Under the pieces are notes generated by a model, which had not been told where the DNA came from, ran no database searches, and worked only from the letters and a program-made list of their open reading frames with translations. From a virus, in IMG/VR virus record IMGVR_UViG_3300009499_000295, positions 1 through 64,000 of that record: a DNA stretch of 64,000 bases, one strand, 5' to 3'. Both the position numbers and the translations under genes were made by a program. Of this stretch, positions 1 to 64,000 are shown in pieces (the first letter of the stretch is position 1; the number at the start of each line of letters is the position of its first letter).

Positions 1-249
1 ATGGAAAAGTGGTGTTTTAGAATGGTTAAGTTTAATTCAAAGACGAAAGGTAAAGAGAAGAAAGAGTTAAAGAAGCTTCAGGAAGAGTTTAATCCCTCTG
101 CTCGTGATCCTTATCCTAACAAGGAAGACAAAGAGGAGAAAGCTGATCAATCGATAAATTCCTTGGAGGCTTTAGCTGCTGCTATGATGGCTGAGGGTAA
201 GTCCTACGAGAAAAAGAAGAAGGACAAAGAAGATAAAGTAGGTGAATGA
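1..249 (+). CDS. Small charged protein with an internal FNPSAR motif
   Basis: An 82-residue Lys/Glu-rich protein with no recognisable domain. It contains the recurring window motif FNPSAR near residues 30-35 and a short Ala-rich stretch near residue 58. The frame is open at the window edge, so the true start may lie further upstream. The next gene follows four bases after its stop. Function unknown; probably a soluble, largely disordered or helical protein. Confidence 0.6.
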   Translation: MEKWCFRMVKFNSKTKGKEKKELKKLQEEFNPSARDPYPNKEDKEEKADQSINSLEALAAAMMAEGKSYEKKKKDKEDKVGE

Positions 250-253
250 ATAA

Positions 254-448
254 ATGGAAGTATGTTTGTGTGATAATTGTCGCAAGCAATTAAAATGGAA
301 ACCAGAGGAAAGAGGTTATTCTTTAAAAATTACCCTTTACAAACCTTGGTGTTGTGAATGTTATAGAAGTAAACATGAGGAAACTAATCTTGGTTTCTGC
401 TCTAAGAAATGTTTAGTTGAATGGCTTTCAAAAGAGAGGAATGAATAG
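254..448 (+). CDS. Small zinc-binding protein
   Basis: A 64-residue protein with CxxC pairs near residues 6-9 and 33-36 and a further Cys pair near residues 49-53, the layout of a small treble-clef or zinc-ribbon domain. It is closely coupled to the preceding gene. The last plus-strand gene before a 400-base gene-poor stretch. Specific role unknown. Confidence 0.65.
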   Translation: MEVCLCDNCRKQLKWKPEERGYSLKITLYKPWCCECYRSKHEETNLGFCSKKCLVEWLSKERNE

Positions 449-450
449 AC

Positions 451-457
451 TTATATA
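451..457 (+). promoter_or_regulatory. Possible archaeal TATA element
   Basis: TTATATA just after the stop of a gene, at the start of a gene-poor stretch. It resembles the archaeal TATA box (TTTAWATA-like). It could drive an RNA across the following stretch, including the tRNA-like structure. Weak, because AT-rich hexamers are common here and no transcription data are available. Confidence 0.25.
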
Positions 458-942
458 GGCTTATTACCCATAACTAATAATATACATGGAGTACTGTAGG
501 TAACGGTTACTTCTATTGACATACTATAATAAGCCCGTTTCCGTCCGTTTGTCTCCTGTATAATCAAAGTCACAATGGGATCATCCTGTGCTTGCAGGAG
601 TGGCGACATAACAAGTGTTCCCTTGAGCAAGGTAAATGTCGCAATGCTGGTGACGAAGCTCAGGTTGCTAGTATCCCCATATGACATCATAGTCACCGGA
701 GAGGTACTGTAGAGATTGGTTACTTCACCCTTCAGAGGTAGTGGTCCAGGTTCGAGCCCTGGTGAGTCCCTCGGGACTTGTAGCATAACTGGTAGTGCAC
801 TTCTGTCACCGTCCTCGCCCGTTCGTCCTCTCCACTGACATTCTTTTAATTGGAAGGATTGAGATGGATGAAAGAAGCACGGCAGTAATATCTGCAATTC
901 TATTGATAATAGGCTTAATTTGTCTAGCAGTAAGTTATACAA
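451..942 (-). CDS. Doubtful minus-strand ORF in the gene-poor stretch
   Basis: The only minus-strand frame in the window that does not simply lie beneath a plus-strand gene. The downstream part (complement of about 451-735) has protein-like composition, rich in Thr, Ser and Val, with two related segments, EVTNLYSTSP and EVTVTYSTP, about 75 residues apart. This could be a domain edge repeated in a structural protein. The N-terminal part runs through the tRNA-like structure and into a plus-strand membrane-protein gene, so the annotated start is not credible. It may be the decayed 3' end of a virion or adhesin gene. Apart from the tRNA-like element I see nothing else in 449-863. Confidence 0.2.
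   Translation of the reverse strand: MYNLLLDKLSLLSIELQILLPCFFHPSQSFQLKECQWRGRTGEDGDRSALPVMLQVPRDSPGLEPGPLPLKGEVTNLYSTSPVTMMSYGDTSNLSFVTSIATFTLLKGTLVMSPLLQAQDDPIVTLIIQETNGRKRAYYSMSIEVTVTYSTPCILLVMGNKPI
734..804 (+). tRNA. Candidate circularly permuted tRNA (3' half upstream of 5' half)
   Basis: The T-arm is at 746-762: CCAGG, loop TTCGAGC, CCTGG, a perfect TTCRANY loop. The acceptor 3' strand TGAGTCC is at 763-769 with C at 770. After a two- to three-base spacer comes the acceptor 5' strand GGACTTG at 774-780, which pairs along all seven positions (two wobbles). TA fills positions 8-9, and a D-arm follows: GCAT, loop AACTGGTA, GTGC at 783-798. CTTCT (800-804) pairs with AGAGG (734-738) as an anticodon stem closing across the permutation. 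Leader GGAGAGG (698-704) and trailer CCTCTCC (827-833) are complementary. Problems: the variable region would be seven bases, no join gives a purine at position 37, and I cannot assign an anticodon (CAC or CAT are possible). No clear bulge-helix-bulge was found by eye. Confidence 0.42.
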
Positions 943-1088
943 TATTTTCTATGAATCTACCTACTGGATTTTATGTTAGAGCTATATCTCAATTGACAGC
1001 CCTTGGAGGACTCTCTCTTACACCAGCTGGAATCTTCGGATTTGCTTTGATAGGCATTAGACGATTCATAAAATGGTTGATAAATTAA
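864..1088 (+). CDS. Two-helix membrane protein
   Basis: A 74-residue protein with two hydrophobic segments, about residues 5-27 and 41-64, and a basic C-terminal tail (RRFIKW). The start at ATG is preceded by GGAAGG at suitable spacing; a longer reading from an upstream alternative start would run into the tRNA-like element and is rejected. Likely a small integral membrane protein; function unknown. Confidence 0.65.
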   Translation: MDERSTAVISAILLIIGLICLAVSYTIFSMNLPTGFYVRAISQLTALGGLSLTPAGIFGFALIGIRRFIKWLIN

Positions 1089-1093
1089 GTTTA

Positions 1094-1109
1094 GAAGGTA
1101 ATTAGAAAT
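1094..1109 (+). repeat. 16-base direct repeat ahead of two starts (copy 1)
   Basis: GAAGGTAATTAGAAAT occurs here and again at 1301-1316, each time ending at the start codon of the next gene. In the second copy it also codes for the last residues of the upstream gene. It supplies the AAGG ribosome-binding core, so both downstream genes may share translational control or a duplication history. Confidence 0.5.
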
Positions 1110-1312
1110 TGTCACATACAAAAACATATTTCAAAGAAACCGGTAAGAATAAGATTCTATTATGGATCTTTAGAAGAGTAAAAAACCTAGCCTTTTGGAT
1201 TAGATCCAGATGTGATCACCATGATTGTAATAAATGCATAAATCATGATCAATATGGATGTCTATTGGATTGGCATGATGGAGATTGTTCATTCAAAGAG
1301 GAAGGTAATTAG
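1109..1312 (+). CDS. Small Cys/His-rich protein
   Basis: A 67-residue protein whose C-terminal half is rich in Cys and His (CDHHDCNKC, then Cys near residues 51 and 61), suggesting a metal-binding knot. The TTG start is chosen because the bases before it are an exact copy of those before the next gene's ATG. The N-terminal half is basic and aromatic. Function unknown. Confidence 0.6.
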   Translation: MSHTKTYFKETGKNKILLWIFRRVKNLAFWIRSRCDHHDCNKCINHDQYGCLLDWHDGDCSFKEEGN

Positions 1313-1314
1313 AA

Positions 1315-1752
1315 ATGGGTGGTAAGGTCCGAACGTTTGAAGTAGAGGAATTAAAAGAACTTCTTTCTAAGAGCAACTTCAAGTACAGTGAGATACATGG
1401 AAAGTCAATCAAAGAAAGATTAGAACTTCTGTTAGGATTTCTAAATAACCGATTTGGGGTAAAGTTTCTCCTAGTAGGAACAACTGATTGTGGTGCATCT
1501 TCTTCTTTTAGAGGATCCCCAGCAGGAAACCCTCCAACTCTACCTAAGACAATTACCTTTAACTTCAGGGGAAAGTACTCACATACCGTTAAACATGCTG
1601 TCTATGTCTTCTGTCATGAGTATGGACACTTGTTATTAAATGAACTGGGATGGAAGGACTATGAGGAGTATTGTAATCAGTTTGCTGATATGATACTACT
1701 AGAGTTAGGAACACTTGCCCCAGATTTTCTTTATGGTGATATAGATGCCTAA
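1315..1752 (+). CDS. HEXXH metallopeptidase-like protein (ImmA/IrrE-like)
   Basis: A 145-residue protein with HEYGH at residues 101-105, the zinc ligand and general-base motif of gluzincin-type metallopeptidases. It is followed by a downstream acidic stretch and NQFADMIL, as in the ImmA/IrrE family where a Glu about a dozen residues on provides the third ligand. ImmA/IrrE enzymes cleave transcriptional repressors in mobile elements and stress responses; whether this protein has such a substrate is unknown. It overlaps the following TROVE gene by eight bases, so the two are translationally coupled. Confidence 0.65.
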   Translation: MGGKVRTFEVEELKELLSKSNFKYSEIHGKSIKERLELLLGFLNNRFGVKFLLVGTTDCGASSSFRGSPAGNPPTLPKTITFNFRGKYSHTVKHAVYVFCHEYGHLLLNELGWKDYEEYCNQFADMILLELGTLAPDFLYGDIDA

Positions 1753-2197
1753 AACGTTGAAAGAGACAATAAGAGTCTCTCTGGATAAGGATAAGTCTAA
1801 GACAGAGAACACTGAAGGCGGAGAAGCCTTTAGGATGTCTAAGAAGACAGAACTATACGAAAGAGTAATGACTTCCTTAATGGAAGGAAAGTTCTACGAT
1901 CCTGATAGTCAGGGTACAAGACAGGCAATAGCTGATCTAATTGAACAGATGGAGAAGATCGATCCAGAGTTTCCACTTAAGTTAGCCTCTTATGCTAGGA
2001 ATGAGATGCACCTACGAAGTGTACCCATATTCATAGCTGTAGAAGCTGCTAAGCATGAGAATATGAAGAAGCTTCTACCAAAGTGGCTTCCAAGTATAAT
2101 CCAAAGAGCAGATGAATTAACAGAGATTATAGCCCATTACATAGAAGAGAACGGTCCGATAGGAGATAGTAAGACAGGAGTAACTAAAGATGCATGA
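1745..2197 (+). CDS. TROVE domain protein, N-terminal part (Ro60-like)
   Basis: A 150-residue protein corresponding to the N-terminal HEAT-like helices of the TROVE domain of Ro60/Rsr. The middle (PEFPLKLASYARNEMHLRSVP and following) is typical of the family. In standard Ro60 proteins the chain continues directly into the sequence now encoded by the gene after next. Here it stops after a Gly/Asp-rich linker, and an unrelated small gene overlaps its end. Ro60 proteins form a ring that binds misfolded RNAs and Y RNAs and help RNA quality control. The two pieces could reassemble as a split protein. I infer a recent or tolerated gene insertion. Confidence 0.7.
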   Translation: MPKTLKETIRVSLDKDKSKTENTEGGEAFRMSKKTELYERVMTSLMEGKFYDPDSQGTRQAIADLIEQMEKIDPEFPLKLASYARNEMHLRSVPIFIAVEAAKHENMKKLLPKWLPSIIQRADELTEIIAHYIEENGPIGDSKTGVTKDA

Positions 2198-2501
2198 GAA
2201 TAAACACTGTGAAATTGATAAGGCCATATTCGGCCAGGAATATCCTGCAATTCATGAATGGATAGATGAGTTCTTCCCAAACTACCAAGATTGGGAACAT
2301 TGGAAAGAAAGACATCACCTTACTGCTATCCGAGAGAAATATAAAGAGGGCTCTAATGAGTATCTTTCTGCACTCTTGCATATTATCTGTGACTGGATTA
2401 GTCATGTAAAAGCATTTGAACTTCCTACAGATAGAAAGGAAACTCTAGAAATGTTAACCAACTATTGTCTAATTTCAGGGGATGATAAAAATGTTAAGTA
2501 A
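2190..2501 (+). CDS. Small acidic protein inserted between the two TROVE genes
   Basis: A 103-residue acidic and His/Trp-rich protein (HEWIDEFF, HWKERHHL, HIICDWISH) with no domain I can name. It overlaps the upstream TROVE gene by eight bases and the downstream one by eleven, so it is fully integrated into the reading train rather than sitting as loose cargo. It has no endonuclease motif that would explain its insertion by homing. Possible Zn-binding role from the His clusters; unproven. Confidence 0.6.
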   Translation: MHENKHCEIDKAIFGQEYPAIHEWIDEFFPNYQDWEHWKERHHLTAIREKYKEGSNEYLSALLHIICDWISHVKAFELPTDRKETLEMLTNYCLISGDDKNVK

Positions 2502-3636
2502 CCCATTAAAGAAAGGCCTTCAAGAAGCTATTCATAAATTCAGAGAGTACCACTTTGCTAAGTACAAGGGAAGAGGTAAAGCTGTTACAATGAAGGATGT
2601 CCTGAGGTTAGTTCACCCTAAACCTAGAAATGAAGAAGAGAGTGCACTATTCAAGAAGATCATAGAGGGTACACTTACACCTCCAAAGACATGGGAGGTA
2701 TTCATAAGTACCAACGGTGCTAGTAAGAAGAACTGGGAGATCATCATGTCCAAGATGGGTATCATGGCTCAACTTAGGAATCTTAGAAACTTTGCTAAGT
2801 ATGGCTGTAACGTAGACTCAGTAATAAGGAACCTAAACAATGAAACTACAATCCTTAAGAGTAAACAGTTTCCATTCAGATTCTTCTCAGCATATAAGGC
2901 TCTAGCCCAAGGTATGCGTGAGATTCCAGCTAAGTATCATCCTTTGACTCAACATCTGATGGATGCTGTACAAGATGCTATGGCAATCTCAGTAAAGAAC
3001 TTACCAGTCATTCCAGGAATAACATTCATGACTGCTGATAACTCGTCCTCAATGGGTGGTCTTTTATCTGAAAGAGGTTCAGTTTCCTATAGTGATGTAG
3101 CTAATCTTCTACAGGCCATAGCTTACCGGATCTCAGATCAGGCTGTAACATCTGTCTTCGGACAAGAGTTTGCTATTGTTCCTGTAAGTCAGAGATCAAC
3201 TATCATAGATAACATGTTAAAGTTCAAGAACACAGATGTAGGACACTCAACAAATGCTTACCTAGCCTTTGAGTGGCTACTAAATAACAAAATCAAGGTT
3301 GATAGGATCCTTCTATTCTCAGACATGCAATGCTATCGTGACTCAGGATATTCTACAGACACTGTGGCTTCTCTTCTTAGAGAGTACAGAGCCAGTATTA
3401 GTCCTGGATGTAGGTTCTATTCCTTCGATCTAACAGGGTATGGAACACTAAAGACACCAGAGAAAGAGACCTACCTGGTAGCAGGATGGTCAGAGAAGGT
3501 TCTTAACTTCATAGAACTGAATGAGACCAAAGGAGTCTCAGCAGTAAAAAAGGTGGAGGCGTATGAGCCCTTCAAAAAGAAAACACAAAGAAAGAAGACC
3601 ACTTCCAAATCCAAAACTACCCAGAAAGTTAGGTAA
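2491..3636 (+). CDS. TROVE C-terminal part plus vWA domain (Ro60-like)
   Basis: A 381-residue protein that begins inside the TROVE domain (KKGLQEAIHKFREYHFAKYK, then DVLRLVHPKP, a Ro60 hallmark). It continues to a von Willebrand A domain with the MIDAS motif DNSSS near residues 183-187, a conserved Thr further on and LLFSD for the last metal ligand. With the upstream partial TROVE gene it makes up a complete Ro60. The tail is Lys/Thr-rich. Start ATG at 2491 is preferred over 2482 because AGGGGA lies eight bases ahead. Ro60 proteins bind the ends of damaged or misfolded RNA; the neighbouring RNA ligase fits an RNA-repair role. Confidence 0.8.
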   Translation: MLSNPLKKGLQEAIHKFREYHFAKYKGRGKAVTMKDVLRLVHPKPRNEEESALFKKIIEGTLTPPKTWEVFISTNGASKKNWEIIMSKMGIMAQLRNLRNFAKYGCNVDSVIRNLNNETTILKSKQFPFRFFSAYKALAQGMREIPAKYHPLTQHLMDAVQDAMAISVKNLPVIPGITFMTADNSSSMGGLLSERGSVSYSDVANLLQAIAYRISDQAVTSVFGQEFAIVPVSQRSTIIDNMLKFKNTDVGHSTNAYLAFEWLLNNKIKVDRILLFSDMQCYRDSGYSTDTVASLLREYRASISPGCRFYSFDLTGYGTLKTPEKETYLVAGWSEKVLNFIELNETKGVSAVKKVEAYEPFKKKTQRKKTTSKSKTTQKVR

Positions 3637-4141
3637 ACTCCTAGTATATGGAGTAACTGAGGATAACATCCTAGCCTTTCAACTAGGAGCACACGGTATC
3701 TACCTGGTTAGAACTGTCCAGATAGAGACCTCTGAAGAGAAGAGACTAAACCCAATGATGGCTGTTATTCGTTACAACGCAGACAAGGATATCTACTGTT
3801 TCTTAAAGAACACAGATATTTTGTCCTTTAGGATATTCAAACATGCCATCTTCAAGACTAAAGCAAGAACCAAGGCATTCTTCTACTCAGTAGCTAACAA
3901 TATTCTAGGTCTAGCCAAGGGTAAAGTTCTTAGGATCAAGTCTAAACATCAGAAACTTAGAAAGGAACTCTATGACATTGCAGTCAAGGTAAACGAAGAA
4001 GGAAAATTCGAATGTAGCTTTGACTATGATAAGTATGATCTACTCCTTGAGTTGAAGAAATTCAACACTAAAGACAAGACTTGGTTCGTGGTAACAACAA
4101 TAGGATTGGACGATATTGTCTCAACAGGTAAATCTTCATGA
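3563..4141 (+). CDS. Uncharacterised protein between TROVE/vWA and RNA ligase
   Basis: A 192-residue protein with a strongly basic, Pro-rich N-terminus (first 25 residues) followed by an alpha/beta body without a family I recognise. GGAGG sits five bases before the ATG. It overlaps the vWA gene by 74 bases in another frame, so the ends of both are dual-coding. Position between a Ro60-like protein and an RNA ligase suggests a part in RNA binding or repair; the basic N-terminus fits but does not prove this. Confidence 0.65.
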   Translation: MSPSKRKHKERRPLPNPKLPRKLGKLLVYGVTEDNILAFQLGAHGIYLVRTVQIETSEEKRLNPMMAVIRYNADKDIYCFLKNTDILSFRIFKHAIFKTKARTKAFFYSVANNILGLAKGKVLRIKSKHQKLRKELYDIAVKVNEEGKFECSFDYDKYDLLLELKKFNTKDKTWFVVTTIGLDDIVSTGKSS

Positions 4142-5354
4142 GATACCTCCGAGACGAAGACTGGTCGAAATACATCAAAAACTAGTAAGAGTTCGGTCCC
4201 TTCGGACACTTCGTTCTAGGGTATGTGAGTACCTTCAGTGCGGAGGATCAGAAGTTAAGGAGTTTCACTACAAGATAAATGGTCATGATTGGAAAGGGAT
4301 CATCTATCTTAAGAGGAACAACCTAATGGGATCAATTTTCTCTCTTTTTGATAACAAAGTCTTCATCATCAGAGGTTTTCCTAAGATAAGATACACTTCT
4401 AACTCCCGAGTGAGGGATAGGGTCTGTGTCGCAGAGGAGAAAGTAGATGGTACCAACATTGGTATCTGGGCTTTCCCCGATGGTTCTATTATGGGAAAAA
4501 CTAGGATGGTTGAGAGATGGGACAAAGGTTCTAAGAGGGCAAAGGAGTATGGTAGTTGGAAGAGGAAGTTTGCACATGTTCCTTGTCATAGTAGAATCTA
4601 TAAACTAGCCAGAGAGGGGTTCCTAGTATACGTGGAACTATACGGTTATCATAACTCTGGAGAGTTTGTTAAATACACTACTCCAATGGCTTACAAGGTT
4701 ATAGGGATAGTAAACTTAGAAACGTATCACTTCTTACCTAGGCCAAGAGTAGAACAGTTATGTTCAGCATACAACCTTGAAGTTGTTCCAGTCTACTACA
4801 AAGGTACACTTACAGCTAAAGAGGTACGAAAGATGGAAGTAGACCTGGAACAGGAAATGGCACTAGATGGAATGGAAGGTCTGGTTGCTAAGTACTGGGA
4901 TGAGAAAGACAAAGATTCCTACTTCTGTAAGATTAAGTGTGACAGGATTAAAGAGGTCTGTTGGAAGATTAGCCGTTCTCTTATACCAGCTGCTATGATA
5001 CGGAAGTGTATTAAGAAAGCACTGGATGAAAACTTAGGAGAAACACGAATAGAGATTATCTATCCTGTAGTCGTAGAGGAACTAACAGAAGACTTTGATG
5101 AGGCTATCCTAGAGACTTCACAGGGAAAGATTAAGGGTCTAATCCGTTACATGACAACTCCCTCAGATGTGGTTCTTAAGGCTAGGGTCGTAGAGGTAAT
5201 GAAGAAGATGAAAGCCCTAGACGTAGATATAGAGAATCCTAAGAAGAAAGGAGAGGTTCTCTCAGGACTACATGATAAACTAGGGGATATTGGTGGAGGA
5301 ACATTGTTCAAACTCTACAACGAAGTCCTATTGGAGATGAAAGGAAAATGGTAG
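4116..5354 (+). CDS. ATP-dependent RNA ligase family protein
   Basis: About 412 residues with the covalent nucleotidyltransferase motifs in order: motif I KVDGTN (Lys near 109, the adenylylated residue), motif III VELYGY (Glu near 174), motif IV EGLVAK (near 254-259) and motif V KIK (near 272-274), followed by a helical C-terminal domain. These define RNA/DNA ligases; the layout is closer to RNA ligases. The reaction would join 3'-OH and 5'-phosphate RNA ends via an AMP intermediate. The start is uncertain: the TTG used here overlaps the previous gene, and an ATG at 4139 in another frame opens only 15 codons. The N-terminal 70 residues could contain a frameshift. Confidence 0.75.
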   Translation: MSQQVNLHEIPPRRRLVEIHQKLVRVRSLRTLRSRVCEYLQCGGSEVKEFHYKINGHDWKGIIYLKRNNLMGSIFSLFDNKVFIIRGFPKIRYTSNSRVRDRVCVAEEKVDGTNIGIWAFPDGSIMGKTRMVERWDKGSKRAKEYGSWKRKFAHVPCHSRIYKLAREGFLVYVELYGYHNSGEFVKYTTPMAYKVIGIVNLETYHFLPRPRVEQLCSAYNLEVVPVYYKGTLTAKEVRKMEVDLEQEMALDGMEGLVAKYWDEKDKDSYFCKIKCDRIKEVCWKISRSLIPAAMIRKCIKKALDENLGETRIEIIYPVVVEELTEDFDEAILETSQGKIKGLIRYMTTPSDVVLKARVVEVMKKMKALDVDIENPKKKGEVLSGLHDKLGDIGGGTLFKLYNEVLLEMKGKW

Positions 5355-5399
5355 GGAAAGGCTTAAAGATGACAACTCCCTCATATACTCTGAGAAGCA

Positions 5400-5996
5400 A
5401 TGACAATCAGAGAGAAAAGCAAAGTCGTTTCATTAAGGGGTCCAGCTGGTTATCATAAGGTAACTGAGAAAGACGAAAGTGGTCATGCAGTTACAATAGA
5501 CACTGATCATCACTTAGTCCACGTAGGAAGATATTTCATCGTAGATGACATTGATATTGAGGTTGACATTGCTGCTCCTAAAATATGGTACTTTGAAACC
5601 CCAGATGATGACACGCGTATCCATATATACTTCCAGGGGAGTGTATCCAATGCAGGGACATTTGAACTCTTTGAAGGCGGATCAGTCTCTGTTCTAGGAA
5701 GCGCAGTATCACCAACTAATCTAGATCGTAATTCTACCAGAGAATCAAAAATGAACTTCTATAGAGATTCAACTGTCGGAGATCTTGGTACATTTCGTAT
5801 GGGAGTCTTCCTAGGCGGAGCTTCTCCAACCCCAGTACCAATAGGTGGGTCCGCAGATCGTAGGACTGAAATGATTCTTAAGAAAGCAGAGAAGTACATT
5901 GTTAGATTCTCTCCAGTAAACAACGATACTGTTGTAAATATCTCCTTCAAATGGTATGAAGCAGAATATCCGTCTGATGACATTATAGATCCTTAG
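5400..5996 (+). CDS. Virion structural protein-like (tailed-phage type)
   Basis: A 198-residue protein with the pattern of a widespread tailed-phage virion protein: an early HHLVHVGRYF segment, a beta-rich centre with GTFELFEGGSVSVLG, then a SPTNLDRNS segment (family members commonly show TPxNRNRNS), and a final beta strand region. It contains no transmembrane segment or signal peptide. This is the clearest hint in the window that the element makes particles. A spare ATG at 5368 lies in another frame and opens only 29 codons. Confidence 0.6.
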   Translation: MTIREKSKVVSLRGPAGYHKVTEKDESGHAVTIDTDHHLVHVGRYFIVDDIDIEVDIAAPKIWYFETPDDDTRIHIYFQGSVSNAGTFELFEGGSVSVLGSAVSPTNLDRNSTRESKMNFYRDSTVGDLGTFRMGVFLGGASPTPVPIGGSADRRTEMILKKAEKYIVRFSPVNNDTVVNISFKWYEAEYPSDDIIDP

Positions 5997-6027
5997 TTTT
6001 ATCTTAAATAGGTAGGGAGGGTAGGAA

Positions 6028-6225
6028 TTGTTAGACATCTTTCACAAAGATTGTGATAAGAGAAACAAGAAAGAACAGAGATATATTGATCTTCACATAC
6101 CAAAACGTTTTGAAGAGAAACTATACTTCCTAATAGGATACAGTTTTAAGAACTTTGAACTCCGTATAGACCTAGACTTTTGGTTCTTATGGTACAAGGA
6201 TCATGAACTAATGATTTTCCGGTGA
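6028..6225 (+). CDS. Small hypothetical protein
   Basis: A 65-residue, aromatic-rich protein, start TTG with GGGAGGGTAGGA just upstream. A TTAAATA element lies 20 bases before the start. No recognisable domain; the N-terminus is charged and the C-terminal half is hydrophobic and aromatic (FWFLWYKDHEL). Function unknown. Confidence 0.55.
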   Translation: MLDIFHKDCDKRNKKEQRYIDLHIPKRFEEKLYFLIGYSFKNFELRIDLDFWFLWYKDHELMIFR

Positions 6226-6227
6226 TA

Positions 6228-6365
6228 ATGATGGATCATCAGAGTCCCTTCTACAGATGTCCCTACTGTAAAGGAAGGGTTATTGAAAGTAACCATGATG
6301 GAATTCATATGTTCTGTAAAGAGTGTGGAAGAGAATGGGATCCTTACAAGGTCAAGAGAGAGTAA
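6228..6365 (+). CDS. Tiny zinc-ribbon protein
   Basis: A 45-residue protein made almost only of a zinc ribbon: CPYC near residues 11-14 and CKEC near 30-33, ending in REWDPYKVKRE. It is placed immediately before a very similar tiny zinc ribbon and is a likely paralogue of it (both end in CGRxWD). Confidence 0.65.
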   Translation: MMDHQSPFYRCPYCKGRVIESNHDGIHMFCKECGREWDPYKVKRE

Positions 6366-6367
6366 GA

Positions 6368-6484
6368 ATGCCAAAACACTGTTTTTTCTGTGGTTGTCCT
6401 ATTGTTGAACGCTATGGTAAAGGTCTCTATTTCCTTCGTTGTACAGAATGTGGTAGAACATGGGACGAGAGAAGAGAGAAGTAG
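6368..6484 (+). CDS. Tiny zinc-ribbon protein, paralogue of its neighbour
   Basis: A 38-residue protein with CFFCGC near residues 5-10 and CTECGRTWD near 25-33. The order, spacing and the CGRxWD ending match the preceding gene, suggesting tandem duplication. The gene overlaps the next one by 25 bases in another frame. Confidence 0.6.
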   Translation: MPKHCFFCGCPIVERYGKGLYFLRCTECGRTWDERREK

Positions 6485-6663
6485 TTAAAAAAGAATGGTG
6501 TAATATCCTAACAGAGGTTCCTGAGTGCGAAGGAAAGTGTTGTCAGTTCTGTGAACAATTCCTTATGGGAATATGCATCTATTGCTGTACAAGGAGTGCT
6601 CCAAAGAAATGTCTAGAACTCGTAGACGAACGGACTTTCTTCTGGACTAGGGTATTCCGCTGA
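6460..6663 (+). CDS. Cys-rich small protein
   Basis: A 67-residue protein with eleven Cys between residues 14 and 47, including CCQFC and CIYCC, probably coordinating zinc or another metal. The start overlaps the upstream zinc-ribbon gene; no better start is available. Function unknown. Confidence 0.55.
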   Translation: MGREKREVVKKEWCNILTEVPECEGKCCQFCEQFLMGICIYCCTRSAPKKCLELVDERTFFWTRVFR

Positions 6664-6679
6664 GTAAGGGGTTACACAC

Positions 6680-6901
6680 ATGATAGAACCATGTGAGAAT
6701 GATCTTTTCTGGAAGAAACTCTTCGAGGGTAACTGGTACTTAGTTAAAGTCTCTACTCGGAACATTAACATCTTAGGATTAAGACACATATTCTACAGAA
6801 TAGAAAGATGGTGTAATGACACAACAGATAAAGAGAAGATAATAACTCATAAGTGGGAAGATGGAAAATGCATAACAAAGGTACGCTTACGATCGTTATA
6901 G
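6680..6901 (+). CDS. Small hypothetical protein
   Basis: A 73-residue protein without a recognisable domain, with Trp, Lys and Cys scattered throughout. Its 3' end overlaps the SLOG-like gene by 34 bases in another frame, so the last residues may be dictated by that gene. It may be a genuine gene because its start follows the upstream stop closely. Confidence 0.45.
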   Translation: MIEPCENDLFWKKLFEGNWYLVKVSTRNINILGLRHIFYRIERWCNDTTDKEKIITHKWEDGKCITKVRLRSL

Positions 6902-7248
6902 TGGGTTCAGAACAGAAGAAGTGGTCTTACCATAAAGAGTCTATCTGTAGAGCTCTGATAAAAGAATTCATGGAAGAACACCCAGATGAACTCTACATCT
7001 CAGGAGAATGCCATAGGGGAGGAGTAGATCAATGGGTAAAAGAGATAGCACATAACCTTAATAAGCGGTATAAAGGATATCCTCCTAAGGAACGAAAGTG
7101 GTACTACTACAAGAAACGTAACATCAAGATGGCTGAGATTGGGGATGTAGTAATCGACTTAGAACCATTCGGTTTTACTTCTGGAGGAACCTGGACAGCA
7201 AATTATGCTAAGTCGATAGGGAAGAAGGCAGTCACGGTTGAGATATAA
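6868..7248 (+). CDS. SLOG/DUF2493-like nucleotide-binding protein
   Basis: A 126-residue Rossmann-like protein: N-terminal strand TIVIVGS, then SGECHRGGVDQWVKEIA, RNIKMAEIGDVVIDL and SGGTWTANYAKSIGKKAVTV. The GGVD, RN..M and SGGT elements are those of the SLOG superfamily (DprA/LOG/YspA-like), whose members bind nucleotides or nucleic-acid-derived ligands. ATG at 6868 is preferred over GTG at 6853. In viruses such proteins are common; the ligand is unknown. Confidence 0.7.
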   Translation: MHNKGTLTIVIVGSEQKKWSYHKESICRALIKEFMEEHPDELYISGECHRGGVDQWVKEIAHNLNKRYKGYPPKERKWYYYKKRNIKMAEIGDVVIDLEPFGFTSGGTWTANYAKSIGKKAVTVEI

Positions 7249-7376
7249 TGAACGATAAAGAGAAGACAAAGAAACTCTGGAAGAAGTTGTTTCAAAATAA
7301 AGAAGAATACACTCTTGGTATATGGCCTTTCACTAAATCAAAACTCAAGAAACAAAAGGAATGGGAGAAGAAATAG
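7248..7376 (+). CDS. Tiny basic protein
   Basis: A 42-residue Lys/Trp-rich protein that starts within the stop of the SLOG gene (TAATG), indicating coupled translation. No domain; possible nucleic-acid-binding peptide. Confidence 0.5.
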   Translation: MNDKEKTKKLWKKLFQNKEEYTLGIWPFTKSKLKKQKEWEKK

Positions 7377-7378
7377 TA

Positions 7379-7606
7379 ATGGGAAAGTGGAGAGAAGAGA
7401 CTAAGATTCTATCCTGTGGTTGTAAGATAGGTAAAACAGGGAAAGGTCCTTGGTTCCTTGACTACTACTGTAAAACACATGTAGAGGAAGTTAGGACTAA
7501 TGGTAGATTCGATCTTGAGAAGGCTTTTAAGTATTTGGAGAAACTGAATAAGATGCTGAAGAAGAATCCTCCTCCAGACGTTTTTAAGGAAGGAAAGGAA
7601 GAATGA
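7379..7606 (+). CDS. Small protein with a possible metal site
   Basis: A 75-residue protein with CGCK near residue 13 and a YCKTH segment near residue 30, followed by a helical, Lys-rich half. It begins three bases after the previous stop; an ATG at 7361 would overlap that gene. The next gene overlaps its end by four bases. Confidence 0.55.
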   Translation: MGKWREETKILSCGCKIGKTGKGPWFLDYYCKTHVEEVRTNGRFDLEKAFKYLEKLNKMLKKNPPPDVFKEGKEE

Positions 7607-8319
7607 ACGGAACAATTGCAACTTTCCTTATTATCATGGCTTTCATAGCTCTATTTGCAGGAACTGCTTACTGGATAGGAACAAATCAACTTCCTCGTGA
7701 TGTAAAACAATATGAGCAACTCATAACACAAATGGATACACAGGAAAGCAAACAGGCCTGGATTAAAGAGTTTCCAGAGACATATGGACTTGATTGGCAA
7801 GGGTGTTTAGACTGGTTATCCTATCACATGATATATGGTCTCTCTAACAGAACTAAGGTTCTATGGGAAGTAAAGGTAGATAATGAAGGAAGACCCCAAG
7901 ATCCTATTGAGATAATGAAATCTACCTGGATTACAAACCTTACAATAAGAACTGATATGGGTTATGGAGAGTACTATTTAATCTCCAAGTTTCCATGTGT
8001 TCTAGGTCTATGTGGTGAACACACCATAGTCTATACCCAGTTACTCCTAGTTAATGGTTACTCACCAAGAATGATGATAGGACACCATGATGAAGGAGAC
8101 CATGCTTGGGTAGAGATAGATGGATTAACTACTATAACTATAGATCCTACAGATGCAGTAGCATGGAGACAAAATAATCCTACTTCTTTCTGGGATTATT
8201 GTCCTAATATTTCTAGAACTACAAATAAACTCTGGGGAGATAGGGTATGGACACGAGTCCATAGGATAAGTAAAAGAGGAACAACAGAAGTAACGGAGGA
8301 ATATAATAATGAAGTTTAA
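7603..8319 (+). CDS. Membrane-anchored transglutaminase-like protein
   Basis: A 238-residue protein with an N-terminal membrane anchor (about residues 4-25) and a transglutaminase-like domain. The triad is visible: Cys137 in GLCGEH, His167 in DHAWVEI and Asp181 in TIDPTD. The family includes cysteine proteases, peptide-N-glycanase-like enzymes and cross-linking enzymes. The anchor would place the catalytic domain outside the cytoplasmic membrane, suggesting cell-envelope modification, entry or exit. It overlaps the gene before it by four bases. Confidence 0.7.
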   Translation: MNGTIATFLIIMAFIALFAGTAYWIGTNQLPRDVKQYEQLITQMDTQESKQAWIKEFPETYGLDWQGCLDWLSYHMIYGLSNRTKVLWEVKVDNEGRPQDPIEIMKSTWITNLTIRTDMGYGEYYLISKFPCVLGLCGEHTIVYTQLLLVNGYSPRMMIGHHDEGDHAWVEIDGLTTITIDPTDAVAWRQNNPTSFWDYCPNISRTTNKLWGDRVWTRVHRISKRGTTEVTEEYNNEV

Positions 8320-8440
8320 GGGTAGTGACATAGTCAAGACTCCAGATGGTAAATCCTGGTTCTATGATGAGAAGCACCATCAATGGATAGAGGTAACAGA
8401 GTCTAAGAAGATGAGAAAGAGTACCTTTGTCTCAATCTAA
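8309..8440 (+). CDS. Tiny hypothetical protein
   Basis: A 43-residue protein with a TPDGKSWFYDEKHHQW segment that reads like a small beta hairpin (WW-like strand pattern), preceded by GGAGGAA. Overlaps the transglutaminase-like gene by eleven bases. Function unknown. Confidence 0.55.
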   Translation: MKFKGSDIVKTPDGKSWFYDEKHHQWIEVTESKKMRKSTFVSI

Positions 8441-8456
8441 GAAAGAGGAATAATTA

Positions 8457-8636
8457 ATGGAAAATACACCTTTCCTAGCTAGTCAGAAACACAGAGAAGG
8501 TGAGATACAGGAATCTCATGATGAGATAAGGGACTACTATGACTTTAAGTTCTGTCCCTGGTGTGGAGTAGATCTCATAGAAGAACTTCAATCGCGAGGT
8601 AAAGAAGATGAACAAAAAGAAATGCCCGAGTTGTAA
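8457..8636 (+). CDS. Small protein with one CxxC
   Basis: A 59-residue acidic protein with FCPWCG near residues 32-37. A single CxxC is visible, so any zinc site would need a partner or dimer. Upstream AGAGGAA provides a ribosome-binding site. Confidence 0.55.
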   Translation: MENTPFLASQKHREGEIQESHDEIRDYYDFKFCPWCGVDLIEELQSRGKEDEQKEMPEL

Positions 8637-8754
8637 GGGTAGAGGCGGATGGTTCATACCTTCACATAGACCATTCTTTCTTACATGGTTTACCTGTGGA
8701 ATGTGTGGAGGAAGTGGTAGAATAGATGACAATGAATCCAAGTCAGAGAACTGA
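8608..8754 (+). CDS. Tiny zinc-binding protein (DnaJ-zinc-finger-like)
   Basis: A 48-residue protein with CPSCKGRGG near residues 6-14 and CGMCGGSGR near 30-38. These CxxCxGxG repeats are those of the DnaJ-type zinc finger, here as a free-standing pair. Overlaps both neighbours. Confidence 0.6.
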   Translation: MNKKKCPSCKGRGGWFIPSHRPFFLTWFTCGMCGGSGRIDDNESKSEN

Positions 8755-8941
8755 AGAATATATCATACTCTTTGATACGAGGTTGAAAGGAATAAACATT
8801 CTTATAGATCAGAAATGTTATGAACGAGTAAGTAAAAAGAAGGATATACTTCCTATGATTATAGAGATTATCAAGAACAAGAATGCTAATAACTTACAGG
8901 TCTTTGTCCTAGGAAAAGAACTTAATGTCGAGTGGGAATAA
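8726..8941 (+). CDS. Small protein with N-terminal NPSQR
   Basis: A 71-residue alpha/beta protein that starts MTMNPSQR, a variant of the window-wide NPSxR motif placed at the very N-terminus. The remainder (ILFDTRLKG, ILIDQKC, LQVFVLGK) has no family I recognise. The start is either the first ATG or the one two codons on. Confidence 0.55.
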   Translation: MTMNPSQRTEEYIILFDTRLKGINILIDQKCYERVSKKKDILPMIIEIIKNKNANNLQVFVLGKELNVEWE

Positions 8942-9342
8942 TGGATCCAAAACTAGTGTGGGAGAGGGTCTTTAAATCAGATGAGGAGATATACTCAGAG
9001 ATGATTATAAAGAAACTTCAGAAAGAAGCAGATCAAAAGGCAAAACGTCATAAACTACGAACTAATGCCCTTCATTTCATTAGAATCCATGAGTATGAGA
9101 TAGTTTCCAGAAAGAAAAGAATGGAAGTTCATAAGTGTAAGCTCTGCTCTAAGTTACAGACAAGGAAAGAAAATGGTGCAGGAAGCTGGAGCGGAGAAAT
9201 AACTGGTTTTATGTTTCTTGTGGCTGTTCTTTTAACCATATTCTCTCTAGGAATGTTAAGTAGTGGTAGTTCCCTTGGACTTATCCCAGGTACCTTAGGA
9301 ATAATATCAGCATATATAACACTGAAACGAGCTATGGAATAA
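8941..9342 (+). CDS. Two-helix membrane protein with CxxC
   Basis: A 133-residue protein: a charged helical cytoplasmic part, a CKLC pair near residue 64, and two hydrophobic segments near residues 86-106 and 110-128. It starts in the stop of the preceding gene (TAATG). Function unknown. Confidence 0.65.
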   Translation: MDPKLVWERVFKSDEEIYSEMIIKKLQKEADQKAKRHKLRTNALHFIRIHEYEIVSRKKRMEVHKCKLCSKLQTRKENGAGSWSGEITGFMFLVAVLLTIFSLGMLSSGSSLGLIPGTLGIISAYITLKRAME

Positions 9343-9357
9343 TTTGGTAGTGAGAAA

Positions 9358-9891
9358 ATGACAGACCTATTAAGACACTCAGAGGGGATATGGAGAAGTA
9401 TCTATGTCTTCGCTCTGATAAAAGAGCATTATCGTATTATTGAATGGTTCAAGAAGGAGATGAAGAAGCTTAAGATAGAAGGATATTCATGGTGTCACTA
9501 TGGAGAAGTAAGAGGTCCAGTACCTGTTCTTTGTGAGAAGGAACATATTACCTTTAGAGTAGACTTCCCAGGAACTACATCCTATAATTCCTTTAGAGCA
9601 GATCTAGAGAAAACAGAATGGAAATGGGAAGATCATGGTTATGACGAGCCTCTCTGGGTTAAAAGGGCTTATGAACTAGGAACTAAGCTCTATGAGATGG
9701 TAATGGAAACAACTAAAGGACCAGATGTAAATATGAACAATAACTTTATGAGAATACTTCTACATGGTTTCTTTAATGATGCACACATGAACTCTAAAGA
9801 GGAGACAGAGTTCTACTTATTCCTGTTTCAGTCTTACTTAACAGCTAGGTATGGACTAAGGCCAGGAGGAGTTAACGATAGTATCCCATAA
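9358..9891 (+). CDS. Uncharacterised 177-residue protein
   Basis: A mostly helical protein, Trp- and Tyr-rich, with no recognised domain or catalytic motif. No signal peptide. It ends before a small TTG-start gene and lies upstream of the MoxR-like ATPase. Confidence 0.6.
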   Translation: MTDLLRHSEGIWRSIYVFALIKEHYRIIEWFKKEMKKLKIEGYSWCHYGEVRGPVPVLCEKEHITFRVDFPGTTSYNSFRADLEKTEWKWEDHGYDEPLWVKRAYELGTKLYEMVMETTKGPDVNMNNNFMRILLHGFFNDAHMNSKEETEFYLFLFQSYLTARYGLRPGGVNDSIP

Positions 9892-9908
9892 GAAAGAGGT
9901 GGAAAGGA

Positions 9909-10079
9909 TTGGTTAGGAAAGTGGAAGGAAGTATAGAACTAAGCAACAAGCTCATGGAAGTAATTGTTGCTGATCTGAAGAAACTCTATGGTTCCTACTG
10001 GAACTTTGAGATAGGGTTTATGGAAGGTTCAGATCCTAAGAAGAACTTCAGTTTGAAGGTTAAAGTATACAAAAGGTAA
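9909..10079 (+). CDS. Small hypothetical protein
   Basis: A 56-residue protein with a TTG start preceded by GAGGTGGAAAGGA. Composition (helix then two strands) is protein-like and the frame fills the gap before the MoxR ATPase exactly. It could bind the ATPase, but nothing in the sequence shows this. Confidence 0.5.
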   Translation: MVRKVEGSIELSNKLMEVIVADLKKLYGSYWNFEIGFMEGSDPKKNFSLKVKVYKR

Positions 10080-10091
10080 GGAGGAATTGGA

Positions 10092-11678
10092 ATGGAAGTA
10101 AGAGAGAAGATTAAAGCACAAGTCAAAGAAATCAGAAGGTCTTTGTTCGGTATAGATGAGATCATTAAGATATACTGTCTGAGTAAAGCTGCAGATCTGA
10201 CAGTGCTCATGCTAGGGGAACATGCTATTGCTAAGTCCTCTTTGGCTAGAGATTGGAGCACTACTACAAGTCTTGACTTTCGTATAGTCACTAGCTCAGA
10301 AGTAGATGAGGCAATGATAGCCTACATAGACCCTGCTATCTTTAGAGAGAAGAATATAGTTCAAATGAAAAGAGGAGAATTGATGCTGAGAGATCACATA
10401 CTCGTAGATGAATTCTTTATGTGGTCTAATAAGTACAGGGCCAAGTTACACCAATTGCTTGAAGAGAAGACATATGCTGGTCTAGATATAAAAACTAAGA
10501 CATATACCTTTGCTAGTAACCCAATTACGGAACACTATGCAGGACAACAGGATGAACGGAACCTGGCTACAGAGGATCGTATTGACTTACTGTTACCAAT
10601 GTACCAACCTACTGTAACTCCCACCCAGAAGATGATGATGAAGTTCAATAAAAGAGGGAGACATGAGATAGAACTAGAACCCGTAGTTACATGGGATAAT
10701 TACCTTGAAGCAAGAGATGACATTATGAAGGTAGAGATACCTCCTGACTTAGTGGTATGGCTTACCCTCTTTGCAGAGTCTTTGAGTGCATGTAAGTACT
10801 CAGCTTCTAAGTTTGATGTATCTAGGGCTAGGATGCATACACTATGTGCAGAATGTAATCAACGTAAGCATCTCTGTGCTAAAGTAGCATTATCTAAACC
10901 AAGATTCCTAAGGGCAACTATCCTTCTAAGTAAGGCACTTGCATGGTATGATGAAAGGGAGACAATCTCAGAAGAGGATGTCTTTGCTTCTGTGAAGTAT
11001 ACACTACCACACAGAATGATATTCCTACAAGAGGAAAGAACCATCTTCGAGGCAGAAAGAGCTCTTCCAGAGATCCTACAAGAGTTCATAGATGACTTTA
11101 ACAACTGGGAAAGCAGAAAGATCTTTAGTCACCTTGAAGCATTGATTCTAAAAGCAATAAATGATAAGAGTCCATACTTTGACCTAGAATCAGCTAATAA
11201 TCTCCAGAGTGAGGTAGCAGAACACTTAGCCATAAATAACTATGTAAAAGAGGCCGTAATGAGGGTTCAACAGGAAGTGAAGAAACGTTACAGAGTAATC
11301 CTGAATGCTGGAAAGATCACAAATGTTGATGATATAAAGGAACTACTCAATAAATCTGGCTTAAACCTCTATGATAAAGGAGAGATCCTAGAAGAGTACA
11401 TGTCGAAGAATGAACTCTTAACCTTCTATCATGAGCTAGACAGAAGAGATACGAAGGCTCTAGAACGAGTAGCTATTGCAGTAAGAGCACTACATCAGAC
11501 AGAAACTCCTAATGTAAAGATAAAGTCCAAGATCAGATTAGTGAAAGCCTTTAAGAGAGAAATAACCTATGCCTCAGACCTGATACTAATCAAGGAAGAA
11601 AGAGGAAGGATTAGGATAACAGCTTCTACACCTGATCTAAAGAAGAAGTTCGAGAAGTTACTGGAGGAAACTAAATGA
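10092..11678 (+). CDS. MoxR/RavA-type AAA+ ATPase
   Basis: A 528-residue protein. The AAA+ core has Walker A GEHAIAKSS (about 42-50), an insertion typical of MoxR (YIDPAIFREKN), Walker B HILVDEFF (Asp106/Glu107) and a sensor segment FASNP. A long helical C-terminal extension follows, with a Cys/His cluster near residues 257-268 (CAECNQRKHLC) that could bind zinc. MoxR ATPases act as chaperones with vWA-domain partners; a vWA protein and a metallopeptidase lie 3-5 kb downstream in the same direction. The next gene overlaps by four bases. Confidence 0.8.
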   Translation: MEVREKIKAQVKEIRRSLFGIDEIIKIYCLSKAADLTVLMLGEHAIAKSSLARDWSTTTSLDFRIVTSSEVDEAMIAYIDPAIFREKNIVQMKRGELMLRDHILVDEFFMWSNKYRAKLHQLLEEKTYAGLDIKTKTYTFASNPITEHYAGQQDERNLATEDRIDLLLPMYQPTVTPTQKMMMKFNKRGRHEIELEPVVTWDNYLEARDDIMKVEIPPDLVVWLTLFAESLSACKYSASKFDVSRARMHTLCAECNQRKHLCAKVALSKPRFLRATILLSKALAWYDERETISEEDVFASVKYTLPHRMIFLQEERTIFEAERALPEILQEFIDDFNNWESRKIFSHLEALILKAINDKSPYFDLESANNLQSEVAEHLAINNYVKEAVMRVQQEVKKRYRVILNAGKITNVDDIKELLNKSGLNLYDKGEILEEYMSKNELLTFYHELDRRDTKALERVAIAVRALHQTETPNVKIKSKIRLVKAFKREITYASDLILIKEERGRIRITASTPDLKKKFEKLLEETK

Positions 11679-12466
11679 GTTATCTACCTAAAGAGGGAAA
11701 GAGAGCAGATTCCTTCCCTGACTATAGTAAGTACTTCTACGACTTCCTAAAGATACCTGAGACAGAGATCTTTAAGCAGTCTAAACAGGAAAGGGTAAAG
11801 CAAATTCTAATCATTATAGCAGGAACTATGGGAATAGGTAAGACTACACTCATAGAGAACATCATCAATAACCTCCGGAAACACTATGGAATAGAGAAGA
11901 CGAATACAGTTTATTCCCAAGTTTCCGCTAAGGTTCTAATGGAGTATGGATTCAAAGGAAATCCCATGAGAGGATGGGATGCTGAGAAACCTATTCAGAT
12001 ATTAGTCTTTGATGATGCTACCTCTGCAAGACTAACTAAGAATGATCAAAGACAGTTCTGTAAGATGAGACATCAGATGATGGATGATACAAAACTGACT
12101 GAGGGAGTAATATTCTCAATCCTGGTTACTCATGATTGGTATCGACTAGATCCTAACTTCCGTAGAAATGCCATTGTAACAGCCTTTCTCTCAGTATCTC
12201 CTCTAGATCAATACTCAAGAAGAGAGTATGGTAGAATCTTAGGAGAAGAAGGAGTACACTTTCTTTCAGAGAGATTATCTAAGTCTCTACGGTTTGATAA
12301 GGATAAGGGAACTGGTCTGGTAGTTCTACCTTTTGTACCTCCAGGAGAAAGGTCTAAGAAAGTAGGCTGTATTAAATGGAAGAACATACAGGATGTGAAC
12401 TACATAGTTATTAAAGAACTTCCCTCGGGAAGATTAGTATGGAAGGAAAAGGTGAAACAGAAATGA
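11675..12466 (+). CDS. P-loop NTPase
   Basis: A 263-residue protein with Walker A GTMGIGKTT (50-58), Walker B ILVFDDA (109-115) and a VTHDW segment further on that may serve as sensor. The fold resembles ABC/zeta or viral packaging-type P-loop proteins, but I cannot fix the family. It is coupled to the MoxR gene (ATGA), and its stop overlaps the next gene, so it probably belongs to the same functional set. Confidence 0.7.
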   Translation: MSYLPKEGKRADSFPDYSKYFYDFLKIPETEIFKQSKQERVKQILIIIAGTMGIGKTTLIENIINNLRKHYGIEKTNTVYSQVSAKVLMEYGFKGNPMRGWDAEKPIQILVFDDATSARLTKNDQRQFCKMRHQMMDDTKLTEGVIFSILVTHDWYRLDPNFRRNAIVTAFLSVSPLDQYSRREYGRILGEEGVHFLSERLSKSLRFDKDKGTGLVVLPFVPPGERSKKVGCIKWKNIQDVNYIVIKELPSGRLVWKEKVKQK

Positions 12467-13011
12467 ATGAAAAAGTAAACATGATAGAGGATGAGGAAGA
12501 AGAAATCTTAGAAAAGACAGGCCCAGATAAGAAACATAACGAGAGAGTCTTCAACTACAAGATTGCCTCTGAAGAAACTAGAGAGATAGAGGTAAGAGGA
12601 ATTGCTTTCCTAGTTAAGTTCTACAAGACTACTACAGGAACTGCAGGGATCAGGGTTCAACTAGAAGACAATGGTCCAATATTCCAGAAGTTCTTAGAGT
12701 ACTGTAAAGAGAACAAAGGTCAACGGATAGAGAAGGAAACACAAGCTAACCTAATGGCCTTCACTACATTTGGTAAACTAGATCAGGGACTAGAGTTCTT
12801 TCCAGTAATGGGATTCTATATCTTCCCATTTGGAGATAAGACTACAGAACCACATCTAGTATTCAATGAAGAGAAGGATGCTCCTGAACCTATGGAACGC
12901 TTAGAGGCATTCATGGACTACTACAAGAAGAAACTTGGTATAAAGGTAAGACCCAAGAAGAGCTCATTCGATAGTCTTAGAAAGCTTGTCCTAACAGAAA
13001 TAGGTGACTAG
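12463..13011 (+). CDS. Uncharacterised protein of the MoxR neighbourhood
   Basis: A 182-residue protein with an acidic N-terminus (EDEEEEI) and an alpha/beta body (FLVKFYKTTTGTAGIRVQL, FFPVMGFYIFPFG). No family recognised. The ATG chosen overlaps the stop of the NTPase gene; an upstream ATG at 12439 is possible. Confidence 0.6.
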   Translation: MNEKVNMIEDEEEEILEKTGPDKKHNERVFNYKIASEETREIEVRGIAFLVKFYKTTTGTAGIRVQLEDNGPIFQKFLEYCKENKGQRIEKETQANLMAFTTFGKLDQGLEFFPVMGFYIFPFGDKTTEPHLVFNEEKDAPEPMERLEAFMDYYKKKLGIKVRPKKSSFDSLRKLVLTEIGD

Positions 13012-13012
13012 T

Positions 13013-13204
13013 ATGCCAACTCATGGAAGTATAAGTAAAGCAGGAAAGGTTCGTAATCAGACTCCCAAGATTGAGAAGACCCCTAGAAAGAAGAAGAGCC
13101 CTAAAGTAAACAACAGGAAGAAACACTACAAACGGTTCATACTAAACCAAGAAGTAGGACAGAGTGAAATAGGAAGAAGAAAACGTGGAAGACGCAGGGT
13201 ATAA
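13013..13204 (+). CDS. Ribosomal protein eS30 homologue
   Basis: A 63-residue, very basic protein that starts MPTHGSISKAGKVRNQTPKI. This matches the hallmark N-terminus of archaeal and eukaryotic small-subunit protein eS30 (HGSLxKAGKVRxQTPK), followed by a Lys/Arg stretch, RNRKKHYKRF-like spacing and a basic tail longer than usual. eS30 sits near the decoding site and mRNA entry on the 30S/40S head-body junction. The ATG at 13013 gives exactly the expected start; a GTG at 13004 is possible. The family is absent from bacteria, which supports an archaeal host. A viral copy might alter host ribosomes. Confidence 0.8.
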   Translation: MPTHGSISKAGKVRNQTPKIEKTPRKKKSPKVNNRKKHYKRFILNQEVGQSEIGRRKRGRRRV

Positions 13205-13442
13205 TTCAGGTCTTTGCCCTAACCTTAAAGAATGTGGAGAATGGAGAGGAGAATGGTATTGGGGATTCTGTCATCAAGACTTTGCCTGGTCACGATGCCC
13301 TCTGTTTATAAAGACAATCAACCCAAGTTCTAGATATCTAGGTATGGAAACCTTCCTTAAGTATACTCAGTTAGAAGTAATGAGAAAGGCGTTGAAAGAG
13401 AATGTCAAAACCTATACAGGGAAACGTAGAAGTAATCACTAA
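13185..13442 (+). CDS. Small Cys-rich protein with INPSSRYLG
   Basis: An 85-residue protein with Cys near residues 11, 17, 29 and 38 (a possible zinc site) followed by INPSSRYLG near residues 45-53, one of the extended forms of the window motif. GTG start inside the end of the eS30 gene; overlaps the metallopeptidase gene by 41 bases. Confidence 0.55.
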   Translation: MEDAGYNSGLCPNLKECGEWRGEWYWGFCHQDFAWSRCPLFIKTINPSSRYLGMETFLKYTQLEVMRKALKENVKTYTGKRRSNH

Positions 13443-14274
13443 GAAGAACTGGAAGAGGATTAAGCAGGAAGTAGAGGACTCTGTTCTCCGAGCCTGGAGA
13501 AATAGTAAACTTATTGTCCCTAGAATGGCCCTAGACTTCCGAGTACACTTCCAAGAAGTATATGCATCATCAACTGGTAGAATCTGGGCTTTTACCCCTT
13601 TCTGGAGAGGAAGAGTCTTTACCGATGTTATCATGATGCATGAGTTTCTCCATTGGGCTATATATCCTATAGATCTATGGAAGGGACTCTCTGACATGTT
13701 CAAGGCACGAAGAATGTTAGCAGAGGATCTTAAGTGGAAACCTACAAACAAGGAAACTGACCTCTATGGAGAGGTAGAGGACTGGTCAGGTTTTGAATAT
13801 GACATTACAGAATTCAGCTTTGTCCAGAATATCTTAGGAGACTATCTAATCAATCTTCATATACATGATAACCATCCTATTCTCTTTGCTGATCTATGGA
13901 AGTTCCTTTACCATGATGGAACCTTCTATGAGCAACAGAAACAACTAAAGAGAGACTCTACCTTTATTCTCTACCTATCAGCATACCCTGATCTTCTAAG
14001 TGACATAAAGGAAGAAGTTACCCTGATAGATCCAAAGTCAGAGAAGGACAAGGATAAGATCATAGACATTATAGTAGAAGTACGACATGGTAGAATGAGT
14101 AAGGTCTACGCCATTAAGGAACTGACTAAGATCTTTCATCCGTACATAGTACAGGATCAGAAGGATTCTAAGGGTAACAAGGGAGCAGAACCAAAGTGTC
14201 CTAAGTGTGGTCACGATGAGTTTGAGGTAGTAGGGTACGAGGATCCAAAGACAGGGAAGTGGGTAGATGTCTAA
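13402..14274 (+). CDS. Metallopeptidase of a MoxR-vWA system (DUF2201-like) with zinc ribbon
   Basis: A 290-residue protein. HEFLHW at residues 80-85 is an HEXXH zinc-peptidase motif. The C-terminus ends in a zinc ribbon opening with CPKCGH; only one CxxC is clear. Metallopeptidase-like domains of this sort (DUF2201) normally precede a vWA domain, either fused or in the next gene, next to a MoxR ATPase. Here the ATPase is upstream and the vWA gene is 1.2 kb downstream. The substrate is unknown. Confidence 0.65.
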   Translation: MSKPIQGNVEVITKKNWKRIKQEVEDSVLRAWRNSKLIVPRMALDFRVHFQEVYASSTGRIWAFTPFWRGRVFTDVIMMHEFLHWAIYPIDLWKGLSDMFKARRMLAEDLKWKPTNKETDLYGEVEDWSGFEYDITEFSFVQNILGDYLINLHIHDNHPILFADLWKFLYHDGTFYEQQKQLKRDSTFILYLSAYPDLLSDIKEEVTLIDPKSEKDKDKIIDIIVEVRHGRMSKVYAIKELTKIFHPYIVQDQKDSKGNKGAEPKCPKCGHDEFEVVGYEDPKTGKWVDV

Positions 14275-14437
14275 AGGATACTTTAACCCTTCAATGAGAC
14301 ATGATCTACATTTCCATGATAATTGGGGAGATCATGAGTGTCCAGCTAATAAATGTGAGTACATTGTCTTTGATGACTTTGGATACAGAATCGTCTATTG
14401 TAAGAACTGTGGTCAAGCAGATAGAAGGAAGCTATAG
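14267..14437 (+). CDS. Tiny zinc protein with N-terminal FNPSMR
   Basis: A 56-residue protein with FNPSMR at residues 6-11, immediately after the start, and Cys at about 25, 30, 45 and 48 forming a zinc ribbon. It begins inside the metallopeptidase gene (eight-base overlap). Shows that the motif is not confined to C-termini. Confidence 0.65.
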   Translation: MSKGYFNPSMRHDLHFHDNWGDHECPANKCEYIVFDDFGYRIVYCKNCGQADRRKL

Positions 14438-14448
14438 AGGATGAACAG

Positions 14449-14610
14449 ATGCCTAAGAGAATAGCATGCCCTAATTGCAAAGGACATCTTAAGAGAGGGA
14501 GCCTAGCTCTAGATGAGAGAGCCTGGGAATGTGAGAATTGTCATACGATCTTTACAGATAAATACCCAGTAGAAGAAAAGAAGGGAAAGTTTAACCCCAG
14601 TAAAAGATAA
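14449..14610 (+). CDS. Tiny zinc ribbon ending FNPSKR
   Basis: A 53-residue protein: CPNC near residues 7-10, CENC near 28-31, a charged linker and the C-terminal end FNPSKR. A short zinc ribbon plus the tag is the commonest architecture in this part of the window. Confidence 0.7.
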   Translation: MPKRIACPNCKGHLKRGSLALDERAWECENCHTIFTDKYPVEEKKGKFNPSKR

Positions 14611-14641
14611 GTGTAATAGAACAGTATGAGTGACTCTCAGA

Positions 14642-14830
14642 ATGAGTAAATTAGCACCTATAATATGTCCAAGATGTCTTAGTAAGGAACTAAGGATAGC
14701 AAAGGCTACGTTTGTCACTAAACCTTATCTGATTCACTACTGTCTATGTGGATGGGTAGAAACTAGAAAATACCGTAAAGGATTAGTACCTATGATCCTT
14801 AAAGATTCATTTAACCCGAGTATGAGATAG
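14642..14830 (+). CDS. Tiny zinc ribbon ending FNPSMR
   Basis: A 62-residue protein with CPRC near residues 9-12, CLCGW near 35-39 and the C-terminal end FNPSMR. The start is uncertain (GTG at 14630 also possible). Zinc ribbon plus C-terminal tag. Confidence 0.65.
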   Translation: MSKLAPIICPRCLSKELRIAKATFVTKPYLIHYCLCGWVETRKYRKGLVPMILKDSFNPSMR

Positions 14831-14831
14831 A

Positions 14832-15032
14832 ATGTATAAACCTCCTCAGATATTTCAACCTAAACCTGCCCCTGTTTATCAATTCTTGGAGCTAAAGTGT
14901 CCTCATTGTGGGTATGAGATCTACCGACCCTACCGTGAATTAACAGACTTACCATCAGAAATACTATGTATAAAGTGTGGAAAGCACTACTCTGTATCCA
15001 GTCAATGGAATCCTTCGAGGAGATACTTATGA
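14832..15032 (+). CDS. Tiny zinc ribbon ending WNPSRRYL
   Basis: A 66-residue protein with a Pro-rich N-terminus, CPHCG near residue 23 and CIKCG near 46, ending WNPSRRYL. The codons for Ser-Arg-Arg give GAGGAG, which lies seven bases before the next gene's ATG and is its ribosome-binding site. Confidence 0.7.
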   Translation: MYKPPQIFQPKPAPVYQFLELKCPHCGYEIYRPYRELTDLPSEILCIKCGKHYSVSSQWNPSRRYL

Positions 15033-15217
15033 GTAAACATGTTCATTGTCCAAAATGTAATGCCCAAGGTTACTTAAAGGCACATAAAAAAGAATGGAGT
15101 ATATTCATTTGCCGAAGATGCAGATGTCTCTTCTCAGTGTCACAGAGCGATTTAGAACAGATACATGAGACATCTGACACAGAAGTGGTACTCCCCTTTA
15201 ATCCTAGTTCGAGGTAG
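15029..15217 (+). CDS. Tiny zinc ribbon ending FNPSSR
   Basis: A 62-residue protein: CPKC near residues 8-11, CRRCRC near 27-32 and the C-terminal end PFNPSSR. The start at 15029 overlaps the previous stop (ATGA) and has GAGGAG upstream, so longer readings are rejected. Confidence 0.7.
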   Translation: MSKHVHCPKCNAQGYLKAHKKEWSIFICRRCRCLFSVSQSDLEQIHETSDTEVVLPFNPSSR

Positions 15218-15222
15218 TAATA

Positions 15223-15474
15223 ATGAGAAGACCCCGGTTTGAGGAAGTCTGTATCCATCCTTTCTATCTTAAGAAGAAGAAACTATGTATCCACCCAGAT
15301 GACAGAATCTTCTTCTTTGAACATCCGGCCTTCTTCGATAAATCTTTCTTTAGTTCTGATAAAGTATTCAAACCCTTTCAGTTAGGAATGATTTATGGAT
15401 ATGAGGTCTTTGTTCAGGATGATATGCAGATTATGCTCCTAAGTATGAATGGAGGAAAGAGTGTTGAAGATTAA
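15223..15474 (+). CDS. Small hypothetical protein
   Basis: An 83-residue, Phe-rich protein (FFFEHPAFF, KSFFSS) with a basic N-terminus. No recognised domain. The codons near its end provide the GGAGGA used by the vWA gene. Confidence 0.55.
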   Translation: MRRPRFEEVCIHPFYLKKKKLCIHPDDRIFFFEHPAFFDKSFFSSDKVFKPFQLGMIYGYEVFVQDDMQIMLLSMNGGKSVED

Positions 15475-16462
15475 GATAAAATGTACTAAATGTAATTGGG
15501 AAGCAGTAGTAGAGGTATCACGCTCCCCCTTAGGTTCTCTAAAACCAGGTAAAGCTATCAAGGGTACAGGGAAAGGACTGAAAGTTAAGTGGACAAAGGA
15601 ACAACTGGATAAGGTTATGGATGCTGCTGGAGGACTAGGTGCCTCTAGAGATGAGCTAGGTCAGGTAGGTATCCGTGTCCCCATTCCTCAGTGGGTAGAC
15701 GCCCTGGAACGTAGAAGACTTAGACAGTTTGTAAGGAAGCATCTAAAGGTCTCTAAAGATTTAAGAAACGCTCAGGGAGAAAGAAGTCAAGTATCTACTG
15801 CTCCTTGGCAAATGGGAGATTCTTTCAAAGATGTAGATCTAGCCTCTAGTGAAATTGCAGCCTATGGAGTTCCCGATCTTCGTCTTATTCCTGGAGTAAC
15901 CCTACAGAAGAGGGTCTTTGAGACTACTAAGGGAGGAGACCGAGAGATACTTAGGGGAATAAAGTTCTTTAACATCATAGATGTCTCAGGAAGTATGTTC
16001 GGCGGATCAAGTCAAAGTCAAGGAAATATCGATAAGGTTCACAAAGCACTTATGATGGCCGAAGAGACATCAAAGATCTGTAAGAAGTTAGGTTATGACT
16101 ACAACTTGTCTATCTTCTCTGGTATAGCTACTAGGATTCCCAAGAGAAAGATCAAAAGATTCTTTAAATCTGAGACTGAAAGAGCAACCTATCCTGGATG
16201 GAATGGAGGAACTACACTATCATCTGCTCTCGGACTATACGATCTAAAGGAACTCAAGGATGGAAACTTGGTCATAATGTCTGACATGGATATATCTGAC
16301 TCTGAGGAATCTAAGAAGAAGTTGAAAGAGATAGGAAATGTAACCTCATCCTTCAAGGTAGTAATTATAGAGTATCGTTCTCAACTAAGGAAAGAAAGAT
16401 TAATAAGAACAAGGGAACTATTTCCAGATAAGAAAGTACAAATACTCCGAATAGCAATCTAA
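15461..16462 (+). CDS. vWA domain protein, partner of MoxR ATPase
   Basis: About 333 residues. After a short zinc-like CTKC segment and a helical region comes a von Willebrand A domain with a complete MIDAS: DVSGSM (Asp near 174), a downstream Thr in GGTTLSSAL and MSDMD. Such vWA proteins are adaptors that bind MoxR ATPases and clients. With the MoxR gene at 10092 and the HEXXH protein at 13402 this makes a three-part system. GGAGGA precedes the GTG/TTG pair; ATG at 15449 is an alternative start without a good site. Confidence 0.75.
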   Translation: MLKIKIKCTKCNWEAVVEVSRSPLGSLKPGKAIKGTGKGLKVKWTKEQLDKVMDAAGGLGASRDELGQVGIRVPIPQWVDALERRRLRQFVRKHLKVSKDLRNAQGERSQVSTAPWQMGDSFKDVDLASSEIAAYGVPDLRLIPGVTLQKRVFETTKGGDREILRGIKFFNIIDVSGSMFGGSSQSQGNIDKVHKALMMAEETSKICKKLGYDYNLSIFSGIATRIPKRKIKRFFKSETERATYPGWNGGTTLSSALGLYDLKELKDGNLVIMSDMDISDSEESKKKLKEIGNVTSSFKVVIIEYRSQLRKERLIRTRELFPDKKVQILRIAI

Positions 16463-16478
16463 ACAGGAGGATCTATTA

Positions 16479-16694
16479 TTGCCGAATAAAAAAGAAACAA
16501 AAGATTTCGAGATGAAGTCAGAATACTGGGAAGTAACAATAGACAAGGCAGACCATTCTGAGATTAAGTACATCATCGTCTTCAAGGATAAGGTGATCCC
16601 AGTGGGAGAACTAAGAAAGCTTGAAGAGGCTATAAGGAAGGTTCTCGAAGCATGTGGCCGTATAGAGACTTTGCATCCTTCAAAACGCCAATAA
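16479..16694 (+). CDS. Small protein ending HPSKRQ
   Basis: A 71-residue alpha/beta protein. TTG start with AGGAGG upstream. The end LHPSKRQ looks like a drifted version of the NPSKR tag (His for Asn). The gene overlaps the next by 43 bases. Function unknown. Confidence 0.55.
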   Translation: MPNKKETKDFEMKSEYWEVTIDKADHSEIKYIIVFKDKVIPVGELRKLEEAIRKVLEACGRIETLHPSKRQ

Positions 16695-16873
16695 ATCTTG
16701 ACAAATGCAAGGTCTGTGGTACCTATGTCTGTCTTGTACCAGTGACCTATGGCAATGCATTGTTTGGATACGTCTGTGGCCTCTGTGCAGGGATCCTATT
16801 CACGAAAGGGAACCTTAGAATAGGTTTCAACCCAAGCTCTAGAAACCCCTGGAGGATAGTGAAAGTAAAATGA
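16652..16873 (+). CDS. Small zinc protein with FNPSSR near the end
   Basis: A 73-residue protein with CKVC near residues 19-22, CGLC near 42-45 and GFNPSSR near residues 58-64, followed by nine more residues. Zinc ribbon plus motif; the motif is close to but not at the C-terminus. Confidence 0.65.
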   Translation: MWPYRDFASFKTPINLDKCKVCGTYVCLVPVTYGNALFGYVCGLCAGILFTKGNLRIGFNPSSRNPWRIVKVK

Positions 16874-17097
16874 CAAAAGTAATACTTGAAGAAGATTCCT
16901 GGATTAGATGGATAGACAAAAAAGGCAATGGTACAATAAGAGTAGGTCAAGTTAAGAGACGAATAAAGGATAAGCCCTTTGATAGTCAGAATATAACAGT
17001 GGCTACTCCTAACTATGGAGAAACACAGTTAGATGTTAGTACAATCATAGAGGTCTTCCCTAAAATAACAATAAGATTTAATCCTTCGGAGCGATAG
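16870..17097 (+). CDS. Small beta-rich protein ending FNPSER
   Basis: A 75-residue protein without Cys, with several predicted strands (WIRWIDKKGNGTIRVGQVKRR, a possible SH3/OB-like barrel) and the C-terminal end RFNPSER. Shows that the tag is not linked only to zinc ribbons. Starts within the previous stop (ATGA). Confidence 0.65.
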   Translation: MTKVILEEDSWIRWIDKKGNGTIRVGQVKRRIKDKPFDSQNITVATPNYGETQLDVSTIIEVFPKITIRFNPSER

Positions 17098-17099
17098 AG

Positions 17100-17390
17100 A
17101 TGAAACTACAAGGAATGTTCAAATGCCCTCAATGCGGAGGAGAGTTTGATGCATGCAGACCCAGTGGTCCTGGTAGAATCTGGGCTCATTGTGTAAGTTG
17201 TTCTCTAGTAGTTATTATAGAAGACTACAAACTCTGGCTAAGACGAGCACAGAGAAGAAAACAACAAAAAACGGGAGTTCATGGTAGTAAATCGTATTCA
17301 GGAACGTTAGTCTACCCAGGTTTTGATACAGGGAAAACAAAGGAAATAGAGAAAAAGGAAAAGGATGAATACAATCCAACGGAGAGATAA
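17100..17390 (+). CDS. Small zinc ribbon ending YNPTER
   Basis: A 96-residue protein: CPQCGGEFDAC near residues 9-19, CVSC near 31-34, then a basic linker and the end EYNPTER. Thr replaces Ser in the tag. Zinc ribbon, function unknown. Confidence 0.65.
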   Translation: MKLQGMFKCPQCGGEFDACRPSGPGRIWAHCVSCSLVVIIEDYKLWLRRAQRRKQQKTGVHGSKSYSGTLVYPGFDTGKTKEIEKKEKDEYNPTER

Positions 17391-17394
17391 TTAG

Positions 17395-17667
17395 ATGCCT
17401 TATATAAAAGAAGAGGATCGTGTACCGATTAGTAGATATCTAAATGATCTGATAGCAATACTCAGAATCAAGACAGATAAGGGAAAACAAAGCAATGGTC
17501 AGGTAGTTTATGCTATCTATAGGATTATCAAGGAAGTCTATGGAGAAGGACGTTTTGAAGTAAAGAGTAATGCTTTGAAAGTCTTGGATGCTGCAGGTAA
17601 GGAATACTACAGACGAATCATGGTTCCGTACGAAAAAGAGAAGATCAAGGAAAATGGAGACGTCTAG
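17395..17667 (+). CDS. DUF6899-like phage protein
   Basis: A 90-residue helical protein opening MPYIKEEDR and containing NGQVVYAIYRII, similar to a small protein family common in tailed phages (DUF6899). No catalytic residues are evident and the family has no assigned function. It lacks the tag carried by its neighbours. Confidence 0.6.
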   Translation: MPYIKEEDRVPISRYLNDLIAILRIKTDKGKQSNGQVVYAIYRIIKEVYGEGRFEVKSNALKVLDAAGKEYYRRIMVPYEKEKIKENGDV

Positions 17668-17929
17668 TTTGGGTCTCAATTACTTTAAGTGTAAAATCTG
17701 TGGATTCTCTTTTCTAGAACTGTACAATCTTGAACACCATATGCTAACTTATCATAGGAAAGAACATACCCTAAAGAGGAAACAAGGTAACTTTGGTTGT
17801 TATTGGAGATGTTCCGAGTGTGGAATGGCATTCAAGAATGTGAAAACAGCTCTCAATCATTCAGGAGAAATGAATCATAATCCGACAGAGAGAATCGAAC
17901 TGGATGGCTTTAATCCTTCGAGGAGATAA
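17654..17929 (+). CDS. Double C2H2 zinc finger with two copies of the tag
   Basis: A 91-residue protein with two C2H2 fingers: CKICG...HH..TYH near residues 13-34 and CSECG...H....NH near 53-74. Two motifs follow, NPTER near 75-79 and the C-terminal FNPSRR. The internal copy ends at a position that looks like a former C-terminus, suggesting extension of the protein and addition of a second tag. Likely nucleic-acid binding. Confidence 0.7.
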   Translation: METSSLGLNYFKCKICGFSFLELYNLEHHMLTYHRKEHTLKRKQGNFGCYWRCSECGMAFKNVKTALNHSGEMNHNPTERIELDGFNPSRR

Positions 17930-17930
17930 T

Positions 17931-18041
17931 ATGTGGGAATGTCCTTTCTGTGGTTCTGAGGCAGAGAGAGTCTTTCCTAGAGACTATACTTCGCGTTTAA
18001 TCTATTGTCCAGTTTGTAAGGTTCATACTTCTCCAAACTAA
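17931..18041 (+). CDS. Tiny zinc ribbon, 36 residues
   Basis: CPFC near residues 4-7 and CPVC near 26-29 fill almost the whole protein. It is preceded by the SD formed from the tag codons of the previous gene (GAGGAG), and it is followed after two bases by the mini-gene that encodes only the tag. It has no tag of its own. Confidence 0.6.
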   Translation: MWECPFCGSEAERVFPRDYTSRLIYCPVCKVHTSPN

Positions 18042-18043
18042 AG

Positions 18044-18088
18044 ATGGCAGAGAAAGAATTCAATCCAACAAAAAGAGGGGAAAATTAA
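18044..18088 (+). CDS. 14-residue mini-gene encoding essentially only the FNPTKR motif
   Basis: ATG, 13 further codons and TAA: the peptide is MAEKEFNPTKRGEN. It sits directly after a tagless zinc-ribbon gene (two-base gap), and its stop directly abuts the next ATG. It could be a true peptide carrying the motif alone, or the 3' end of the upstream zinc-ribbon gene split off by a frameshift: the upstream stop and this ATG are two bases apart, as expected for a broken C-terminal tag. No dedicated SD beyond the upstream coding bases. Confidence 0.5.
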   Translation: MAEKEFNPTKRGEN

Positions 18089-18433
18089 ATGAGTGATGAA
18101 GGAAAGAAAAAGATCAAGATAGACAGGTATAATCCAAGCTCTAGGAAGAACGAAATAATAGAGATAGAGCAGGTACAAATAGGAACAGTAAAGTACAAAG
18201 ACATTGGAGATAACTTTGAATGCCTTGTAGGGATAGAGACAGAAGATTCGGATGCTGGTTTGTACAGAGGAAAGAGTGTAACTATGAACTCACCCAGGAG
18301 AATATCTAGGATTAGGTGGGATGTATCTAAACACCACAGCCTAGGAGATAGAGTAGATCTTAGTCCCAGAGATATTCAAGTCCTAGATGCAATCCTTCAA
18401 TACCTAAAGAAAATGGGTTACCATGTGGGATAA
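18089..18433 (+). CDS. Small protein with N-terminal YNPSSR
   Basis: A 114-residue protein with a basic N-terminus, RYNPSSR near residues 13-19, then a beta-rich body and a C-terminal helix (DIQVLDAILQYLKKMG). GAGGGGAAAA precedes the start. No family recognised. Confidence 0.6.
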   Translation: MSDEGKKKIKIDRYNPSSRKNEIIEIEQVQIGTVKYKDIGDNFECLVGIETEDSDAGLYRGKSVTMNSPRRISRIRWDVSKHHSLGDRVDLSPRDIQVLDAILQYLKKMGYHVG

Positions 18434-18438
18434 GAAAG

Positions 18439-18642
18439 ATGGGCAAAGTGAAAGACATACTAAAGAAACTTAGAGGAAAACAAGGGACTATTTCAGATCT
18501 AGAGATTCCACCGGATCATGTTAGATGTTCAAGGTGTAAAAAGACAGTTCCTAAGGGAAAGGCTACTGTTGACCTAGAGGCCTCGACAAGACGTACAGAG
18601 GTATGGGTCTGTGATGGATGTTTCTTTGGACATGCAATCTAA
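18439..18642 (+). CDS. Small zinc protein
   Basis: A 67-residue protein: basic N-terminal helix, CSRC near residues 30-33, CDGC near 58-61. Zinc ribbon without a tag. The end overlaps the next gene by 29 bases. Confidence 0.6.
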   Translation: MGKVKDILKKLRGKQGTISDLEIPPDHVRCSRCKKTVPKGKATVDLEASTRRTEVWVCDGCFFGHAI

Positions 18643-18874
18643 GGAATACCCCTCTAATCTTCGGGGAAGACTCTCGGAACAGACCAGATGTGAAGTCTGT
18701 AAAGACTTTCTCAATGATTCTTGGTGTCTAACAAGCGTATGTCAGATTTGTTGTGAGAAGGGACGTTGTAGGAGAAAAGAACATTGTTGTGTCTATCCAG
18801 ATATCCTAGTTCGTCTACAGTATCAGAAAAAAGAAAGTGTGATCTATAATCCATCTAAGAGGATAAAGATTTGA
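18614..18874 (+). CDS. Cys-rich protein ending YNPSKRIKI
   Basis: An 86-residue protein with about ten Cys (CEVC, CQICCEKGRCRRKEHCC) that could hold two zinc ions, ending YNPSKRIKI. GTG at 18611 and ATG at 18632 are alternative starts. Function unknown. Confidence 0.6.
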   Translation: MDVSLDMQSKEYPSNLRGRLSEQTRCEVCKDFLNDSWCLTSVCQICCEKGRCRRKEHCCVYPDILVRLQYQKKESVIYNPSKRIKI

Positions 18875-19155
18875 CCCTTAAAAAGAGAGAATGTTATTAC
18901 TGTAAGACAGATGTTACTGAGGGTGAACGTCTGAGGATCAGTTTAATGGCAGGAAAGGCTAAGTATGTTGGTACTAGCTTACAAAGTAGTGGACAGCTTG
19001 AAAAGATTTATGTCTGTTCTGACTGTTCTAGAGATTACTTTGAACTCATAGTTATGGGACACAGTAATACGCACAATCACTTAAAGTTAATACTCCAAAG
19101 AATGATTCCTACTAAGAGAATAAAGAAAAGAGAATGGAACCCTACGGAGAGATAA
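18871..19155 (+). CDS. Small zinc protein ending WNPTER
   Basis: A 94-residue protein with CYYC near residues 8-11 and CSDC near 49-52, a His/Asn-rich segment, a partial motif-like IPTKR near 78-82 and the C-terminal WNPTER. The tag codons (ACGGAGAGA) are the SD of the RNase H-like gene. TTG start overlapping the upstream gene. Confidence 0.65.
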   Translation: MTLKKRECYYCKTDVTEGERLRISLMAGKAKYVGTSLQSSGQLEKIYVCSDCSRDYFELIVMGHSNTHNHLKLILQRMIPTKRIKKREWNPTER

Positions 19156-19157
19156 TC

Positions 19158-19568
19158 ATGAAAGCCTATGTTGATGGATCCTCTACTGGTCTCTACGGAT
19201 ATGAGATAACTACTCCAAGAAAGGAGAGGAGTCTTGTCAGAGACCATCCAATGACAAATAACCAAGCAGAATGGTTAGCTCTAGTTCATCTACTTATGAA
19301 CCTAGAGCCCAGAACAAAGTTAACTATCTTCTCTGATTCTCAGATAGTTGTTAATCAGTTAATAGGGGCATGGGAGACTAGGGACAAGGAGATGCGACAC
19401 CTTAAGGGAGTTGCTAGGGAACTAATAGAGATAAAGGAACTAAACGTTAAGATGATCTGGATTCCAAGGAAACAGAATGTCTTTGGTTGGTATCTAGATA
19501 AGATCATGAAACATCGTAGGAAGAAGAGAAGGAAGCGTAGAGAGAGGATAAGGAGAGGATATAATTGA
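19158..19568 (+). CDS. RNase H-like protein
   Basis: A 136-residue protein with the RNase HI-type core: Asp6 in YVDGSS, Glu38 in NQAEWLAL, Asp60 in FSDSQ and a late Asp114 where the fourth carboxylate is expected. The ending is extremely basic. RNase H removes RNA primers or RNA:DNA hybrids; the basic tail could bind nucleic acid. ATG at 19158 has GGAGAG just upstream; an earlier ATG lacks a site. Confidence 0.7.
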   Translation: MKAYVDGSSTGLYGYEITTPRKERSLVRDHPMTNNQAEWLALVHLLMNLEPRTKLTIFSDSQIVVNQLIGAWETRDKEMRHLKGVARELIEIKELNVKMIWIPRKQNVFGWYLDKIMKHRRKKRRKRRERIRRGYN

Positions 19569-20776
19569 AAGAACTAAAAGAACTTCTAAAATCAGATAAT
19601 CTAGTAATTATGGCTTGTCAGGAGTACCCAGGCTTTCCTGATGAAGTACACTTCTGGGGAGGAATGGGTGTAGTTGCTCAGTCTATCTCTGAGAGACTAG
19701 TCAAGAGAGGCTATGAGGTCCTAGTCATTCCTCGAAGAGTAAAGGAGTATGGAGCCGAAGGTGTCTTCTATGACCAGAAGAATGAAGTTAATGTTCTAAG
19801 TTTACCTACTCAAGCATTCCAAGCAGGAAGTGAGAATGGTGATCTCTATCAGATCTATCCTACTCGTGCAGGAAGGTCTATCCTAGATCACACCTTCACA
19901 ACATGGAGGTACTTAGAGAAAATAGGGATGAAGGATCCTATCTTCCACTGCCATGATTGGTTAGAAGTAGGTACACTCAGGATGTCCAAGAAGAGTGGCT
20001 TCCGAAACATCTTAACAGTTCATATGTCTGCCATTAGAACAGAAGATAGGGTGGAAGCAGATAAACGTCTAGAACTAGAACGACTGGCAGGAGGTTATGC
20101 TGATAAGATCCATTATGTCTCCTTAGCTCAGATGAACTCTTGTAGGTTGTATCACTGGAATCATGATAAGAGACACTATGTCATAAAGAATGGTGTAGAC
20201 ATCAATAAGTTTACCCCACCTAAGGAACAACCTATAGGAGACTATGTCTTCTTTGTAGGGAGACTTACTCCTGTGAAGAATGTTACTGCCCTAGTAAATG
20301 GATGGAGACTCTTCAATAATAAATACCCAGGAGTAGAACTAAAGATCCTAGGAGCATCAGGTATCTCTAACATAGACGTTATGCAGGCTATTGAGAAGTT
20401 AGAACCTAATCGGAGAAACAAGGTAGAACTTAGGATTGAGATGGTCTCAGAGGAAGAAAGACTAAGGTACTACCGGAACTCTACTGTGTGTTGCTTCCCA
20501 AGTTCCCAAGAAGCATTTGGTATTGTAGCTGTAGAAGCACAATCCTGTGGAAAGCCTGTAGTAGTTGGAGATGTAGGTGGCTTTAAGGAGAATGTCCTAG
20601 AGGGAGTTACTGGTGTTCATGTCCAGGGTCACATTCCTGAGGAAATAGCTAGAGGTTTAGAACTAGCCTTCCTTAACAGAAAAGCATGGGGAAAGAACGC
20701 TAGGAAATTGGTCAAAGGTTTCTTTTCATGGGATAACCTGATAGATAACTATGTAGAGGAGTTGTATGAAGAATGA
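19565..20776 (+). CDS. GT-B glycosyltransferase (GT4/GT5-like)
   Basis: A 403-residue protein with an N-terminal GGMGVVAQSISERL acceptor-site loop, HCHDW near the domain boundary, then a GT4-type C-terminal domain: FVGRLTPVKN, FPSSQEAFGIVAVEAQSCGKPVV. This resembles glycogen/starch synthase and GT4 enzymes, which use nucleotide sugars with retention of configuration. It sits alone among zinc-ribbon genes, far from the large glycan cluster. TTG start with GGAGAGG upstream. Confidence 0.75.
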   Translation: MKELKELLKSDNLVIMACQEYPGFPDEVHFWGGMGVVAQSISERLVKRGYEVLVIPRRVKEYGAEGVFYDQKNEVNVLSLPTQAFQAGSENGDLYQIYPTRAGRSILDHTFTTWRYLEKIGMKDPIFHCHDWLEVGTLRMSKKSGFRNILTVHMSAIRTEDRVEADKRLELERLAGGYADKIHYVSLAQMNSCRLYHWNHDKRHYVIKNGVDINKFTPPKEQPIGDYVFFVGRLTPVKNVTALVNGWRLFNNKYPGVELKILGASGISNIDVMQAIEKLEPNRRNKVELRIEMVSEEERLRYYRNSTVCCFPSSQEAFGIVAVEAQSCGKPVVVGDVGGFKENVLEGVTGVHVQGHIPEEIARGLELAFLNRKAWGKNARKLVKGFFSWDNLIDNYVEELYEE

Positions 20777-20991
20777 GATTCAAAAGGAAAAAGACCAAGA
20801 CTTATATCAAGATAGAGTTTGATAAAAAGACTCAGGAGATTAGGATAGAAGTAGAACCAGAGACTGTAAGACCTACTGAGATAATCCAGACTCTTATGCT
20901 AGCAATAAACGTTATAAGCCAGACTCTACAAAAGGAGTTAAAGGCGAAGAAAGAAAAGAAGAAACCAAAGAAGTTGGGATATATTGGATGA
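20773..20991 (+). CDS. Small basic protein
   Basis: A 72-residue protein with two beta strands, a helix and a Lys-rich tail (KAKKEKKKPKK). Overlaps both neighbours by four bases. Function unknown. Confidence 0.55.
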   Translation: MRFKRKKTKTYIKIEFDKKTQEIRIEVEPETVRPTEIIQTLMLAINVISQTLQKELKAKKEKKKPKKLGYIG

Positions 20992-21296
20992 CTGGACATC
21001 ACGGACATTCAGTTAATGAGACTAAGGCAAGATCCTTACTTAAGGCAATATCAGGAAGGGTAATTGAGATTGCTGTAGGAACCCTAGTCTTTGGAACAAT
21101 AATCTCTATATTCTTTCCAAGTATTCCTAGTCCCTTTATAGCAGGGCTTGGTTTTAATCTATTAGAGGAAACAGTCTGTTTTATAGTAACCTATGGTACT
21201 GAAAGAGTATGGAATAAAGTATCCTGGGGAAGGAAGGTGTTAGATAAAATTGTCATACATGGATCCAGAGAAGAAGAAGATAGCACAGAAAGCTAA
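20988..21296 (+). CDS. DUF2061-like membrane protein
   Basis: A 102-residue protein with two hydrophobic segments and the pattern of DUF2061 proteins: KAISGRVIEIAVGTLVFGT, then ETVCFIVTYGTERVWNKVSWGR. The N-terminus is His-rich and the tail acidic. Integral membrane protein of unknown function. Confidence 0.6.
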   Translation: MTGHHGHSVNETKARSLLKAISGRVIEIAVGTLVFGTIISIFFPSIPSPFIAGLGFNLLEETVCFIVTYGTERVWNKVSWGRKVLDKIVIHGSREEEDSTES

Positions 21297-21423
21297 GTGG
21301 AGACACTACTATATCTGTAGAATATGCAAGAAGAAGTACAGAGGACGGAAACGATGTTCTAGATGTGGGTCTAGTAATAGAAGGGAAATACATCATGATG
21401 CCAGAAAGAAAGGAAGAAACTGA
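21259..21423 (+). CDS. Tiny basic zinc ribbon
   Basis: A 54-residue Lys/Arg-rich protein with CRIC near residues 20-23 and CSRC near 33-36, followed by HHDARKKGRN. Overlaps both neighbours in other frames. Likely nucleic-acid-binding zinc ribbon. Confidence 0.55.
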   Translation: MDPEKKKIAQKAKWRHYYICRICKKKYRGRKRCSRCGSSNRREIHHDARKKGRN

Positions 21424-21568
21424 TACGGGGATAGTTAATCTCCTCTGTGAGGAATGCGGAAGGATTACCCCTCATATCTTAGAGGAGAGAGGTAGAACTA
21501 AGAAGGTTGCAATCTGTGTCCTCTGTGAAGAAGAAGTTGGAATCTTAGGAACAGAGACAGAAGAATGA
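21395..21568 (+). CDS. Small zinc ribbon
   Basis: A 57-residue acidic protein with CEEC near residues 19-22 and CVLC near 42-45. No tag. ATG at 21398 or GTG at 21365 are alternative starts. Coupled to the next gene (ATGA). Confidence 0.6.
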   Translation: MMPERKEETDTGIVNLLCEECGRITPHILEERGRTKKVAICVLCEEEVGILGTETEE

Positions 21569-21753
21569 AAGATCAATATGGTAGACTACTTCAGTGTCCT
21601 CAGTGTCGTGGATATATGATTATAGGAGTCCATGTACCTTTTGCTTCTAGCAGACATCGATGCACAGATTGTGGTTATAAGGGTAGGGAAGAGTCCTTTA
21701 GGGCTGTTCCAGCTAAGGCTGTAATTGAATACTTTAATCCATCGGAGAGATAG
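21565..21753 (+). CDS. Tiny zinc ribbon ending FNPSER
   Basis: A 62-residue protein: CPQC near residues 11-14, CTDCG near 33-37 and the end EYFNPSER. The tag codons contain GGAGAG, the SD for the next start three bases past the stop. Confidence 0.7.
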   Translation: MKDQYGRLLQCPQCRGYMIIGVHVPFASSRHRCTDCGYKGREESFRAVPAKAVIEYFNPSER

Positions 21754-21755
21754 TA

Positions 21756-22043
21756 ATGAAAAATAGAACCCTTTCATCTAAGAAGAAGACACTTGACTTT
21801 GATAAGATAGAGATAATCATCAGAAGTCTAACCCTAGACGAGTTGACTATAGTCCTTGGAAAGATAAAGAACGGTCCTCTTCATGGAGCAAAGCAGGCAC
21901 TTGAATATGGAATAGTATCTCCTCCCAGTATCAAGAATAATCCTGGAAGATTAAACGCTGAGATTGCACTTGTTGTTGCAACAGAGATTCTAACACTATC
22001 AGGACTATATGAGAAACCCCCCTATAACCCCTCCGAGAGATAA
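21756..22043 (+). CDS. Small helical protein ending YNPSER
   Basis: A 95-residue protein without Cys; helical, with a segment resembling ribosomal protein L7/L12-type sequence (LTLDELTIVLGKIKNGPLHGAKQALEYG; weak resemblance only). It ends PPYNPSER. SD from the upstream tag. Confidence 0.6.
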   Translation: MKNRTLSSKKKTLDFDKIEIIIRSLTLDELTIVLGKIKNGPLHGAKQALEYGIVSPPSIKNNPGRLNAEIALVVATEILTLSGLYEKPPYNPSER

Positions 22044-22045
22044 GT

Positions 22046-22282
22046 ATGGGCTTCATTTCATCATCAACAGTAGAGTTTAAAAAGGCAAAGTACCCAAAGC
22101 TCACGATGGAAACTATCTGTGCTAACTGTGGAACAATGGGTTGGAAGACTATGATGAGGAAAACGGGTAGACTATGGGTCTGTAATAGCTGTTGGAAACT
22201 ATTCAAAGAAGAGATAATGAACCAAAAGACCGACAATGTAACAGTTAGGAAAAGAAGGTTTAATCCATCGGAGAGGTACTGA
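22046..22282 (+). CDS. Small zinc ribbon ending FNPSERY
   Basis: A 78-residue protein with CANC near residues 25-28, CNSC near 46-49 and the end RRFNPSERY, one residue after the tag. The stop overlaps the next ATG. Confidence 0.7.
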   Translation: MGFISSSTVEFKKAKYPKLTMETICANCGTMGWKTMMRKTGRLWVCNSCWKLFKEEIMNQKTDNVTVRKRRFNPSERY

Positions 22283-22446
22283 TGGAAACCACATGTTCCT
22301 TTTGTGGAAGGAAATCTAAGATTACTACGATAATCAGTAGTTTCTTTATTTGTGAGAGATGTCATCTAGAGTATGAAAAGACAAAAGCTGGAATGACTAC
22401 AATGGAAAAGTATAAAGATAAACGATTTAACCCATCGGAGAGATAA
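22282..22446 (+). CDS. Tiny zinc ribbon ending FNPSER
   Basis: A 54-residue protein: CSFC near residues 5-8, CERC near 24-27, end RFNPSER. Same layout as its neighbours, consistent with serial duplication, although the bodies differ strongly. Confidence 0.7.
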   Translation: METTCSFCGRKSKITTIISSFFICERCHLEYEKTKAGMTTMEKYKDKRFNPSER

Positions 22447-22448
22447 AA

Positions 22449-22661
22449 ATGGAATGTCCAACCTGTAATAAGGAGAGTCAACCTCTCTGTCCATTCTATG
22501 ATGGATGTAAATATAGACATTCACAGCTCCAAGCAGAGAGGGTTTGCTGGAAGACACCACACTACTGTGACATCTATAGAAAGAAGAACAGAAGAGCACC
22601 CCCGACAGAACGAGAGGAGGAGTTTAATCCTTCAGAGAGGGATAATGATGTTGATATGTAG
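22449..22661 (+). CDS. Cys-rich protein with FNPSER near the end
   Basis: A 70-residue protein with CPTC near residues 3-6 and further Cys at 14, 20, 33 and 40, then APPTER and FNPSER in tandem (about residues 50-55 and 59-64) before an acidic end. The last 14 bases overlap the next gene. Confidence 0.65.
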   Translation: MECPTCNKESQPLCPFYDGCKYRHSQLQAERVCWKTPHYCDIYRKKNRRAPPTEREEEFNPSERDNDVDM

Positions 22662-22854
22662 TGAGTGTCTTATGGACTATAAGCTCTCCAAACCAATGTT
22701 CCTTACCTCAAGGAGTAAAAGTCTTTGTGAAGATTGTAATCGGATCAGAACTTGTTTTAATATTCCTGCAAGTGTATACTCTTACAAGGATCTAAGGGAC
22801 GTTAAGATACTAGAGAGAAAGAGAAAGAAATCATTCAACCCTTCGGAGAGGTAA
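22648..22854 (+). CDS. Small zinc ribbon ending FNPSER
   Basis: A 68-residue protein with CSEC near residues 4-7, CEDC near 29-32 and the end SFNPSER. AGAGAGGG from the tag codons of the preceding gene lies at SD distance from the ATG at 22648 (22645 also possible). Confidence 0.65.
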   Translation: MLICSECLMDYKLSKPMFLTSRSKSLCEDCNRIRTCFNIPASVYSYKDLRDVKILERKRKKSFNPSER

Positions 22855-22857
22855 GAA

Positions 22858-23091
22858 TTGGGTGGACGAGTTAGTTGGGAAGATGCGTATACACCTTGTA
22901 AGAAAGCGATAGTACCTTTATATGGGGAGAAGAAGAAAGTAAAGTATAGTTATTGTAATGACTGTCAGTTTTCTTTTGAGAGGAAGAGTCGGAGGAAAGA
23001 TTGTCCCAAGTGTGGATCCTATAACATTTCTTTTATGGGAGGGAGTTTTGTCCCAGTAAAGGGGATGTATTGGAATCCTTCAGAGAGATGA
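22858..23091 (+). CDS. Small zinc ribbon ending WNPSER
   Basis: A 77-residue protein with CNDC near residues 33-36, CPKCG near 48-52 (rubredoxin-like spacing) and the end YWNPSER. TTG start preceded by GGAGAGG from the upstream tag. Confidence 0.65.
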   Translation: MGGRVSWEDAYTPCKKAIVPLYGEKKKVKYSYCNDCQFSFERKSRRKDCPKCGSYNISFMGGSFVPVKGMYWNPSER

Positions 23092-23411
23092 GGAGGAATG
23101 AGGAATTAATGCCTTGCAAACGGTTACCAAATGAGACACTTAAAGAATATAGGAAAAGAAGAGCTATAGAATACAAAAAGAGAATACAGGGATACTTCAG
23201 CTCAATTGATGAAGCCTTTGGTGACGCTATGGGAGACAATAAGAAATCCTTCAAAAAAGCCTTTGAATCCAGTACAGGTGTTAAGGTCAACGAGAAGACA
23301 AGAGTTAAAGTTAATCAGATAACAGATACAGAAGATGGTTGTAAACGTTATGATGGAAACAGAAAAGAATCATCTAAAAAGGTCAATGAAATAACAGATA
23401 AAGAGGAATGA
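23088..23411 (+). CDS. Basic helical protein
   Basis: A 107-residue charged protein with a short internal repeat: KVN(E/Q)-containing units ending ITDTED and ITDKEE. No recognised domain. It immediately precedes the GHKL ATPase (three-base gap), so may be a partner. ATG at 23109 is an alternative start with a better SD. Confidence 0.55.
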   Translation: MRRNEELMPCKRLPNETLKEYRKRRAIEYKKRIQGYFSSIDEAFGDAMGDNKKSFKKAFESSTGVKVNEKTRVKVNQITDTEDGCKRYDGNRKESSKKVNEITDKEE

Positions 23412-23414
23412 GAA

Positions 23415-24911
23415 ATGGAAAACATATGGAAAGTAGATATGAATCGTCTAATAAAACTAGTAGCAGAGAGAATGTATAGTGATCCAATTAAAGCAGGAAT
23501 AAGAGAACTAATCACAAATAGTCTAGACGCTCGGGTAGGACAGGTAACGATCCGGATAGACTATGATGATATTCAGAAGACATTACATTATTCAGACTCA
23601 GGAATAGGAATAGATCCTAAGACCTTTAAGGATATCTATGGCAAGATAGCATCAGGCCATAAGAGACGTAAGAACTCCAGAGGCTTCTTTGGTATAGGGA
23701 GAATGTCCCTAATTGCTGCATCTAAGAAAGGAATGATAGTATCCTACAAGGATAATAGAGTCTATACCTGGTTCTTTAACAAGAAGGGATGGAATGGACC
23801 TGAGGTACAGGATGATGAGGATAAGATAGGCCATGGAGTCTACATCTATTTCAATGGTATAGAGATAGAGGATCTAGGAGAGATGGAGCTATGGATCCAG
23901 AAGACTTTTTCTGTTCCCCTAGCGAGAAAGGAATGTACCATCCAGTTCCAGATGGGGAGTATTTCTAGTCTAATTGATGATCAGTGGACTGTGTACCCTG
24001 AGATTAAGACTAAGAATGGTCCAATTCTGTTCTATGCTAAGGAACAGACAGATGGAACTCTTCATGTATGTCAGAAGGGAATCTTAGTAAAGGAAGAGAG
24101 TTATACCGGTCTAACTGTGTTCGCAGACCAGAGCTTCTTAGAGATTAAGACAGATAGGGAAGGTTTTATTAATAATGCTAAGTATCGTCAGTTCAACTCT
24201 ATTGTGAAGAAGGAACTGGCTAAGATAAGACCACAGAAGAGCTTCAAGAAGATGGAAGTGCATTTCATTCGTAGACTTATGAAGGAGTTTAAGAAGTATT
24301 GGCTTGTCCAGGCAAAGAAGACTGATCCTGTTCTGGAGAAAGTAATACTAGAGTTTCCTAAGACAGGGAAAGAGTTAGTTACAGATAAACCAGAGACTAA
24401 GGAGACTATTCCACTTATTGATCAGCCAGGGTTTGAAGAGGTCAAGAAAGAACTAGAACTATGGGACAATGTACCAAGTGAAGGACTAGATGGACCTTTC
24501 CCACCACCAGAAGGACAAGAACACAAGGAAGGAACAAAGAGCACCGAGGTTATCAAGGCTGAAGATGTAGAAGGGGATAGAGCAGGTTACAGTACAGCTG
24601 CAGAAGCAGAAGACAATAAAATAATCAAGGAGAAGACGGTAGTAATAAAAGGAGCTAAACCCGTTGATCTTGGAGAGGATTATCCAATGGTCTTCTTTGA
24701 GACTGATCCATTCATACTTGTCTTCAATACCTCACATCCAGTCTTTAAACAACTGGTAGAGAAGGGGAAACTTAGCTCTGCTCAGTTAGCTGTTCTATTT
24801 GAGAGGATGTTTGAGTGTGCATACACTGATCGTTTCCCAGTAGAATCACCCGAAGAGTTGAAGAAAAGATGGAAGGAAGTCGATCTGAAACTCAAGGAAA
24901 TATTCAAGTAG
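23415..24911 (+). CDS. GHKL (Bergerat-fold) ATPase
   Basis: A 498-residue protein with the Bergerat ATP site: N box ELITNSLDA (Glu31, Asn35), G1 box DSGIGID (61-67) and G2 box GFFGIG (90-95). A second alpha/beta domain follows (transducer-like, TDREGFIN), then an acidic, Pro-rich disordered linker (about 360-420) and a small C-terminal domain. The order recalls Hsp90/MutL/topo VIB-type ATPases, though no partner endonuclease or topo VIA gene is adjacent. ATP-driven dimer clamp is the likely mechanism; the role is unknown. Confidence 0.75.
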   Translation: MENIWKVDMNRLIKLVAERMYSDPIKAGIRELITNSLDARVGQVTIRIDYDDIQKTLHYSDSGIGIDPKTFKDIYGKIASGHKRRKNSRGFFGIGRMSLIAASKKGMIVSYKDNRVYTWFFNKKGWNGPEVQDDEDKIGHGVYIYFNGIEIEDLGEMELWIQKTFSVPLARKECTIQFQMGSISSLIDDQWTVYPEIKTKNGPILFYAKEQTDGTLHVCQKGILVKEESYTGLTVFADQSFLEIKTDREGFINNAKYRQFNSIVKKELAKIRPQKSFKKMEVHFIRRLMKEFKKYWLVQAKKTDPVLEKVILEFPKTGKELVTDKPETKETIPLIDQPGFEEVKKELELWDNVPSEGLDGPFPPPEGQEHKEGTKSTEVIKAEDVEGDRAGYSTAAEAEDNKIIKEKTVVIKGAKPVDLGEDYPMVFFETDPFILVFNTSHPVFKQLVEKGKLSSAQLAVLFERMFECAYTDRFPVESPEELKKRWKEVDLKLKEIFK

Positions 24912-25084
24912 ACTTCAACCCCTCAGAGAGAAAGGACAGACGAAAGAGGGTACTTAAGGCCCTTAAGGTTCTGGAGAGTACAGAGTATCTAACTGAGGAA
25001 GAATGGGATAAACTTAGTAGATTAAGGGAAAAGTCACGAAGGAGAGACTTTGTAAGATGGATGAAAAACCGAGGACTAAAGTAG
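24869..25084 (+). CDS. Small basic protein with N-terminal FNPSER
   Basis: A 71-residue protein with DFNPSER near residues 15-21 followed by a basic helical region (KDRRKR, REKSRRRDF). The start overlaps the GHKL gene by 43 bases. Another instance of the motif near the N-terminus. Confidence 0.55.
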   Translation: MEGSRSETQGNIQVDFNPSERKDRRKRVLKALKVLESTEYLTEEEWDKLSRLREKSRRRDFVRWMKNRGLK

Positions 25085-25425
25085 GAAGAAGGACTTTACA
25101 GAAGAAGTACTGGGAATCAGATATCCACTGTACCATGAATCATAAGGAAGTGAAGATCTTCTCTACTGAATTCTGGCCTACATTATTTGGGTCTTCAGAT
25201 TTAGATCTAATAGGAGCAAAGGGAACGTGGACTAATATTCCAGGATTTACTCTCTATTTCCAACCTAGTACAGAAGTAGTAATTGATTCGATAGTAGTAT
25301 CCCTAAAGAGGAATGGTAGAACTTGGTTCATAGTTAAGAAGAAAATCATACCTGAGATTAAGATGCAATCTCAAGATACATTTAGACTAACAATACAAAT
25401 GGATGAGTCATGGAATGGTAAGTAA
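25057..25425 (+). CDS. Uncharacterised beta-rich protein
   Basis: A 122-residue protein with alternating strands (FWPTLFG, FTLYFQPS, VVIDSIVVSLKRNG, TWFIVKKK), suggestive of a beta sandwich or barrel. No family recognised. Overlaps both neighbours. Confidence 0.55.
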   Translation: MDEKPRTKVGRRTLQKKYWESDIHCTMNHKEVKIFSTEFWPTLFGSSDLDLIGAKGTWTNIPGFTLYFQPSTEVVIDSIVVSLKRNGRTWFIVKKKIIPEIKMQSQDTFRLTIQMDESWNGK

Positions 25426-25693
25426 GAAGAGAAAGGTAATATTAACCTTCAATCCTTCATCTAGAAACCCAGTTACATTAGATGAGGATGGGTTGGACTT
25501 CATTGAAAGTACAATCCGAAACGCAGGAATAAAGTTTGCTGATGAACAGGATAAGCAGACCATGATTATCCTTATGGGGATAATTAGGAAGAAACTTAAA
25601 CATGAATCTGACTTTGCTCAGAAACTTAGAGAGTTTCTAGAGATAGATAAGTTGATACAGGAGAATAAGGTTGAATGGTGTGTTAAGCAATGA
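25415..25693 (+). CDS. Small helical protein with N-terminal FNPSSR
   Basis: A 92-residue protein with TFNPSSRNP near residues 11-19 followed by a helical, acidic body. ATG at 25403 is an alternative. Motif at the N-terminus, as in the genes at 14267 and 18089. Confidence 0.6.
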   Translation: MVSKKRKVILTFNPSSRNPVTLDEDGLDFIESTIRNAGIKFADEQDKQTMIILMGIIRKKLKHESDFAQKLREFLEIDKLIQENKVEWCVKQ

Positions 25694-25727
25694 CAGAACC
25701 AGCCTTTAGACATGGGAAGTATGAAGA

Positions 25728-26339
25728 TTGACTAAAAGATCTAGTGTTTCTACTGAACTTGTTACCTACAGATGTCCTTCTTGTAAGACCTTTAATAAGC
25801 CGTATTTCCATAACAGAAAGGGAATTGCCTTTACTCTATGTTCAGAGTGTAAGGCTCAGTATAAGACAAGTACTAAGGCATCTGCTAGCTTCCGTAAGTT
25901 CTCCTCAAGACATGGAAGAAAGCCTAACCGAAGTCCTATCCACTACTCCTCATCTGAACGTTCAGGAAAGAAGTTCCTAGAGAAGTTAGGGTTAGTAGAG
26001 GGATTTGACTTCTTCCATAACCCACGAGTAGAGACGGTAAGTGTAAATGGAAGGAAGATGTACTACTGGTTAGACTTCGTAGTTCCTGCAGTTAAACTTG
26101 TGATAGAGATCTCTCCTGAGATGTGGCACAGGTTAGATGGTGTTCCTGAGAAGGATGAGAGGAAACGTAAGTTCATAGAGGATCTCGGTTGGACTCTTAT
26201 TGATCTGAAGACTGCTGATGTCAGACGTCTAAATAGAACAAGACCTAACTCTTCTAAGAGAACCAAGGTGTGTAGGGAACTTGATAAGATACTTAAATTA
26301 AAAGAACAAGGGAAAAGAGGTGAAACTAAGTGTTGTTGA
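25728..26339 (+). CDS. Zinc ribbon plus Vsr/DUF559-like nuclease
   Basis: A 203-residue protein. An N-terminal zinc ribbon has CPSC near residues 16-19 and CSEC near 38-41. The C-terminal part follows the Vsr/DUF559 pattern of PD-(D/E)XK enzymes: SGKKFLEKLG, YWLDFVV (Asp116), VIEISPEMWH (Glu127 and a following W-H) and LGWTLIDL. Vsr nicks at mismatches; relatives are found in restriction and mobile elements. The ribbon probably aids DNA binding. TTG start. Confidence 0.7.
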   Translation: MTKRSSVSTELVTYRCPSCKTFNKPYFHNRKGIAFTLCSECKAQYKTSTKASASFRKFSSRHGRKPNRSPIHYSSSERSGKKFLEKLGLVEGFDFFHNPRVETVSVNGRKMYYWLDFVVPAVKLVIEISPEMWHRLDGVPEKDERKRKFIEDLGWTLIDLKTADVRRLNRTRPNSSKRTKVCRELDKILKLKEQGKRGETKCC

Positions 26340-26638
26340 CTATCATTATTGTAGCCTTTATCATAAGTCTATTAGTTACTTACCGAAACTACAGAAAGGT
26401 TAGGGCCAGAGCAGAACCCTATAATCCATTCAAAGAAACTAGAATGAAAGTTAAAGTAGGCTGTACTAAGTGTAACTACACAAAGACTAGAGCCTTTAAA
26501 CACTCTGAGTACATCTTCCAAGAGATTGGTAAGTGTCCTAAGTGTGGAAAGACTACAATAATAAAGGGAATATACCATCAGAAAAAGAAATCAAGAAAGG
26601 AAATAAAGTGGGAAAAATGGCTAGCGCAGTGGCAGTAA
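26330..26638 (+). CDS. Membrane-anchored zinc ribbon
   Basis: A 102-residue protein with an N-terminal hydrophobic helix (about residues 2-18) and a zinc ribbon, CTKC near 45-48 and CPKCG near 69-73. GTG start with GAGG upstream. The anchor suggests the ribbon faces the cytoplasm or periplasm at the membrane. Confidence 0.6.
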   Translation: MLLTIIIVAFIISLLVTYRNYRKVRARAEPYNPFKETRMKVKVGCTKCNYTKTRAFKHSEYIFQEIGKCPKCGKTTIIKGIYHQKKKSRKEIKWEKWLAQWQ

Positions 26639-27078
26639 AGAAAAAGGAAAGAATAGGATTTGACTTTGATAATACACTGACTAGGCTGCCATTTCCTTTT
26701 AGTTTCCTAAATAGGGTATTCAACTGTGCTCAGACACCTAGGTTTATCTATGAAGTCTACTTTAATGTAATGATTAGATTGCCTATATTCCTGAATCATA
26801 AGAAACTCAAGGTTATTAAACTGTTCTCAGATCAGTATGACATGTTTATTATTACTGGAAGATGGAATGGTGAAGTACCGATAACTTACCTTCTAGATAA
26901 GTATGGGTACTTTGTAGCATTTAAGGGAATCTATGCACCCCATCCACCTCCTAGGGTATCTATTCAATCATTCAAATGGTATAACTGTAGAAGACTGGAT
27001 CTTGATTGGTACTTTGAGGATAACTACTATACTATCTATTACCTATGGAAGAGGGGCATAAAGGTAGTGAGGGTTTAG
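26608..27078 (+). CDS. HAD-like phosphatase-type protein
   Basis: About 156 residues. GFDFDNTLT (Asp19, Asp21) is HAD motif I with the nucleophile and general acid; FIITGRW supplies motif II (Thr), a basic residue follows later and FEDNYY could supply the acidic motif IV. This is similar to small HAD proteins with unknown phosphorylated substrates. GTG start chosen for AAAGG at seven bases; ATG at 26617 also possible. Confidence 0.65.
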   Translation: MGKMASAVAVKKKERIGFDFDNTLTRLPFPFSFLNRVFNCAQTPRFIYEVYFNVMIRLPIFLNHKKLKVIKLFSDQYDMFIITGRWNGEVPITYLLDKYGYFVAFKGIYAPHPPPRVSIQSFKWYNCRRLDLDWYFEDNYYTIYYLWKRGIKVVRV

Positions 27079-27079
27079 A

Positions 27080-27307
27080 ATGAAATGTGTAGATAAGAAA
27101 GGTCATGAATATGGCTTCGTAGGTTACATGGTAGTCTGTGAAGAGATTCAGGGAAAGACAGAGAAAGGACGAAGAACGCCACAACCAGGAACCGCAGGGC
27201 CTGTTATTCTTAAACTACCTGAACACTTCTCTGCAAAGATAGAAGTCTGGCAATGTCTTAAGTGTGGTCACATTAAATTAGCTCCTGCTGTCTTTACGAG
27301 GTTATAG
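27080..27307 (+). CDS. Small protein with a single CxxC
   Basis: A 75-residue protein with Cys at residues 3 and 20 and CLKCG near 59-63, which together could make a zinc site. No tag. Follows the HAD-like gene by one base. Confidence 0.55.
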   Translation: MKCVDKKGHEYGFVGYMVVCEEIQGKTEKGRRTPQPGTAGPVILKLPEHFSAKIEVWQCLKCGHIKLAPAVFTRL

Positions 27308-27309
27308 AG

Positions 27310-27639
27310 ATGAAGTACCATAGAATTGCGAAGCAGTGTCCATTCTGTCCCACTATTAAATCAGCTTATACCTTTAAGACATTTCATGGATTACGTAAGC
27401 ACATCCTCCAATGGCATCTTCAAACAAAGAAAAGAAGGAGTTGGTATATTTGGTCAAGAGGACGGGGAAGATTCCCGAACAAAGAGAAACCTGCTTTCAT
27501 CAGAGTCTATAAAGTGAAGTACTCTGAATATCGTGATATTCCTGTAAATGGGATGGCTCACGTAGAAGCAATAGTTCAAGATCACTGTAAAGAATTTAAT
27601 CCATCTATGAGGGGGATAAAAGTATGGCCGATGAATTAG
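27310..27639 (+). CDS. C2H2 finger protein with FNPSMR near the end
   Basis: A 109-residue protein with a C2H2 finger, CPFC near residues 9-12 and HGLRKHILQWH near 25-35, a basic middle and EFNPSMRGIKVWPMN at the end (nine residues after the motif). Probably nucleic-acid binding. Confidence 0.65.
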   Translation: MKYHRIAKQCPFCPTIKSAYTFKTFHGLRKHILQWHLQTKKRRSWYIWSRGRGRFPNKEKPAFIRVYKVKYSEYRDIPVNGMAHVEAIVQDHCKEFNPSMRGIKVWPMN

Positions 27640-27962
27640 ATCAGAACTGGTATCCAGAGTATGTCTACATTAATGAGGAAGTAAACCGTCTCTATGATAA
27701 GGAGAGAGAAAGGATTACTCAGAAGATCACTAATCGTAAGACAAAAAGGACTCTAAGGAAGAACCTTCAACTTATTAGGATCTTTCTTCCAGAGAAGGAT
27801 TTTAAGTTCCTAGAGAAGCACAAGGCCTTTAGGAAGTTACATAATCTTGGGGGAATCCCCGTAGTCAAGATCAAGGAAGATAAGATCAGGATAGATACTG
27901 AGGTAGTTAATCCTAGGAAACGAAAGAGGAAGACGGTTATTTATGTCAGGGAAGACAAATAA
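27624..27962 (+). CDS. Basic helical protein
   Basis: A 112-residue protein rich in Lys, Arg and Glu with a coiled-coil-like centre. VVNPRKRKRK near its end is only loosely like the tag. Overlaps neighbours on both sides. Function unknown. Confidence 0.55.
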   Translation: MADELDQNWYPEYVYINEEVNRLYDKERERITQKITNRKTKRTLRKNLQLIRIFLPEKDFKFLEKHKAFRKLHNLGGIPVVKIKEDKIRIDTEVVNPRKRKRKTVIYVREDK

Positions 27963-28317
27963 GAGACCCTTCGCATCTTTCAAGATAACCTTTCGAAACC
28001 CTAACTCTATGCACATGTTCCATGATGATGAGGGGATAACAAAGAACATGATCATTGATGTAGTAAGGAATGCTACAGAGTATAGGAAGGATCCTAGGAA
28101 ACTTAGAAAGAGAATACGACTCTTCCATATTACTAAACACTTAACAGAAAGGGTCAGAATAACAGTTGTCTTTCAGATGTTTCCGAATAGAATTCATATC
28201 CTAAATGCCTGGTTAGGTTCCTTTCACCATAAGAATCTGTATGAGAAGATAGGAATAAAGGGCGAAGAAATAAAAGAGATGTGGAAAGAGAAAACAGGAG
28301 AGAAAGGCAATGACTAA
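27943..28317 (+). CDS. Uncharacterised basic protein
   Basis: A 124-residue protein without a recognised domain; basic, with His-rich centre (RLFHITKHLTERV). Coupled to the genes before and after by overlaps. Confidence 0.55.
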   Translation: MSGKTNKRPFASFKITFRNPNSMHMFHDDEGITKNMIIDVVRNATEYRKDPRKLRKRIRLFHITKHLTERVRITVVFQMFPNRIHILNAWLGSFHHKNLYEKIGIKGEEIKEMWKEKTGEKGND

Positions 28318-28726
28318 AGATAGGCCCAGTTGGTACGCCTCAAGATGGAGAAGCTCCTATAATTGGGATACCAATAAATCAACAGTTCTGCATGAGAAAC
28401 CAATTCGTTGTCCTTACTGTGGATATTATATGGGATTCCATATAACAACAGGATATGGATCACATTCCTCTGACAATTACTGGATTTGTCATCAATGTCG
28501 AATGAGTTTACCAAATCAACTAGACTTCAGACCTGAGTTTCTTGAAGGGGCTAGGAAGAACTACCGTAAACATCTGAAGAATGAAATGGAGAATACGAAA
28601 GGAAAGTTTGATAGACTGAAAAACCTTTATAACCAATATGGAGTATACTTTACTAAAGAGGAGAAACGTGACAGGCTGATAGAGACGATTGAGGAACAGG
28701 GGAATAAGAATGCAATACAAGAATAA
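28310..28726 (+). CDS. Zinc ribbon plus helical tail
   Basis: A 138-residue protein with CPYC near residues 34-37 and CHQC near 60-63, followed by a long charged helix. Zinc ribbon of the type seen throughout the window, here without the tag. Confidence 0.6.
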   Translation: MTKDRPSWYASRWRSSYNWDTNKSTVLHEKPIRCPYCGYYMGFHITTGYGSHSSDNYWICHQCRMSLPNQLDFRPEFLEGARKNYRKHLKNEMENTKGKFDRLKNLYNQYGVYFTKEEKRDRLIETIEEQGNKNAIQE

Positions 28727-29090
28727 GGATAAAACGAATCCTACTTCAAAGGACTTCGGGGCATCTATGCATACCCCTACCAAAGTTCTAAAGGAAGCCA
28801 AGCAAGCTAACAGAGGAAAGAGAGTAATGAGGAAGGTCTTTGACGCAAGGAGATACCCTGATAGGGAGTCAATAGACTTAGGTGTCTGTTGGATGTGTTG
28901 GATGGATCTTACAGAGGAACCATTAGAGAAGTGGAGAAGAGAACCCTACAGCTTTGTTATCCCTCATGATCAAGTTTGTCCCTTATGTGGATACATGCAC
29001 TGGAAGGGAAGGATATGGTATCCATTTAGGTTCATTAGAGGTTATATTGGTAATCCATCAAGTAGACATGGAATTAGGGGAAGGAAGTAA
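28710..29090 (+). CDS. Zinc protein with GNPSSRHG near the end
   Basis: A 126-residue protein: basic N-terminus containing TNPTSKD (a degenerate motif), CWMC near residues 61-64, CPLC near 90-93, and GNPSSRHG eight residues from the end. ATG at 28710 with AGGGGA upstream is preferred over a TTG at 28689. Confidence 0.6.
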   Translation: MQYKNKDKTNPTSKDFGASMHTPTKVLKEAKQANRGKRVMRKVFDARRYPDRESIDLGVCWMCWMDLTEEPLEKWRREPYSFVIPHDQVCPLCGYMHWKGRIWYPFRFIRGYIGNPSSRHGIRGRK

Positions 29091-29091
29091 G

Positions 29092-29334
29092 ATGATGAAG
29101 AAGTGTAGTTTATGTAAGAAGGAGATCTGGTGTTGGACAGAGATCGATGGTAAAGCAGTGTGTAATGACTGCAGAGAAAATAATGTCTGCACAGGGAAGA
29201 AAGGGAAACCTAAGCCTATAGTGAAAGTCCATAAACCCAGAAAGAAACCTTGGCTTAGGATAATCATTCGTAGATCTTGGAGTAAACCTTGGATAAAGTT
29301 TGTACTCAGGAAGAAGAAGGGAGATGAGAGATGA
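29092..29334 (+). CDS. Small basic zinc protein
   Basis: An 80-residue protein with CSLC near residues 5-8 and CNDC near 24-27, then a Lys/Arg/Trp-rich tail. Longer readings from upstream starts overlap the previous gene and lack a site; GGGGAAGGA precedes this ATG. Confidence 0.6.
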   Translation: MMKKCSLCKKEIWCWTEIDGKAVCNDCRENNVCTGKKGKPKPIVKVHKPRKKPWLRIIIRRSWSKPWIKFVLRKKKGDER

Positions 29335-29543
29335 TGAGTAACAAGGTAAGACAGAGAACAAGTAACCGTGTAATGCAATGCCCCAGATGTGGTTCCAAGG
29401 ATCTTGAAGAGGTAGTTTGTTGTGGGGGTAAGACAAACTACAAATGTAAGAAGTGTAAGCTTCTCTCAAGATCTAAAGATGTAAAGAGAGGAGAATTGCC
29501 CTCCCAAAATAAGGAGAAAAAAGATAATGAGAAAGAAACTTAA
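29331..29543 (+). CDS. Small zinc ribbon
   Basis: A 70-residue protein: CPRC near residues 17-20, a CC pair near 30 and CKKC near 39-42, with a Lys-rich tail. Overlaps neighbours. Confidence 0.6.
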   Translation: MMSNKVRQRTSNRVMQCPRCGSKDLEEVVCCGGKTNYKCKKCKLLSRSKDVKRGELPSQNKEKKDNEKET

Positions 29544-30063
29544 GTTCTATCTAGTAGGTCCAATTCAGTGGACTGAAGACTTTATGAACTGGAGAATAGA
29601 TCTCAGAGAGTACCTAGAAGATCAAGGACATGAAGGACTTCTTCCCTGGGGAGAGATCTATCACGGTAAGATGGGAAGATTAGTCTTCACTAAATGGGCA
29701 AAGAGTATGTCTAGGGATGATTATCTAGGGAGAGTTAGAAAGTACTTTAGAAAGTACGTTATCAAGTGGGACATCAGGGCTGTGGAGGCATGTGATGGTA
29801 TCATATTCTGGTTACCTAAGGATATACCAACTGTAGGATCCCATGGGGAATGTACTTTAATCTACTACCTAGTTCATCACAAAAAGCTTGCTAAGTGGAG
29901 AGCAAGTCATAAGAAGATCTTTGTGGTAACTACAATTCCTGCTAAGGATCTTTCTTACTGGCTAATTGGTTGTTCTGATAGAATATTCTTCAATTGGAAC
30001 GAATTTAAGGCCTATTTCGGTAAGCGTTTTAACAATAAAAAGAAGAAGGTGAATAACAAATGA
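29527..30063 (+). CDS. Nucleoside 2-deoxyribosyltransferase-like protein
   Basis: A 178-residue protein with FYLVGPIQW at the N-terminus, AVEACDGIIFWLPKD and GSHGECTLI (Glu likely the catalytic nucleophile), the pattern of the nucleoside deoxyribosyltransferase/SLOG-like fold. Members exchange bases on deoxyribose or hydrolyse N-glycosidic bonds of nucleotides. A second member occurs at 38591. Could serve nucleotide salvage or base modification. Confidence 0.65.
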   Translation: MRKKLKFYLVGPIQWTEDFMNWRIDLREYLEDQGHEGLLPWGEIYHGKMGRLVFTKWAKSMSRDDYLGRVRKYFRKYVIKWDIRAVEACDGIIFWLPKDIPTVGSHGECTLIYYLVHHKKLAKWRASHKKIFVVTTIPAKDLSYWLIGCSDRIFFNWNEFKAYFGKRFNNKKKKVNNK

Positions 30064-30419
30064 CTAAAAGATGGAAGTATAGGAAAGTAACTCCTGAGAA
30101 CAGAAAGAACATGAAGGACCTAAGGGAAAAAGGATGGTCCTATGTAAAGATAGGAAAATTGTTTAATATAGATCCTCACTCTGTCCGTTATTGGATAGAT
30201 GAAGAATATAGACAACGATGTATTAAGCGAGCTAAGAGTAGAAAGAGGAAACCCCTTACTGATGAGCAGAAAACAAAGAGGAAAGTCTACATTAGGAAAT
30301 ACATCAAGAAGAGATATAACGAGGATCCTGAGTTTAGAGAGAGATTTCTAGGCCATACTAAGAAATGGCAGAGAAAGAACAAGGCAATGAATAAAGTGGG
30401 AAGTGAGAAGAATGCCTAA
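30060..30419 (+). CDS. Helix-turn-helix DNA-binding protein
   Basis: A 119-residue basic protein with a homeodomain-like HTH (DLREKGWSYVKIGKLFNIDPHSVRYWI, near residues 19-45) and a long basic C-terminal region. Likely binds DNA; could be a regulator or recombination factor. Coupled by overlap to both neighbours. Confidence 0.65.
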   Translation: MTKRWKYRKVTPENRKNMKDLREKGWSYVKIGKLFNIDPHSVRYWIDEEYRQRCIKRAKSRKRKPLTDEQKTKRKVYIRKYIKKRYNEDPEFRERFLGHTKKWQRKNKAMNKVGSEKNA

Positions 30420-31002
30420 AGAATGGGAATACATGGATGAACATGCAAAGAAGAAAACTAGAACACCCTTAGATGACAAGATAGATGGGAGATTGATGAA
30501 GAAGAGAATCTTAATATTAAATGGTGAACTGGAAGAGGAAAGAGTTGATAGAATCTGTAGAAAACTGATCCTCCTAGGAACAGAGAAGAGTAAGGCTCCT
30601 ATCAGGATAATCCTTAACTCTGTTGGTGGAGAGGTCTTTCTAGGACTTCTAACCTACAATACCATAATGGATCTTAGAAGCAAAGGAATCCCTATAGAGA
30701 TAGAGACTCGTGGACTAGCTGCAAGTATGGGTTGTATTATTCTTCAATCTGGAAGTAGAAGAATAGCAAGAAAGTATACCCGTTTCCTTATACATGAGAT
30801 TACCTCTATCACCTTTGGAAAGTCCTCTGAGATTAAAGAGCAGGCCCAAGAGATTATAAAGCTGAATAACATGCTTCGAGACATCATAGCAAACCATACA
30901 GGTAAGACTCCTAAACAGATTAGGAAACTTTGGTTTAAAAAGGATGTTTGGATGTCTGCAGAGGAAGCATTGAAGTTTGGTCTGTTAGATGAGATAGTCT
31001 AG
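30412..31002 (+). CDS. ClpP-like serine protease
   Basis: About 196 residues. ClpP fold elements: LNSVGGEV, GLAASMG (nucleophile Ser near 106), FLIHE (His near 128) and SAEEALKFGLLDEIV at the end. The usual third residue, Asp in the segment between, is not clearly present (QIRKLWFKKD). ClpP is rare in archaea but common in large viruses, where it may process structural or regulatory proteins. The nearest AAA+ genes are the MoxR ATPase and the one at 35243. ATG chosen over GTG at 30403. Confidence 0.75.
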   Translation: MPKEWEYMDEHAKKKTRTPLDDKIDGRLMKKRILILNGELEEERVDRICRKLILLGTEKSKAPIRIILNSVGGEVFLGLLTYNTIMDLRSKGIPIEIETRGLAASMGCIILQSGSRRIARKYTRFLIHEITSITFGKSSEIKEQAQEIIKLNNMLRDIIANHTGKTPKQIRKLWFKKDVWMSAEEALKFGLLDEIV

Positions 31003-31039
31003 CAATTCTCATACAAGAACAAATCGGAGATAAAATAAT

Positions 31040-32773
31040 ATGACATTAAAATTAAGTGAAAACGCTAAATATATTCTAAGTCAGAGGTATCTCTTAAAGG
31101 ATGAGAATAGGGAACTCATTGAAACACCTATACAGATGTTCAGACGGGTTGCTAAGGCAGTAGCAGCATCAGAGTTTAAGTACGGAAAGACCAAGAAGGA
31201 TGTAAAGAAGTATGAACGAGACTTCCTACGGATGATGACTAGTCTGGAGTTTCTACCCAACTCTCCTACGTTGATGAATGCAGGTACAGATCTAGGTCAG
31301 TTGAGTGCTTGTTTTGTTCTTCCTGTAAGTGATAGTATTGATGAGATCTTTCTAGCAGTAATGTATACTGCAAGGATTCACAAGACTGGAGGGGGAACTG
31401 GGTTCTCATTCTCACGATTAAGACCAAAGGATGACATTGTTAAATCTACAGGTGGAGTAGCCTCAGGTCCCCTATCCTTTATGACATGTTTTGATACTGC
31501 TACAGAGGTAATTAAACAGGGTGGAAAGAGAAGAGGAGCTAATATGGGTGTCCTCAGAGTAGATCATCCTGATATCCTAGACTTCTTAGTGGAGAAGGAG
31601 CAAGAGGGGAAACTTAGGAATTTTAATCTCTCAGTTGCCTTAACTGATAAGTTCCTAAATGCTGTAGAGAAGGAGGCAGACTTCAGTCTTATTAATCCAA
31701 GAACTAAGAAGGTAACCAATACTATTAGAGCTAGGACTATCTGGAACCTTCTAATCACTATGAGTTGGAAGAATGGAGAACCAGGAGTCATCTTCTTAGA
31801 TCAGATGAATAGGGCAAATCCTACACCAAAGGTAGGAGAGATAGAGGCTACAAACCCATGTGGTGAACAACCATTACTACCCTATGAATCCTGTAACCTG
31901 GGTTCTATTAACCTCTCTAAGTTCATCAAGAAGAATGGACAGATAGACTGGGAGAAACTTAAGAGAACGGTCAGACTAGCAGTTCGTTTCCTAGATAATG
32001 TAATAGATGCTAACAAGTATCCACTACAGGAGATAGCGAACCAGACCCTAGCTAATAGAAAGATAGGTCTGGGAGTGATGGGCTTTGCTGATCTTCTTCT
32101 AAGACTAGGAATAAGGTATGATACCAAGAAGGCAGTAGACCTTGGAAGAAAGATAATTAAGTTCATTAAAGAAGAGGGATTTAAGATGTCACAGGAGCTA
32201 GGAAAGGAGAAGTCAAGCTTTCCGAATAAGAGAAGGTCTATCTTTAAGGATATACCCTACCTAAGGAATGCCACAATTACAACCATTGCACCTACAGGAA
32301 CAATCTCTCTAATAGCTAACTGCTCCTCTGGGATAGAACCAATCTTTGCAGTGGTACAGAGAAGGAACGTAAAAGAGAGTCTAGGAAAGGATCTAATAGA
32401 AATCAATCCTGCCATTAAGATCTCCCTTGAGTTGAAGGGACTATGGTCTGATGTCATGGAGGAAACTTTGAGGAAGACAGAATGCGCTAAGTGTCTCTTG
32501 ATTCCTAAAGCAATGAGGGACGCCATAGTTACCTCTGCTGAGATCTCTCCTAAGTGGCATGTAAGGATGCAAGCAGCCTTTCAGGACTATACGGACAATG
32601 CTGTTTCCAAGACAATAAACCTACCCAATAAGTCTACTGTGGATGACATTGAGAGGGTCTACCTATTAGCTTATAAGTTGGGATGCAAAGGTATTACTAT
32701 ATACAGGGATGGAAGCAGAATATTCCAGTTATTAACTAAGGGAGGAAGGGTATCATGCCCCAAATGTGGTTAA
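31040..32773 (+). CDS. nrdJ: Class II (B12-dependent) ribonucleotide reductase
   Basis: A 577-residue protein with the ribonucleotide reductase alpha core: FLPNSPTLMNAG, first redox Cys near 91 (LSACFVLP), glycine-rich HKTGGGTGFSFS, the catalytic NPCGE (272-276), second redox Cys near 285 and APTGTISLIANCSSGIEP, ending in GCKGITIYRDGSR and a C-terminal CPKCG pair that would act in thiol re-reduction. No beta subunit or activase is nearby, which fits an adenosylcobalamin enzyme. It makes dNTPs for replication. The last 19 bases overlap the next gene in another frame. Confidence 0.85.
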   Translation: MTLKLSENAKYILSQRYLLKDENRELIETPIQMFRRVAKAVAASEFKYGKTKKDVKKYERDFLRMMTSLEFLPNSPTLMNAGTDLGQLSACFVLPVSDSIDEIFLAVMYTARIHKTGGGTGFSFSRLRPKDDIVKSTGGVASGPLSFMTCFDTATEVIKQGGKRRGANMGVLRVDHPDILDFLVEKEQEGKLRNFNLSVALTDKFLNAVEKEADFSLINPRTKKVTNTIRARTIWNLLITMSWKNGEPGVIFLDQMNRANPTPKVGEIEATNPCGEQPLLPYESCNLGSINLSKFIKKNGQIDWEKLKRTVRLAVRFLDNVIDANKYPLQEIANQTLANRKIGLGVMGFADLLLRLGIRYDTKKAVDLGRKIIKFIKEEGFKMSQELGKEKSSFPNKRRSIFKDIPYLRNATITTIAPTGTISLIANCSSGIEPIFAVVQRRNVKESLGKDLIEINPAIKISLELKGLWSDVMEETLRKTECAKCLLIPKAMRDAIVTSAEISPKWHVRMQAAFQDYTDNAVSKTINLPNKSTVDDIERVYLLAYKLGCKGITIYRDGSRIFQLLTKGGRVSCPKCG

Positions 32774-32916
32774 AGTGTCCATACTGTGGTCAACCCTTCA
32801 AAAACGATTTCAGAATGAAGGAACATTGTTGGCAAAGACATTGGTGGACAGGATACGTAGAGAGATACGTGACAATGGCGTTTAATCCATCCTGTAGATA
32901 TGGGTACTGGGATTAA
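32755..32916 (+). CDS. Tiny zinc-finger protein with FNPSCR near the end
   Basis: A 53-residue protein: CPYC near residues 8-11 and EHCWQRHW near 23-30 (C2H2-like finger), then AFNPSCRYGYWD at the end. It carries the motif with Cys at the variable position. Begins within the reductase gene. Confidence 0.6.
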   Translation: MPQMWLKCPYCGQPFKNDFRMKEHCWQRHWWTGYVERYVTMAFNPSCRYGYWD

Positions 32917-32917
32917 A

Positions 32918-33040
32918 ATGAAGTGTCTTATATGTGGTGGTAATATGGTAAGGATGCCTGTCCAGAAAGACTGTGGTCAAGGACACTGCAGTATAGAATG
33001 GAAAAACGTTTGCAATAATTGTGGAGAAATGAGTGATTAA
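32918..33040 (+). CDS. Tiny zinc ribbon, 40 residues
   Basis: CLIC near residues 3-6, Cys at 19 and 24, and CNNC near 32-35 make an almost minimal zinc domain. No tag. Lies two bases from the start of the phosphoesterase gene. Confidence 0.55.
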   Translation: MKCLICGGNMVRMPVQKDCGQGHCSIEWKNVCNNCGEMSD

Positions 33041-33041
33041 A

Positions 33042-33923
33042 ATGAGTAAACAAGGAATAGGAAAAAGAACAAGCATTAGAAGTTATCCAGGAGTAACCCT
33101 AGACTTAATGGAGAGAAAACTAAAAGTGATTGATATTCCTTTGCAACCAGGTCAAACCTACAGCGAAGTCATCTTTATGGGTGATTTTCATGTAGGAAGT
33201 GATGGTTTCTCAGAGCATCAATTAAAAGCATACCTAGACTGGATCAAGGATAACCCGAGTGTTAGAGTCATTCTAATGGGAGATTTGGTTGAGGTTGGTG
33301 ATCTATCTGGTCATCTACCTGCACAGAAAGAAGCATTTAAGGATCAAATCATTAGACTGGTACAACTACTAGAACCAATTAAGGAACAGATTATCTGTAT
33401 CCTAGAGGGTAACCATGAGGAGAGATATGCACGAGAAGTAAAGAATGCTATTGAGTTTTCACATTACCTAGCTCTTGAGTTAGGTATCTCTAGGAAGATA
33501 CTGAAACCTGGACCTCAGAAAGGACAGATAATGGTTCTAAAGGTAGGTGAACAATACTATCCTATCTACTGTATACATGGGAATACCTCATCCATCTATA
33601 ATAAGGGTACACAACTCAAGAGGATGGCCTTTACAACTAAGCTTCCCTTAATTATACATGCACATACACACCAGATCTATCATGATCACTACATCTATCG
33701 TATGCCTAACAGGATAGCAGGGGACTTCTATGAGTCAGTATTTGAACAGCACTGGGTAGTCTCAGGTTGTTTTGTTAAGTACCTAGGTTATGCAGAACAG
33801 AAGTCATATCCAATGTCTAAGATCGGAGCTCCTATAGTTCGCTTCTTTGGGGATTCGCAGGGACTAATGGTCATAACAGATGCTATGTTCTTCTATGGGA
33901 TAGGAAAGAACCCCTCTTATTAA
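33042..33923 (+). CDS. Calcineurin-like metallophosphoesterase
   Basis: A 293-residue protein with the family motifs in order: GDFHVG, LMGDLVEVGD, EGNHEERY, IHGN and HAHTHQ, which bind two metal ions. Family members hydrolyse phosphomono- or diesters, including nucleic acids (Mre11, SbcD) and cyclic nucleotides. A partner Rad50-like gene is not seen. The protein ends GKNPSY, possibly a truncated tag. ATG at 33042 chosen over GTG at 33033. Confidence 0.75.
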   Translation: MSKQGIGKRTSIRSYPGVTLDLMERKLKVIDIPLQPGQTYSEVIFMGDFHVGSDGFSEHQLKAYLDWIKDNPSVRVILMGDLVEVGDLSGHLPAQKEAFKDQIIRLVQLLEPIKEQIICILEGNHEERYAREVKNAIEFSHYLALELGISRKILKPGPQKGQIMVLKVGEQYYPIYCIHGNTSSIYNKGTQLKRMAFTTKLPLIIHAHTHQIYHDHYIYRMPNRIAGDFYESVFEQHWVVSGCFVKYLGYAEQKSYPMSKIGAPIVRFFGDSQGLMVITDAMFFYGIGKNPSY

Positions 33924-33950
33924 GATCTTCTTCTATAGGATGGAGGAAGG

Positions 33951-34154
33951 ATGGGAAGGAAGTTAAAGTACGAGAAGATTCTATTTCCTAAAGATAGACC
34001 TAAGTGTCCACGTTGTGGTGGTTTACATGTTATCTCTAGAGGAGTGGAATGGGGATGTGGTAACTGTGGTAGGAGATGGGCAAAGCGTTTAAACTGGGGA
34101 AAGAACTATGAGAAAAAAGAGATGGACGGAAAAGCAGTTAAAGGAGAAGATTGA
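33951..34154 (+). CDS. Small zinc ribbon
   Basis: A 67-residue protein with CPRCGG near residues 19-24 and CGNCGRRW near 36-43, a ribbon like that of ribosomal and transcription zinc proteins. No tag. Overlaps the following gene by 47 bases. Confidence 0.6.
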   Translation: MGRKLKYEKILFPKDRPKCPRCGGLHVISRGVEWGCGNCGRRWAKRLNWGKNYEKKEMDGKAVKGED

Positions 34155-34311
34155 AGAGATAAAGGGTCAGGTCAACTACCAGAAAAGGACTATTAAGAGA
34201 TCAGAAGATGAGATTAGAGACCTAGAGATCCTTCAAAGATACTTTAGGGAGATGCTGGCTAAGAAGTATGATAATCCCTCGTCAGTTAAGTTCGGAGGTC
34301 CCCAGAAATGA
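34108..34311 (+). CDS. Coiled-coil protein ending in a tag-like segment
   Basis: A 67-residue, mostly coiled-coil protein (KIEEIKGQVNYQKR, SEDEIRDLEILQRYF) with YDNPSSVKFGG near the end, similar to the extended NPSSRxFG form but with Val-Lys in place of Arg. Probably an oligomerising protein. Confidence 0.55.
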   Translation: MRKKRWTEKQLKEKIEEIKGQVNYQKRTIKRSEDEIRDLEILQRYFREMLAKKYDNPSSVKFGGPQK

Positions 34312-34571
34312 AAGGTCATAAGAACTTTAAGGTTCTAAGGACATGGAAAGGAACAAGTTATAGGTTGTTTGAGTTGGTTAAATGCCCTGAGTGTGGGATT
34401 AACTTCGTAAGGGATATTAATCATGAAAGGTACTGTATCATAAAGATTCCCTCAGTTTGCCCAGGTTGTAGATATCCTTGGACCTATTACCAGAAACTTA
34501 GGGAAGAATTAGAGAATAAGGGTATACCGAAGGTAGCTCCACCATTTAATCCTACGGCGAGGGTACAGTAA
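34308..34571 (+). CDS. Small zinc ribbon ending FNPTARVQ
   Basis: An 87-residue protein with CPEC near residues 26-29, CPGC near 50-53 and the C-terminal end PFNPTARVQ. Zinc ribbon plus tag. The stop overlaps the next ATG. Confidence 0.65.
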   Translation: MKGHKNFKVLRTWKGTSYRLFELVKCPECGINFVRDINHERYCIIKIPSVCPGCRYPWTYYQKLREELENKGIPKVAPPFNPTARVQ

Positions 34572-34726
34572 TGTGTCAGAACCCCTGGAAAGAGTGTAAG
34601 AAACCAGGATGCGTTGTCCTAATCCTTTATAAGAAGTCGAGTAAAGAGATATGTAAGAGGTGCTGGAATGAAATCGCTGTTTCCGATCGGGAGTGGGGTA
34701 ACTCTAAAAGACGCACTAAAGAATAG
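34571..34726 (+). CDS. Tiny Cys-rich protein
   Basis: A 51-residue protein with Cys at residues 2, 9, 14, 28 and 31 and a basic C-terminus; likely a zinc ribbon. It overlaps the next gene by 59 bases in another frame. Confidence 0.5.
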   Translation: MCQNPWKECKKPGCVVLILYKKSSKEICKRCWNEIAVSDREWGNSKRRTKE

Positions 34727-34967
34727 GTATCCCGGTCTAGAGTTTGATATAGAGGATGACATTACACGGGGAAGGAAGATGATTAGGATTTCACTAGAGG
34801 ATACTGAGACGTACAGAATCGATGTAGTGTTTAGTCAGACTTTGTTAGCAGCAGGACGTCCAGAACTAATGTCAATGCACATAGATAGTGCAGTAAAACG
34901 TCTTAGGGAGTATGTAAGACAGGAAAAGTGGGGAGAGAACAATCCATCATCAAGGTGGTACTGTTGA
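34668..34967 (+). CDS. Small protein ending NNPSSRWYC
   Basis: A 99-residue alpha/beta protein (LEFDIEDDITRGRKMIRISL, YRIDVVFSQTLL) with the end ENNPSSRWYC. Asn replaces the usual aromatic before NPSSR and an aromatic pair follows. No domain recognised. Confidence 0.6.
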   Translation: MKSLFPIGSGVTLKDALKNRYPGLEFDIEDDITRGRKMIRISLEDTETYRIDVVFSQTLLAAGRPELMSMHIDSAVKRLREYVRQEKWGENNPSSRWYC

Positions 34968-35233
34968 GTATTGAGTTAATAGCTATTTTGGCTGCAGTGA
35001 TTATTTCCCTTGTTAATCTGTTGCTTGGTCTTCTAAGGACTTATTATGCTAAGTACACAAAGAGGACCTACCAAGGTTCAGTAAATTACTGGTCCTCCTG
35101 GCAGAAAAGGAAGTTTGATGTAGCAGCCGAGGTTCTCAAGGAGATGGGAATAGAGTCTCCTGAGGATATGAGGAAGTTAATGAAGAAGATTACGAAAGAG
35201 AAAAAGAGGAATCTAAAAGAGAAAACAAAGTAG
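34964..35233 (+). CDS. Small membrane protein
   Basis: About 89 residues: an N-terminal hydrophobic segment (IELIAILAAVIISLVNLLLGLL) and a basic helical tail. TTG at 34964 overlaps the previous stop and has AAGGTGG upstream; a GTG at 34955 or 34928 is possible. Single-pass, tail probably cytoplasmic. Confidence 0.55.
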   Translation: MSIELIAILAAVIISLVNLLLGLLRTYYAKYTKRTYQGSVNYWSSWQKRKFDVAAEVLKEMGIESPEDMRKLMKKITKEKKRNLKEKTK

Positions 35234-35242
35234 GTGGAAATA

Positions 35243-36610
35243 ATGGAAGAAAAAAGTGAAGTAACGTGTGAAGATGGCCCAGCCTGTTCAGGATCTGTAG
35301 AGAGAACAGGTAAAGCAACATCAACAGTTAAGAGTGAGATAACAGAACAAACAAGGAGAGAAGTGAAGACTTTTGCAGCGCAGATTCTTAAGGTCCTAAA
35401 ATCCTATGTCACCCAACAGGATAAAGACTATGAGGAATGGCTAGGAGTGAAAGCTGAGGATAGAGTAACAGTGTCTGTAGAGTATCCACTTTACCAACAA
35501 TCGCAGGCCTGTTATGCTGTCAATACACTAATAGATAAGACTGCTAAGGTACATAAACGGACAAGTTACTGTGGAGGAGAGAGAAGTGCAGCAGACTATC
35601 AGGATGTAGAGATTAAAAGGGAAGTATACCAGAGTCTCTTGGTAAGTGGGAAGATATTCTTTACATGGAAGAAAATGAAGTGTATCGCAAGTGTGTTCTT
35701 CTCAGGTAACTACTCTGAGGCTAGCTTTGTCCATGCCAAGAAACATGCTAAGACCAGTAAGAAGTTCCAAGCTGAGTTAAGAGAGTTCATGTGCAAACAT
35801 AACTATTTCAAGGGTGAGAAGTTAGAGTTTATGCCCTACTCCAGAATAAAGTTCCTAAGTTTCCCAGATCTAGACTGGAATTCTCTTATCCTAAAGAAAG
35901 AACTCAAGGATGAGATAGCCCTTAACCTTATCTTTCCGCTACATAACCAGAAACTATGTGATAAGTTCAATGTACCCTGGAGAAGGGGAGTACTTCTAGC
36001 AGGGGTTCCAGGAACAGGAAAGACTCAGTTAGGGAGAGTACTCTGTAACAAGTTAGATGGTATAACAGTAATCTGGGCAACCTGTAAGTCAGTGCAAGAT
36101 GTGAGCAGAGTAAGGAACCTCTTTGAGATAGCAAGAAACTTTGCTCCTACACTGATAGTAATGGAGGATCTAGACTTCTATGGCCAAGATAGGGAGTTTA
36201 CAACTAACCCGATTGTGGGTGAACTTCTAAACCAACTAGATGGGAATGCACCTAATGTAGGAGTGTTTGTCCTAGCAACCACTAATAGACCTTACCTACT
36301 TGATAAGGCACTAGCTGACAGACCAAGTAGATTTGATATAAAGCTAGTATTTGGTCTTCCTGATGTAAATGAGAGAAGGGCCATGATAAATCTCTTTGGA
36401 AAGAAGAAGAACATAAAGCCCTCTGTTGACTATATTGCTCGGATGTCAGATAAGTTGACTGGAGCACATATCAAGGAAGTCATTAACTATGCTCAGTTGG
36501 TATCCCTGAATGATGGAAGGGAGGAAATACAGACAAAGGACATAGATTTAGCCCTGAGAAAGGTTAAGACTAAACTAGAGGCACAAAGAAAAAATAATTT
36601 GGTGAGGTAA
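35243..36610 (+). CDS. AAA+ ATPase (BCS1/FtsH-like core)
   Basis: About 455 residues. The N-terminal half is an unassigned domain. The AAA core then has Walker A GVPGTGKT (about 254-261), Walker B LIVMEDLD, sensor 1 ATTNRP, an arginine in ADRPSRFD and the C-terminal lid helices with GAHIKEVI. The core resembles FtsH, BCS1 and Cdc48-type ATPases, which unfold or remodel proteins. No protease domain is fused; ClpP at 30412 is the nearest protease. The substrate is unknown. Confidence 0.75.
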   Translation: MEEKSEVTCEDGPACSGSVERTGKATSTVKSEITEQTRREVKTFAAQILKVLKSYVTQQDKDYEEWLGVKAEDRVTVSVEYPLYQQSQACYAVNTLIDKTAKVHKRTSYCGGERSAADYQDVEIKREVYQSLLVSGKIFFTWKKMKCIASVFFSGNYSEASFVHAKKHAKTSKKFQAELREFMCKHNYFKGEKLEFMPYSRIKFLSFPDLDWNSLILKKELKDEIALNLIFPLHNQKLCDKFNVPWRRGVLLAGVPGTGKTQLGRVLCNKLDGITVIWATCKSVQDVSRVRNLFEIARNFAPTLIVMEDLDFYGQDREFTTNPIVGELLNQLDGNAPNVGVFVLATTNRPYLLDKALADRPSRFDIKLVFGLPDVNERRAMINLFGKKKNIKPSVDYIARMSDKLTGAHIKEVINYAQLVSLNDGREEIQTKDIDLALRKVKTKLEAQRKNNLVR

Positions 36611-36611
36611 T

Positions 36612-37112
36612 ATGGGAGGTCAATTTTGTCCAAAGTGTAATGAGGGTCTTCTACTAAGGACTTCTAGAGGAACTAAGAGATGCAAGGTCTGTGGACATAC
36701 CAAACATGATAGCTTCAATAAACACTCAAGGGGATTGCCCCTAGGGAAGAAGAGGGAGAAGAAGGACACAAAGGAAATACCGGTAATCCATAGTAAGAAG
36801 TATGAGAAAGAACTGAGTCGTTCTATTCCTAAGGGTGATGGTTTCTTTAGTGAAGACTATCAGACTAAGAAGTTTGTTCGTGATGGTCAGATTAGAAAGG
36901 CTAGGAAACTACAGGGAATCCAGGAGATGCTTAAGAAGATGAGAGCGAATAAGTACAATTCTCTTGAATCTATACAGATAGATGGAGAACTATGGGATAT
37001 TAAGACAGGAAAACTCGTTAGAGAGAAAGGAAAGACAGTTAAGGAACCAAGCAAGAAAGAGCTTGAAACCGATAGAATTATCGAGGACATGGTCTTTAAA
37101 GAATCTGGGTAA
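36612..37112 (+). CDS. N-terminal zinc ribbon (RPB9/TFS-like) with charged helical tail
   Basis: A 166-residue protein. FCPKCNEGLLL and RCKVCGH (near residues 5-15 and 23-30) match the N-terminal ribbon of archaeal RNA polymerase subunit RPB9/TFS-type proteins. The C-terminal catalytic ribbon of TFS is missing, and the rest is a charged helical region. Could bind RNA polymerase, but the resemblance rests on a short segment. Confidence 0.55.
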   Translation: MGGQFCPKCNEGLLLRTSRGTKRCKVCGHTKHDSFNKHSRGLPLGKKREKKDTKEIPVIHSKKYEKELSRSIPKGDGFFSEDYQTKKFVRDGQIRKARKLQGIQEMLKKMRANKYNSLESIQIDGELWDIKTGKLVREKGKTVKEPSKKELETDRIIEDMVFKESG

Positions 37113-37128
37113 GGAATAGGAAGAAGAA

Positions 37129-37359
37129 ATGAGAAACCCTGTTTTGGTTCTGTTAATAACTCTGGAACATAAGTTCATTCCTTCAAAGATAACAGGATCA
37201 TCCCTATACAAATACTTCTTTATTAATACAGTCTATCCATATCCATTTGAACGATGGTGCGTATACTGTAGAAGAACAAGTTACTGTTGGTGGAAGGAGA
37301 AGGAAGAATGGAAGGAGGAGAGAGAATGTGTAAGTATGGGACCTATAAAAAAGTCCTAG
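37129..37359 (+). CDS. Small Cys/Trp-rich protein
   Basis: A 76-residue protein with a hydrophobic N-terminus and a CVYCRRTSYCWW segment. The start has GGAAGAAG upstream. It overlaps the next gene by 34 bases. Weaker gene candidate than its neighbours. Confidence 0.4.
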   Translation: MRNPVLVLLITLEHKFIPSKITGSSLYKYFFINTVYPYPFERWCVYCRRTSYCWWKEKEEWKEERECVSMGPIKKS

Positions 37360-37682
37360 TAACAATGCAACCCCACGTATCAAGGACACAACCTTATGAT
37401 TACTCTCAACCTTGGGAAGTACTCTGGAAGTTGTTAAAGTTTAGGTGCTTTACCTTCAATAAAGTTACTCTTTCCCAGTTATTTCAGAGGTATAAGGAAT
37501 GGTTAAGGTGGACTTCGATTGATAGTTGTGTTGCTGATATCGTTCAAGTCTTTGAGGATAACAAGGTGTATATGAGAGCCTCATGCTGTGGTCATGGTAG
37601 AGGTAGAGGAGACGGTTATATTGACTTTAAGGATTACTCAACAATCATTATTCCTATTGAACTTACAACGAATGAGGGATAG
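37326..37682 (+). CDS. SCCGHG-type protein, copy 1
   Basis: A 118-residue protein starting MCKYGTYKKV with the signature SIDSCVADIVQVFEDNKVYMRASCCGHGRGRGDGYIDF, a pattern seen in small phage and bacterial proteins of unknown function (an SCCGHG loop, probably metal binding). The next gene begins the same way (MCKWGTYEEV). GGAGGAGA precedes the ATG, so longer readings are rejected. Confidence 0.65.
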   Translation: MCKYGTYKKVLVTMQPHVSRTQPYDYSQPWEVLWKLLKFRCFTFNKVTLSQLFQRYKEWLRWTSIDSCVADIVQVFEDNKVYMRASCCGHGRGRGDGYIDFKDYSTIIIPIELTTNEG

Positions 37683-37684
37683 AA

Positions 37685-38146
37685 GTGTGTAAATGGGGAA
37701 CCTATGAAGAAGTAGAGTGTGTTATTGCAGCACACCTTAGTTATACTGGAAAGGAACGTAAGAAGCTAGTGAAGATCGATAAGTGTATAGCTCCTATTGT
37801 CCGTGCCCTATCTGAGGCAGGAATTAAGATGGTATACTCCTGTTGTGGACATGGTAAATCAGGTCGTATTGATTTAGCAGATGGTAGATTCTTAATAGTC
37901 AGGAACAATAAGTCAGACTGGCCATATGAACGTTGCAGTGGCTGTGGAAGAGAACAACGACTAGCCTGGGCTGTAACTGATGAACTCTGGGCTAAGGTAA
38001 TAGAATGTCCAGATGTACAGAAAGTTCTTTGCTTAGAGTGCTTCTTAAGTGTAGCTGATGAAAAGAGCATAGAAGTTAATAACGAGGATTTTACCTTCCT
38101 TCAATGGATAGGAATTAATCTTAAGGGAGAAGGATTTAGAAAATGA
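37685..38146 (+). CDS. SCCGHG-type protein, copy 2, with zinc domain
   Basis: A 153-residue paralogue of the preceding protein: MCKWGTYEEV, CIAPIVRALSEAGIKMVYSCCGHG near residue 40, then a second zinc domain with CSGCG near 80 and CLECF near 115. That second domain is similar to the protein at 52090 (DELW, CxxC, INK/INL ending). Function unknown; GTG start. Confidence 0.65.
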   Translation: MCKWGTYEEVECVIAAHLSYTGKERKKLVKIDKCIAPIVRALSEAGIKMVYSCCGHGKSGRIDLADGRFLIVRNNKSDWPYERCSGCGREQRLAWAVTDELWAKVIECPDVQKVLCLECFLSVADEKSIEVNNEDFTFLQWIGINLKGEGFRK

Positions 38147-38601
38147 GTAAATGTCCAATAAAAAGGAAGACAGATAACTTAGCAGTAAAAAGAAAGTTAG
38201 AGAACTTTACTGGAGATCTTCTGACACCAGAGGAGAAACAGTTCAGATTAAAAAGATTACAGAAAGAAATCGAGAGTAAACGAATCGATGAGGAAATGGT
38301 TCCTTATGTTAAACGAATCAACGCACTCTCCTCTTTTGTAACTACACAATGTTGTTTTGGTCATAAAGGAAATGACCATAATCAAAGAGCTTACATAGAC
38401 TTTAGGAGTTCTTTAAAGCCCGGGGAGGTAATAGAACAGATCCTCAAGCCAATGTTATTGAAGCATAATGTTCTACAAGTACAACTCTTTGGTCTCTGGA
38501 ACGATCGTTTACGTTACTGTATTAGATTGGAAAGTAAGTTCTGGAAAGAAGAAATGGAAACACTAATCAATATTCTAGAAGGAATTGAATATGGTAAGTA
38601 G
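38143..38601 (+). CDS. SCCGHG/TYW3-like protein, copy 3
   Basis: A 152-residue protein in which IDEEMVPYVKRINALSSFVTTQCCFGHKG and AYIDFRSS repeat the same loop as the two genes before it. The arrangement also resembles TYW3 (wybutosine synthesis) proteins, where a similar loop follows a PxIxxIN motif, but assignment to tRNA modification is speculative. Confidence 0.6.
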   Translation: MSKCPIKRKTDNLAVKRKLENFTGDLLTPEEKQFRLKRLQKEIESKRIDEEMVPYVKRINALSSFVTTQCCFGHKGNDHNQRAYIDFRSSLKPGEVIEQILKPMLLKHNVLQVQLFGLWNDRLRYCIRLESKFWKEEMETLINILEGIEYGK

Positions 38602-38977
38602 GAAACTTAGAGTATATCTTGGGGGAAGCAAAGGTACATGGAGAAGGAAGTTTGCTAAGGAGAATCAGGACTGTGAATGTTATGATCCCTTCAAGCATTC
38701 TAAACAGACTGCACTAGTTTCCTTTACCCAAAAAGATCTACAGGCAGTGAAAGAGACAGATGTCCTCTTCATCTATATTAACTACAAAATCTACACAGGA
38801 AGTTGTATAGAGGCAGGGTTTGCCTTTGCTCGGGGAATACCTATAATCTTGGTATTTGAACTAAAGGGTTATATTGACCCATTGCTACTAGGTATATCAC
38901 GGAAGGTCTTTACAGATCTGGACTCAGCAATAGACTGGTTTAAGAAGTCGACTTATGTTAAGAAGGTGAGGAAATGA
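38591..38977 (+). CDS. Nucleoside 2-deoxyribosyltransferase-like protein, second copy
   Basis: A 128-residue protein with LRVYLGGSK, DPF.., AVKETDVLFIYIN and GSCIEAGFAFARGIPIILVF. The Glu in SCIEAGFA is the likely nucleophile of this fold. Shorter than and only distantly like the copy at 29527. ATG at 38591 chosen over TTG at 38585. Confidence 0.6.
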   Translation: MVSRKLRVYLGGSKGTWRRKFAKENQDCECYDPFKHSKQTALVSFTQKDLQAVKETDVLFIYINYKIYTGSCIEAGFAFARGIPIILVFELKGYIDPLLLGISRKVFTDLDSAIDWFKKSTYVKKVRK

Positions 38978-39315
38978 GTAACTGCACAGGCTGTCACAAT
39001 TCTTTTGGGGATCATCCTAATCCACATAGTAGAGAGTGTACAATTTGTATACGGAATCCTAGGTATCCTACTATGAAGATGCCTGATAAGGCTACTATAG
39101 ATGGAGTAGAGGTAACAGTGCCCCAGGATCTGTACATTACTGAGGATAGAAAGAAGTTGGATGAGAAACGAATGTTAAAGAAACTGGCTGAGGTGGCAAA
39201 TACTATAAACCGAAGAAGGGAACATGAAAAGATCATTCCTCTTAAAAGACCTAAGCGTTTACGTCCAGCATATTCACCTTGGGAGGCATATTGGGACTAT
39301 GTCTACTGCCAGTGA
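38974..39315 (+). CDS. Small zinc protein
   Basis: A 113-residue protein: CTGC near residues 4-7, CTIC near 22-25, then a charged helical region and a Trp/Tyr-rich end. Overlaps neighbours. No tag. Confidence 0.6.
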   Translation: MSNCTGCHNSFGDHPNPHSRECTICIRNPRYPTMKMPDKATIDGVEVTVPQDLYITEDRKKLDEKRMLKKLAEVANTINRRREHEKIIPLKRPKRLRPAYSPWEAYWDYVYCQ

Positions 39316-39643
39316 GAAACACACGAAAGTTGAGTCTCCATCTGGAGGTACAATAGATCCAACTATGTTCGGGCGAAGGATCAGGGAACTACCAACGAAA
39401 GAGGATAATCCTAGTTCTCGTTACTTTGGACATTTGGTTTTCCCCTTTGGATTTAAGAAAGGTGCCCTAGAGCTTGAGGACCAGAACCTAGTATGGAATG
39501 GAGCAATCATTGTAAACTGGAATATTGATATTCCTTTTGAAGATGAGAAGAAAGATAGTAATCCTTCTTCTAGAACCTTTGGAAAGTTAGCAGATGTGAG
39601 GGAATTGATAGGAAATGACTACCAAGAAACGATCAGTATCTGA
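39299..39643 (+). CDS. Protein with two NPSSRxFG motifs
   Basis: A 114-residue protein with DNPSSRYFGHL near residues 36-46 and SNPSSRTFGKL near 86-96, each followed by a hydrophobic segment. Two internal copies in a protein with no zinc site make it a strong witness for selection on the peptide. ATG at 39299; longer readings run into the previous gene. Confidence 0.6.
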   Translation: MSTASEKHTKVESPSGGTIDPTMFGRRIRELPTKEDNPSSRYFGHLVFPFGFKKGALELEDQNLVWNGAIIVNWNIDIPFEDEKKDSNPSSRTFGKLADVRELIGNDYQETISI

Positions 39644-39980
39644 GTGGATAGAGTACTGTAAGAAGAATGCTAATGAGCATGGATTCACGATAGTTTGGGA
39701 AAGACAAGAAGGACCAATGAATCCTATAGAGAAGTTAATGAAGATTGTCTCAGAGTGTTCAGAGGCTTTAGAGGCCTATACTGCACAGAGTAAACCTAAT
39801 GATGGAAAGAATAAGATACACTGTGATAACTGGAAGGAACACTTTGAAGCAGAGATAGCTGACATTGTTATTCGTACATTACACTTAGTGGGAGACCTAG
39901 ATATTGATCTAGAAAGTATCTTAGAGAAGAAGATGAAGTATAATAAAAAGAGATCACACTTACATGGGAAGTTAACTTAG
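39615..39980 (+). CDS. MazG-like nucleotide pyrophosphohydrolase
   Basis: A 121-residue helical protein with KLMKIVSECSEALEAY and HFEAEIADIVIRTLHLVGDLDIDLE, the EExxE / ExxD metal site of MazG-like all-alpha pyrophosphohydrolases. Such enzymes hydrolyse (d)NTPs or alarmones. Fits with the dNTP-pool genes around it (reductase, DUF5664). Confidence 0.75.
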   Translation: MTTKKRSVSEWIEYCKKNANEHGFTIVWERQEGPMNPIEKLMKIVSECSEALEAYTAQSKPNDGKNKIHCDNWKEHFEAEIADIVIRTLHLVGDLDIDLESILEKKMKYNKKRSHLHGKLT

Positions 39981-40246
39981 TGAGACTACCATCTGCACCC
40001 TGTTGGGCATGTAAGCTAACCTACAGTTCAAGGGGACAACGTATTACTGTCTTTACCAAGGACTCTAAGAAGGTGGAGATTATGCTGTGTTCAATATGTT
40101 GGAATAGGCTCCTTAAAACCATTATAAACAGATACAGTGATGATATCATAGAAGAACTAATGCAGATGTGTGGAATGAAATTTAATCCTAGTAGTAGGAT
40201 AATCTGGAGGAAGGAAAGTGAAAAAGGAAAAGGAAAGAAAGTTTAA
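39980..40246 (+). CDS. Small zinc protein with FNPSSR
   Basis: An 88-residue protein with CWAC near residues 8-11 and CSIC near 37-40, and KFNPSSRIIW near residues 68-77, followed by a basic tail. GTG start at the previous stop. Confidence 0.65.
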   Translation: MRLPSAPCWACKLTYSSRGQRITVFTKDSKKVEIMLCSICWNRLLKTIINRYSDDIIEELMQMCGMKFNPSSRIIWRKESEKGKGKKV

Positions 40247-40505
40247 TCCGTCATCTAGAACAGATTCTGAGGAAAATCTTAAACCATTAGATAATCTTCA
40301 GGAAGGGGATAACTGTAAAGCTAATTGGCCTTTGTTTCAGAAGAGTGATGTAATTCTAAGGAAGATAGCAGAGGACTCTAGAGATGTTGCTAGAACTACA
40401 CTATGTTGGGAGAGAAAGAGCCATAAGAAAACAATAAGGTTTATTCTCTGGTTAGGTTTGGTTATTGGATCAATAATCGGTTTATTTATCGGGGTGATTA
40501 TCTGA
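40218..40505 (+). CDS. Membrane-tail protein with N-terminal FNPSSR
   Basis: A 95-residue protein starting MKKEKERKFNPSSR (motif at residues 9-14), then a soluble region and a C-terminal transmembrane helix (IRFILWLGLVIGSIIGLFIGVII). Together with the preceding gene this gives one motif at the end and one at the start of adjacent genes, only 60 bases apart. GTG start. Confidence 0.6.
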   Translation: MKKEKERKFNPSSRTDSEENLKPLDNLQEGDNCKANWPLFQKSDVILRKIAEDSRDVARTTLCWERKSHKKTIRFILWLGLVIGSIIGLFIGVII

Positions 40506-40891
40506 TGGAAAAGAAAAAGGTAGAGGATAATAAGAATATAAGGAAGTTCCCAGGAGGAGCAACTAGGGATACAGAGAGAAATAAATTGGATTACGAAGGT
40601 TTCTTCTCACCACTAGTACTACAGGCCTGTGCTGTGTATATGCATAAGCATAGATTACAGACTGATGGTTCATTCAGAGACAGTGATAATTGGCAGAAGA
40701 TGTATGGGGAGAAACACTATGATGTATGTATGAAGTCACTAACCAGACACTTTATGGATGTGTGGCTGGAACACAGAGGGTCCAAGAGTAGGGATGGTCA
40801 GAAGGACGCCCTGTGTGGACTGATATTCAATGCAAGAGCTTATTTGTTCAAGATGTTGAAAGAGGAAGAAGAGAAGAAAGAGACCCCATAA
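40505..40891 (+). CDS. DUF5664-like dATP/dGTP diphosphohydrolase
   Basis: A 128-residue helical protein with FSPLVLQACAVYMHKHR, DSDNWQ, SLTRHFMDVWLEHRG and FNARAYLFKML, the pattern of the phage DUF5664 family (dATP/dGTP diphosphohydrolase, N-terminal type). It probably acts on deoxynucleotides. Next to MazG and downstream of the reductase. Confidence 0.7.
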   Translation: MEKKKVEDNKNIRKFPGGATRDTERNKLDYEGFFSPLVLQACAVYMHKHRLQTDGSFRDSDNWQKMYGEKHYDVCMKSLTRHFMDVWLEHRGSKSRDGQKDALCGLIFNARAYLFKMLKEEEEKKETP

Positions 40892-40908
40892 GTATCGTAC
40901 GCTGGGAC

Positions 40909-40926
40909 GGAAGGTCTAGACCCTTC
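40909..40926 (+). other. Imperfect inverted repeat in the gap
   Basis: GGAAGGTCTAGACCCTTC is an AAGGTCTAGACCTT palindrome with one extra C. It lies in the 48-base gap between the DUF5664 gene and the next gene and could be an operator or part of a terminator. The gap otherwise has little structure. Confidence 0.3.
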
Positions 40927-40939
40927 ATGGTTTATCACT

Positions 40940-41203
40940 ATGAACGTTCTAGTAGCGGTAATGGATAGGTCGATAACAATGAAGAACATAGAAGATATAC
41001 TAAGAGAGTGTGTAGGACATAGAGTAACTATTACTTTCTGCTCTGTCGATGAACCAAAACTTAGGGAAGTTTCGGGAATCTTAGTGCAAGTTGAGGAACA
41101 AGTTATTACCTTTAAGTTGTTTGATAACTATGGAGGGTCTGACCTTTACCACCTCAATCGGCATAGTTGTACACTGCATAGTGTAATAGATGAAGGAAAG
41201 TGA
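40940..41203 (+). CDS. Small beta-rich protein
   Basis: An 87-residue protein with strands VTITFCS, VSGILVQVEEQVITFKLF that recall an Sm-like or OB fold; no family assigned. Several ATG codons near the start (40940, 40961, 40979) leave the N-terminus uncertain. Confidence 0.55.
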   Translation: MNVLVAVMDRSITMKNIEDILRECVGHRVTITFCSVDEPKLREVSGILVQVEEQVITFKLFDNYGGSDLYHLNRHSCTLHSVIDEGK

Positions 41204-41204
41204 A

Positions 41205-41765
41205 ATGAGTAAGAAAGTAGCCATAATTGGAGCACAGAACTGCGGTAAGACTACCTCACTCTACTATCTCTGTTACAAGTTGAAGAAGAGGAACATAAAG
41301 TTAGGAGTAGGTCATGAGGTGGCTAGGGAATGTCCATACCCTCTAAATGCTAAGGGAGGACTACTTACTCAGTTATGGATACTTTTTAAACAGATGGAGA
41401 GAGAGGCTAAGTTAGAAGGTTACTATGAGGATATAATCATAGATCGATCTGTCTTTGATTGTGTTCCTTATTGTGATCAGTTAACAAGATGGGGAATCAT
41501 AAAAAGGAAAGACTCGAAGTTTGTCTCTGAGAGTGCTTTTGCCTGGGCTAAGAACCATCCTTATTCTCTGTTAGTCTACCTAGAACCTTTATCCCCAGAA
41601 ACAAATACAAAGAACGGTAGTGGAAAGTACCAAACCTCAATAGTAGAACACTTTGAGAGACTACTAAAGAAGATAGATACTCCCATAAAAAGGGTGGATA
41701 TAGCTCCCAAGGATGAAAGATGTAAGAAGGTATATAAGATTGTCAAAAGACACATCTATGGATGA
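41205..41765 (+). CDS. P-loop kinase, NadR/thymidylate-kinase-like
   Basis: A 186-residue protein with Walker A GAQNCGKT (9-16) and IIIDRSVFD as the kinase DRS motif, then a helical lid. The pattern resembles NadR-type ribosylnicotinamide kinases and phage deoxynucleoside kinases (AAA_28). A nucleotidyltransferase at 63071 could be an NAD-pathway partner. ATG at 41205 has GGAAAG upstream. Confidence 0.65.
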   Translation: MSKKVAIIGAQNCGKTTSLYYLCYKLKKRNIKLGVGHEVARECPYPLNAKGGLLTQLWILFKQMEREAKLEGYYEDIIIDRSVFDCVPYCDQLTRWGIIKRKDSKFVSESAFAWAKNHPYSLLVYLEPLSPETNTKNGSGKYQTSIVEHFERLLKKIDTPIKRVDIAPKDERCKKVYKIVKRHIYG

Positions 41766-41925
41766 TAAGGTTTGCTTTGGAGAGCACGGATTACATGAAC
41801 TCTGCAATGAGTGTCCACTTAGAAGAAGGTGTCAACGCTTTACAGCAGCAGAGAAGCAGGTATCTATCCGTCATAAAGGTAAATATACTGGTAAGGGCAA
41901 AGAGAGAAGGAGAGAACGTTACTGA
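41758..41925 (+). CDS. Small Cys-rich protein
   Basis: A 55-residue protein with Cys near residues 6, 16, 19 and 25 (ELCNECPLRRRC), a possible Fe-S or zinc site, and a basic tail. The chosen ATG overlaps the kinase stop; an earlier in-frame ATG exists. Confidence 0.5.
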   Translation: MDDKVCFGEHGLHELCNECPLRRRCQRFTAAEKQVSIRHKGKYTGKGKERRRERY

Positions 41926-41963
41926 AACGTATCATGGGTATTAAAAAAGGAGATGAATAAGAA

Positions 41964-42926
41964 TTGAAAGAGAAAGAGAGATTAGAGAAACTTAAGGAGA
42001 AATACGGAATAAGCCGTATAGGGAAACTAGCTGTGCATGACGATGCAGACGGGATTAGTTCAGGGGTATTGCTCACCTATGTCTTTAAGACTGCGGAAGT
42101 TATGGCTCCTGAGATCTTTGGAGAGGTTGAGGATGCTGACGTTTGTACTGATATGAGACCAGTCGATCCTGAATGGAAGGGTCTATGCTTTGATCACCAC
42201 CCAGGACATCCAGAAGAGAAAGATAGAAAATATAAACTGGTCTGGGGAGATCAACCTGCAACTAAGGTAGTATACGATGTTTTCAAGGATCAGATCCCAG
42301 AGGAACATGCCTGGAAAGCAGTCATCGGAACCTGTGGAGATGGTAGGGCCGATATCATACCGATAGACTTGTGGAAGAAGTTCCCAATGTTACTATCACA
42401 CTTCCAGAATGTTTATGATAGCAGAGGACAAATAAGACTGTATCCCATGCCAATGTATATGAGAGTAGTCTCAGGTATCAATGCCTGTTGTAAGATTCCT
42501 GGGAAATGGTACGTGGCCTACACTGTACTTCGTGCAGCGGATAGTCCACTTGACATAATCTTTGACGATGCTATAAACTTGGCAAGAAAGCTAGTAAATG
42601 AGGAGAGAAAGCGAGCTGTTAAGGATCACCCGATTGTCGACTTGAATGACTATATTCGAGTTTGGCCTATCGAGAGTGAATACAGGATCCAGAGAGGCTT
42701 AGCTTGGAAGGCAAACAATGTAGACCATAAAACTTCAGTCGTTGTTAACACGAAGACGAGTACCATGAGTATTAGGGGTATTCTAGCAACACTTATATGC
42801 AGCGAACTGACTAAGAAAGGTTATGAGGTCGGTGGTCATCCTGGGTTTGCTGGAGGAATTCTCAAGGAAGAGAAGAACCAGGACTATAAGAAACTAATAC
42901 AGGACCTCAAGGATATTAAAATTTAG
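41964..42926 (+). CDS. DHH-family phosphoesterase (RecJ/GAN-like)
   Basis: A 320-residue protein with HDDADG (25-30), DMRP, FDHHPGH (DHH at 77-79), a central ACGDG-type segment and GGHPGFAGG near the end, matching DHH-DHHA1 proteins. Archaeal relatives (RecJ/GAN) are 5'-3' exonucleases linked to replication; other DHH proteins degrade nanoRNA or cyclic dinucleotides. Position directly before the SSB-like, RadA and polymerase genes favours DNA repair or replication. TTG start with GGAGATG upstream. Confidence 0.75.
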   Translation: MKEKERLEKLKEKYGISRIGKLAVHDDADGISSGVLLTYVFKTAEVMAPEIFGEVEDADVCTDMRPVDPEWKGLCFDHHPGHPEEKDRKYKLVWGDQPATKVVYDVFKDQIPEEHAWKAVIGTCGDGRADIIPIDLWKKFPMLLSHFQNVYDSRGQIRLYPMPMYMRVVSGINACCKIPGKWYVAYTVLRAADSPLDIIFDDAINLARKLVNEERKRAVKDHPIVDLNDYIRVWPIESEYRIQRGLAWKANNVDHKTSVVVNTKTSTMSIRGILATLICSELTKKGYEVGGHPGFAGGILKEEKNQDYKKLIQDLKDIKI

Positions 42927-42938
42927 GGAGGAAAGGAA

Positions 42939-44003
42939 ATGACTATGAAGAAAGAAGCCTATTTGAAGAAATGGGCTAAGGAAACTGGAAAGACCATAGA
43001 TGAATTGTCAGAGATCTGGAAACAGACAGAAGAGCGGATGGAAAGATTAGGAATAGATGACAAGAGAGCCTTACAACTAGCCTTTAGAAGAAAACTTAGA
43101 GGCGCTGTGTTCGGCAAAGGTAAAACAAGACGAACCCCGCAAGAGTTCTTTGGGTTTGTGTGCGGTACCTCTCGTCTAATAGACTGGGATGAGATACGAA
43201 GGAACAAAGCTCTTAAGAGAGATAATGAAGACCATACAAATGCTGTTCTGGGAGGCATAGTGGATGAAGCAGGAAACCCACTAGATGACAGAGAAACCAT
43301 CTACCGTTTTGGTGAGAAAGTAGAAAATCCTAACTTTAGGAAACCTCTAGTAGGTCACGCCTATGATAGGAAGGTCTATGGAGTCGCTAGGATGGAAGGT
43401 GATACTGATCCTAAAGTGTTCAGACTAAACCTGAAAGGAAAGACTGCAAAAGAGTTCAGGGGTTGGAAGCCCTTTGTTGCTGTAAGATTTCTAGCACTGG
43501 TCTATGGAAAAGAAGGACAAGACTTCTATGAACTATACCCATCTAGGATAACTAAGTTCCAAACTGATAATAAGACAAAGATAGACTTCGAGCAGTGGAT
43601 TAGAACTGCTTCACATGTCTACAAGCTTGATAAAGTTGATCAGGCTTTCAATTCAGTTGATGGACAAAAGAACAAGTGGGTGTTCATTGAGGCAGATCTG
43701 GACTACATCAATCCAAATGTTGACGAAGATCGAGGACAGAGATCCTTGAACATAGCAGACGATATTGTGGGTCTACAAACCTATCGTGTTCGTTTGCCAC
43801 AGGATTTCCCTATAACATTTAGCGAGTTCTCTCGTATAATTGTCATGGGTGAGATACAGAAGTGGAAGAGGAAGGATGATTCAGAGGCAACCTCTATAGA
43901 AGGCTTTGGTGTCTTCCCAATTCCAGGTCAATCGGTCAAGATGCCTGATAAGACATCCTTACCCGCAGAACCTTCAGAAGAACCAATAATTCTCTGGGAG
44001 TAA
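42939..44003 (+). CDS. Candidate OB-fold ssDNA-binding protein
   Basis: A 354-residue protein without recognised catalytic motifs. Its N-terminal helical part is followed by strand-rich segments (FRLNLKGK, WKPFVAVRFLALVYGK, ARINT-type) that suggest OB folds. Location between the DHH nuclease and the RadA-like gene is where an SSB/RPA would be expected. Family not established from sequence alone. Confidence 0.5.
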   Translation: MTMKKEAYLKKWAKETGKTIDELSEIWKQTEERMERLGIDDKRALQLAFRRKLRGAVFGKGKTRRTPQEFFGFVCGTSRLIDWDEIRRNKALKRDNEDHTNAVLGGIVDEAGNPLDDRETIYRFGEKVENPNFRKPLVGHAYDRKVYGVARMEGDTDPKVFRLNLKGKTAKEFRGWKPFVAVRFLALVYGKEGQDFYELYPSRITKFQTDNKTKIDFEQWIRTASHVYKLDKVDQAFNSVDGQKNKWVFIEADLDYINPNVDEDRGQRSLNIADDIVGLQTYRVRLPQDFPITFSEFSRIIVMGEIQKWKRKDDSEATSIEGFGVFPIPGQSVKMPDKTSLPAEPSEEPIILWE

Positions 44004-44064
44004 TCTCAGGGAACCCCCTCTTATTTAGAGGAATTAGAGAAATTAACTAAAAGGAGAGATTAAG

Positions 44065-45015
44065 ATGAAAGACACAGTAACAAAGTTAAGTTCTGGAGTA
44101 AAAGAAATTGATGATATGCTAGAGGGTGGTATCTTGCTTGGTGCACCGGCTTTAGTTTATGGTATTCCGAACCTTGGAAAAACTTGGCTTAGTTTTCAAT
44201 TGTGCTGTATGAGCACACGGGATCCAAAACACGGTGGTCTTGGAAGAAGAGCCCTTTACTTAGATACTGAGACTTTCTTTACTAGGGATACATTCGATAG
44301 ATTCTACAAGTACTTTAAGGCAAGATGGCCTGATCTACCTGAGGAACCTATGATTGATGTCAAAATAGTCCCCGATATATTCAAGCTTGGTAAGCTTTTT
44401 GGTATCGACTATGAGATTATCCATGAAGAGAAAAGGGTCAGTATGATATCAAGATTTCCTACCAAGAGACAGAAAGCCTTGAAGAGATCAGGAAACACAA
44501 AGCTGAAGACTACAACTAAGTCAAGTGACTATATCCTTGATTCTAAGTTGTACCAGATGTTACAGGAAAAGAAGTATGGTATTGTCGTAATTGACTCCAT
44601 CACTGCTCCTATAAAGAGCGTAATTCCTTCTGCTGCACAAAACTTCCCAGCTAGAGCAAGTATTCTTCAAGAACTACTTGGAACCTTCTACACAATCTGT
44701 CAGGAGAATGATTGTGCAATCTTTATGACAGACCACATTACAAGATCCCCCATGTCACCAGGATATGTGTACGGACTTGGAGCACCTTGGGGTGGACAAG
44801 ACGTAACATACTATGTGAAGATACAACTAGGGCTATACAGAGCACTGAAGGCCCAGAGAGAGATGTATCCCGGAGAGGGACAAAGACTGCGAAGGGTAGA
44901 GAGACATAGATATCCAGGACTAGAAAAGTCTTTAGTTCTAGTGCACTTAGCTAAGGACACTGGTTACAAGAGTCTAGGCTCTGGAACTGGTGGTAAAGCA
45001 AGACCAGCTAGTTAG
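44065..45015 (+). CDS. RadA/RecA-family recombinase
   Basis: A 316-residue protein starting with the archaeal-type GVKEIDDMLEGGI, Walker A GIPNLGKT (33-40), a Walker B segment (IVVIDSITA) and DHITRSP. It is shorter than host RadA and lacks the N-terminal HhH domain, like other viral or RadB-type members. It would form filaments on ssDNA for recombination or replication restart. The 61-base gap upstream contains CTTATTTAGAGG and AAGGAGAGA, the SD. Confidence 0.8.
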   Translation: MKDTVTKLSSGVKEIDDMLEGGILLGAPALVYGIPNLGKTWLSFQLCCMSTRDPKHGGLGRRALYLDTETFFTRDTFDRFYKYFKARWPDLPEEPMIDVKIVPDIFKLGKLFGIDYEIIHEEKRVSMISRFPTKRQKALKRSGNTKLKTTTKSSDYILDSKLYQMLQEKKYGIVVIDSITAPIKSVIPSAAQNFPARASILQELLGTFYTICQENDCAIFMTDHITRSPMSPGYVYGLGAPWGGQDVTYYVKIQLGLYRALKAQREMYPGEGQRLRRVERHRYPGLEKSLVLVHLAKDTGYKSLGSGTGGKARPAS

Positions 45016-45035
45016 AATTTTAAGGAGGGATAGGA

Positions 45036-45242
45036 ATGGAGGAAAGGAGTGGAAGAAAGATAATGAAGGCACTAGGTGCAGAGGATCAAAAGTACCCTTG
45101 CGTTTGGTATGAGAAGGTTAACTGCCCGATCAGAACCAAATGGAAGTTAGCACCTGAGAATCTCACACCTTGGTGCACTGTCTGTAAGCAGATAGGTTAT
45201 CTAGATGAACAGAAAGAGAAGACTTCTAAGGAGGATAAATAA
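45036..45242 (+). CDS. Small Cys-containing protein
   Basis: A 68-residue protein with Cys near residues 22, 30, 47 and 50 (WCTVCKQ), a likely zinc site. AAGGAGGGA precedes the start. It is immediately before the ERCC4 nuclease. Function unknown. Confidence 0.55.
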   Translation: MEERSGRKIMKALGAEDQKYPCVWYEKVNCPIRTKWKLAPENLTPWCTVCKQIGYLDEQKEKTSKEDK

Positions 45243-45968
45243 TTGCCAGAGGTTGTAATAAATGAGCTGTCTTCTGATAGTTCAACCCCTGTTTCTTTAG
45301 TGGAGAATGGTAATGGTAATGGAAGTTCTGTCAGAGTAATGATTATGGACTCACATGAACCAAAGGATATAGCTGAGAAACTTAGACAAAAAGGAATACC
45401 TGTCTCAGTAGAGTTCCTATCCTCAGGAGACTACATCTTTAGTAATATTGGGATAGAGAGGAAGACCCTGACTGATCTCTGGGGCTCTATAACTTCTAAG
45501 GATAAGAGGATCTGGAGACAGATGTTTGAGTTGAAGAGAAACTTTGAGAGACCATTCCTTATTGTAGAGTCATTTAACTTTGCATACCTAAGAGACCCAT
45601 CCTACAGTAAACAGATATGGGGAACACTAGCATCAATAGCCCTACTGGGAATCAATGTGATTACAATAGCATCCAAGATGGGTGGGTCTAAGGAGTTTAT
45701 AGACTTTATGAACTACCTGTACTTCTCAGCAGATAAGACTAAGAAGACATCAAGACCCCTACCTAAGAAGAGTGCCAATCCTAAGGATATCTTTAGGGAC
45801 AGTCTGTGTATGGTTCCTCAGATAGGTCCAGTAACAGCTAGAAAGTTAATGGCTAGGTTCAGGTCATTTGAGGCACTATGTGTAGCTAGTCAGGAGGATC
45901 TAAGTAGTCTTTGTGGAAGAACAAAGTATCAGATGCTTTGGAGGATTTTACATGGAGAGAATCCATAA
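45243..45968 (+). CDS. XPF/ERCC4-type nuclease
   Basis: A 241-residue protein with an ERCC4 nuclease domain: Asp36, GDYIF (62-66), IERKTLTDL (Glu72, Lys74) and then a C-terminal HhH2 segment (VPQIGPVTARKLMARF). This is the short, helicase-less archaeal XPF/Mus81 form, which cuts branched or flap DNA, often with PCNA. The TTG start has AAGGAGG upstream. N-terminal 28 residues are disordered. Confidence 0.8.
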   Translation: MPEVVINELSSDSSTPVSLVENGNGNGSSVRVMIMDSHEPKDIAEKLRQKGIPVSVEFLSSGDYIFSNIGIERKTLTDLWGSITSKDKRIWRQMFELKRNFERPFLIVESFNFAYLRDPSYSKQIWGTLASIALLGINVITIASKMGGSKEFIDFMNYLYFSADKTKKTSRPLPKKSANPKDIFRDSLCMVPQIGPVTARKLMARFRSFEALCVASQEDLSSLCGRTKYQMLWRILHGENP

Positions 45969-46162
45969 TGCGTAATGGACCTACACCCTTAGCACCCTAC
46001 ACCCATTTTAGTTTCTGTCCTGTATGTGGATGGGAGTATGAAACTTGGAGTGAGGATGTAGAGTTTCGTTGTTTTGAGTGTCGTCACTTTATTGTCCTAA
46101 GGAAGGATATGAGTTATCCTACAGAGGTAAAGGATGAACCCTCAAGTAGGTGGTTTAGTTGA
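45968..46162 (+). CDS. Small zinc protein ending EPSSRWFS
   Basis: A 64-residue protein: CPVC near residues 17-20, CFEC near 35-38 and the C-terminal end DEPSSRWFS, a drifted tag (Glu for Asn). Starts inside the previous stop (TAATG). Confidence 0.6.
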   Translation: MRNGPTPLAPYTHFSFCPVCGWEYETWSEDVEFRCFECRHFIVLRKDMSYPTEVKDEPSSRWFS

Positions 46163-46614
46163 AGAGGAGAAGAAATCCTGATTCGTTAAGATCGAATCCT
46201 GAGAAGAATAGAGAATATAAACGAGATTGGATAAGACGATGGAGAAGGAAATCCCCCGAAGAAGCAAAGGAAAAGAAAAAGAAATGGCAGGATAAGAACA
46301 TAGAACATTTACGGAAACATTGGAGAGAATACAACCGAAAAAGATTACAAAAGCTCCGAACAGCAATCTTAGAAATTCTTGGAAATAAATGTGAAAGATG
46401 CGGTTTCGAAGATTATAGAGCTCTACAAATAGATCATATTCATGGTGGAGGAACTAAAGAATCAAAGTCCTTCAATCATGGGCATAGTTATTATGTTTAT
46501 ATTTTAAAGAAACTAAAGAAAGGATCTAAGGACTATCAATGTCTGTGTGCTAATTGTAACTGGATTAAACGAGTTGACAGAAAAGAAACTGGACATAGTT
46601 GGGGAGGGAAATAA
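46159..46614 (+). CDS. HNH endonuclease-like protein
   Basis: A 151-residue protein: a very basic N-terminal half (RRNPDSLRSNPEKNREYKRDW) and an HNH domain with CERCG near residues 80-84, IDHIHGG and CANCNWIKR, the zinc-binding His-Me layout. Codon use is more AT-rich than its neighbours. A lone HNH gene next to a DNA polymerase gene is typical of a free-standing homing endonuclease. TTG start. Confidence 0.7.
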   Translation: MKRRRNPDSLRSNPEKNREYKRDWIRRWRRKSPEEAKEKKKKWQDKNIEHLRKHWREYNRKRLQKLRTAILEILGNKCERCGFEDYRALQIDHIHGGGTKESKSFNHGHSYYVYILKKLKKGSKDYQCLCANCNWIKRVDRKETGHSWGGK

Positions 46615-49194
46615 ATGCGTGGAGTGCTTACAAGAGTTGAGCAGAAGATAGAGGAATGGCCAAAGGGCACTGGTAGGAAGAAGTCTGTCATTTGGCTCTT
46701 CATTAGAGGAGAGGATAAGAAGAGGTACGTCTTTAAGGATCCTTTCTTTGAACCCTACTGTTACTTTAATAGGGGGGTACTGAATGTGACCTCTTTCCCT
46801 AAGGAGGTTAAGAAACATGCAGTGGTGAAGATAGAGGGTAAGAGTTATGTAAAGGTCTGGACTGACTTTCCTACGTCTGTTGCTAAGTTAAGGAATATTG
46901 TGGAGCATAAGAAGCCTAACATAGTTACTACTTTTGAGGCAGATATTGTCTTTCCCCTAAGGTACATCATAGATAAGTTGATTAGGGGACCAGTGGAGTT
47001 TGATCCTGGTCAAGGGAATATAAAACCGATAGATGAGAATATTCCATCTAACCTACGTATCCTAATCCTTGACATTGAGACACTTGGTAATGAAATAATC
47101 TGTCTGACTATATGGGATAATTATGATGAGAAGTACTATACGTGGTACTGGAGAAAGAATCCCCTTATGATAGAGGAGGAGAAGGATTGGGTAATAACCT
47201 GGTGTGAAGACGAGGTATGGATGCTTAAGGAAGCACTTAAGTTCATTAGAAAGAAGAACCCTGATGTAGTTACAGGGTATAACGTTGACTTTGACTTAGT
47301 GGAAATAAGGAAAAGGGTTCTATCCCTAGCCTCTCCTGAGGTTGGAACAGCATGGGATTATATCTGTCCTATGCAGGGGAAGACTAGAGCTGACGTCTAC
47401 CGTATGCCTCCTCCCAGAGATAGGAGAAAGAAGTTTAGAGACTTCTGGGTAAAAAGTAAACACCAGAGAATACCAGGAAGGAATGTAGTAGACCTTCTAC
47501 AGATCCTGATGAAGATAGGAAAGCATCAGTTATCTGAGTTTAACTTGGACTTTGTAGCACGGCACCACCTTAAACCTTCTATGGGGAAGAGGAAGTTCAA
47601 TGGGATAATCATCTCTAAGATGTTAGGTAAGATGTGGAATAAACATCCAGTAGAGGTCTTAAAGTATAACAAGATGGATGTAGAACTCTGTGTGGAACTG
47701 AATAAACAACTAGCCCTGATTGCCTTTGCTGATGAGATAAGAAAGTTTGTGGGGATTCAACTAGATGATATTCAGTCTAATAAGAGGATAGCACACATAG
47801 AACTACTAAGGAAGAGTAAGAAGCCCTTCCCTGTAACAAAGAGGGAGAAGAGGTCATTCAAGGGTGCCATAGTAATTGAACCTAAGAAAGGGGTCTATAA
47901 GTGGGTCATTGTAATGGACTTTACCTCTCTATATCCTTCAGTTATTCTACAGTTGAATATTGATCCTGATACATACATTAGCACTAAGTGGAGACACAAG
48001 TACAACATTACCAATGCATACATCCTAAAGGATAAGGATGAAAATACAGAGTATTGGTTTAAGAAGAAGCCTGAGGGAGACCTATCTGCTGTTCTGAGGA
48101 AGTTCTTAGCACTTAGAAAGGATAAGAAGATTGAACTAGAGAGGACTAGAAAGACAGGGAATAAAGAGTTAACTGCTATTCTAGATACCCAACAGTATGC
48201 CCTAAAGGTGATAACTAATGCATTCTATGGGTCACTAATGTATAGGGGACAACCATCAGCTTGGATGTGTGCTAGGGCTATTACCTGTGGAGCAAGGGAG
48301 TCTATTAGGTTTGCTAAGAAGGAAATAGAGAAGTTAGGATACATGGTAATCTATGGTGATACAGACTCAATAATGATTGCCTCTAAGTTTAGTAGTTATA
48401 AGAAGGTGGTGGAGGAAGCAGACTATCTAAGTAAAAGGGTCTCTGTTAAAATGCCTAAGTTTCTTAGTTCCTTTGGAGGAACAGGAGATAAGAGCTACAT
48501 TAACTTAGCACTGGATAAAGTCTTTAAACACTTCCTAATGGATGAGAAGAAGAAGAGGTATGCAGGAATACCCATAACTAAGTATGGAGAGGACAAATTA
48601 GAGGTAAAGGGTTTTGGGACAGTAAGATCAGATACGTCTAAGTTTACAGGAGAATTACAGAGAAGACTACTTAAGGAGATCCTACTAGAGAAGGAGAAGG
48701 GAAGGATAAAGTACCTTACTGAACTAGAGTTGGAGGAGTTTACTAGAAGACCTCTAACTGAGATAGGGGTCCCCTGTGTATTGACTAAGCCACCTAGTAA
48801 GTATAAGGGTAATTCAATACAGAAGAAGGCATTTCACTTTACCAATAAATACCTGGGAGGAGACTTTAGGGTAGGGGATAAACCTAAGAGGATCTATGTA
48901 AAGACACTCACAGAGAAGGCTCCCATAGAGATGATAGAACCAAAGGGTGTAGATGTCATAGTCTATGACGTAAATGATCTAAAGCTTCCTGATTGGTTAG
49001 AGATAGACTACCCAAAACAGGTGAATAGGACTGTAAAACCTAAGATAGAGAAAGTACTACAGTTTGTAGAGATAGAATGGAAGGACCTGAAGTTACCTAG
49101 TATACTGATTAAGAAGAAGAAGAAACGGAAGAAGAAGGCAAAGAAGTTGAAGAAGGCAAGGGAGTTAGTAAAAGGACAGACCAAGCTTGGCTGA
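46615..49194 (+). CDS. Family B DNA polymerase with 3'-5' exonuclease
   Basis: An 859-residue protein with exonuclease motifs LDIETLG (Asp153, Glu155), GYNVDFDL (Asn223, Asp225) and YNKMD (351-355), and polymerase motifs DFTSLYPSVI (near 435), KVITNAFYGS and YGDTDS (near 580-585). Catalytic residues appear intact, so it is probably the replicative polymerase of the element. The C-terminal tail is very Lys-rich. No PIP box is obvious. Overlaps with the preceding HNH gene are absent (abuts at one base). Confidence 0.9.
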   Translation: MRGVLTRVEQKIEEWPKGTGRKKSVIWLFIRGEDKKRYVFKDPFFEPYCYFNRGVLNVTSFPKEVKKHAVVKIEGKSYVKVWTDFPTSVAKLRNIVEHKKPNIVTTFEADIVFPLRYIIDKLIRGPVEFDPGQGNIKPIDENIPSNLRILILDIETLGNEIICLTIWDNYDEKYYTWYWRKNPLMIEEEKDWVITWCEDEVWMLKEALKFIRKKNPDVVTGYNVDFDLVEIRKRVLSLASPEVGTAWDYICPMQGKTRADVYRMPPPRDRRKKFRDFWVKSKHQRIPGRNVVDLLQILMKIGKHQLSEFNLDFVARHHLKPSMGKRKFNGIIISKMLGKMWNKHPVEVLKYNKMDVELCVELNKQLALIAFADEIRKFVGIQLDDIQSNKRIAHIELLRKSKKPFPVTKREKRSFKGAIVIEPKKGVYKWVIVMDFTSLYPSVILQLNIDPDTYISTKWRHKYNITNAYILKDKDENTEYWFKKKPEGDLSAVLRKFLALRKDKKIELERTRKTGNKELTAILDTQQYALKVITNAFYGSLMYRGQPSAWMCARAITCGARESIRFAKKEIEKLGYMVIYGDTDSIMIASKFSSYKKVVEEADYLSKRVSVKMPKFLSSFGGTGDKSYINLALDKVFKHFLMDEKKKRYAGIPITKYGEDKLEVKGFGTVRSDTSKFTGELQRRLLKEILLEKEKGRIKYLTELELEEFTRRPLTEIGVPCVLTKPPSKYKGNSIQKKAFHFTNKYLGGDFRVGDKPKRIYVKTLTEKAPIEMIEPKGVDVIVYDVNDLKLPDWLEIDYPKQVNRTVKPKIEKVLQFVEIEWKDLKLPSILIKKKKKRKKKAKKLKKARELVKGQTKLG

Positions 49195-49197
49195 GGA

Positions 49198-49644
49198 ATG
49201 AGAGAGATGTTCAATTCATATCCGCGACTTATCTTGAAAGAAAATAGGAAGGTTCTTTCAGATAGGGATGCTAGACTGTGGATCAATATAGCTAGGACTC
49301 ACAGTAAGTTGTGTCTATTTGGACTATACGCCTTTGAGAAGTGGAGGGATAATAGACCACTCATGGAAACGGTAATCTTAGACGTAATTGCTCTAACAGG
49401 AGGGAAGGGAACCCTTGAGAAGTTAGGGGCTAAGTTCCTTAAAGAAGGAAGACAATCTCTTTTCATGTTCGATGGGGAGACATATCTTCTAATAGTGGAA
49501 CATGATGGAACTCCACTTGAGAAGGTTAAGGTGCCCTTGGGTACTGAACTTATCAAAGATAAACTGTACAAGTTTACATACCCAAATACTGAGAATGGTA
49601 ACACTGGAATACCAGCTGAGATAATTAGGAGATTTAAGAATTGA
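49198..49644 (+). CDS. Uncharacterised protein after DNA polymerase
   Basis: A 148-residue alpha/beta protein without a family I recognise (helical N-terminus, then LFMFDGETYLLIVEHDGTPLEKVKVPLG). Lies in the replication cluster, so a replication role is possible but unproven. Confidence 0.6.
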   Translation: MREMFNSYPRLILKENRKVLSDRDARLWINIARTHSKLCLFGLYAFEKWRDNRPLMETVILDVIALTGGKGTLEKLGAKFLKEGRQSLFMFDGETYLLIVEHDGTPLEKVKVPLGTELIKDKLYKFTYPNTENGNTGIPAEIIRRFKN

Positions 49645-49826
49645 AGAAAAAGACCCATGCTGAGGAGAATTACGGAAAGTTAACCAAGGAAGATATCCTG
49701 AAGATCATAACAAGTTACCTAGGAAAATACGCGGTAGAATCAATAGTTGTAAATCCTCAAGAACTTAGGATAGTCTACTACGATGAGGAGAAGAAGTTTA
49801 ACCCTACTAAGAGGGGAAAACCATGA
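49641..49826 (+). CDS. Small protein ending FNPTKRGKP
   Basis: A 61-residue protein without Cys; helix-strand pattern, ending KKFNPTKRGKP. TTG start overlapping the previous stop by four bases. The tag codons give AAGAGG upstream of the next ATG. Confidence 0.6.
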   Translation: MKKKTHAEENYGKLTKEDILKIITSYLGKYAVESIVVNPQELRIVYYDEEKKFNPTKRGKP

Positions 49827-50206
49827 CAACAGGAGGTAATTCTGCATTTTGCCCAATATGCAATAAGGGTAGACAACGTCCTCTACTCAGGAGTATGCTC
49901 TTCCCCAGTGATGTAAAGGATATAAGCAGGTGTGGGATCTGTAAACGACTCTTTCTTAAAGGAAAAGAGGTAGAGATCATTGTAAAGGAAAAACCTAAAC
50001 TAGGGATAGACCTTGCTAAGATGATAAAAGATCACTACAGGTGTCCAGTATGTTATGAGGTCTGTGCAGGACTCATGAGTTGGGCAAGTCATTGTGCCCA
50101 GAGACATGGATTACCTTCAAGTGAATTCAAGAAGAAGTATGGAGAACCAGAATGGAGTGCATATGGAATTGACTTCGAAAAGAACTTTAACCCGACCAAA
50201 AGATAA
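49823..50206 (+). CDS. Zinc protein (MucR/Ros-like finger) ending FNPTKR
   Basis: A 127-residue protein: CPIC near residues 10-13, CGIC near 37-40, then CPVCYEVC...HCAQRHGLPSSEFKKKYG (near residues 74-106), a C2H2 finger of the MucR/Ros type, and the C-terminal FNPTKR. Probably DNA binding. Confidence 0.65.
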   Translation: MTTGGNSAFCPICNKGRQRPLLRSMLFPSDVKDISRCGICKRLFLKGKEVEIIVKEKPKLGIDLAKMIKDHYRCPVCYEVCAGLMSWASHCAQRHGLPSSEFKKKYGEPEWSAYGIDFEKNFNPTKR

Positions 50207-50450
50207 GTTTGCAAAGCCTAAGGGTAGACCTGCACCCTTCCCAAAGATGAGGATAAGTCCCCTTACTGATGCTCTGGGGTACTATAACTTGAGCTATAAA
50301 TGTTCAAATTGTGGGATAACAATCATCTATCCTAAGTACCTAGAGAAGGACTTTGTAATGAAGTGTCCCAAGTGTCTTACAAGGGCTATGATTTCAGGAC
50401 GGAAAAAAGGAAATGTTAAGAAAAGGAAATGGAATCCAACTGAGAGGTAA
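50163..50450 (+). CDS. Small zinc ribbon ending WNPTER
   Basis: About 95 residues: basic N-terminus, CSNC near residues 47-50, CPKC near 68-71 and the end KWNPTER. The start is uncertain; the ATG used overlaps the upstream gene by 44 bases, and ATG at 50247 is an alternative. Confidence 0.6.
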   Translation: MELTSKRTLTRPKDKFAKPKGRPAPFPKMRISPLTDALGYYNLSYKCSNCGITIIYPKYLEKDFVMKCPKCLTRAMISGRKKGNVKKRKWNPTER

Positions 50451-50455
50451 TTGAA

Positions 50456-50797
50456 GTGAAGCATATACTTAAATCAGGAGAAGGCAGAAAGGCAGACTGT
50501 TTTCTCTGTAAAGAACCCCTTGATGGGGATGTCTTCTGGACTGTAATACAATCAAAGAAGGAGATACGTGTATTCTCTTGTCCTAAGTGTGGTCAGGATT
50601 ATATGCTAGAGAAGAATGTACTTACAGACTGTTGGGAAATTGATAAGAAGTGCCCCTGTAAAATATCACTTTCTCTCGAGGATCTTTCAGGATCTCTACC
50701 TAAGTGGAGAAAGACAAAGTACTTTTACTGTGATAAGTGTTTTAGTGAGGCATTTGGTAACATCCTATTTGAAAACCTAGGTGATAAAAGTGAATAA
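50456..50797 (+). CDS. Zinc protein with several CxxC
   Basis: A 113-residue protein: CFLC near residues 15-18, CPKC near 42-45, CPC near 66-68 and CDKC near 92-95, so up to two zinc sites. GTG start with GAGAGG from the upstream tag. No tag of its own. Precedes the glycan cluster. Confidence 0.6.
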   Translation: MKHILKSGEGRKADCFLCKEPLDGDVFWTVIQSKKEIRVFSCPKCGQDYMLEKNVLTDCWEIDKKCPCKISLSLEDLSGSLPKWRKTKYFYCDKCFSEAFGNILFENLGDKSE

Positions 50798-51833
50798 ACT
50801 ACTCTGGATCTCAGACTATCCCCTAAAGGGTACATCATTCGGTAATGTAACCTTGGAACTCTGTAGAAGGATACAGAACTATAAGATATACATCCTGGGA
50901 ATAGGTTACACAGGAACCCCCATAGCTCCTTTCCCTAATATGGATATACTTCCTCTGGAGAATGCTAAACAGATAGAGTACTATGTAAGGAAGCTTAAGC
51001 CAGATAAGACGGTTGTATACCACTCATTCTACTTCTTAGAACAACTAACTGGAATAGAGTTACCAGACAATACAGTAGGTTACATTCCAGTAGAGGGAGA
51101 GAAACTCCCTGCTAACCTAGTAGCTTACCTAACTAACTTTGAGAACCTGATAGTTCCCTCTAAGTATTCACAGGGAATACTACGAAAGGAGGGACTTCAC
51201 TCAGAGATTGTCTACCATGGAGTAGATAGTAACTTCTTCACTCCTGCAAATAAACCACCATTAAAGGAGTTCAGGTGGGGTTACTTAGGACTTAATGACA
51301 TTAGGAAACAGATACCTAGGATTATAGAGGCATACTCAAGACTACCAAGGAGGACAAGGGGATCCCTAGCAATAGCAGCAAAGGGAACTGGACACTATCT
51401 TCTCTCAGCAGTAGCTCAACAGTTTAGGGTGTCTCCTATCTGGATAGAGAAGAAGTACTATGGGATACCAATGGCTAAACAGAATATCCTAAGTTTCTAC
51501 CGTAATCTATCATGCTATGTAAACTGTTCATCAGAGGCATTTGGTCTACCTAACCTAGAGGCTGCTGGGGCAGGGATACCAAGTATAGCACTAGATCATG
51601 GGGCTTCTAAGGAGATAATGGGAGGCGGGTCTCTCTATGTTAAGGTTAAGGATATGCTTGATACGAACATAGGACAACTGGGTCTTGCAGACAGAGATGA
51701 CCTATACAGAAAGATGAAGGTAATCTTAGAGGTTCCTCCAGAACGAAAGAGGTTAATCAAGGCAGGAAAGAGGAGAGCTAAGATCTTCACATGGGAGAAG
51801 GCATTGAAGCAACTACTGGATGTGATAGATTGA
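50790..51833 (+). CDS. GT4-type glycosyltransferase
   Basis: A 347-residue GT-B protein: LLWISDYPLKGTSFGNVT at the N-terminus, VPSKYSQ, HGVDSNFF and NCSSEAFGLPNLEAAGAGIPSI near the C-terminal Glu-x7-Glu donor site. Transfers sugar from a nucleotide donor. First enzyme of the large glycan cluster. GTG at 50790 or 50781. Confidence 0.75.
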   Translation: MNKLLWISDYPLKGTSFGNVTLELCRRIQNYKIYILGIGYTGTPIAPFPNMDILPLENAKQIEYYVRKLKPDKTVVYHSFYFLEQLTGIELPDNTVGYIPVEGEKLPANLVAYLTNFENLIVPSKYSQGILRKEGLHSEIVYHGVDSNFFTPANKPPLKEFRWGYLGLNDIRKQIPRIIEAYSRLPRRTRGSLAIAAKGTGHYLLSAVAQQFRVSPIWIEKKYYGIPMAKQNILSFYRNLSCYVNCSSEAFGLPNLEAAGAGIPSIALDHGASKEIMGGGSLYVKVKDMLDTNIGQLGLADRDDLYRKMKVILEVPPERKRLIKAGKRRAKIFTWEKALKQLLDVID

Positions 51834-52090
51834 GGATAGAGATAGTAAGGAAGAAGGCAGAGAACCCAATAGATAAGGATCCTATGATTACCTGGTTATG
51901 GGATGCCCTTAATCCCCTCTTTAAGGAGACAGATGGAAAGGTAATGGTCTACATGTCAGATGACCTAGGACCTAATGAGGATCAGAGGGGTATGGTTATC
52001 TACCTAGAGGGTCTGAAGTCAACAGAGATGCGTATAAGAAAGATTATAGAACTAAATCCGACAAATAGGAACTATCAGGAGGAGAAATAA
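51830..52090 (+). CDS. Small protein with NPTNR near the end
   Basis: An 86-residue protein (WLWDALNPLF, VMVYMSDDLGPN), no recognised domain, ending ELNPTNRNYQEEK; NPTNR is a tag variant with Leu before the Asn. TTG start overlapping the previous stop. Confidence 0.55.
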   Translation: MRIEIVRKKAENPIDKDPMITWLWDALNPLFKETDGKVMVYMSDDLGPNEDQRGMVIYLEGLKSTEMRIRKIIELNPTNRNYQEEK

Positions 52091-52389
52091 TGAAATCTAT
52101 AAAGATAAAAAGGGGTCATTGGCCATCAGGAATATCGAATGGACTAACTATACATTGTAGTGTGTGTGGAGATATACCTAAGTTTGATTATAGAGTAAAA
52201 GATGAACTATGGATTAAAATAATTCCTAAAGCATTTAGAAGAGGAGCAATATGTTTACCATGTCTAGATAAATTAGCTGTAGAGAAAGGAATAGACATAG
52301 GTAAAGGACTAATTAGTTTTCAATATACAGGAATAAATAAGACTATAGAACTAGTGCCAGTTACAGTATATTATTACAAGAAACATTAG
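52090..52389 (+). CDS. Zinc protein related to the SCCGHG copy-2 domain
   Basis: A 99-residue protein with CSVCG near residues 23-27, KDELWIKII and CLPCLDKLAVEKGIDI near 55-70, then a TGIN segment. Aligns by eye with the C-terminal domain of the protein at 37685 (VTDELWAKVI, CLECF, IGIN). More AT-rich in codon use than its neighbours. Function unknown. Confidence 0.6.
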   Translation: MKSIKIKRGHWPSGISNGLTIHCSVCGDIPKFDYRVKDELWIKIIPKAFRRGAICLPCLDKLAVEKGIDIGKGLISFQYTGINKTIELVPVTVYYYKKH

Positions 52390-52431
52390 ATTGATAGACA
52401 AACGTAAGATACCTGGGAGTAGCCTTGAATC

Positions 52432-52439
52432 TTTAAATA
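52432..52439 (+). promoter_or_regulatory. Archaeal TATA box upstream of a tagged mini-protein
   Basis: TTTAAATA, a near-consensus archaeal TATA box, in a 90-base gap that is among the longest in the right half of the window. A start of transcription some 25 bases on would leave a short leader before the ATG at 52480, which has ATAGGA upstream. This may be the promoter of the glycan cluster. Confidence 0.5.
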
Positions 52440-52479
52440 CAAGCAGGACACTATTAGTTGTTAGTAGGGATAGATAGGA

Positions 52480-52596
52480 ATGAGTATAGGGAAGATGATT
52501 TTTGAGAAGAACCCAGATCTCTTAGAGGAAGAGGAACTGGTAGATGTAGATAACCCTAGTTCAAGATATTTTGGAATTGATCAGAATGATAAGTGA
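52480..52596 (+). CDS. 38-residue protein with DNPSSRYFG
   Basis: A very small acidic protein (EEEELVDVD) carrying DNPSSRYFGID near residues 24-34. Half of it is the extended form of the motif. Preceded by a TATA box and an SD, so it is expressed on its own terms and not merely as a by-product of a neighbour. Confidence 0.55.
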   Translation: MSIGKMIFEKNPDLLEEEELVDVDNPSSRYFGIDQNDK

Positions 52597-52855
52597 TGAA
52601 CGAGCTAAACAGGTTTGGATGTGTACTTTCTGTGCTACTCCACATGAGACTAAGGAACAGGCTGAACAGTGTTGGGAGTCACACTCTGAGTTAACCATAG
52701 ACTATATATTCGGTGGGATTGGTGGAGGGGATATGCCTTTGGAGTGTGTTATCAAGAAGCATGAGAGAGGTTACATTACCAAGATAGCAACTTACACTAA
52801 GAAAGAGGAAGTAGAAGTTCAAATGAGGGAAAAGAGAAGTGTCAAAAGGAAGTAG
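52586..52855 (+). CDS. Small zinc protein
   Basis: An 89-residue protein with CTFC near residues 13-16 and QCWESH near 29-34, a C2H2-like finger, followed by strands and a basic tail. Overlaps both neighbours. Confidence 0.6.
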   Translation: MISDERAKQVWMCTFCATPHETKEQAEQCWESHSELTIDYIFGGIGGGDMPLECVIKKHERGYITKIATYTKKEEVEVQMREKRSVKRK

Positions 52856-54266
52856 AAAAGTAAAGAAAGGACCTAATATTCTAGATAGAGGAAGGATTAA
52901 GAAAGGAACTAAGATTCCAGTAAAGTCCTTATCACCTAAGTTACAACAGGAGTTGAGGGATATAGAGAAGGATATGAAGGAGAAGAAGAAGACGAAGGAA
53001 CGAACATGGAGAGACATAAGTATTCTCTGGTACTCTGTAGCACCCTATGTTAAGTCTGGGTATGGAGTAGTAACTAAGCACTTTGTCTCTAGACTAATAT
53101 ATAGAGGATTTACCACAATGGTTGTAGCATACTATGGACTTCAGAAAGGAGGATTCCTAAAGGTAGGGGATATAGTAACATTCCCAATAGATGCTCAACC
53201 AGGAGATAACCTAGGGTTTAGGTCAGTAGCCCAACATCATAAGAAGTTTAATACAGACTGTGTTATCTTCTTTACAGACTTCTGGGTTGCTAAACCCCTA
53301 ACTAAGGTTGTTAAGGAGACAGTAGCCTATACAGTCCTAGACCATGAGGACTATGCAGAGGAGTATCAGGACGTTCTTCGTGGTTTCTTTAAGGTAGCCA
53401 TAGCCTCTAAACATGGCTGTGCTGAGGCTAAGAAGTATGGGGTAGATGCTCGTTTTATTCCACACGGAGTAGATACTGAGGTATTTTATCCACTACCAAA
53501 GGGTGCCTGTAAGAAGATGTTGTCAGTAGATCCTAAGACATTTGTCCTGGGGATTGTAGCAGCTAATAATGACAAGGAACCCCGTAAGGGATGGGACAAG
53601 ATGTTCCAGGCTATTCGTATCTTTATGGAGAATAACAAGGAAATGAGGAAACCAGGAAAGTTTAAGGTTTTCATTCATACTGATGCACGGTGTAATAGGG
53701 GTTATGACCTAAAGCTTCTGGCTAAGAGGACAGGAATAGGAAAGTATGTTATCTTCCAGGATCCCTATATGTCAATTATAGGGTTACCTGACAAACTAAT
53801 GGCAAGGATCTATTCTGCCTTTGATGTACTAATAAACCTAGCCAGGAGAGAGGGATTCTGTCTACCCCTTCTGGAGGCACAGGCCTGTAGAGTACCAGGT
53901 ATAGCAACTGACTTCTCAGCTATGACAGAAAGACTAAACTATGGTAAGTGTGGTTGGTTAATTAAGCCAACTACAACAATGTTGTCACCCCTGGGTGGTG
54001 TAACTGCCATTCCAGATGAGCACAAAGCTGCTGAGGCTCTAGAGGAAGCATGTTTCAATCTAAAGAAGAGGGAACTATATGCTAAGCGATCCCTTGTATA
54101 TGCTAGACAACAGACCTGGGATATAGCTGTTGATAAGTACTGGTTACCTTTCATAAGAGACATTTGGGCAGACCTAAGGGCTCCAGCACAGAAGAAGGCA
54201 GCTAAGGTTCTATTCAAGAATAAACAGAGGAAAAAGAAGAGAAAGATAAAGATAAGAAAACGATGA
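52839..54266 (+). CDS. GT4-type glycosyltransferase with basic ends
   Basis: A 475-residue protein. The GT-B core has YSVAPYVKSGYGVVTKHF, FIPHGVDTEVF, LGIVAANNDKEPRKGWDK and LARREGFCLPLLEAQACRVPGIAT. Both ends are strongly basic, unusual for the family, and could bind nucleic acid or an acidic glycan. GTG start overlapping the upstream gene. Confidence 0.75.
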   Translation: MSKGSRKVKKGPNILDRGRIKKGTKIPVKSLSPKLQQELRDIEKDMKEKKKTKERTWRDISILWYSVAPYVKSGYGVVTKHFVSRLIYRGFTTMVVAYYGLQKGGFLKVGDIVTFPIDAQPGDNLGFRSVAQHHKKFNTDCVIFFTDFWVAKPLTKVVKETVAYTVLDHEDYAEEYQDVLRGFFKVAIASKHGCAEAKKYGVDARFIPHGVDTEVFYPLPKGACKKMLSVDPKTFVLGIVAANNDKEPRKGWDKMFQAIRIFMENNKEMRKPGKFKVFIHTDARCNRGYDLKLLAKRTGIGKYVIFQDPYMSIIGLPDKLMARIYSAFDVLINLARREGFCLPLLEAQACRVPGIATDFSAMTERLNYGKCGWLIKPTTTMLSPLGGVTAIPDEHKAAEALEEACFNLKKRELYAKRSLVYARQQTWDIAVDKYWLPFIRDIWADLRAPAQKKAAKVLFKNKQRKKKRKIKIRKR

Positions 54267-54280
54267 GGAGGCAAGAATGA

Positions 54281-54733
54281 ATGAGAGACAAAGTAGATGA
54301 TACAAAAAGATGGAAGTTTATGGGAAAGACTAGACGAGGAAAGGTTTGGGCCTTTCAGATGTCAGATGATCCAATGGATGAACTACTTATCTTCTTCACT
54401 CCAAAGGGAGCAGTAAGAGGCGGAGACTTCCATGATCATAGACAGTATAACCTAGTCATTAGAGGACAGGTTAAGTTCTATGAGAGATATGGTCCAGATA
54501 TGAAGATACCAGGAAAATGTTGCAAAGTTTCTGGAGAGAATACAACCTTTCTAAAGGAAGGGCAGATGCGATGCTTTGAACCGGGTATACCACACTGGTT
54601 TGTTGCCTTGACAGACTGTATCATGTTGGAGTTCTTTGAGAGACCAAGAAGTAAGCATGTCCATGAAGAGTATCGGGACATCATTAAGGCATTTGAGAAG
54701 ATGCTAGATAAAAAAGAAAAGGAGAAACAGTAA
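54281..54733 (+). CDS. Cupin domain protein
   Basis: A 150-residue protein with GGDFHDHRQYNLVIRGQVKFYE (metal-binding His pair, Glu later) and PGIPHWFVAL, the two cupin motifs. In glycan clusters such cupins are often sugar isomerases or epimerases. Stands directly before the NAD-dependent epimerase gene. Confidence 0.7.
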   Translation: MRDKVDDTKRWKFMGKTRRGKVWAFQMSDDPMDELLIFFTPKGAVRGGDFHDHRQYNLVIRGQVKFYERYGPDMKIPGKCCKVSGENTTFLKEGQMRCFEPGIPHWFVALTDCIMLEFFERPRSKHVHEEYRDIIKAFEKMLDKKEKEKQ

Positions 54734-54734
54734 G

Positions 54735-55637
54735 ATGAAAGTATTAATAACTGGTGCTGGAGGATTCGTAGGAACTGAAGTCTGTAGACAACTAAGGGCA
54801 CAAGGTCGAGAGGTGTTCGCTACAGACATAAGTAAAGCTCCAGGTATAGACTATATGGATGTTACACAACTTAAGCCTATGATTAACTACCTACAGAAGA
54901 ATCGCTTTGGACCTAATGATGCTATTATACACCTAGCTGCTAAGGTGGCTGGGAAGCCTAGTCTAACAGATCCTTGGGGTTACTTCTATGTTAACCTAAT
55001 AGGAACACTAAATGTCCTAGAGGCCATGAAGACCCTTAGGATAGGAAACTTGGTATTTATTTCCTCTTGGTCTACATATGGTTCTAATATTGCTCTACCA
55101 ATAACTGAGGCTACACCACAATACCCAGAGAATCCCTATGGTGCATCTAAGAAGGCAAGTGAGGCATTGGTGGAATCCTATACAGGACTCTTTCCAATCA
55201 GGGCAGTTATCATTCGTCCAACCATGATATATGGACCTGGACAACCAGAGAAGAATGTCCTGCAACAGGTTGTAGATGCTATGATCTCTGGGGAGAAGTT
55301 TGAGATATATGGTAGGGGTTCACATACCAGAGAGTTCCTGAATGTTAAGGATGCTGCTGCAGCCTTCATTAGGGGAATCAAGGTGGCTAAGACAATAGAT
55401 ACCTTTGAGGTGTTTGTTCTTGGAACAGAGGACCCCATATCCATAGCAGACCTAGCCAAGATAGGTAAGAAGATCAAGGACTTTCCACTGATATTTAAGA
55501 ATGTTCCCAAGTGGGCCTTCTCCCAAGCTAGTAGGATGTCTAAGTTCAAGAGAGGATTCAACATGGATACTAGGAACTTTGTTACACTAAGGGAAGGTCT
55601 AATGGAATGTCTAAAGGCACGACAAAAAAGGGACTAA
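54735..55637 (+). CDS. NAD-dependent sugar epimerase/dehydratase
   Basis: A 300-residue extended SDR: GAGGFVG at 7-13 binds NAD, DVTQL, HLAAKV, SSWSTYG, and the YGASK catalytic Tyr/Lys (near 136-140), with RPTMIYGPG after it. It acts on nucleotide-activated sugars. Overlaps the next gene by 31 bases. Confidence 0.8.
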   Translation: MKVLITGAGGFVGTEVCRQLRAQGREVFATDISKAPGIDYMDVTQLKPMINYLQKNRFGPNDAIIHLAAKVAGKPSLTDPWGYFYVNLIGTLNVLEAMKTLRIGNLVFISSWSTYGSNIALPITEATPQYPENPYGASKKASEALVESYTGLFPIRAVIIRPTMIYGPGQPEKNVLQQVVDAMISGEKFEIYGRGSHTREFLNVKDAAAAFIRGIKVAKTIDTFEVFVLGTEDPISIADLAKIGKKIKDFPLIFKNVPKWAFSQASRMSKFKRGFNMDTRNFVTLREGLMECLKARQKRD

Positions 55638-56473
55638 GATTCTCTAAGGTCCTATGGATCTCAGATCGTTCTTATCCTGACTACAATGGTGGTGCTGAGA
55701 GGACAGACTATGTTATACGAGATGCTGGAAAGAAGTTAGGTCTGGAGATAGACTGGATTAGTACGTTTCCTAAGGATACAGAGAAGTATGACCTGGTTGT
55801 CATCTCAAATATCCATATGTGGAAGGATGAGGTAGCAGAACAACTTCTTCTGGAGACATACACACCCATACTTTTCTTCTCACATGATCCACTAATACAT
55901 AGGTGGTACCCCACTGCAATTAAGCAGGCATTCTGTTCTGTTTTTATGAGTCCTGCACACTGTAAGTTCTATAGAAAGAAGTTCTTCATTAAGAACTACA
56001 TTGTCCAACCACATGGGATTATAGACCTAGATAGGTGGTATGGGGAGGAGAAAAGAGAGGACTACTGTCTCTATGTGGGAGACCTTAATACCTACAAGGG
56101 AGCACAGAATGTGTATAAGTGGGCAGAGGAGAATCCAGATAGAGAAGTGAGGGTCTGGGGAAGACACATGGTTAAGTTCCCCTTTACGATAGATAACTTC
56201 AAGTACTATGGATGGATGGATGAGGAGGAACTACCTAAGAAGTTAGCAACTGCATCTTACTTTATACACCTACCAGAGTACATAGATCCCTGTCCCAGGA
56301 TGATAATGTTTGCTCTCCTATCTGGGTGTGAGATTATAGGGAATGATAACATAGGGACAAGTTCATATGACTGGCCCTGGGAAAACTTAGACAGAATTAA
56401 GGATATCCTGAGGAAGGCTCCTGAGGAGTTTTGGCGTAAGGTAAATAAGTACTATAGGAAGGAAGAGGGATGA
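55607..56473 (+). CDS. Glycosyltransferase (GT-B, GT4-like)
   Basis: A 288-residue protein with LWISDRSYPDYNGGAERTDYV, a typical GT4 acceptor loop, FFSHDP, YVGDLNTYKGAQN and HLPEYIDPCPRMIMFALLSG as the donor-site region. Shorter than standard GT4 enzymes. Confidence 0.65.
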   Translation: MSKGTTKKGLRFSKVLWISDRSYPDYNGGAERTDYVIRDAGKKLGLEIDWISTFPKDTEKYDLVVISNIHMWKDEVAEQLLLETYTPILFFSHDPLIHRWYPTAIKQAFCSVFMSPAHCKFYRKKFFIKNYIVQPHGIIDLDRWYGEEKREDYCLYVGDLNTYKGAQNVYKWAEENPDREVRVWGRHMVKFPFTIDNFKYYGWMDEEELPKKLATASYFIHLPEYIDPCPRMIMFALLSGCEIIGNDNIGTSSYDWPWENLDRIKDILRKAPEEFWRKVNKYYRKEEG

Positions 56474-57432
56474 ATAAGAAACAGAAGAGAAAGATAAAGA
56501 TTGGTTTCTTCCTAGACTCCCTGAATAGGGTGACAGGAGGACATAAGAGACGAGTGTACATGGCTAATGAGTTGAAGAGTAGGGGATATGATGTTGCCCT
56601 TCTCCTAAAGAACAATCACTTCAATAAGATCTGGACTGGAGTAATAAAGGTTAGAGGAGATGTAAATCCCTGGGATAAGGACTATGACTTCCTCTTCTTG
56701 GGAGATGCCCGTTTTAGTATAGATCCATTCCTAAAGTCTAATAACTCTACCAGGATATGGATGATGCAGGGAGCCTATGAGGGAGACAACCTTCTTGGTG
56801 GAAAGCTATTCCAGACGGTAAATAATAGAATATACCGGAACGAGAAGATAATCAAGTTAGCCTTTACAACCTACATGAGGGATTGGTTAAGGATACATCA
56901 CAAGGCAACGAGTATACTTGCTCCTGGTGGGATAAATACAGCATACTACTATCCACAGGAATTCATACAGAGGGAAACAAAGATCTGTTCAGTAAGGTGG
57001 CATGTTCCTGGTGAATGGAAACATGAAATAGATGAGACTGTTCGTGGATCAAATTGGTCATACAAGGAAACTGTTGGAAGGGAGAGGGAGGAGGACATGG
57101 CTAACTTCTATAGGAGTGCAGGAATCTTAGTAACCTTTAGGGCTCCCAGTGTAGCAGGTGTCGTAAGGGACTGGAATAATCCAATGGCTGAGGCAATGGC
57201 CTGTAAGACACCTGTAATCACAACGCCTATGGGTGGAATAAGGGACATAGCCATTCAGGGGAAGACAGCCTACATTGTAGAGTCAAAGGAAGAGTTCCGT
57301 AGGGTTCTAAAGAAATGTATCAATAGCAGAACGTACAAGAATCAACATGTTGAAAGAGCCTATGCCCATATTAAGGGGTTTGAGTACTTTGACATGATAG
57401 ATATCGTTGAGAAGGAGATCATACAGAAATGA
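56470..57432 (+). CDS. GT4-type glycosyltransferase
   Basis: A 320-residue protein: FFLDSLNRVTGGHKRRVYMANEL at the N-terminus, APGGINTAYYYP, and FRAPSVAGVVRDWNNPMAEAMACKTPVITT as the donor site with the Glu. Coupled to its neighbours by four-base overlaps. Confidence 0.7.
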   Translation: MNKKQKRKIKIGFFLDSLNRVTGGHKRRVYMANELKSRGYDVALLLKNNHFNKIWTGVIKVRGDVNPWDKDYDFLFLGDARFSIDPFLKSNNSTRIWMMQGAYEGDNLLGGKLFQTVNNRIYRNEKIIKLAFTTYMRDWLRIHHKATSILAPGGINTAYYYPQEFIQRETKICSVRWHVPGEWKHEIDETVRGSNWSYKETVGREREEDMANFYRSAGILVTFRAPSVAGVVRDWNNPMAEAMACKTPVITTPMGGIRDIAIQGKTAYIVESKEEFRRVLKKCINSRTYKNQHVERAYAHIKGFEYFDMIDIVEKEIIQK

Positions 57433-58070
57433 AAGACTCATGTGAAGCTTGGAAGAGACATAAGGATCCTAAGATCCTAACCTGGGGAGAGTACCTCTCA
57501 GGAGAAAACTTAGTGGAAATCTTAGATAAGAAAGGGTACTTTAAGGATGGAATGAGGATCTGTGAGATAGGTTTTGGTTACAACAGGTTCCTGAATAGTC
57601 TCCTTAAGAGGGAGTATCAATTTACCTACGTTGGGGTTGATATAGGGAAGAACTGGGTAGACCAAGCTAATAGGAAACATCGGAAGAATAAGAGCATTGA
57701 ATTCTTAGAGGGAGACGTGAGGGATAGGGACTTCTTTATAAAACTGGGGAAGAATAGAAGATTTGATTTGATCCTTTCATTTGTTTGCCTACACCACATC
57801 AAGCCCACCTTTGCTATTCCCCTTAGAAACTTTAGACTAATTCTGGATTCGAAGGGACTAGTTATCTTTGATCTCCCAGTAGTTGACAAGGAGAAGGATG
57901 AGAAGGTCCTAGAGTGGGAAGATGCCTGGGCAAGAAACTACTATCTAACTGAGGCAGAGTTGGTTATCTGTAGAGAGTTCTTTAAGTTACTAACGAAGTT
58001 TAGAGTACAACAGGGAGTACACAATAGAATGTGCTTTATAATTAGACCATGGAATGTGATTAGGAAATGA
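57429..58070 (+). CDS. Class I SAM-dependent methyltransferase
   Basis: A 213-residue protein with CEIGFGYNRFL (SAM motif I), YVGVDIGKNW, FLEGDVRD and FDLILSFVCLHH (motif IV). The target is probably a sugar, given the cluster. ATGA overlaps on both sides. Confidence 0.75.
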   Translation: MKDSCEAWKRHKDPKILTWGEYLSGENLVEILDKKGYFKDGMRICEIGFGYNRFLNSLLKREYQFTYVGVDIGKNWVDQANRKHRKNKSIEFLEGDVRDRDFFIKLGKNRRFDLILSFVCLHHIKPTFAIPLRNFRLILDSKGLVIFDLPVVDKEKDEKVLEWEDAWARNYYLTEAELVICREFFKLLTKFRVQQGVHNRMCFIIRPWNVIRK

Positions 58071-59002
58071 AAATCTGTTACTATCCTAGATACGACATAA
58101 ATGGAGGGTCTAGTAGGTGTAGGGCCTACTACATTCAACAGAGACTACTCAAGTGGGGAGTAGATGCCTATATTACAAGTGCCCCCTATACAGCAGATGT
58201 TATTGTCTTCCAGAAGACCTATGAGAAACCCTACCTAGAGATAGCCAGGAAGGCTAAGGAGAAGGGGATAAAGATGGTCTTTGATCTGGATGATGACTAC
58301 CTGGCTAAGGATATGATTGAACTGGTTGATGTGGTAGTCTGTGACTCACAGGGCCTTGTAGACTTTGCTCAGAACCAGACCATGAAGAAGATAGATGGGA
58401 GAGTAATCCTAAACCCAGTAGACTACATTAAGGAACCCCTACAACAGAGAAAACACACCAAGAAGAATGGTCTAAACCTTGTGTACTTTGCTAATCCTGC
58501 TAACTTTAAGGCATTTGTTAACTGTAGGAAGGGAATGGAGAGACTGAGAAAGGAAGGATTCAAGTATAACCTTACACTCCTAGGAGGACGGAACCTAGCC
58601 CATATAAGAAAGTACGGAGATCCGTTTAAGGGATTCAAGGTAAATCACGTCCCCTGGTCACTAAAGACATTCTCCCTTGAGTTAAGGAAGTTTGACTTCT
58701 CTATACTACCACAGGCATGGGACTGGAAGGGACCTGCTAAGCAGACTGAGTCGGTAGCCCACAATGTACCTGCAGTGTGTGAGAAGATACAGCCGAATGA
58801 GTCCCTCTATAGGGATGCTGGACTAATGGAGTACCTAGCAGGGACACAGGATGAGTGGTACAGGGCTGCTAAGAAGCTCTTCAACCCTAGGGAAAGAAAT
58901 GGGTTCCTGGATAAGGTTCTACCTGTAGTCTGGAAGAAGAGATCACATGATGGGATAACCAGAGAGTGGTTAGACCTATTTGAGGAGTTGGTTGGGAAAT
59001 GA
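58067..59002 (+). CDS. Glycosyltransferase-like protein
   Basis: A 311-residue GT-B-like protein: YPRYDINGGSSRCRAYYI, FDLDDDYLAKDM, VVCDSQGLVDFA and LPQAWDWKGPAKQTESVAHNVPAVC. Similar proteins occur in phage and bacterial glycan clusters. FNPRER near residue 288 resembles the tag but is probably chance. Confidence 0.65.
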   Translation: MKICYYPRYDINGGSSRCRAYYIQQRLLKWGVDAYITSAPYTADVIVFQKTYEKPYLEIARKAKEKGIKMVFDLDDDYLAKDMIELVDVVVCDSQGLVDFAQNQTMKKIDGRVILNPVDYIKEPLQQRKHTKKNGLNLVYFANPANFKAFVNCRKGMERLRKEGFKYNLTLLGGRNLAHIRKYGDPFKGFKVNHVPWSLKTFSLELRKFDFSILPQAWDWKGPAKQTESVAHNVPAVCEKIQPNESLYRDAGLMEYLAGTQDEWYRAAKKLFNPRERNGFLDKVLPVVWKKRSHDGITREWLDLFEELVGK

Positions 59003-59490
59003 AGGGTGTAGTAATTAGGAAGATTGGATCTGCAGTTCTAAGTAAGAGACCAGACCTACTAAGGGAACTACCCTTTATTGTACACCAACACCATACAACA
59101 GGAAAGCCAAAGCACATAGCTGATGATTGGAGTAAGAGATTACCTATACTTAGGAGGGCTATGGAAGGTGGAAACTATGGACTACTGGTGGCAGTAGATT
59201 CAGAGAGTGAGAATGATACGATAATAGGTTTCCTGGACTACCACATTATAGACTGTTTCATAGAGAATACAAGGATATGCTTCCTACAGAATATGAGGGT
59301 ATGGCATCCTTGGAGGAAGAAGGGAGTAGGGACTATGTTGGTTAGGGAACTAATCATCAGAGCTGAGAAGGCAGGTTGTAAGGAGATCCACGTAGTGGCT
59401 GGGGAAGGAGCAGATGCCTTCTATGAGAAGTTAGGGTTTAGTAAGAAGGATACATTCCTGGAAGCAGAGGTAACTGACTTCTTTGAGTAG
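58999..59490 (+). CDS. GNAT-family N-acetyltransferase
   Basis: A 163-residue protein with LVAVDSESENDTIIGFL, FLQNMRVWHPWRKKGVGTMLVRELI (acetyl-CoA binding RxxGxG/A), CKEIHVVAGEGADAFYEKLGF. It may acetylate an amino sugar made with the aminotransferase downstream. Precedes the three-domain fusion, whose first part is also GNAT-like. Confidence 0.75.
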   Translation: MKGVVIRKIGSAVLSKRPDLLRELPFIVHQHHTTGKPKHIADDWSKRLPILRRAMEGGNYGLLVAVDSESENDTIIGFLDYHIIDCFIENTRICFLQNMRVWHPWRKKGVGTMLVRELIIRAEKAGCKEIHVVAGEGADAFYEKLGFSKKDTFLEAEVTDFFE

Positions 59491-59502
59491 GGAGGGTATA
59501 GG

Positions 59503-61293
59503 TTGGACTACAAGGTAGAGAACTGGACAGAGGGGAAAGGGTACCAGTTTAAACTAAAAGATGCTAAGTTTCCAGAGGTGGATCTACCTGGGGGTTATAC
59601 CTTTAGGGAGGGGTACCCCAATGAGATGACCAGAAGAGACTTTGAGGAGTTTAAGAGGATCTATGGTGGAAAGTCTCCTGGTAGAGATAGTATCTTCTAT
59701 CAGAAAGTGGGAGAGGGAAACAACTTCTTCATGTTATGGGTCTACTTCGAGAAACGTGTAGTTGGTTCCAGTCTTGTAATTATAGAACCTAAGACAGGTA
59801 GTTGTCGGATAGAGTGGTCTAATGTCCTTCCTAAACATAGAAAGAAGGGACTATACCGAAACATGCAGTATCACTCCCTCAAACGATTAGAGGAGATGAA
59901 GGTAGAGACACTAAGGTTTGGTCTATCTGAGGCATGGCTTCTGCCCTTCTGGTTAAGCATATTTGGGAAGAAGAAGACCATTACCTTCACACAATTCAGT
60001 AGTCTATTCAGAGAGTATAAGCCTATGACTAGGAAAGAGGAGATCTGGGAGTTAGTTAAGATTATAGAGAAGAGGAGACCAAAGATAATTATGGAGATAG
60101 GGGTTGGAAGTGGAGGGACCTTCAAATTGTGGGAGACTATAATTCCCATCAATGGAATGCTAATTGGTATAGACATAATGGATGAGTCTAAGTGGGATCA
60201 TCGAGGGAGTAAGAAAAGGGTACACTTCCTTCATGGAAACTCTCTCTCAAAGAAGATCCTAAATAAGGCAAAGGGAATCCTCAATGGGGAGAAGATAGAC
60301 TTTCTCTTTATAGATGGTTGTCATGAGGGTTCCATAGTAAGACAGGACTTCTCTAACTATAGACAACTAGTAAAGGAGAATGGAGTAGTTGCCTTTCATG
60401 ACATAAGGGCTCCTGATACAAAGGATTACCAAAGGACAACAACAGTGGATAAGGTCTATACAGATCTTAAAGGGATATACAAGTCCCAGGACATTCTACC
60501 AGAGAAGGGATGGAAAGGATCAGATGGGATAGGAATTATCTTCCTGGAGAAGGAGGCTAAGAAGGGAATGAATATTGTAATTACTGGGGCATCAAGCGGA
60601 ATAGGGAGAGCAACTGCTAGGGAGTTCTCTAGACAGTATCCAGATAGTGCCTTTCTACTAACCTACCGTAAAGCTGTACATCAGATAGTAAGAGTCAGAG
60701 CAGAGATCGAGGGACAGGGAAGTAATGTAATGGTAGGACAGCTAGATGTGACAACTAGGAAAGACGTGAAGAAGATTATAGAATACTTTGTAAAACAGTA
60801 TGGAAAGATAGATATCCTAGTGAACAACGCAGGAATCAACATTCCCAGTACAGTAGAGAAGATGACAGATGAGCAGTGGGATAGGGTCATAGAAGTAAAC
60901 CTTACTGGAGTAGTAAATGTAACAAGGGCCTGTCTACCACACATAGAGAGTGGAGGGGCCATAGTTAACCTGGGAAGTGTACAAGGAATAGTGGGAGGTT
61001 ATGGATCAGCAAACTACTCAGCCTCTAAGGGAGGGGTACTGGCCCTTGGTAAGGCACTAGCCAAGGAGGTAGCCAGTAGGGGAATACGAGTGAATAATGT
61101 AGCCCCTGGGTACATAGATACAGACCTAGTAAGGGAGATCCCTAAGAGGATACAGGAGAAACTTAGGGAGAGAACGTTACTGAAACGATTTGGTACTGCA
61201 GAGGAGATAGCTAAGTTTATAGTGTTCCTGGCAGTAGAGGGTACATTCTGTACCGGTCAGACGTACATAGTTGATGGAGGAAACATTTCTTAG
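59503..61293 (+). CDS. Three-domain fusion: GNAT-like, methyltransferase-like and SDR
   Basis: A 596-residue protein with no internal stop. Residues 1-170 resemble a GNAT acetyltransferase (SNVLPKHRKKGLYRNMQYH). About 190-350 form a Rossmann methyltransferase-like domain (IMEIGVGSGG, IGIDIMDES, FLFIDGCHEG, VAFHDIR), similar to cephalosporin-hydroxylase/Mt24 proteins. From about 356 a complete short-chain dehydrogenase follows: GASSGIGRA, NNAGIN, YSASKGG. An internal ATG at 60568 with AAGGAGG some bases ahead could also start the SDR alone. TTG start. Likely a sugar-modifying enzyme doing several steps. Confidence 0.75.
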   Translation: MDYKVENWTEGKGYQFKLKDAKFPEVDLPGGYTFREGYPNEMTRRDFEEFKRIYGGKSPGRDSIFYQKVGEGNNFFMLWVYFEKRVVGSSLVIIEPKTGSCRIEWSNVLPKHRKKGLYRNMQYHSLKRLEEMKVETLRFGLSEAWLLPFWLSIFGKKKTITFTQFSSLFREYKPMTRKEEIWELVKIIEKRRPKIIMEIGVGSGGTFKLWETIIPINGMLIGIDIMDESKWDHRGSKKRVHFLHGNSLSKKILNKAKGILNGEKIDFLFIDGCHEGSIVRQDFSNYRQLVKENGVVAFHDIRAPDTKDYQRTTTVDKVYTDLKGIYKSQDILPEKGWKGSDGIGIIFLEKEAKKGMNIVITGASSGIGRATAREFSRQYPDSAFLLTYRKAVHQIVRVRAEIEGQGSNVMVGQLDVTTRKDVKKIIEYFVKQYGKIDILVNNAGINIPSTVEKMTDEQWDRVIEVNLTGVVNVTRACLPHIESGGAIVNLGSVQGIVGGYGSANYSASKGGVLALGKALAKEVASRGIRVNNVAPGYIDTDLVREIPKRIQEKLRERTLLKRFGTAEEIAKFIVFLAVEGTFCTGQTYIVDGGNIS

Positions 61294-61305
61294 GAGGAAT
61301 ATAAA

Positions 61306-62427
61306 ATGGGAAAGATTTGGTTATTTAATCCTTTCTTGCCTAAGGAGGCAGGGGATGAGTTAAAGAAGACAATAGATAGTGGATTCATTAATAGGGGAAA
61401 GAAGGCTACTGAGTTTGAACAGAAACTTAGAGAAAAGTTTGGTTTCAATCAGGTACACCTAGTGAATAGTTGTACATCTGCCCTTAAGTTATCCCTTAAG
61501 GTTGCAGGTATTAGACCGGGGGATGAGGTAATATCTACTCCCTGGAGTATGATAGCTACCAATACAACCATACTGGAGTGTGGTGCCAAGCCTGTCTTTG
61601 TGGACATTAAGTACGAGACACTGAACATGGATCCCACCCTAATAGAAGAGAAGATTACTAAGAGGACCAAGGCAATCATGTTGGTACACTATGCAGGTTA
61701 CCCTGCTGACCTGAAGAAGATCTATGAGGTTGCCCAGAGATACAACCTAGAGGTTATTCAGGACTGTGCCCATGCCCTAGGGGCTAGGTACAAGGATATG
61801 TACATTGGTTCCTTAGGAAGGTTCTGTTGTTTCTCCTTTCAGGCAATTAAGATGATAACAACGGGGGATGGGGGGGCTATCTCCACTACAGACAGTAAGG
61901 TCTATGAGGACCTAGTTAGGTTGTCATGGTTTGGGATAAATAAGAGTAAGAGGATAAAGACACCCATAGGCGCCTTTCCAGAGGACATTAGTGAACTGGG
62001 ATATAAGCACAATGTAACTGACATAGATGCCACCCTTGGACTGGTTGGTCTAAGACACCTGGATCAGGCACTATGGAGAAGGAGACAGGTAGCAGAGACC
62101 TACAACCATAGTCTAGGAAAATGTAAGAGAATTACCCTACCTGTCTATGAAGGAGACAGGAAGAGTGCATATTGGTTATACCCCCTACATGTACCAGGGA
62201 AGAGGGACTCCTTTGCTAAGTTTATGCAGACTAATGGTATACAGGTAGATAAGCACAATGATAGGAATGATAGGTACAAGATCTTTGGTGGTCTGAGGAG
62301 TGACCTACCCAATACAGCTAGGGTAGATAAGGACATAGTTCACATACCAATACACCCTGCCCTCACAAGTGAGGAGATGATGACAGTGATAAGAAAGGTA
62401 AGGGAGTGGGATAGAAGTGGGAAATAA
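61306..62427 (+). CDS. DegT/DnrJ/EryC1-family sugar aminotransferase
   Basis: A 373-residue PLP enzyme: NSCTSALKLSL, STPWSMIATNTTIL, QDCAHALG (Asp153) and FSFQAIKMITTGDGG (Lys182 forms the Schiff base). It transfers an amino group to a keto sugar nucleotide, usually after dehydratase action, and would supply the substrate for the acetyltransferase. AGGAGGA precedes the start. Confidence 0.85.
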   Translation: MGKIWLFNPFLPKEAGDELKKTIDSGFINRGKKATEFEQKLREKFGFNQVHLVNSCTSALKLSLKVAGIRPGDEVISTPWSMIATNTTILECGAKPVFVDIKYETLNMDPTLIEEKITKRTKAIMLVHYAGYPADLKKIYEVAQRYNLEVIQDCAHALGARYKDMYIGSLGRFCCFSFQAIKMITTGDGGAISTTDSKVYEDLVRLSWFGINKSKRIKTPIGAFPEDISELGYKHNVTDIDATLGLVGLRHLDQALWRRRQVAETYNHSLGKCKRITLPVYEGDRKSAYWLYPLHVPGKRDSFAKFMQTNGIQVDKHNDRNDRYKIFGGLRSDLPNTARVDKDIVHIPIHPALTSEEMMTVIRKVREWDRSGK

Positions 62428-63061
62428 GGCAGCAATAGTCCTGGGAATGCATAGGACTGGATCCTCTGCTGCAATGGGAATCCTGAGAATTCTTGGTGTA
62501 GACATTGGAGATGACCTTGGTGGAAAGAATGACTACAATGAGAAGGGATACCTAGAGAACCAGGAGTTCTACAGATGGGAACAGAAGATTCTGATTAAGT
62601 CAGGAGGAAACTGGCAAAGTATCCCCTCCCTCAATGTTGTAAATAGTACATTTGGATTCTACGAGAAAGAGTACATGATGCTCCTGGAGAAGTATAACAG
62701 AAGTCCCTACTGGGGATACAAGGCAATTAGGGGAGGACTATTCCCTGATCACCTAACACTAATAGAGAACCCCCACTTCATAGTCTGTTGGAGGAGTCCC
62801 AAGGCAGTGGCTGACTCCCTAAGAAGGAGAAATGGCTTTACCAGACAGAAGTCTATTGGACTGTGGGCTACATACTACTACAGAATCTTTAGTTTCCTGG
62901 GGAGGAGTAAGCTTCCGTATATGATACTTAACTATGATGAGTTGGTTGATGACACAGAGGAAACAGTACTGAAAATAGCTAAGTTTCTTATGATAGAGTT
63001 CACTAAGGAGAAGAGGAAGAAGACTGAGGAATGGATAGAGAAAGGACTTAGACACTTCTAG
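62417..63061 (+). CDS. Sulfotransferase-like protein
   Basis: A 214-residue protein with GMHRTGSS (10-17), the PAPS-binding P-loop-like motif of sulfotransferases, VCWRSPKAVADSLRRR (PAPS 3' phosphate loop) and a C-terminal helical part. It likely sulfates a sugar or lipid-linked glycan. GTG start overlapping the aminotransferase. Confidence 0.7.
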   Translation: MGNKAAIVLGMHRTGSSAAMGILRILGVDIGDDLGGKNDYNEKGYLENQEFYRWEQKILIKSGGNWQSIPSLNVVNSTFGFYEKEYMMLLEKYNRSPYWGYKAIRGGLFPDHLTLIENPHFIVCWRSPKAVADSLRRRNGFTRQKSIGLWATYYYRIFSFLGRSKLPYMILNYDELVDDTEETVLKIAKFLMIEFTKEKRKKTEEWIEKGLRHF

Positions 63062-63070
63062 GTGAAGTAA

Positions 63071-63454
63071 ATGAGTAAGAAATGGACACTATTCATAGGA
63101 AGGTTTAGTCCACCTCATAAGGCTCATAAGTACCTCTTTGATAGTGTACTTAATAATGGAGGGAAGGTTGTGGTGGCACTACGGGATACATCAATCTCTG
63201 AGAAGGACCCCCTAACAATAGAACAACGTAAGTTCCTGATTGAGAAACTATATCAAGGGAACCCAAGAGTAAAGGTAATAGTCATACCCGATGTAGAAGA
63301 GGTATGCGTAGGAAGAAAAGTGGGCTACAGGATTATGGCTGTACCTGAGAAGATAAGGGTCATATCAGCAACTAAGGTGAGAAAAGGAAAGTATGATGAT
63401 GTTCCTGAGGAGATTAGAGATCTAGTGAAGGAGATGTTAGATAAAGATGAATAA
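63071..63454 (+). CDS. Nucleotidyltransferase (NMNAT/cytidylyltransferase-like)
   Basis: A 127-residue protein with GRFSPPHKAHK (family HxGH; here HKAH at 16-19) and ISATKVRKG, the family ISxTxxR motif. It joins a nucleotide to a phosphorylated substrate: NMN for NMNAT, or a sugar/alditol phosphate. The Gly-to-Ala change in HxGH is unusual and may affect activity. It could work with the NadR-like kinase at 41205 or in the glycan pathway. Confidence 0.65.
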   Translation: MSKKWTLFIGRFSPPHKAHKYLFDSVLNNGGKVVVALRDTSISEKDPLTIEQRKFLIEKLYQGNPRVKVIVIPDVEEVCVGRKVGYRIMAVPEKIRVISATKVRKGKYDDVPEEIRDLVKEMLDKDE

Positions 63455-64000
63455 ACAGAAGAAACGAATTTGGGGAACCCTAGCTGAACCAAAAATCTGG
63501 AGAGGTATAGATAGGTCTATTGGTTCCCTTCAACTATTTTGGTTACTTAACCTAGGGCTTCGTCCTGAACACTTTCTCCTAGACCTTGCCTGTGGTCCAC
63601 TTAGGGCTGGGGTCCACTTTATCTTCTATCTAGATAAGGGACACTACTATGGAGTTGATGCTGACCAACGTTCCCTAAATAACGGAGAAGAATACTATAA
63701 GAGATTTAGACTAGAGGATAAGGAACCGAATCTAGTTCTTGAAGATAACTTTGACCTAGGGAAACTTAGGAGAAAATTTAACTTCATTATAGCACAGTCT
63801 CTCTTTACGCACCTAGCAGATCCAGATATTAAGAAATGTCTAACTGAGGTTGACAGAATCCTAGAAGGGGGAGGAGTCTTCCTAGCTACCTTCTTTGAGG
63901 CAAAAAAGGGAGTAAGAGAAGTCATGAGAAATTTGGGAACAATGAGAAGATCAACTTTCCGTAATAAGAACCCCTTCCATCAACCCTTTAGGTTCTACAA
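63447..64000 (+). CDS. SAM-dependent methyltransferase (runs off the window)
   Basis: The frame is open to the window end (at least 184 codons). It has LLDLACGPLRAG (motif I), YYGVDADQ and FIIAQSLFTHL (motif IV), typical of class I methyltransferases. The start ATG overlaps the nucleotidyltransferase stop by eight bases. Part of the same glycan cluster. Confidence 0.7.
   Translation, partial: MNKQKKRIWGTLAEPKIWRGIDRSIGSLQLFWLLNLGLRPEHFLLDLACGPLRAGVHFIFYLDKGHYYGVDADQRSLNNGEEYYKRFRLEDKEPNLVLEDNFDLGKLRRKFNFIIAQSLFTHLADPDIKKCLTEVDRILEGGGVFLATFFEAKKGVREVMRNLGTMRRSTFRNKNPFHQPFRFY

Follow-up and report, generated by a model that had tools for sequence, protein, structure and literature searches.

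The locus and its reading frames

The locus at 18,044–18,088 raises the question of whether a frame of 14 codons is a small gene of its own or a displaced piece of a neighboring gene. The window spans positions 1–64,000 of a virus record 133,079 bases long. This record belongs to a tailed virus with terminase, portal, and HK97-type capsid genes, and we infer an archaeal host from its RadA/Rad51-like recombinase, ERCC4/XPF nuclease, family B DNA polymerase, and LonB-type protease. The LonB-type AAA+/S16 protease gene (L003:8275-10524; record 92275-94524, - strand) lies between the portal gene and the capsid module, the usual place of the prohead protease.

All features of the locus are on the + strand. 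The zinc-ribbon gene (17931–18041; ATG at 17931, TAA at 18039–18041) encodes 36 residues, MWECPFCGSEAERVFPRDYTSRLIYCPVCKVHTSPN, with two CxxC knuckles and no tag in its own frame. Two bases (AG) after its stop, the ATG at 18044 opens the 14-codon frame, MAEKEFNPTKRGEN, as read directly from the sequence. This frame carries FNPTKR, a form of the tag NP[ST]xR, at 18059–18076 and ends with the TAA at 18086–18088, and the next ATG (18089) follows with no base in between. The next gene (18089–18433) encodes 114 aa with an N-terminal tag, YNPSSR, at 18128–18145, and the zinc-finger gene upstream of the ribbon carries tandem C-terminal tags, HNPTER and FNPSRR (17876–17926). The ribbon lies in frame 0, and both the 14 codons and the next gene lie in frame 2, which is -1 relative to the ribbon. 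Since the 14 codons and the next gene share one frame, the TAA is their sole separator. The ribbon and tag frames differ, so their fusion requires an indel. Frame analysis showed that the frame of the tag is free of stops from 18020 to 18088 (GSYFSKLKMAEKEFNPTKRGEN), that is, back into the ribbon, and a single indel within 18020–18041 (22 bases) would produce the fusion.

Translation start contexts

Start contexts were scored against the anti-Shine-Dalgarno sequence. At +2.7 kcal/mol, the ATG at 18044 did less well than 99.5% of random positions, whereas the starts neighboring it mostly scored -6 to -10 kcal/mol. The zinc ribbon start (17931) has a strong Shine-Dalgarno (-7.2 kcal/mol), as does the ATG at 18089, which has its own (-6.9 kcal/mol); this is GAGGGG at 18075–18080, within the last codons of the tag frame. 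Among about 70 C-terminally tagged frames examined, the ATG at 18044 had the worst context and the sole positive score. A ribosome-binding site of its own, as expected of an independent microprotein gene, was sought at the start of the 14 codons and was not found. The stop of the 14-codon frame adjoins the next start, as is the case with other tagged gene ends. Between 14 and 23 kb of the window, tag DNA frequently doubles as the Shine-Dalgarno of the following gene (CGGAGAGATAA...ATG), so that the peptide and the ribosome-binding site overlap.

Abundance and position of the NP[ST]xR tag

A relative, IMGVR_UViG_3300044799_000154 (hereafter G001), was located through its 74% identical ribonucleotide reductase, and its copy of the LonB-type protease is 59% identical. 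In the 133-kb record, the three + frames contain 43 copies of NP[ST]xR, and the G001 stretches read, which leave out bases 100,001–102,000, contain 78; permuted versions of the motif average 2.6 and 2.0 copies, respectively. The permuted maxima were 17 and 29, respectively, at least partly because some permutations overlap real sites. By arithmetic from the permuted rate, a given frame would show the motif in the next 20 codons downstream with a probability of about 4e-4. Counts of the DNA pattern on the forward strand, the reverse strand, and in the control were 47, 10, and 13 in this virus and 80, 1, and 7 in G001. The margin was smaller in G006 (19 vs 8), and the DNA-pattern count revealed no excess in G003, G004, and G005, although individual orthologs there still keep NPSx[RK] ends.

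The motif lies within 15 residues of the C-terminus in 32 of the 43 copies in this virus and in 52 of the 78 in G001; a further 6 and 16 copies, respectively, lie within 25 residues of the N-terminus. The tags are placed at the ends of small proteins from different sequence families, some in tandem (17876, 17909) and some at both ends. The codons of the motif are mixed (Ser by TCN and AGY, both common; Pro by all four; Arg by AGR and CGN), which indicates that selection acts at the peptide level. Terminal position and peptide-level selection, by which NP[ST]xR-tagged proteins were recognized, were both found. A purely DNA-level origin of the motif, as a repeat or as a Shine-Dalgarno alone, was rejected as a full explanation because the Ser, Pro, and Arg codons vary. 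Double use as a downstream Shine-Dalgarno may explain the frequent GAG codon in this virus but leaves N-P-S unaccounted for. The sub-form NPSSR[YT]FG is repeated in this virus at 39404, 39557, and 52549 of the window. The large terminase (L003:12521-14032, - strand) starts with MKDLDPRDLPDQCNPSSRHFTG, a tag-like motif in the N-terminus of a late gene.

Zinc ribbons as carriers and conservation of the tag

From 14.2 to 23.1 kb, a hand count gave 18 zinc-ribbon genes, about 15 of them with an in-frame tag. An automated count over the whole record, which missed some overlapping genes, found tags on 12 of the 28 ribbons in this virus and on 22 of the 33 in G001. If the 17931 ribbon were joined to the 14 codons, its last Cys would lie 44 nt (about 15 residues) from the motif, and this distance is 9 to 57 residues in true carriers.

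The tag is also kept among orthologs. In a zinc-binding family present in four viruses, GNPS and the cysteines are equally invariant and the middle letter of the tag varies, with the ends GNPSSR, GNPSRR, GNPSFR, and GNPSKK. The terminal tag is retained in the ortholog pairs FNPSER/INPSKR, FNPTKR/INPSKR, and FNPTAR/INPSKR, as well as in a second family (LEACGR...HPSKR, NPSRR, NPSKR). The C-terminus of the gene at 16479–16694 of the window, LHPSKRQ, corresponds to NPSRR/NPSKR ends of orthologs in G006 and G004; in this natural variant of the tag, H replaces N. The predicted structure of one tagged family was uninformative (pLDDT 42).

Neither a pattern scan of viral contigs nor tblastn against the G001 stretches detected an ortholog of the 17931 ribbon, fused or separate, in collections that may omit records very near the window's own. 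No relatives were found with the 18089 protein, the HATPase, or the terminase, phage records gave no match, and a viral scan with the tagged zinc-binding family returned no viruses beyond those already found. When Rad51-like and Lon alignments were run against archaeal and bacterial genomes, neither a provirus nor a host copy appeared. A scan of viral contigs for FNPSER followed by a stop gave two matches, both of one unrelated sequence, and was discarded. A literature search with the motif letters found nothing relevant.

Origin of the 14 codons

The first-pass annotation had described a 14-residue frame beside a tagless 36-residue ribbon, with spacings of two and zero bases, and direct reading showed this description to be exact. 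It had also offered two explanations: a free peptide acting as a competitor or signal, or the C-terminal tail of the ribbon severed by a frameshift. The severed tail is favored by the missing Shine-Dalgarno, the -1 frame open into the ribbon, the tagged ribbons around it, and a linker of normal length, and the free peptide gained no positive support. We consider it probable that the 14-codon frame is the linker and NP[ST]xR C-terminus of the 17931–18041 ribbon, moved to -1 by a single indel. This judgment rests on the worst start context among the C-terminally tagged frames, the frame open from 18020, the tags on nearby ribbons, and a linker of about 15 residues in a range of 9–57. Ribbon and tag would formerly have been one gene; since no fused ortholog was found, we infer this original fusion. 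The indel could have arisen by mutation in the sampled virus or by an assembly error, and at present the ribbon would be produced untagged, with the 14 codons translated via reinitiation at most.

Several points count against the severed tail. No fused ortholog was found, the ribbon fold does not need the tail to be complete, and of the neighboring ribbons two or three (18439, 21365–21568, 21250) lack the tag and have no detached copy of it. In addition, G001 contains a second detached tag, MEKINPSKRDKQ (L011:13552-13590), unrelated to the locus at 18044, in the -1 frame downstream of a stop at an A6 run. The gene upstream of it already has an N-terminal tag. Two detached tags among about 120 are compatible with sporadic disruption; their recurrence leaves programmed frameshifting and micropeptides as candidates.

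A micropeptide, for which a ribosome would end the ribbon at the TAA at 18039 and reinitiate at the ATG at 18044 to give a free 14-residue tag competing for the common partner, appears rather unlikely. The frame is complete from ATG to stop, the 2- and 0-base spacing suits termination-reinitiation, for which a Shine-Dalgarno is unneeded, another detached tag exists in G001, and small tagged proteins of 36 and 38 aa are present (L010:8427, window 52480). However, nearly all neighboring starts have the Shine-Dalgarno that the ATG at 18044 lacks, detached tags are rare, and the G001 case has a GTG start in a context that is also weak (-3.3). A programmed -1 frameshift near the ribbon stop would let a single gene yield mainly an untagged protein and, in smaller amount, a tagged one. 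Both detached tags are -1 and directly past an upstream stop, and the G001 site, AAA AAA TAA, could allow a P-site tRNA-Lys slip. Nevertheless, the corresponding site at the ribbon, CCA AAC TAA, does not fit the standard slippery heptamer, a stimulating structure downstream was looked for without success (z = +0.9 and +0.55), and the same direction in two cases has a chance of one half, so we regard this mechanism as very unlikely. It is still less probable, and indeed hardly to be expected, that the 14 codons once formed the N-terminus of the downstream protein and were severed from it by the TAA at 18086. Such an origin would account for the single frame with only a TAA in between and would suit an N-terminally tagged protein, with tandem tags known at 17876/17909, but the ATG at 18089 has a strong Shine-Dalgarno and the ATG at 18044 has none.

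Possible role of the tag and comparison with known systems

As the probable tail of the ribbon, the 14-mer by itself is probably just an unremarkable broken gene end. Less ordinary is what it draws attention to: a peptide tag that a lineage of archaeal-type tailed viruses places on dozens of small proteins with no other relationship, and that orthologs keep while the remaining sequence diverges. A terminal motif with few fixed letters and free flanks fits what is expected of a docking motif. NP[ST]xR appears to be a short linear motif added by an archaeal-type tailed virus lineage to the ends of small, often zinc-binding, early-region proteins. Judging from its sequence pattern, the tag most probably brings the proteins that carry it to a single shared viral or host partner or compartment, which might be a viral scaffold, the virion, or a host protein. 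A broader scheme, with proteome-wide tagging in which the detached copies (the 14-mer and that of G001) act as free peptides or via -1 frameshifting to tune partner occupancy, is distinctly unlikely. A receptor of the tag, once found, would assign functions to a large block of uncharacterized viral genes at once, and the broken ribbon would serve as a natural untagged control.

The 17931 ribbon and several of its neighbors resemble Lar-like restriction alleviation proteins and small viral zinc ribbons through weak profile matches, all under the curated cut-offs. We know of no NPSxR tail in these families. In phage T4, the capsid-targeting sequence (CTS) is N-terminal and is removed by the prohead protease. 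The internal proteins of T-even phages are very diverse small proteins that have nothing in common but a short targeting peptide (PMC3012670). NP[ST]xR is likewise a short peptide common to diverse small viral proteins; however, it is mostly C-terminal and only sometimes N-terminal, so it did not match the N-terminal, cleaved peptide of T4 in position. Borg proteins of anaerobic methane-oxidizing archaea contain disordered repeats bearing SLiMs (PMC9879509). The likeness is that an archaeal mobile element encodes many proteins whose disordered stretches carry short linear motifs. In contrast to the Borg motifs, which come from tandem DNA repeats, NP[ST]xR is mostly single-copy, is encoded by varied codons, and is located at protein ends.
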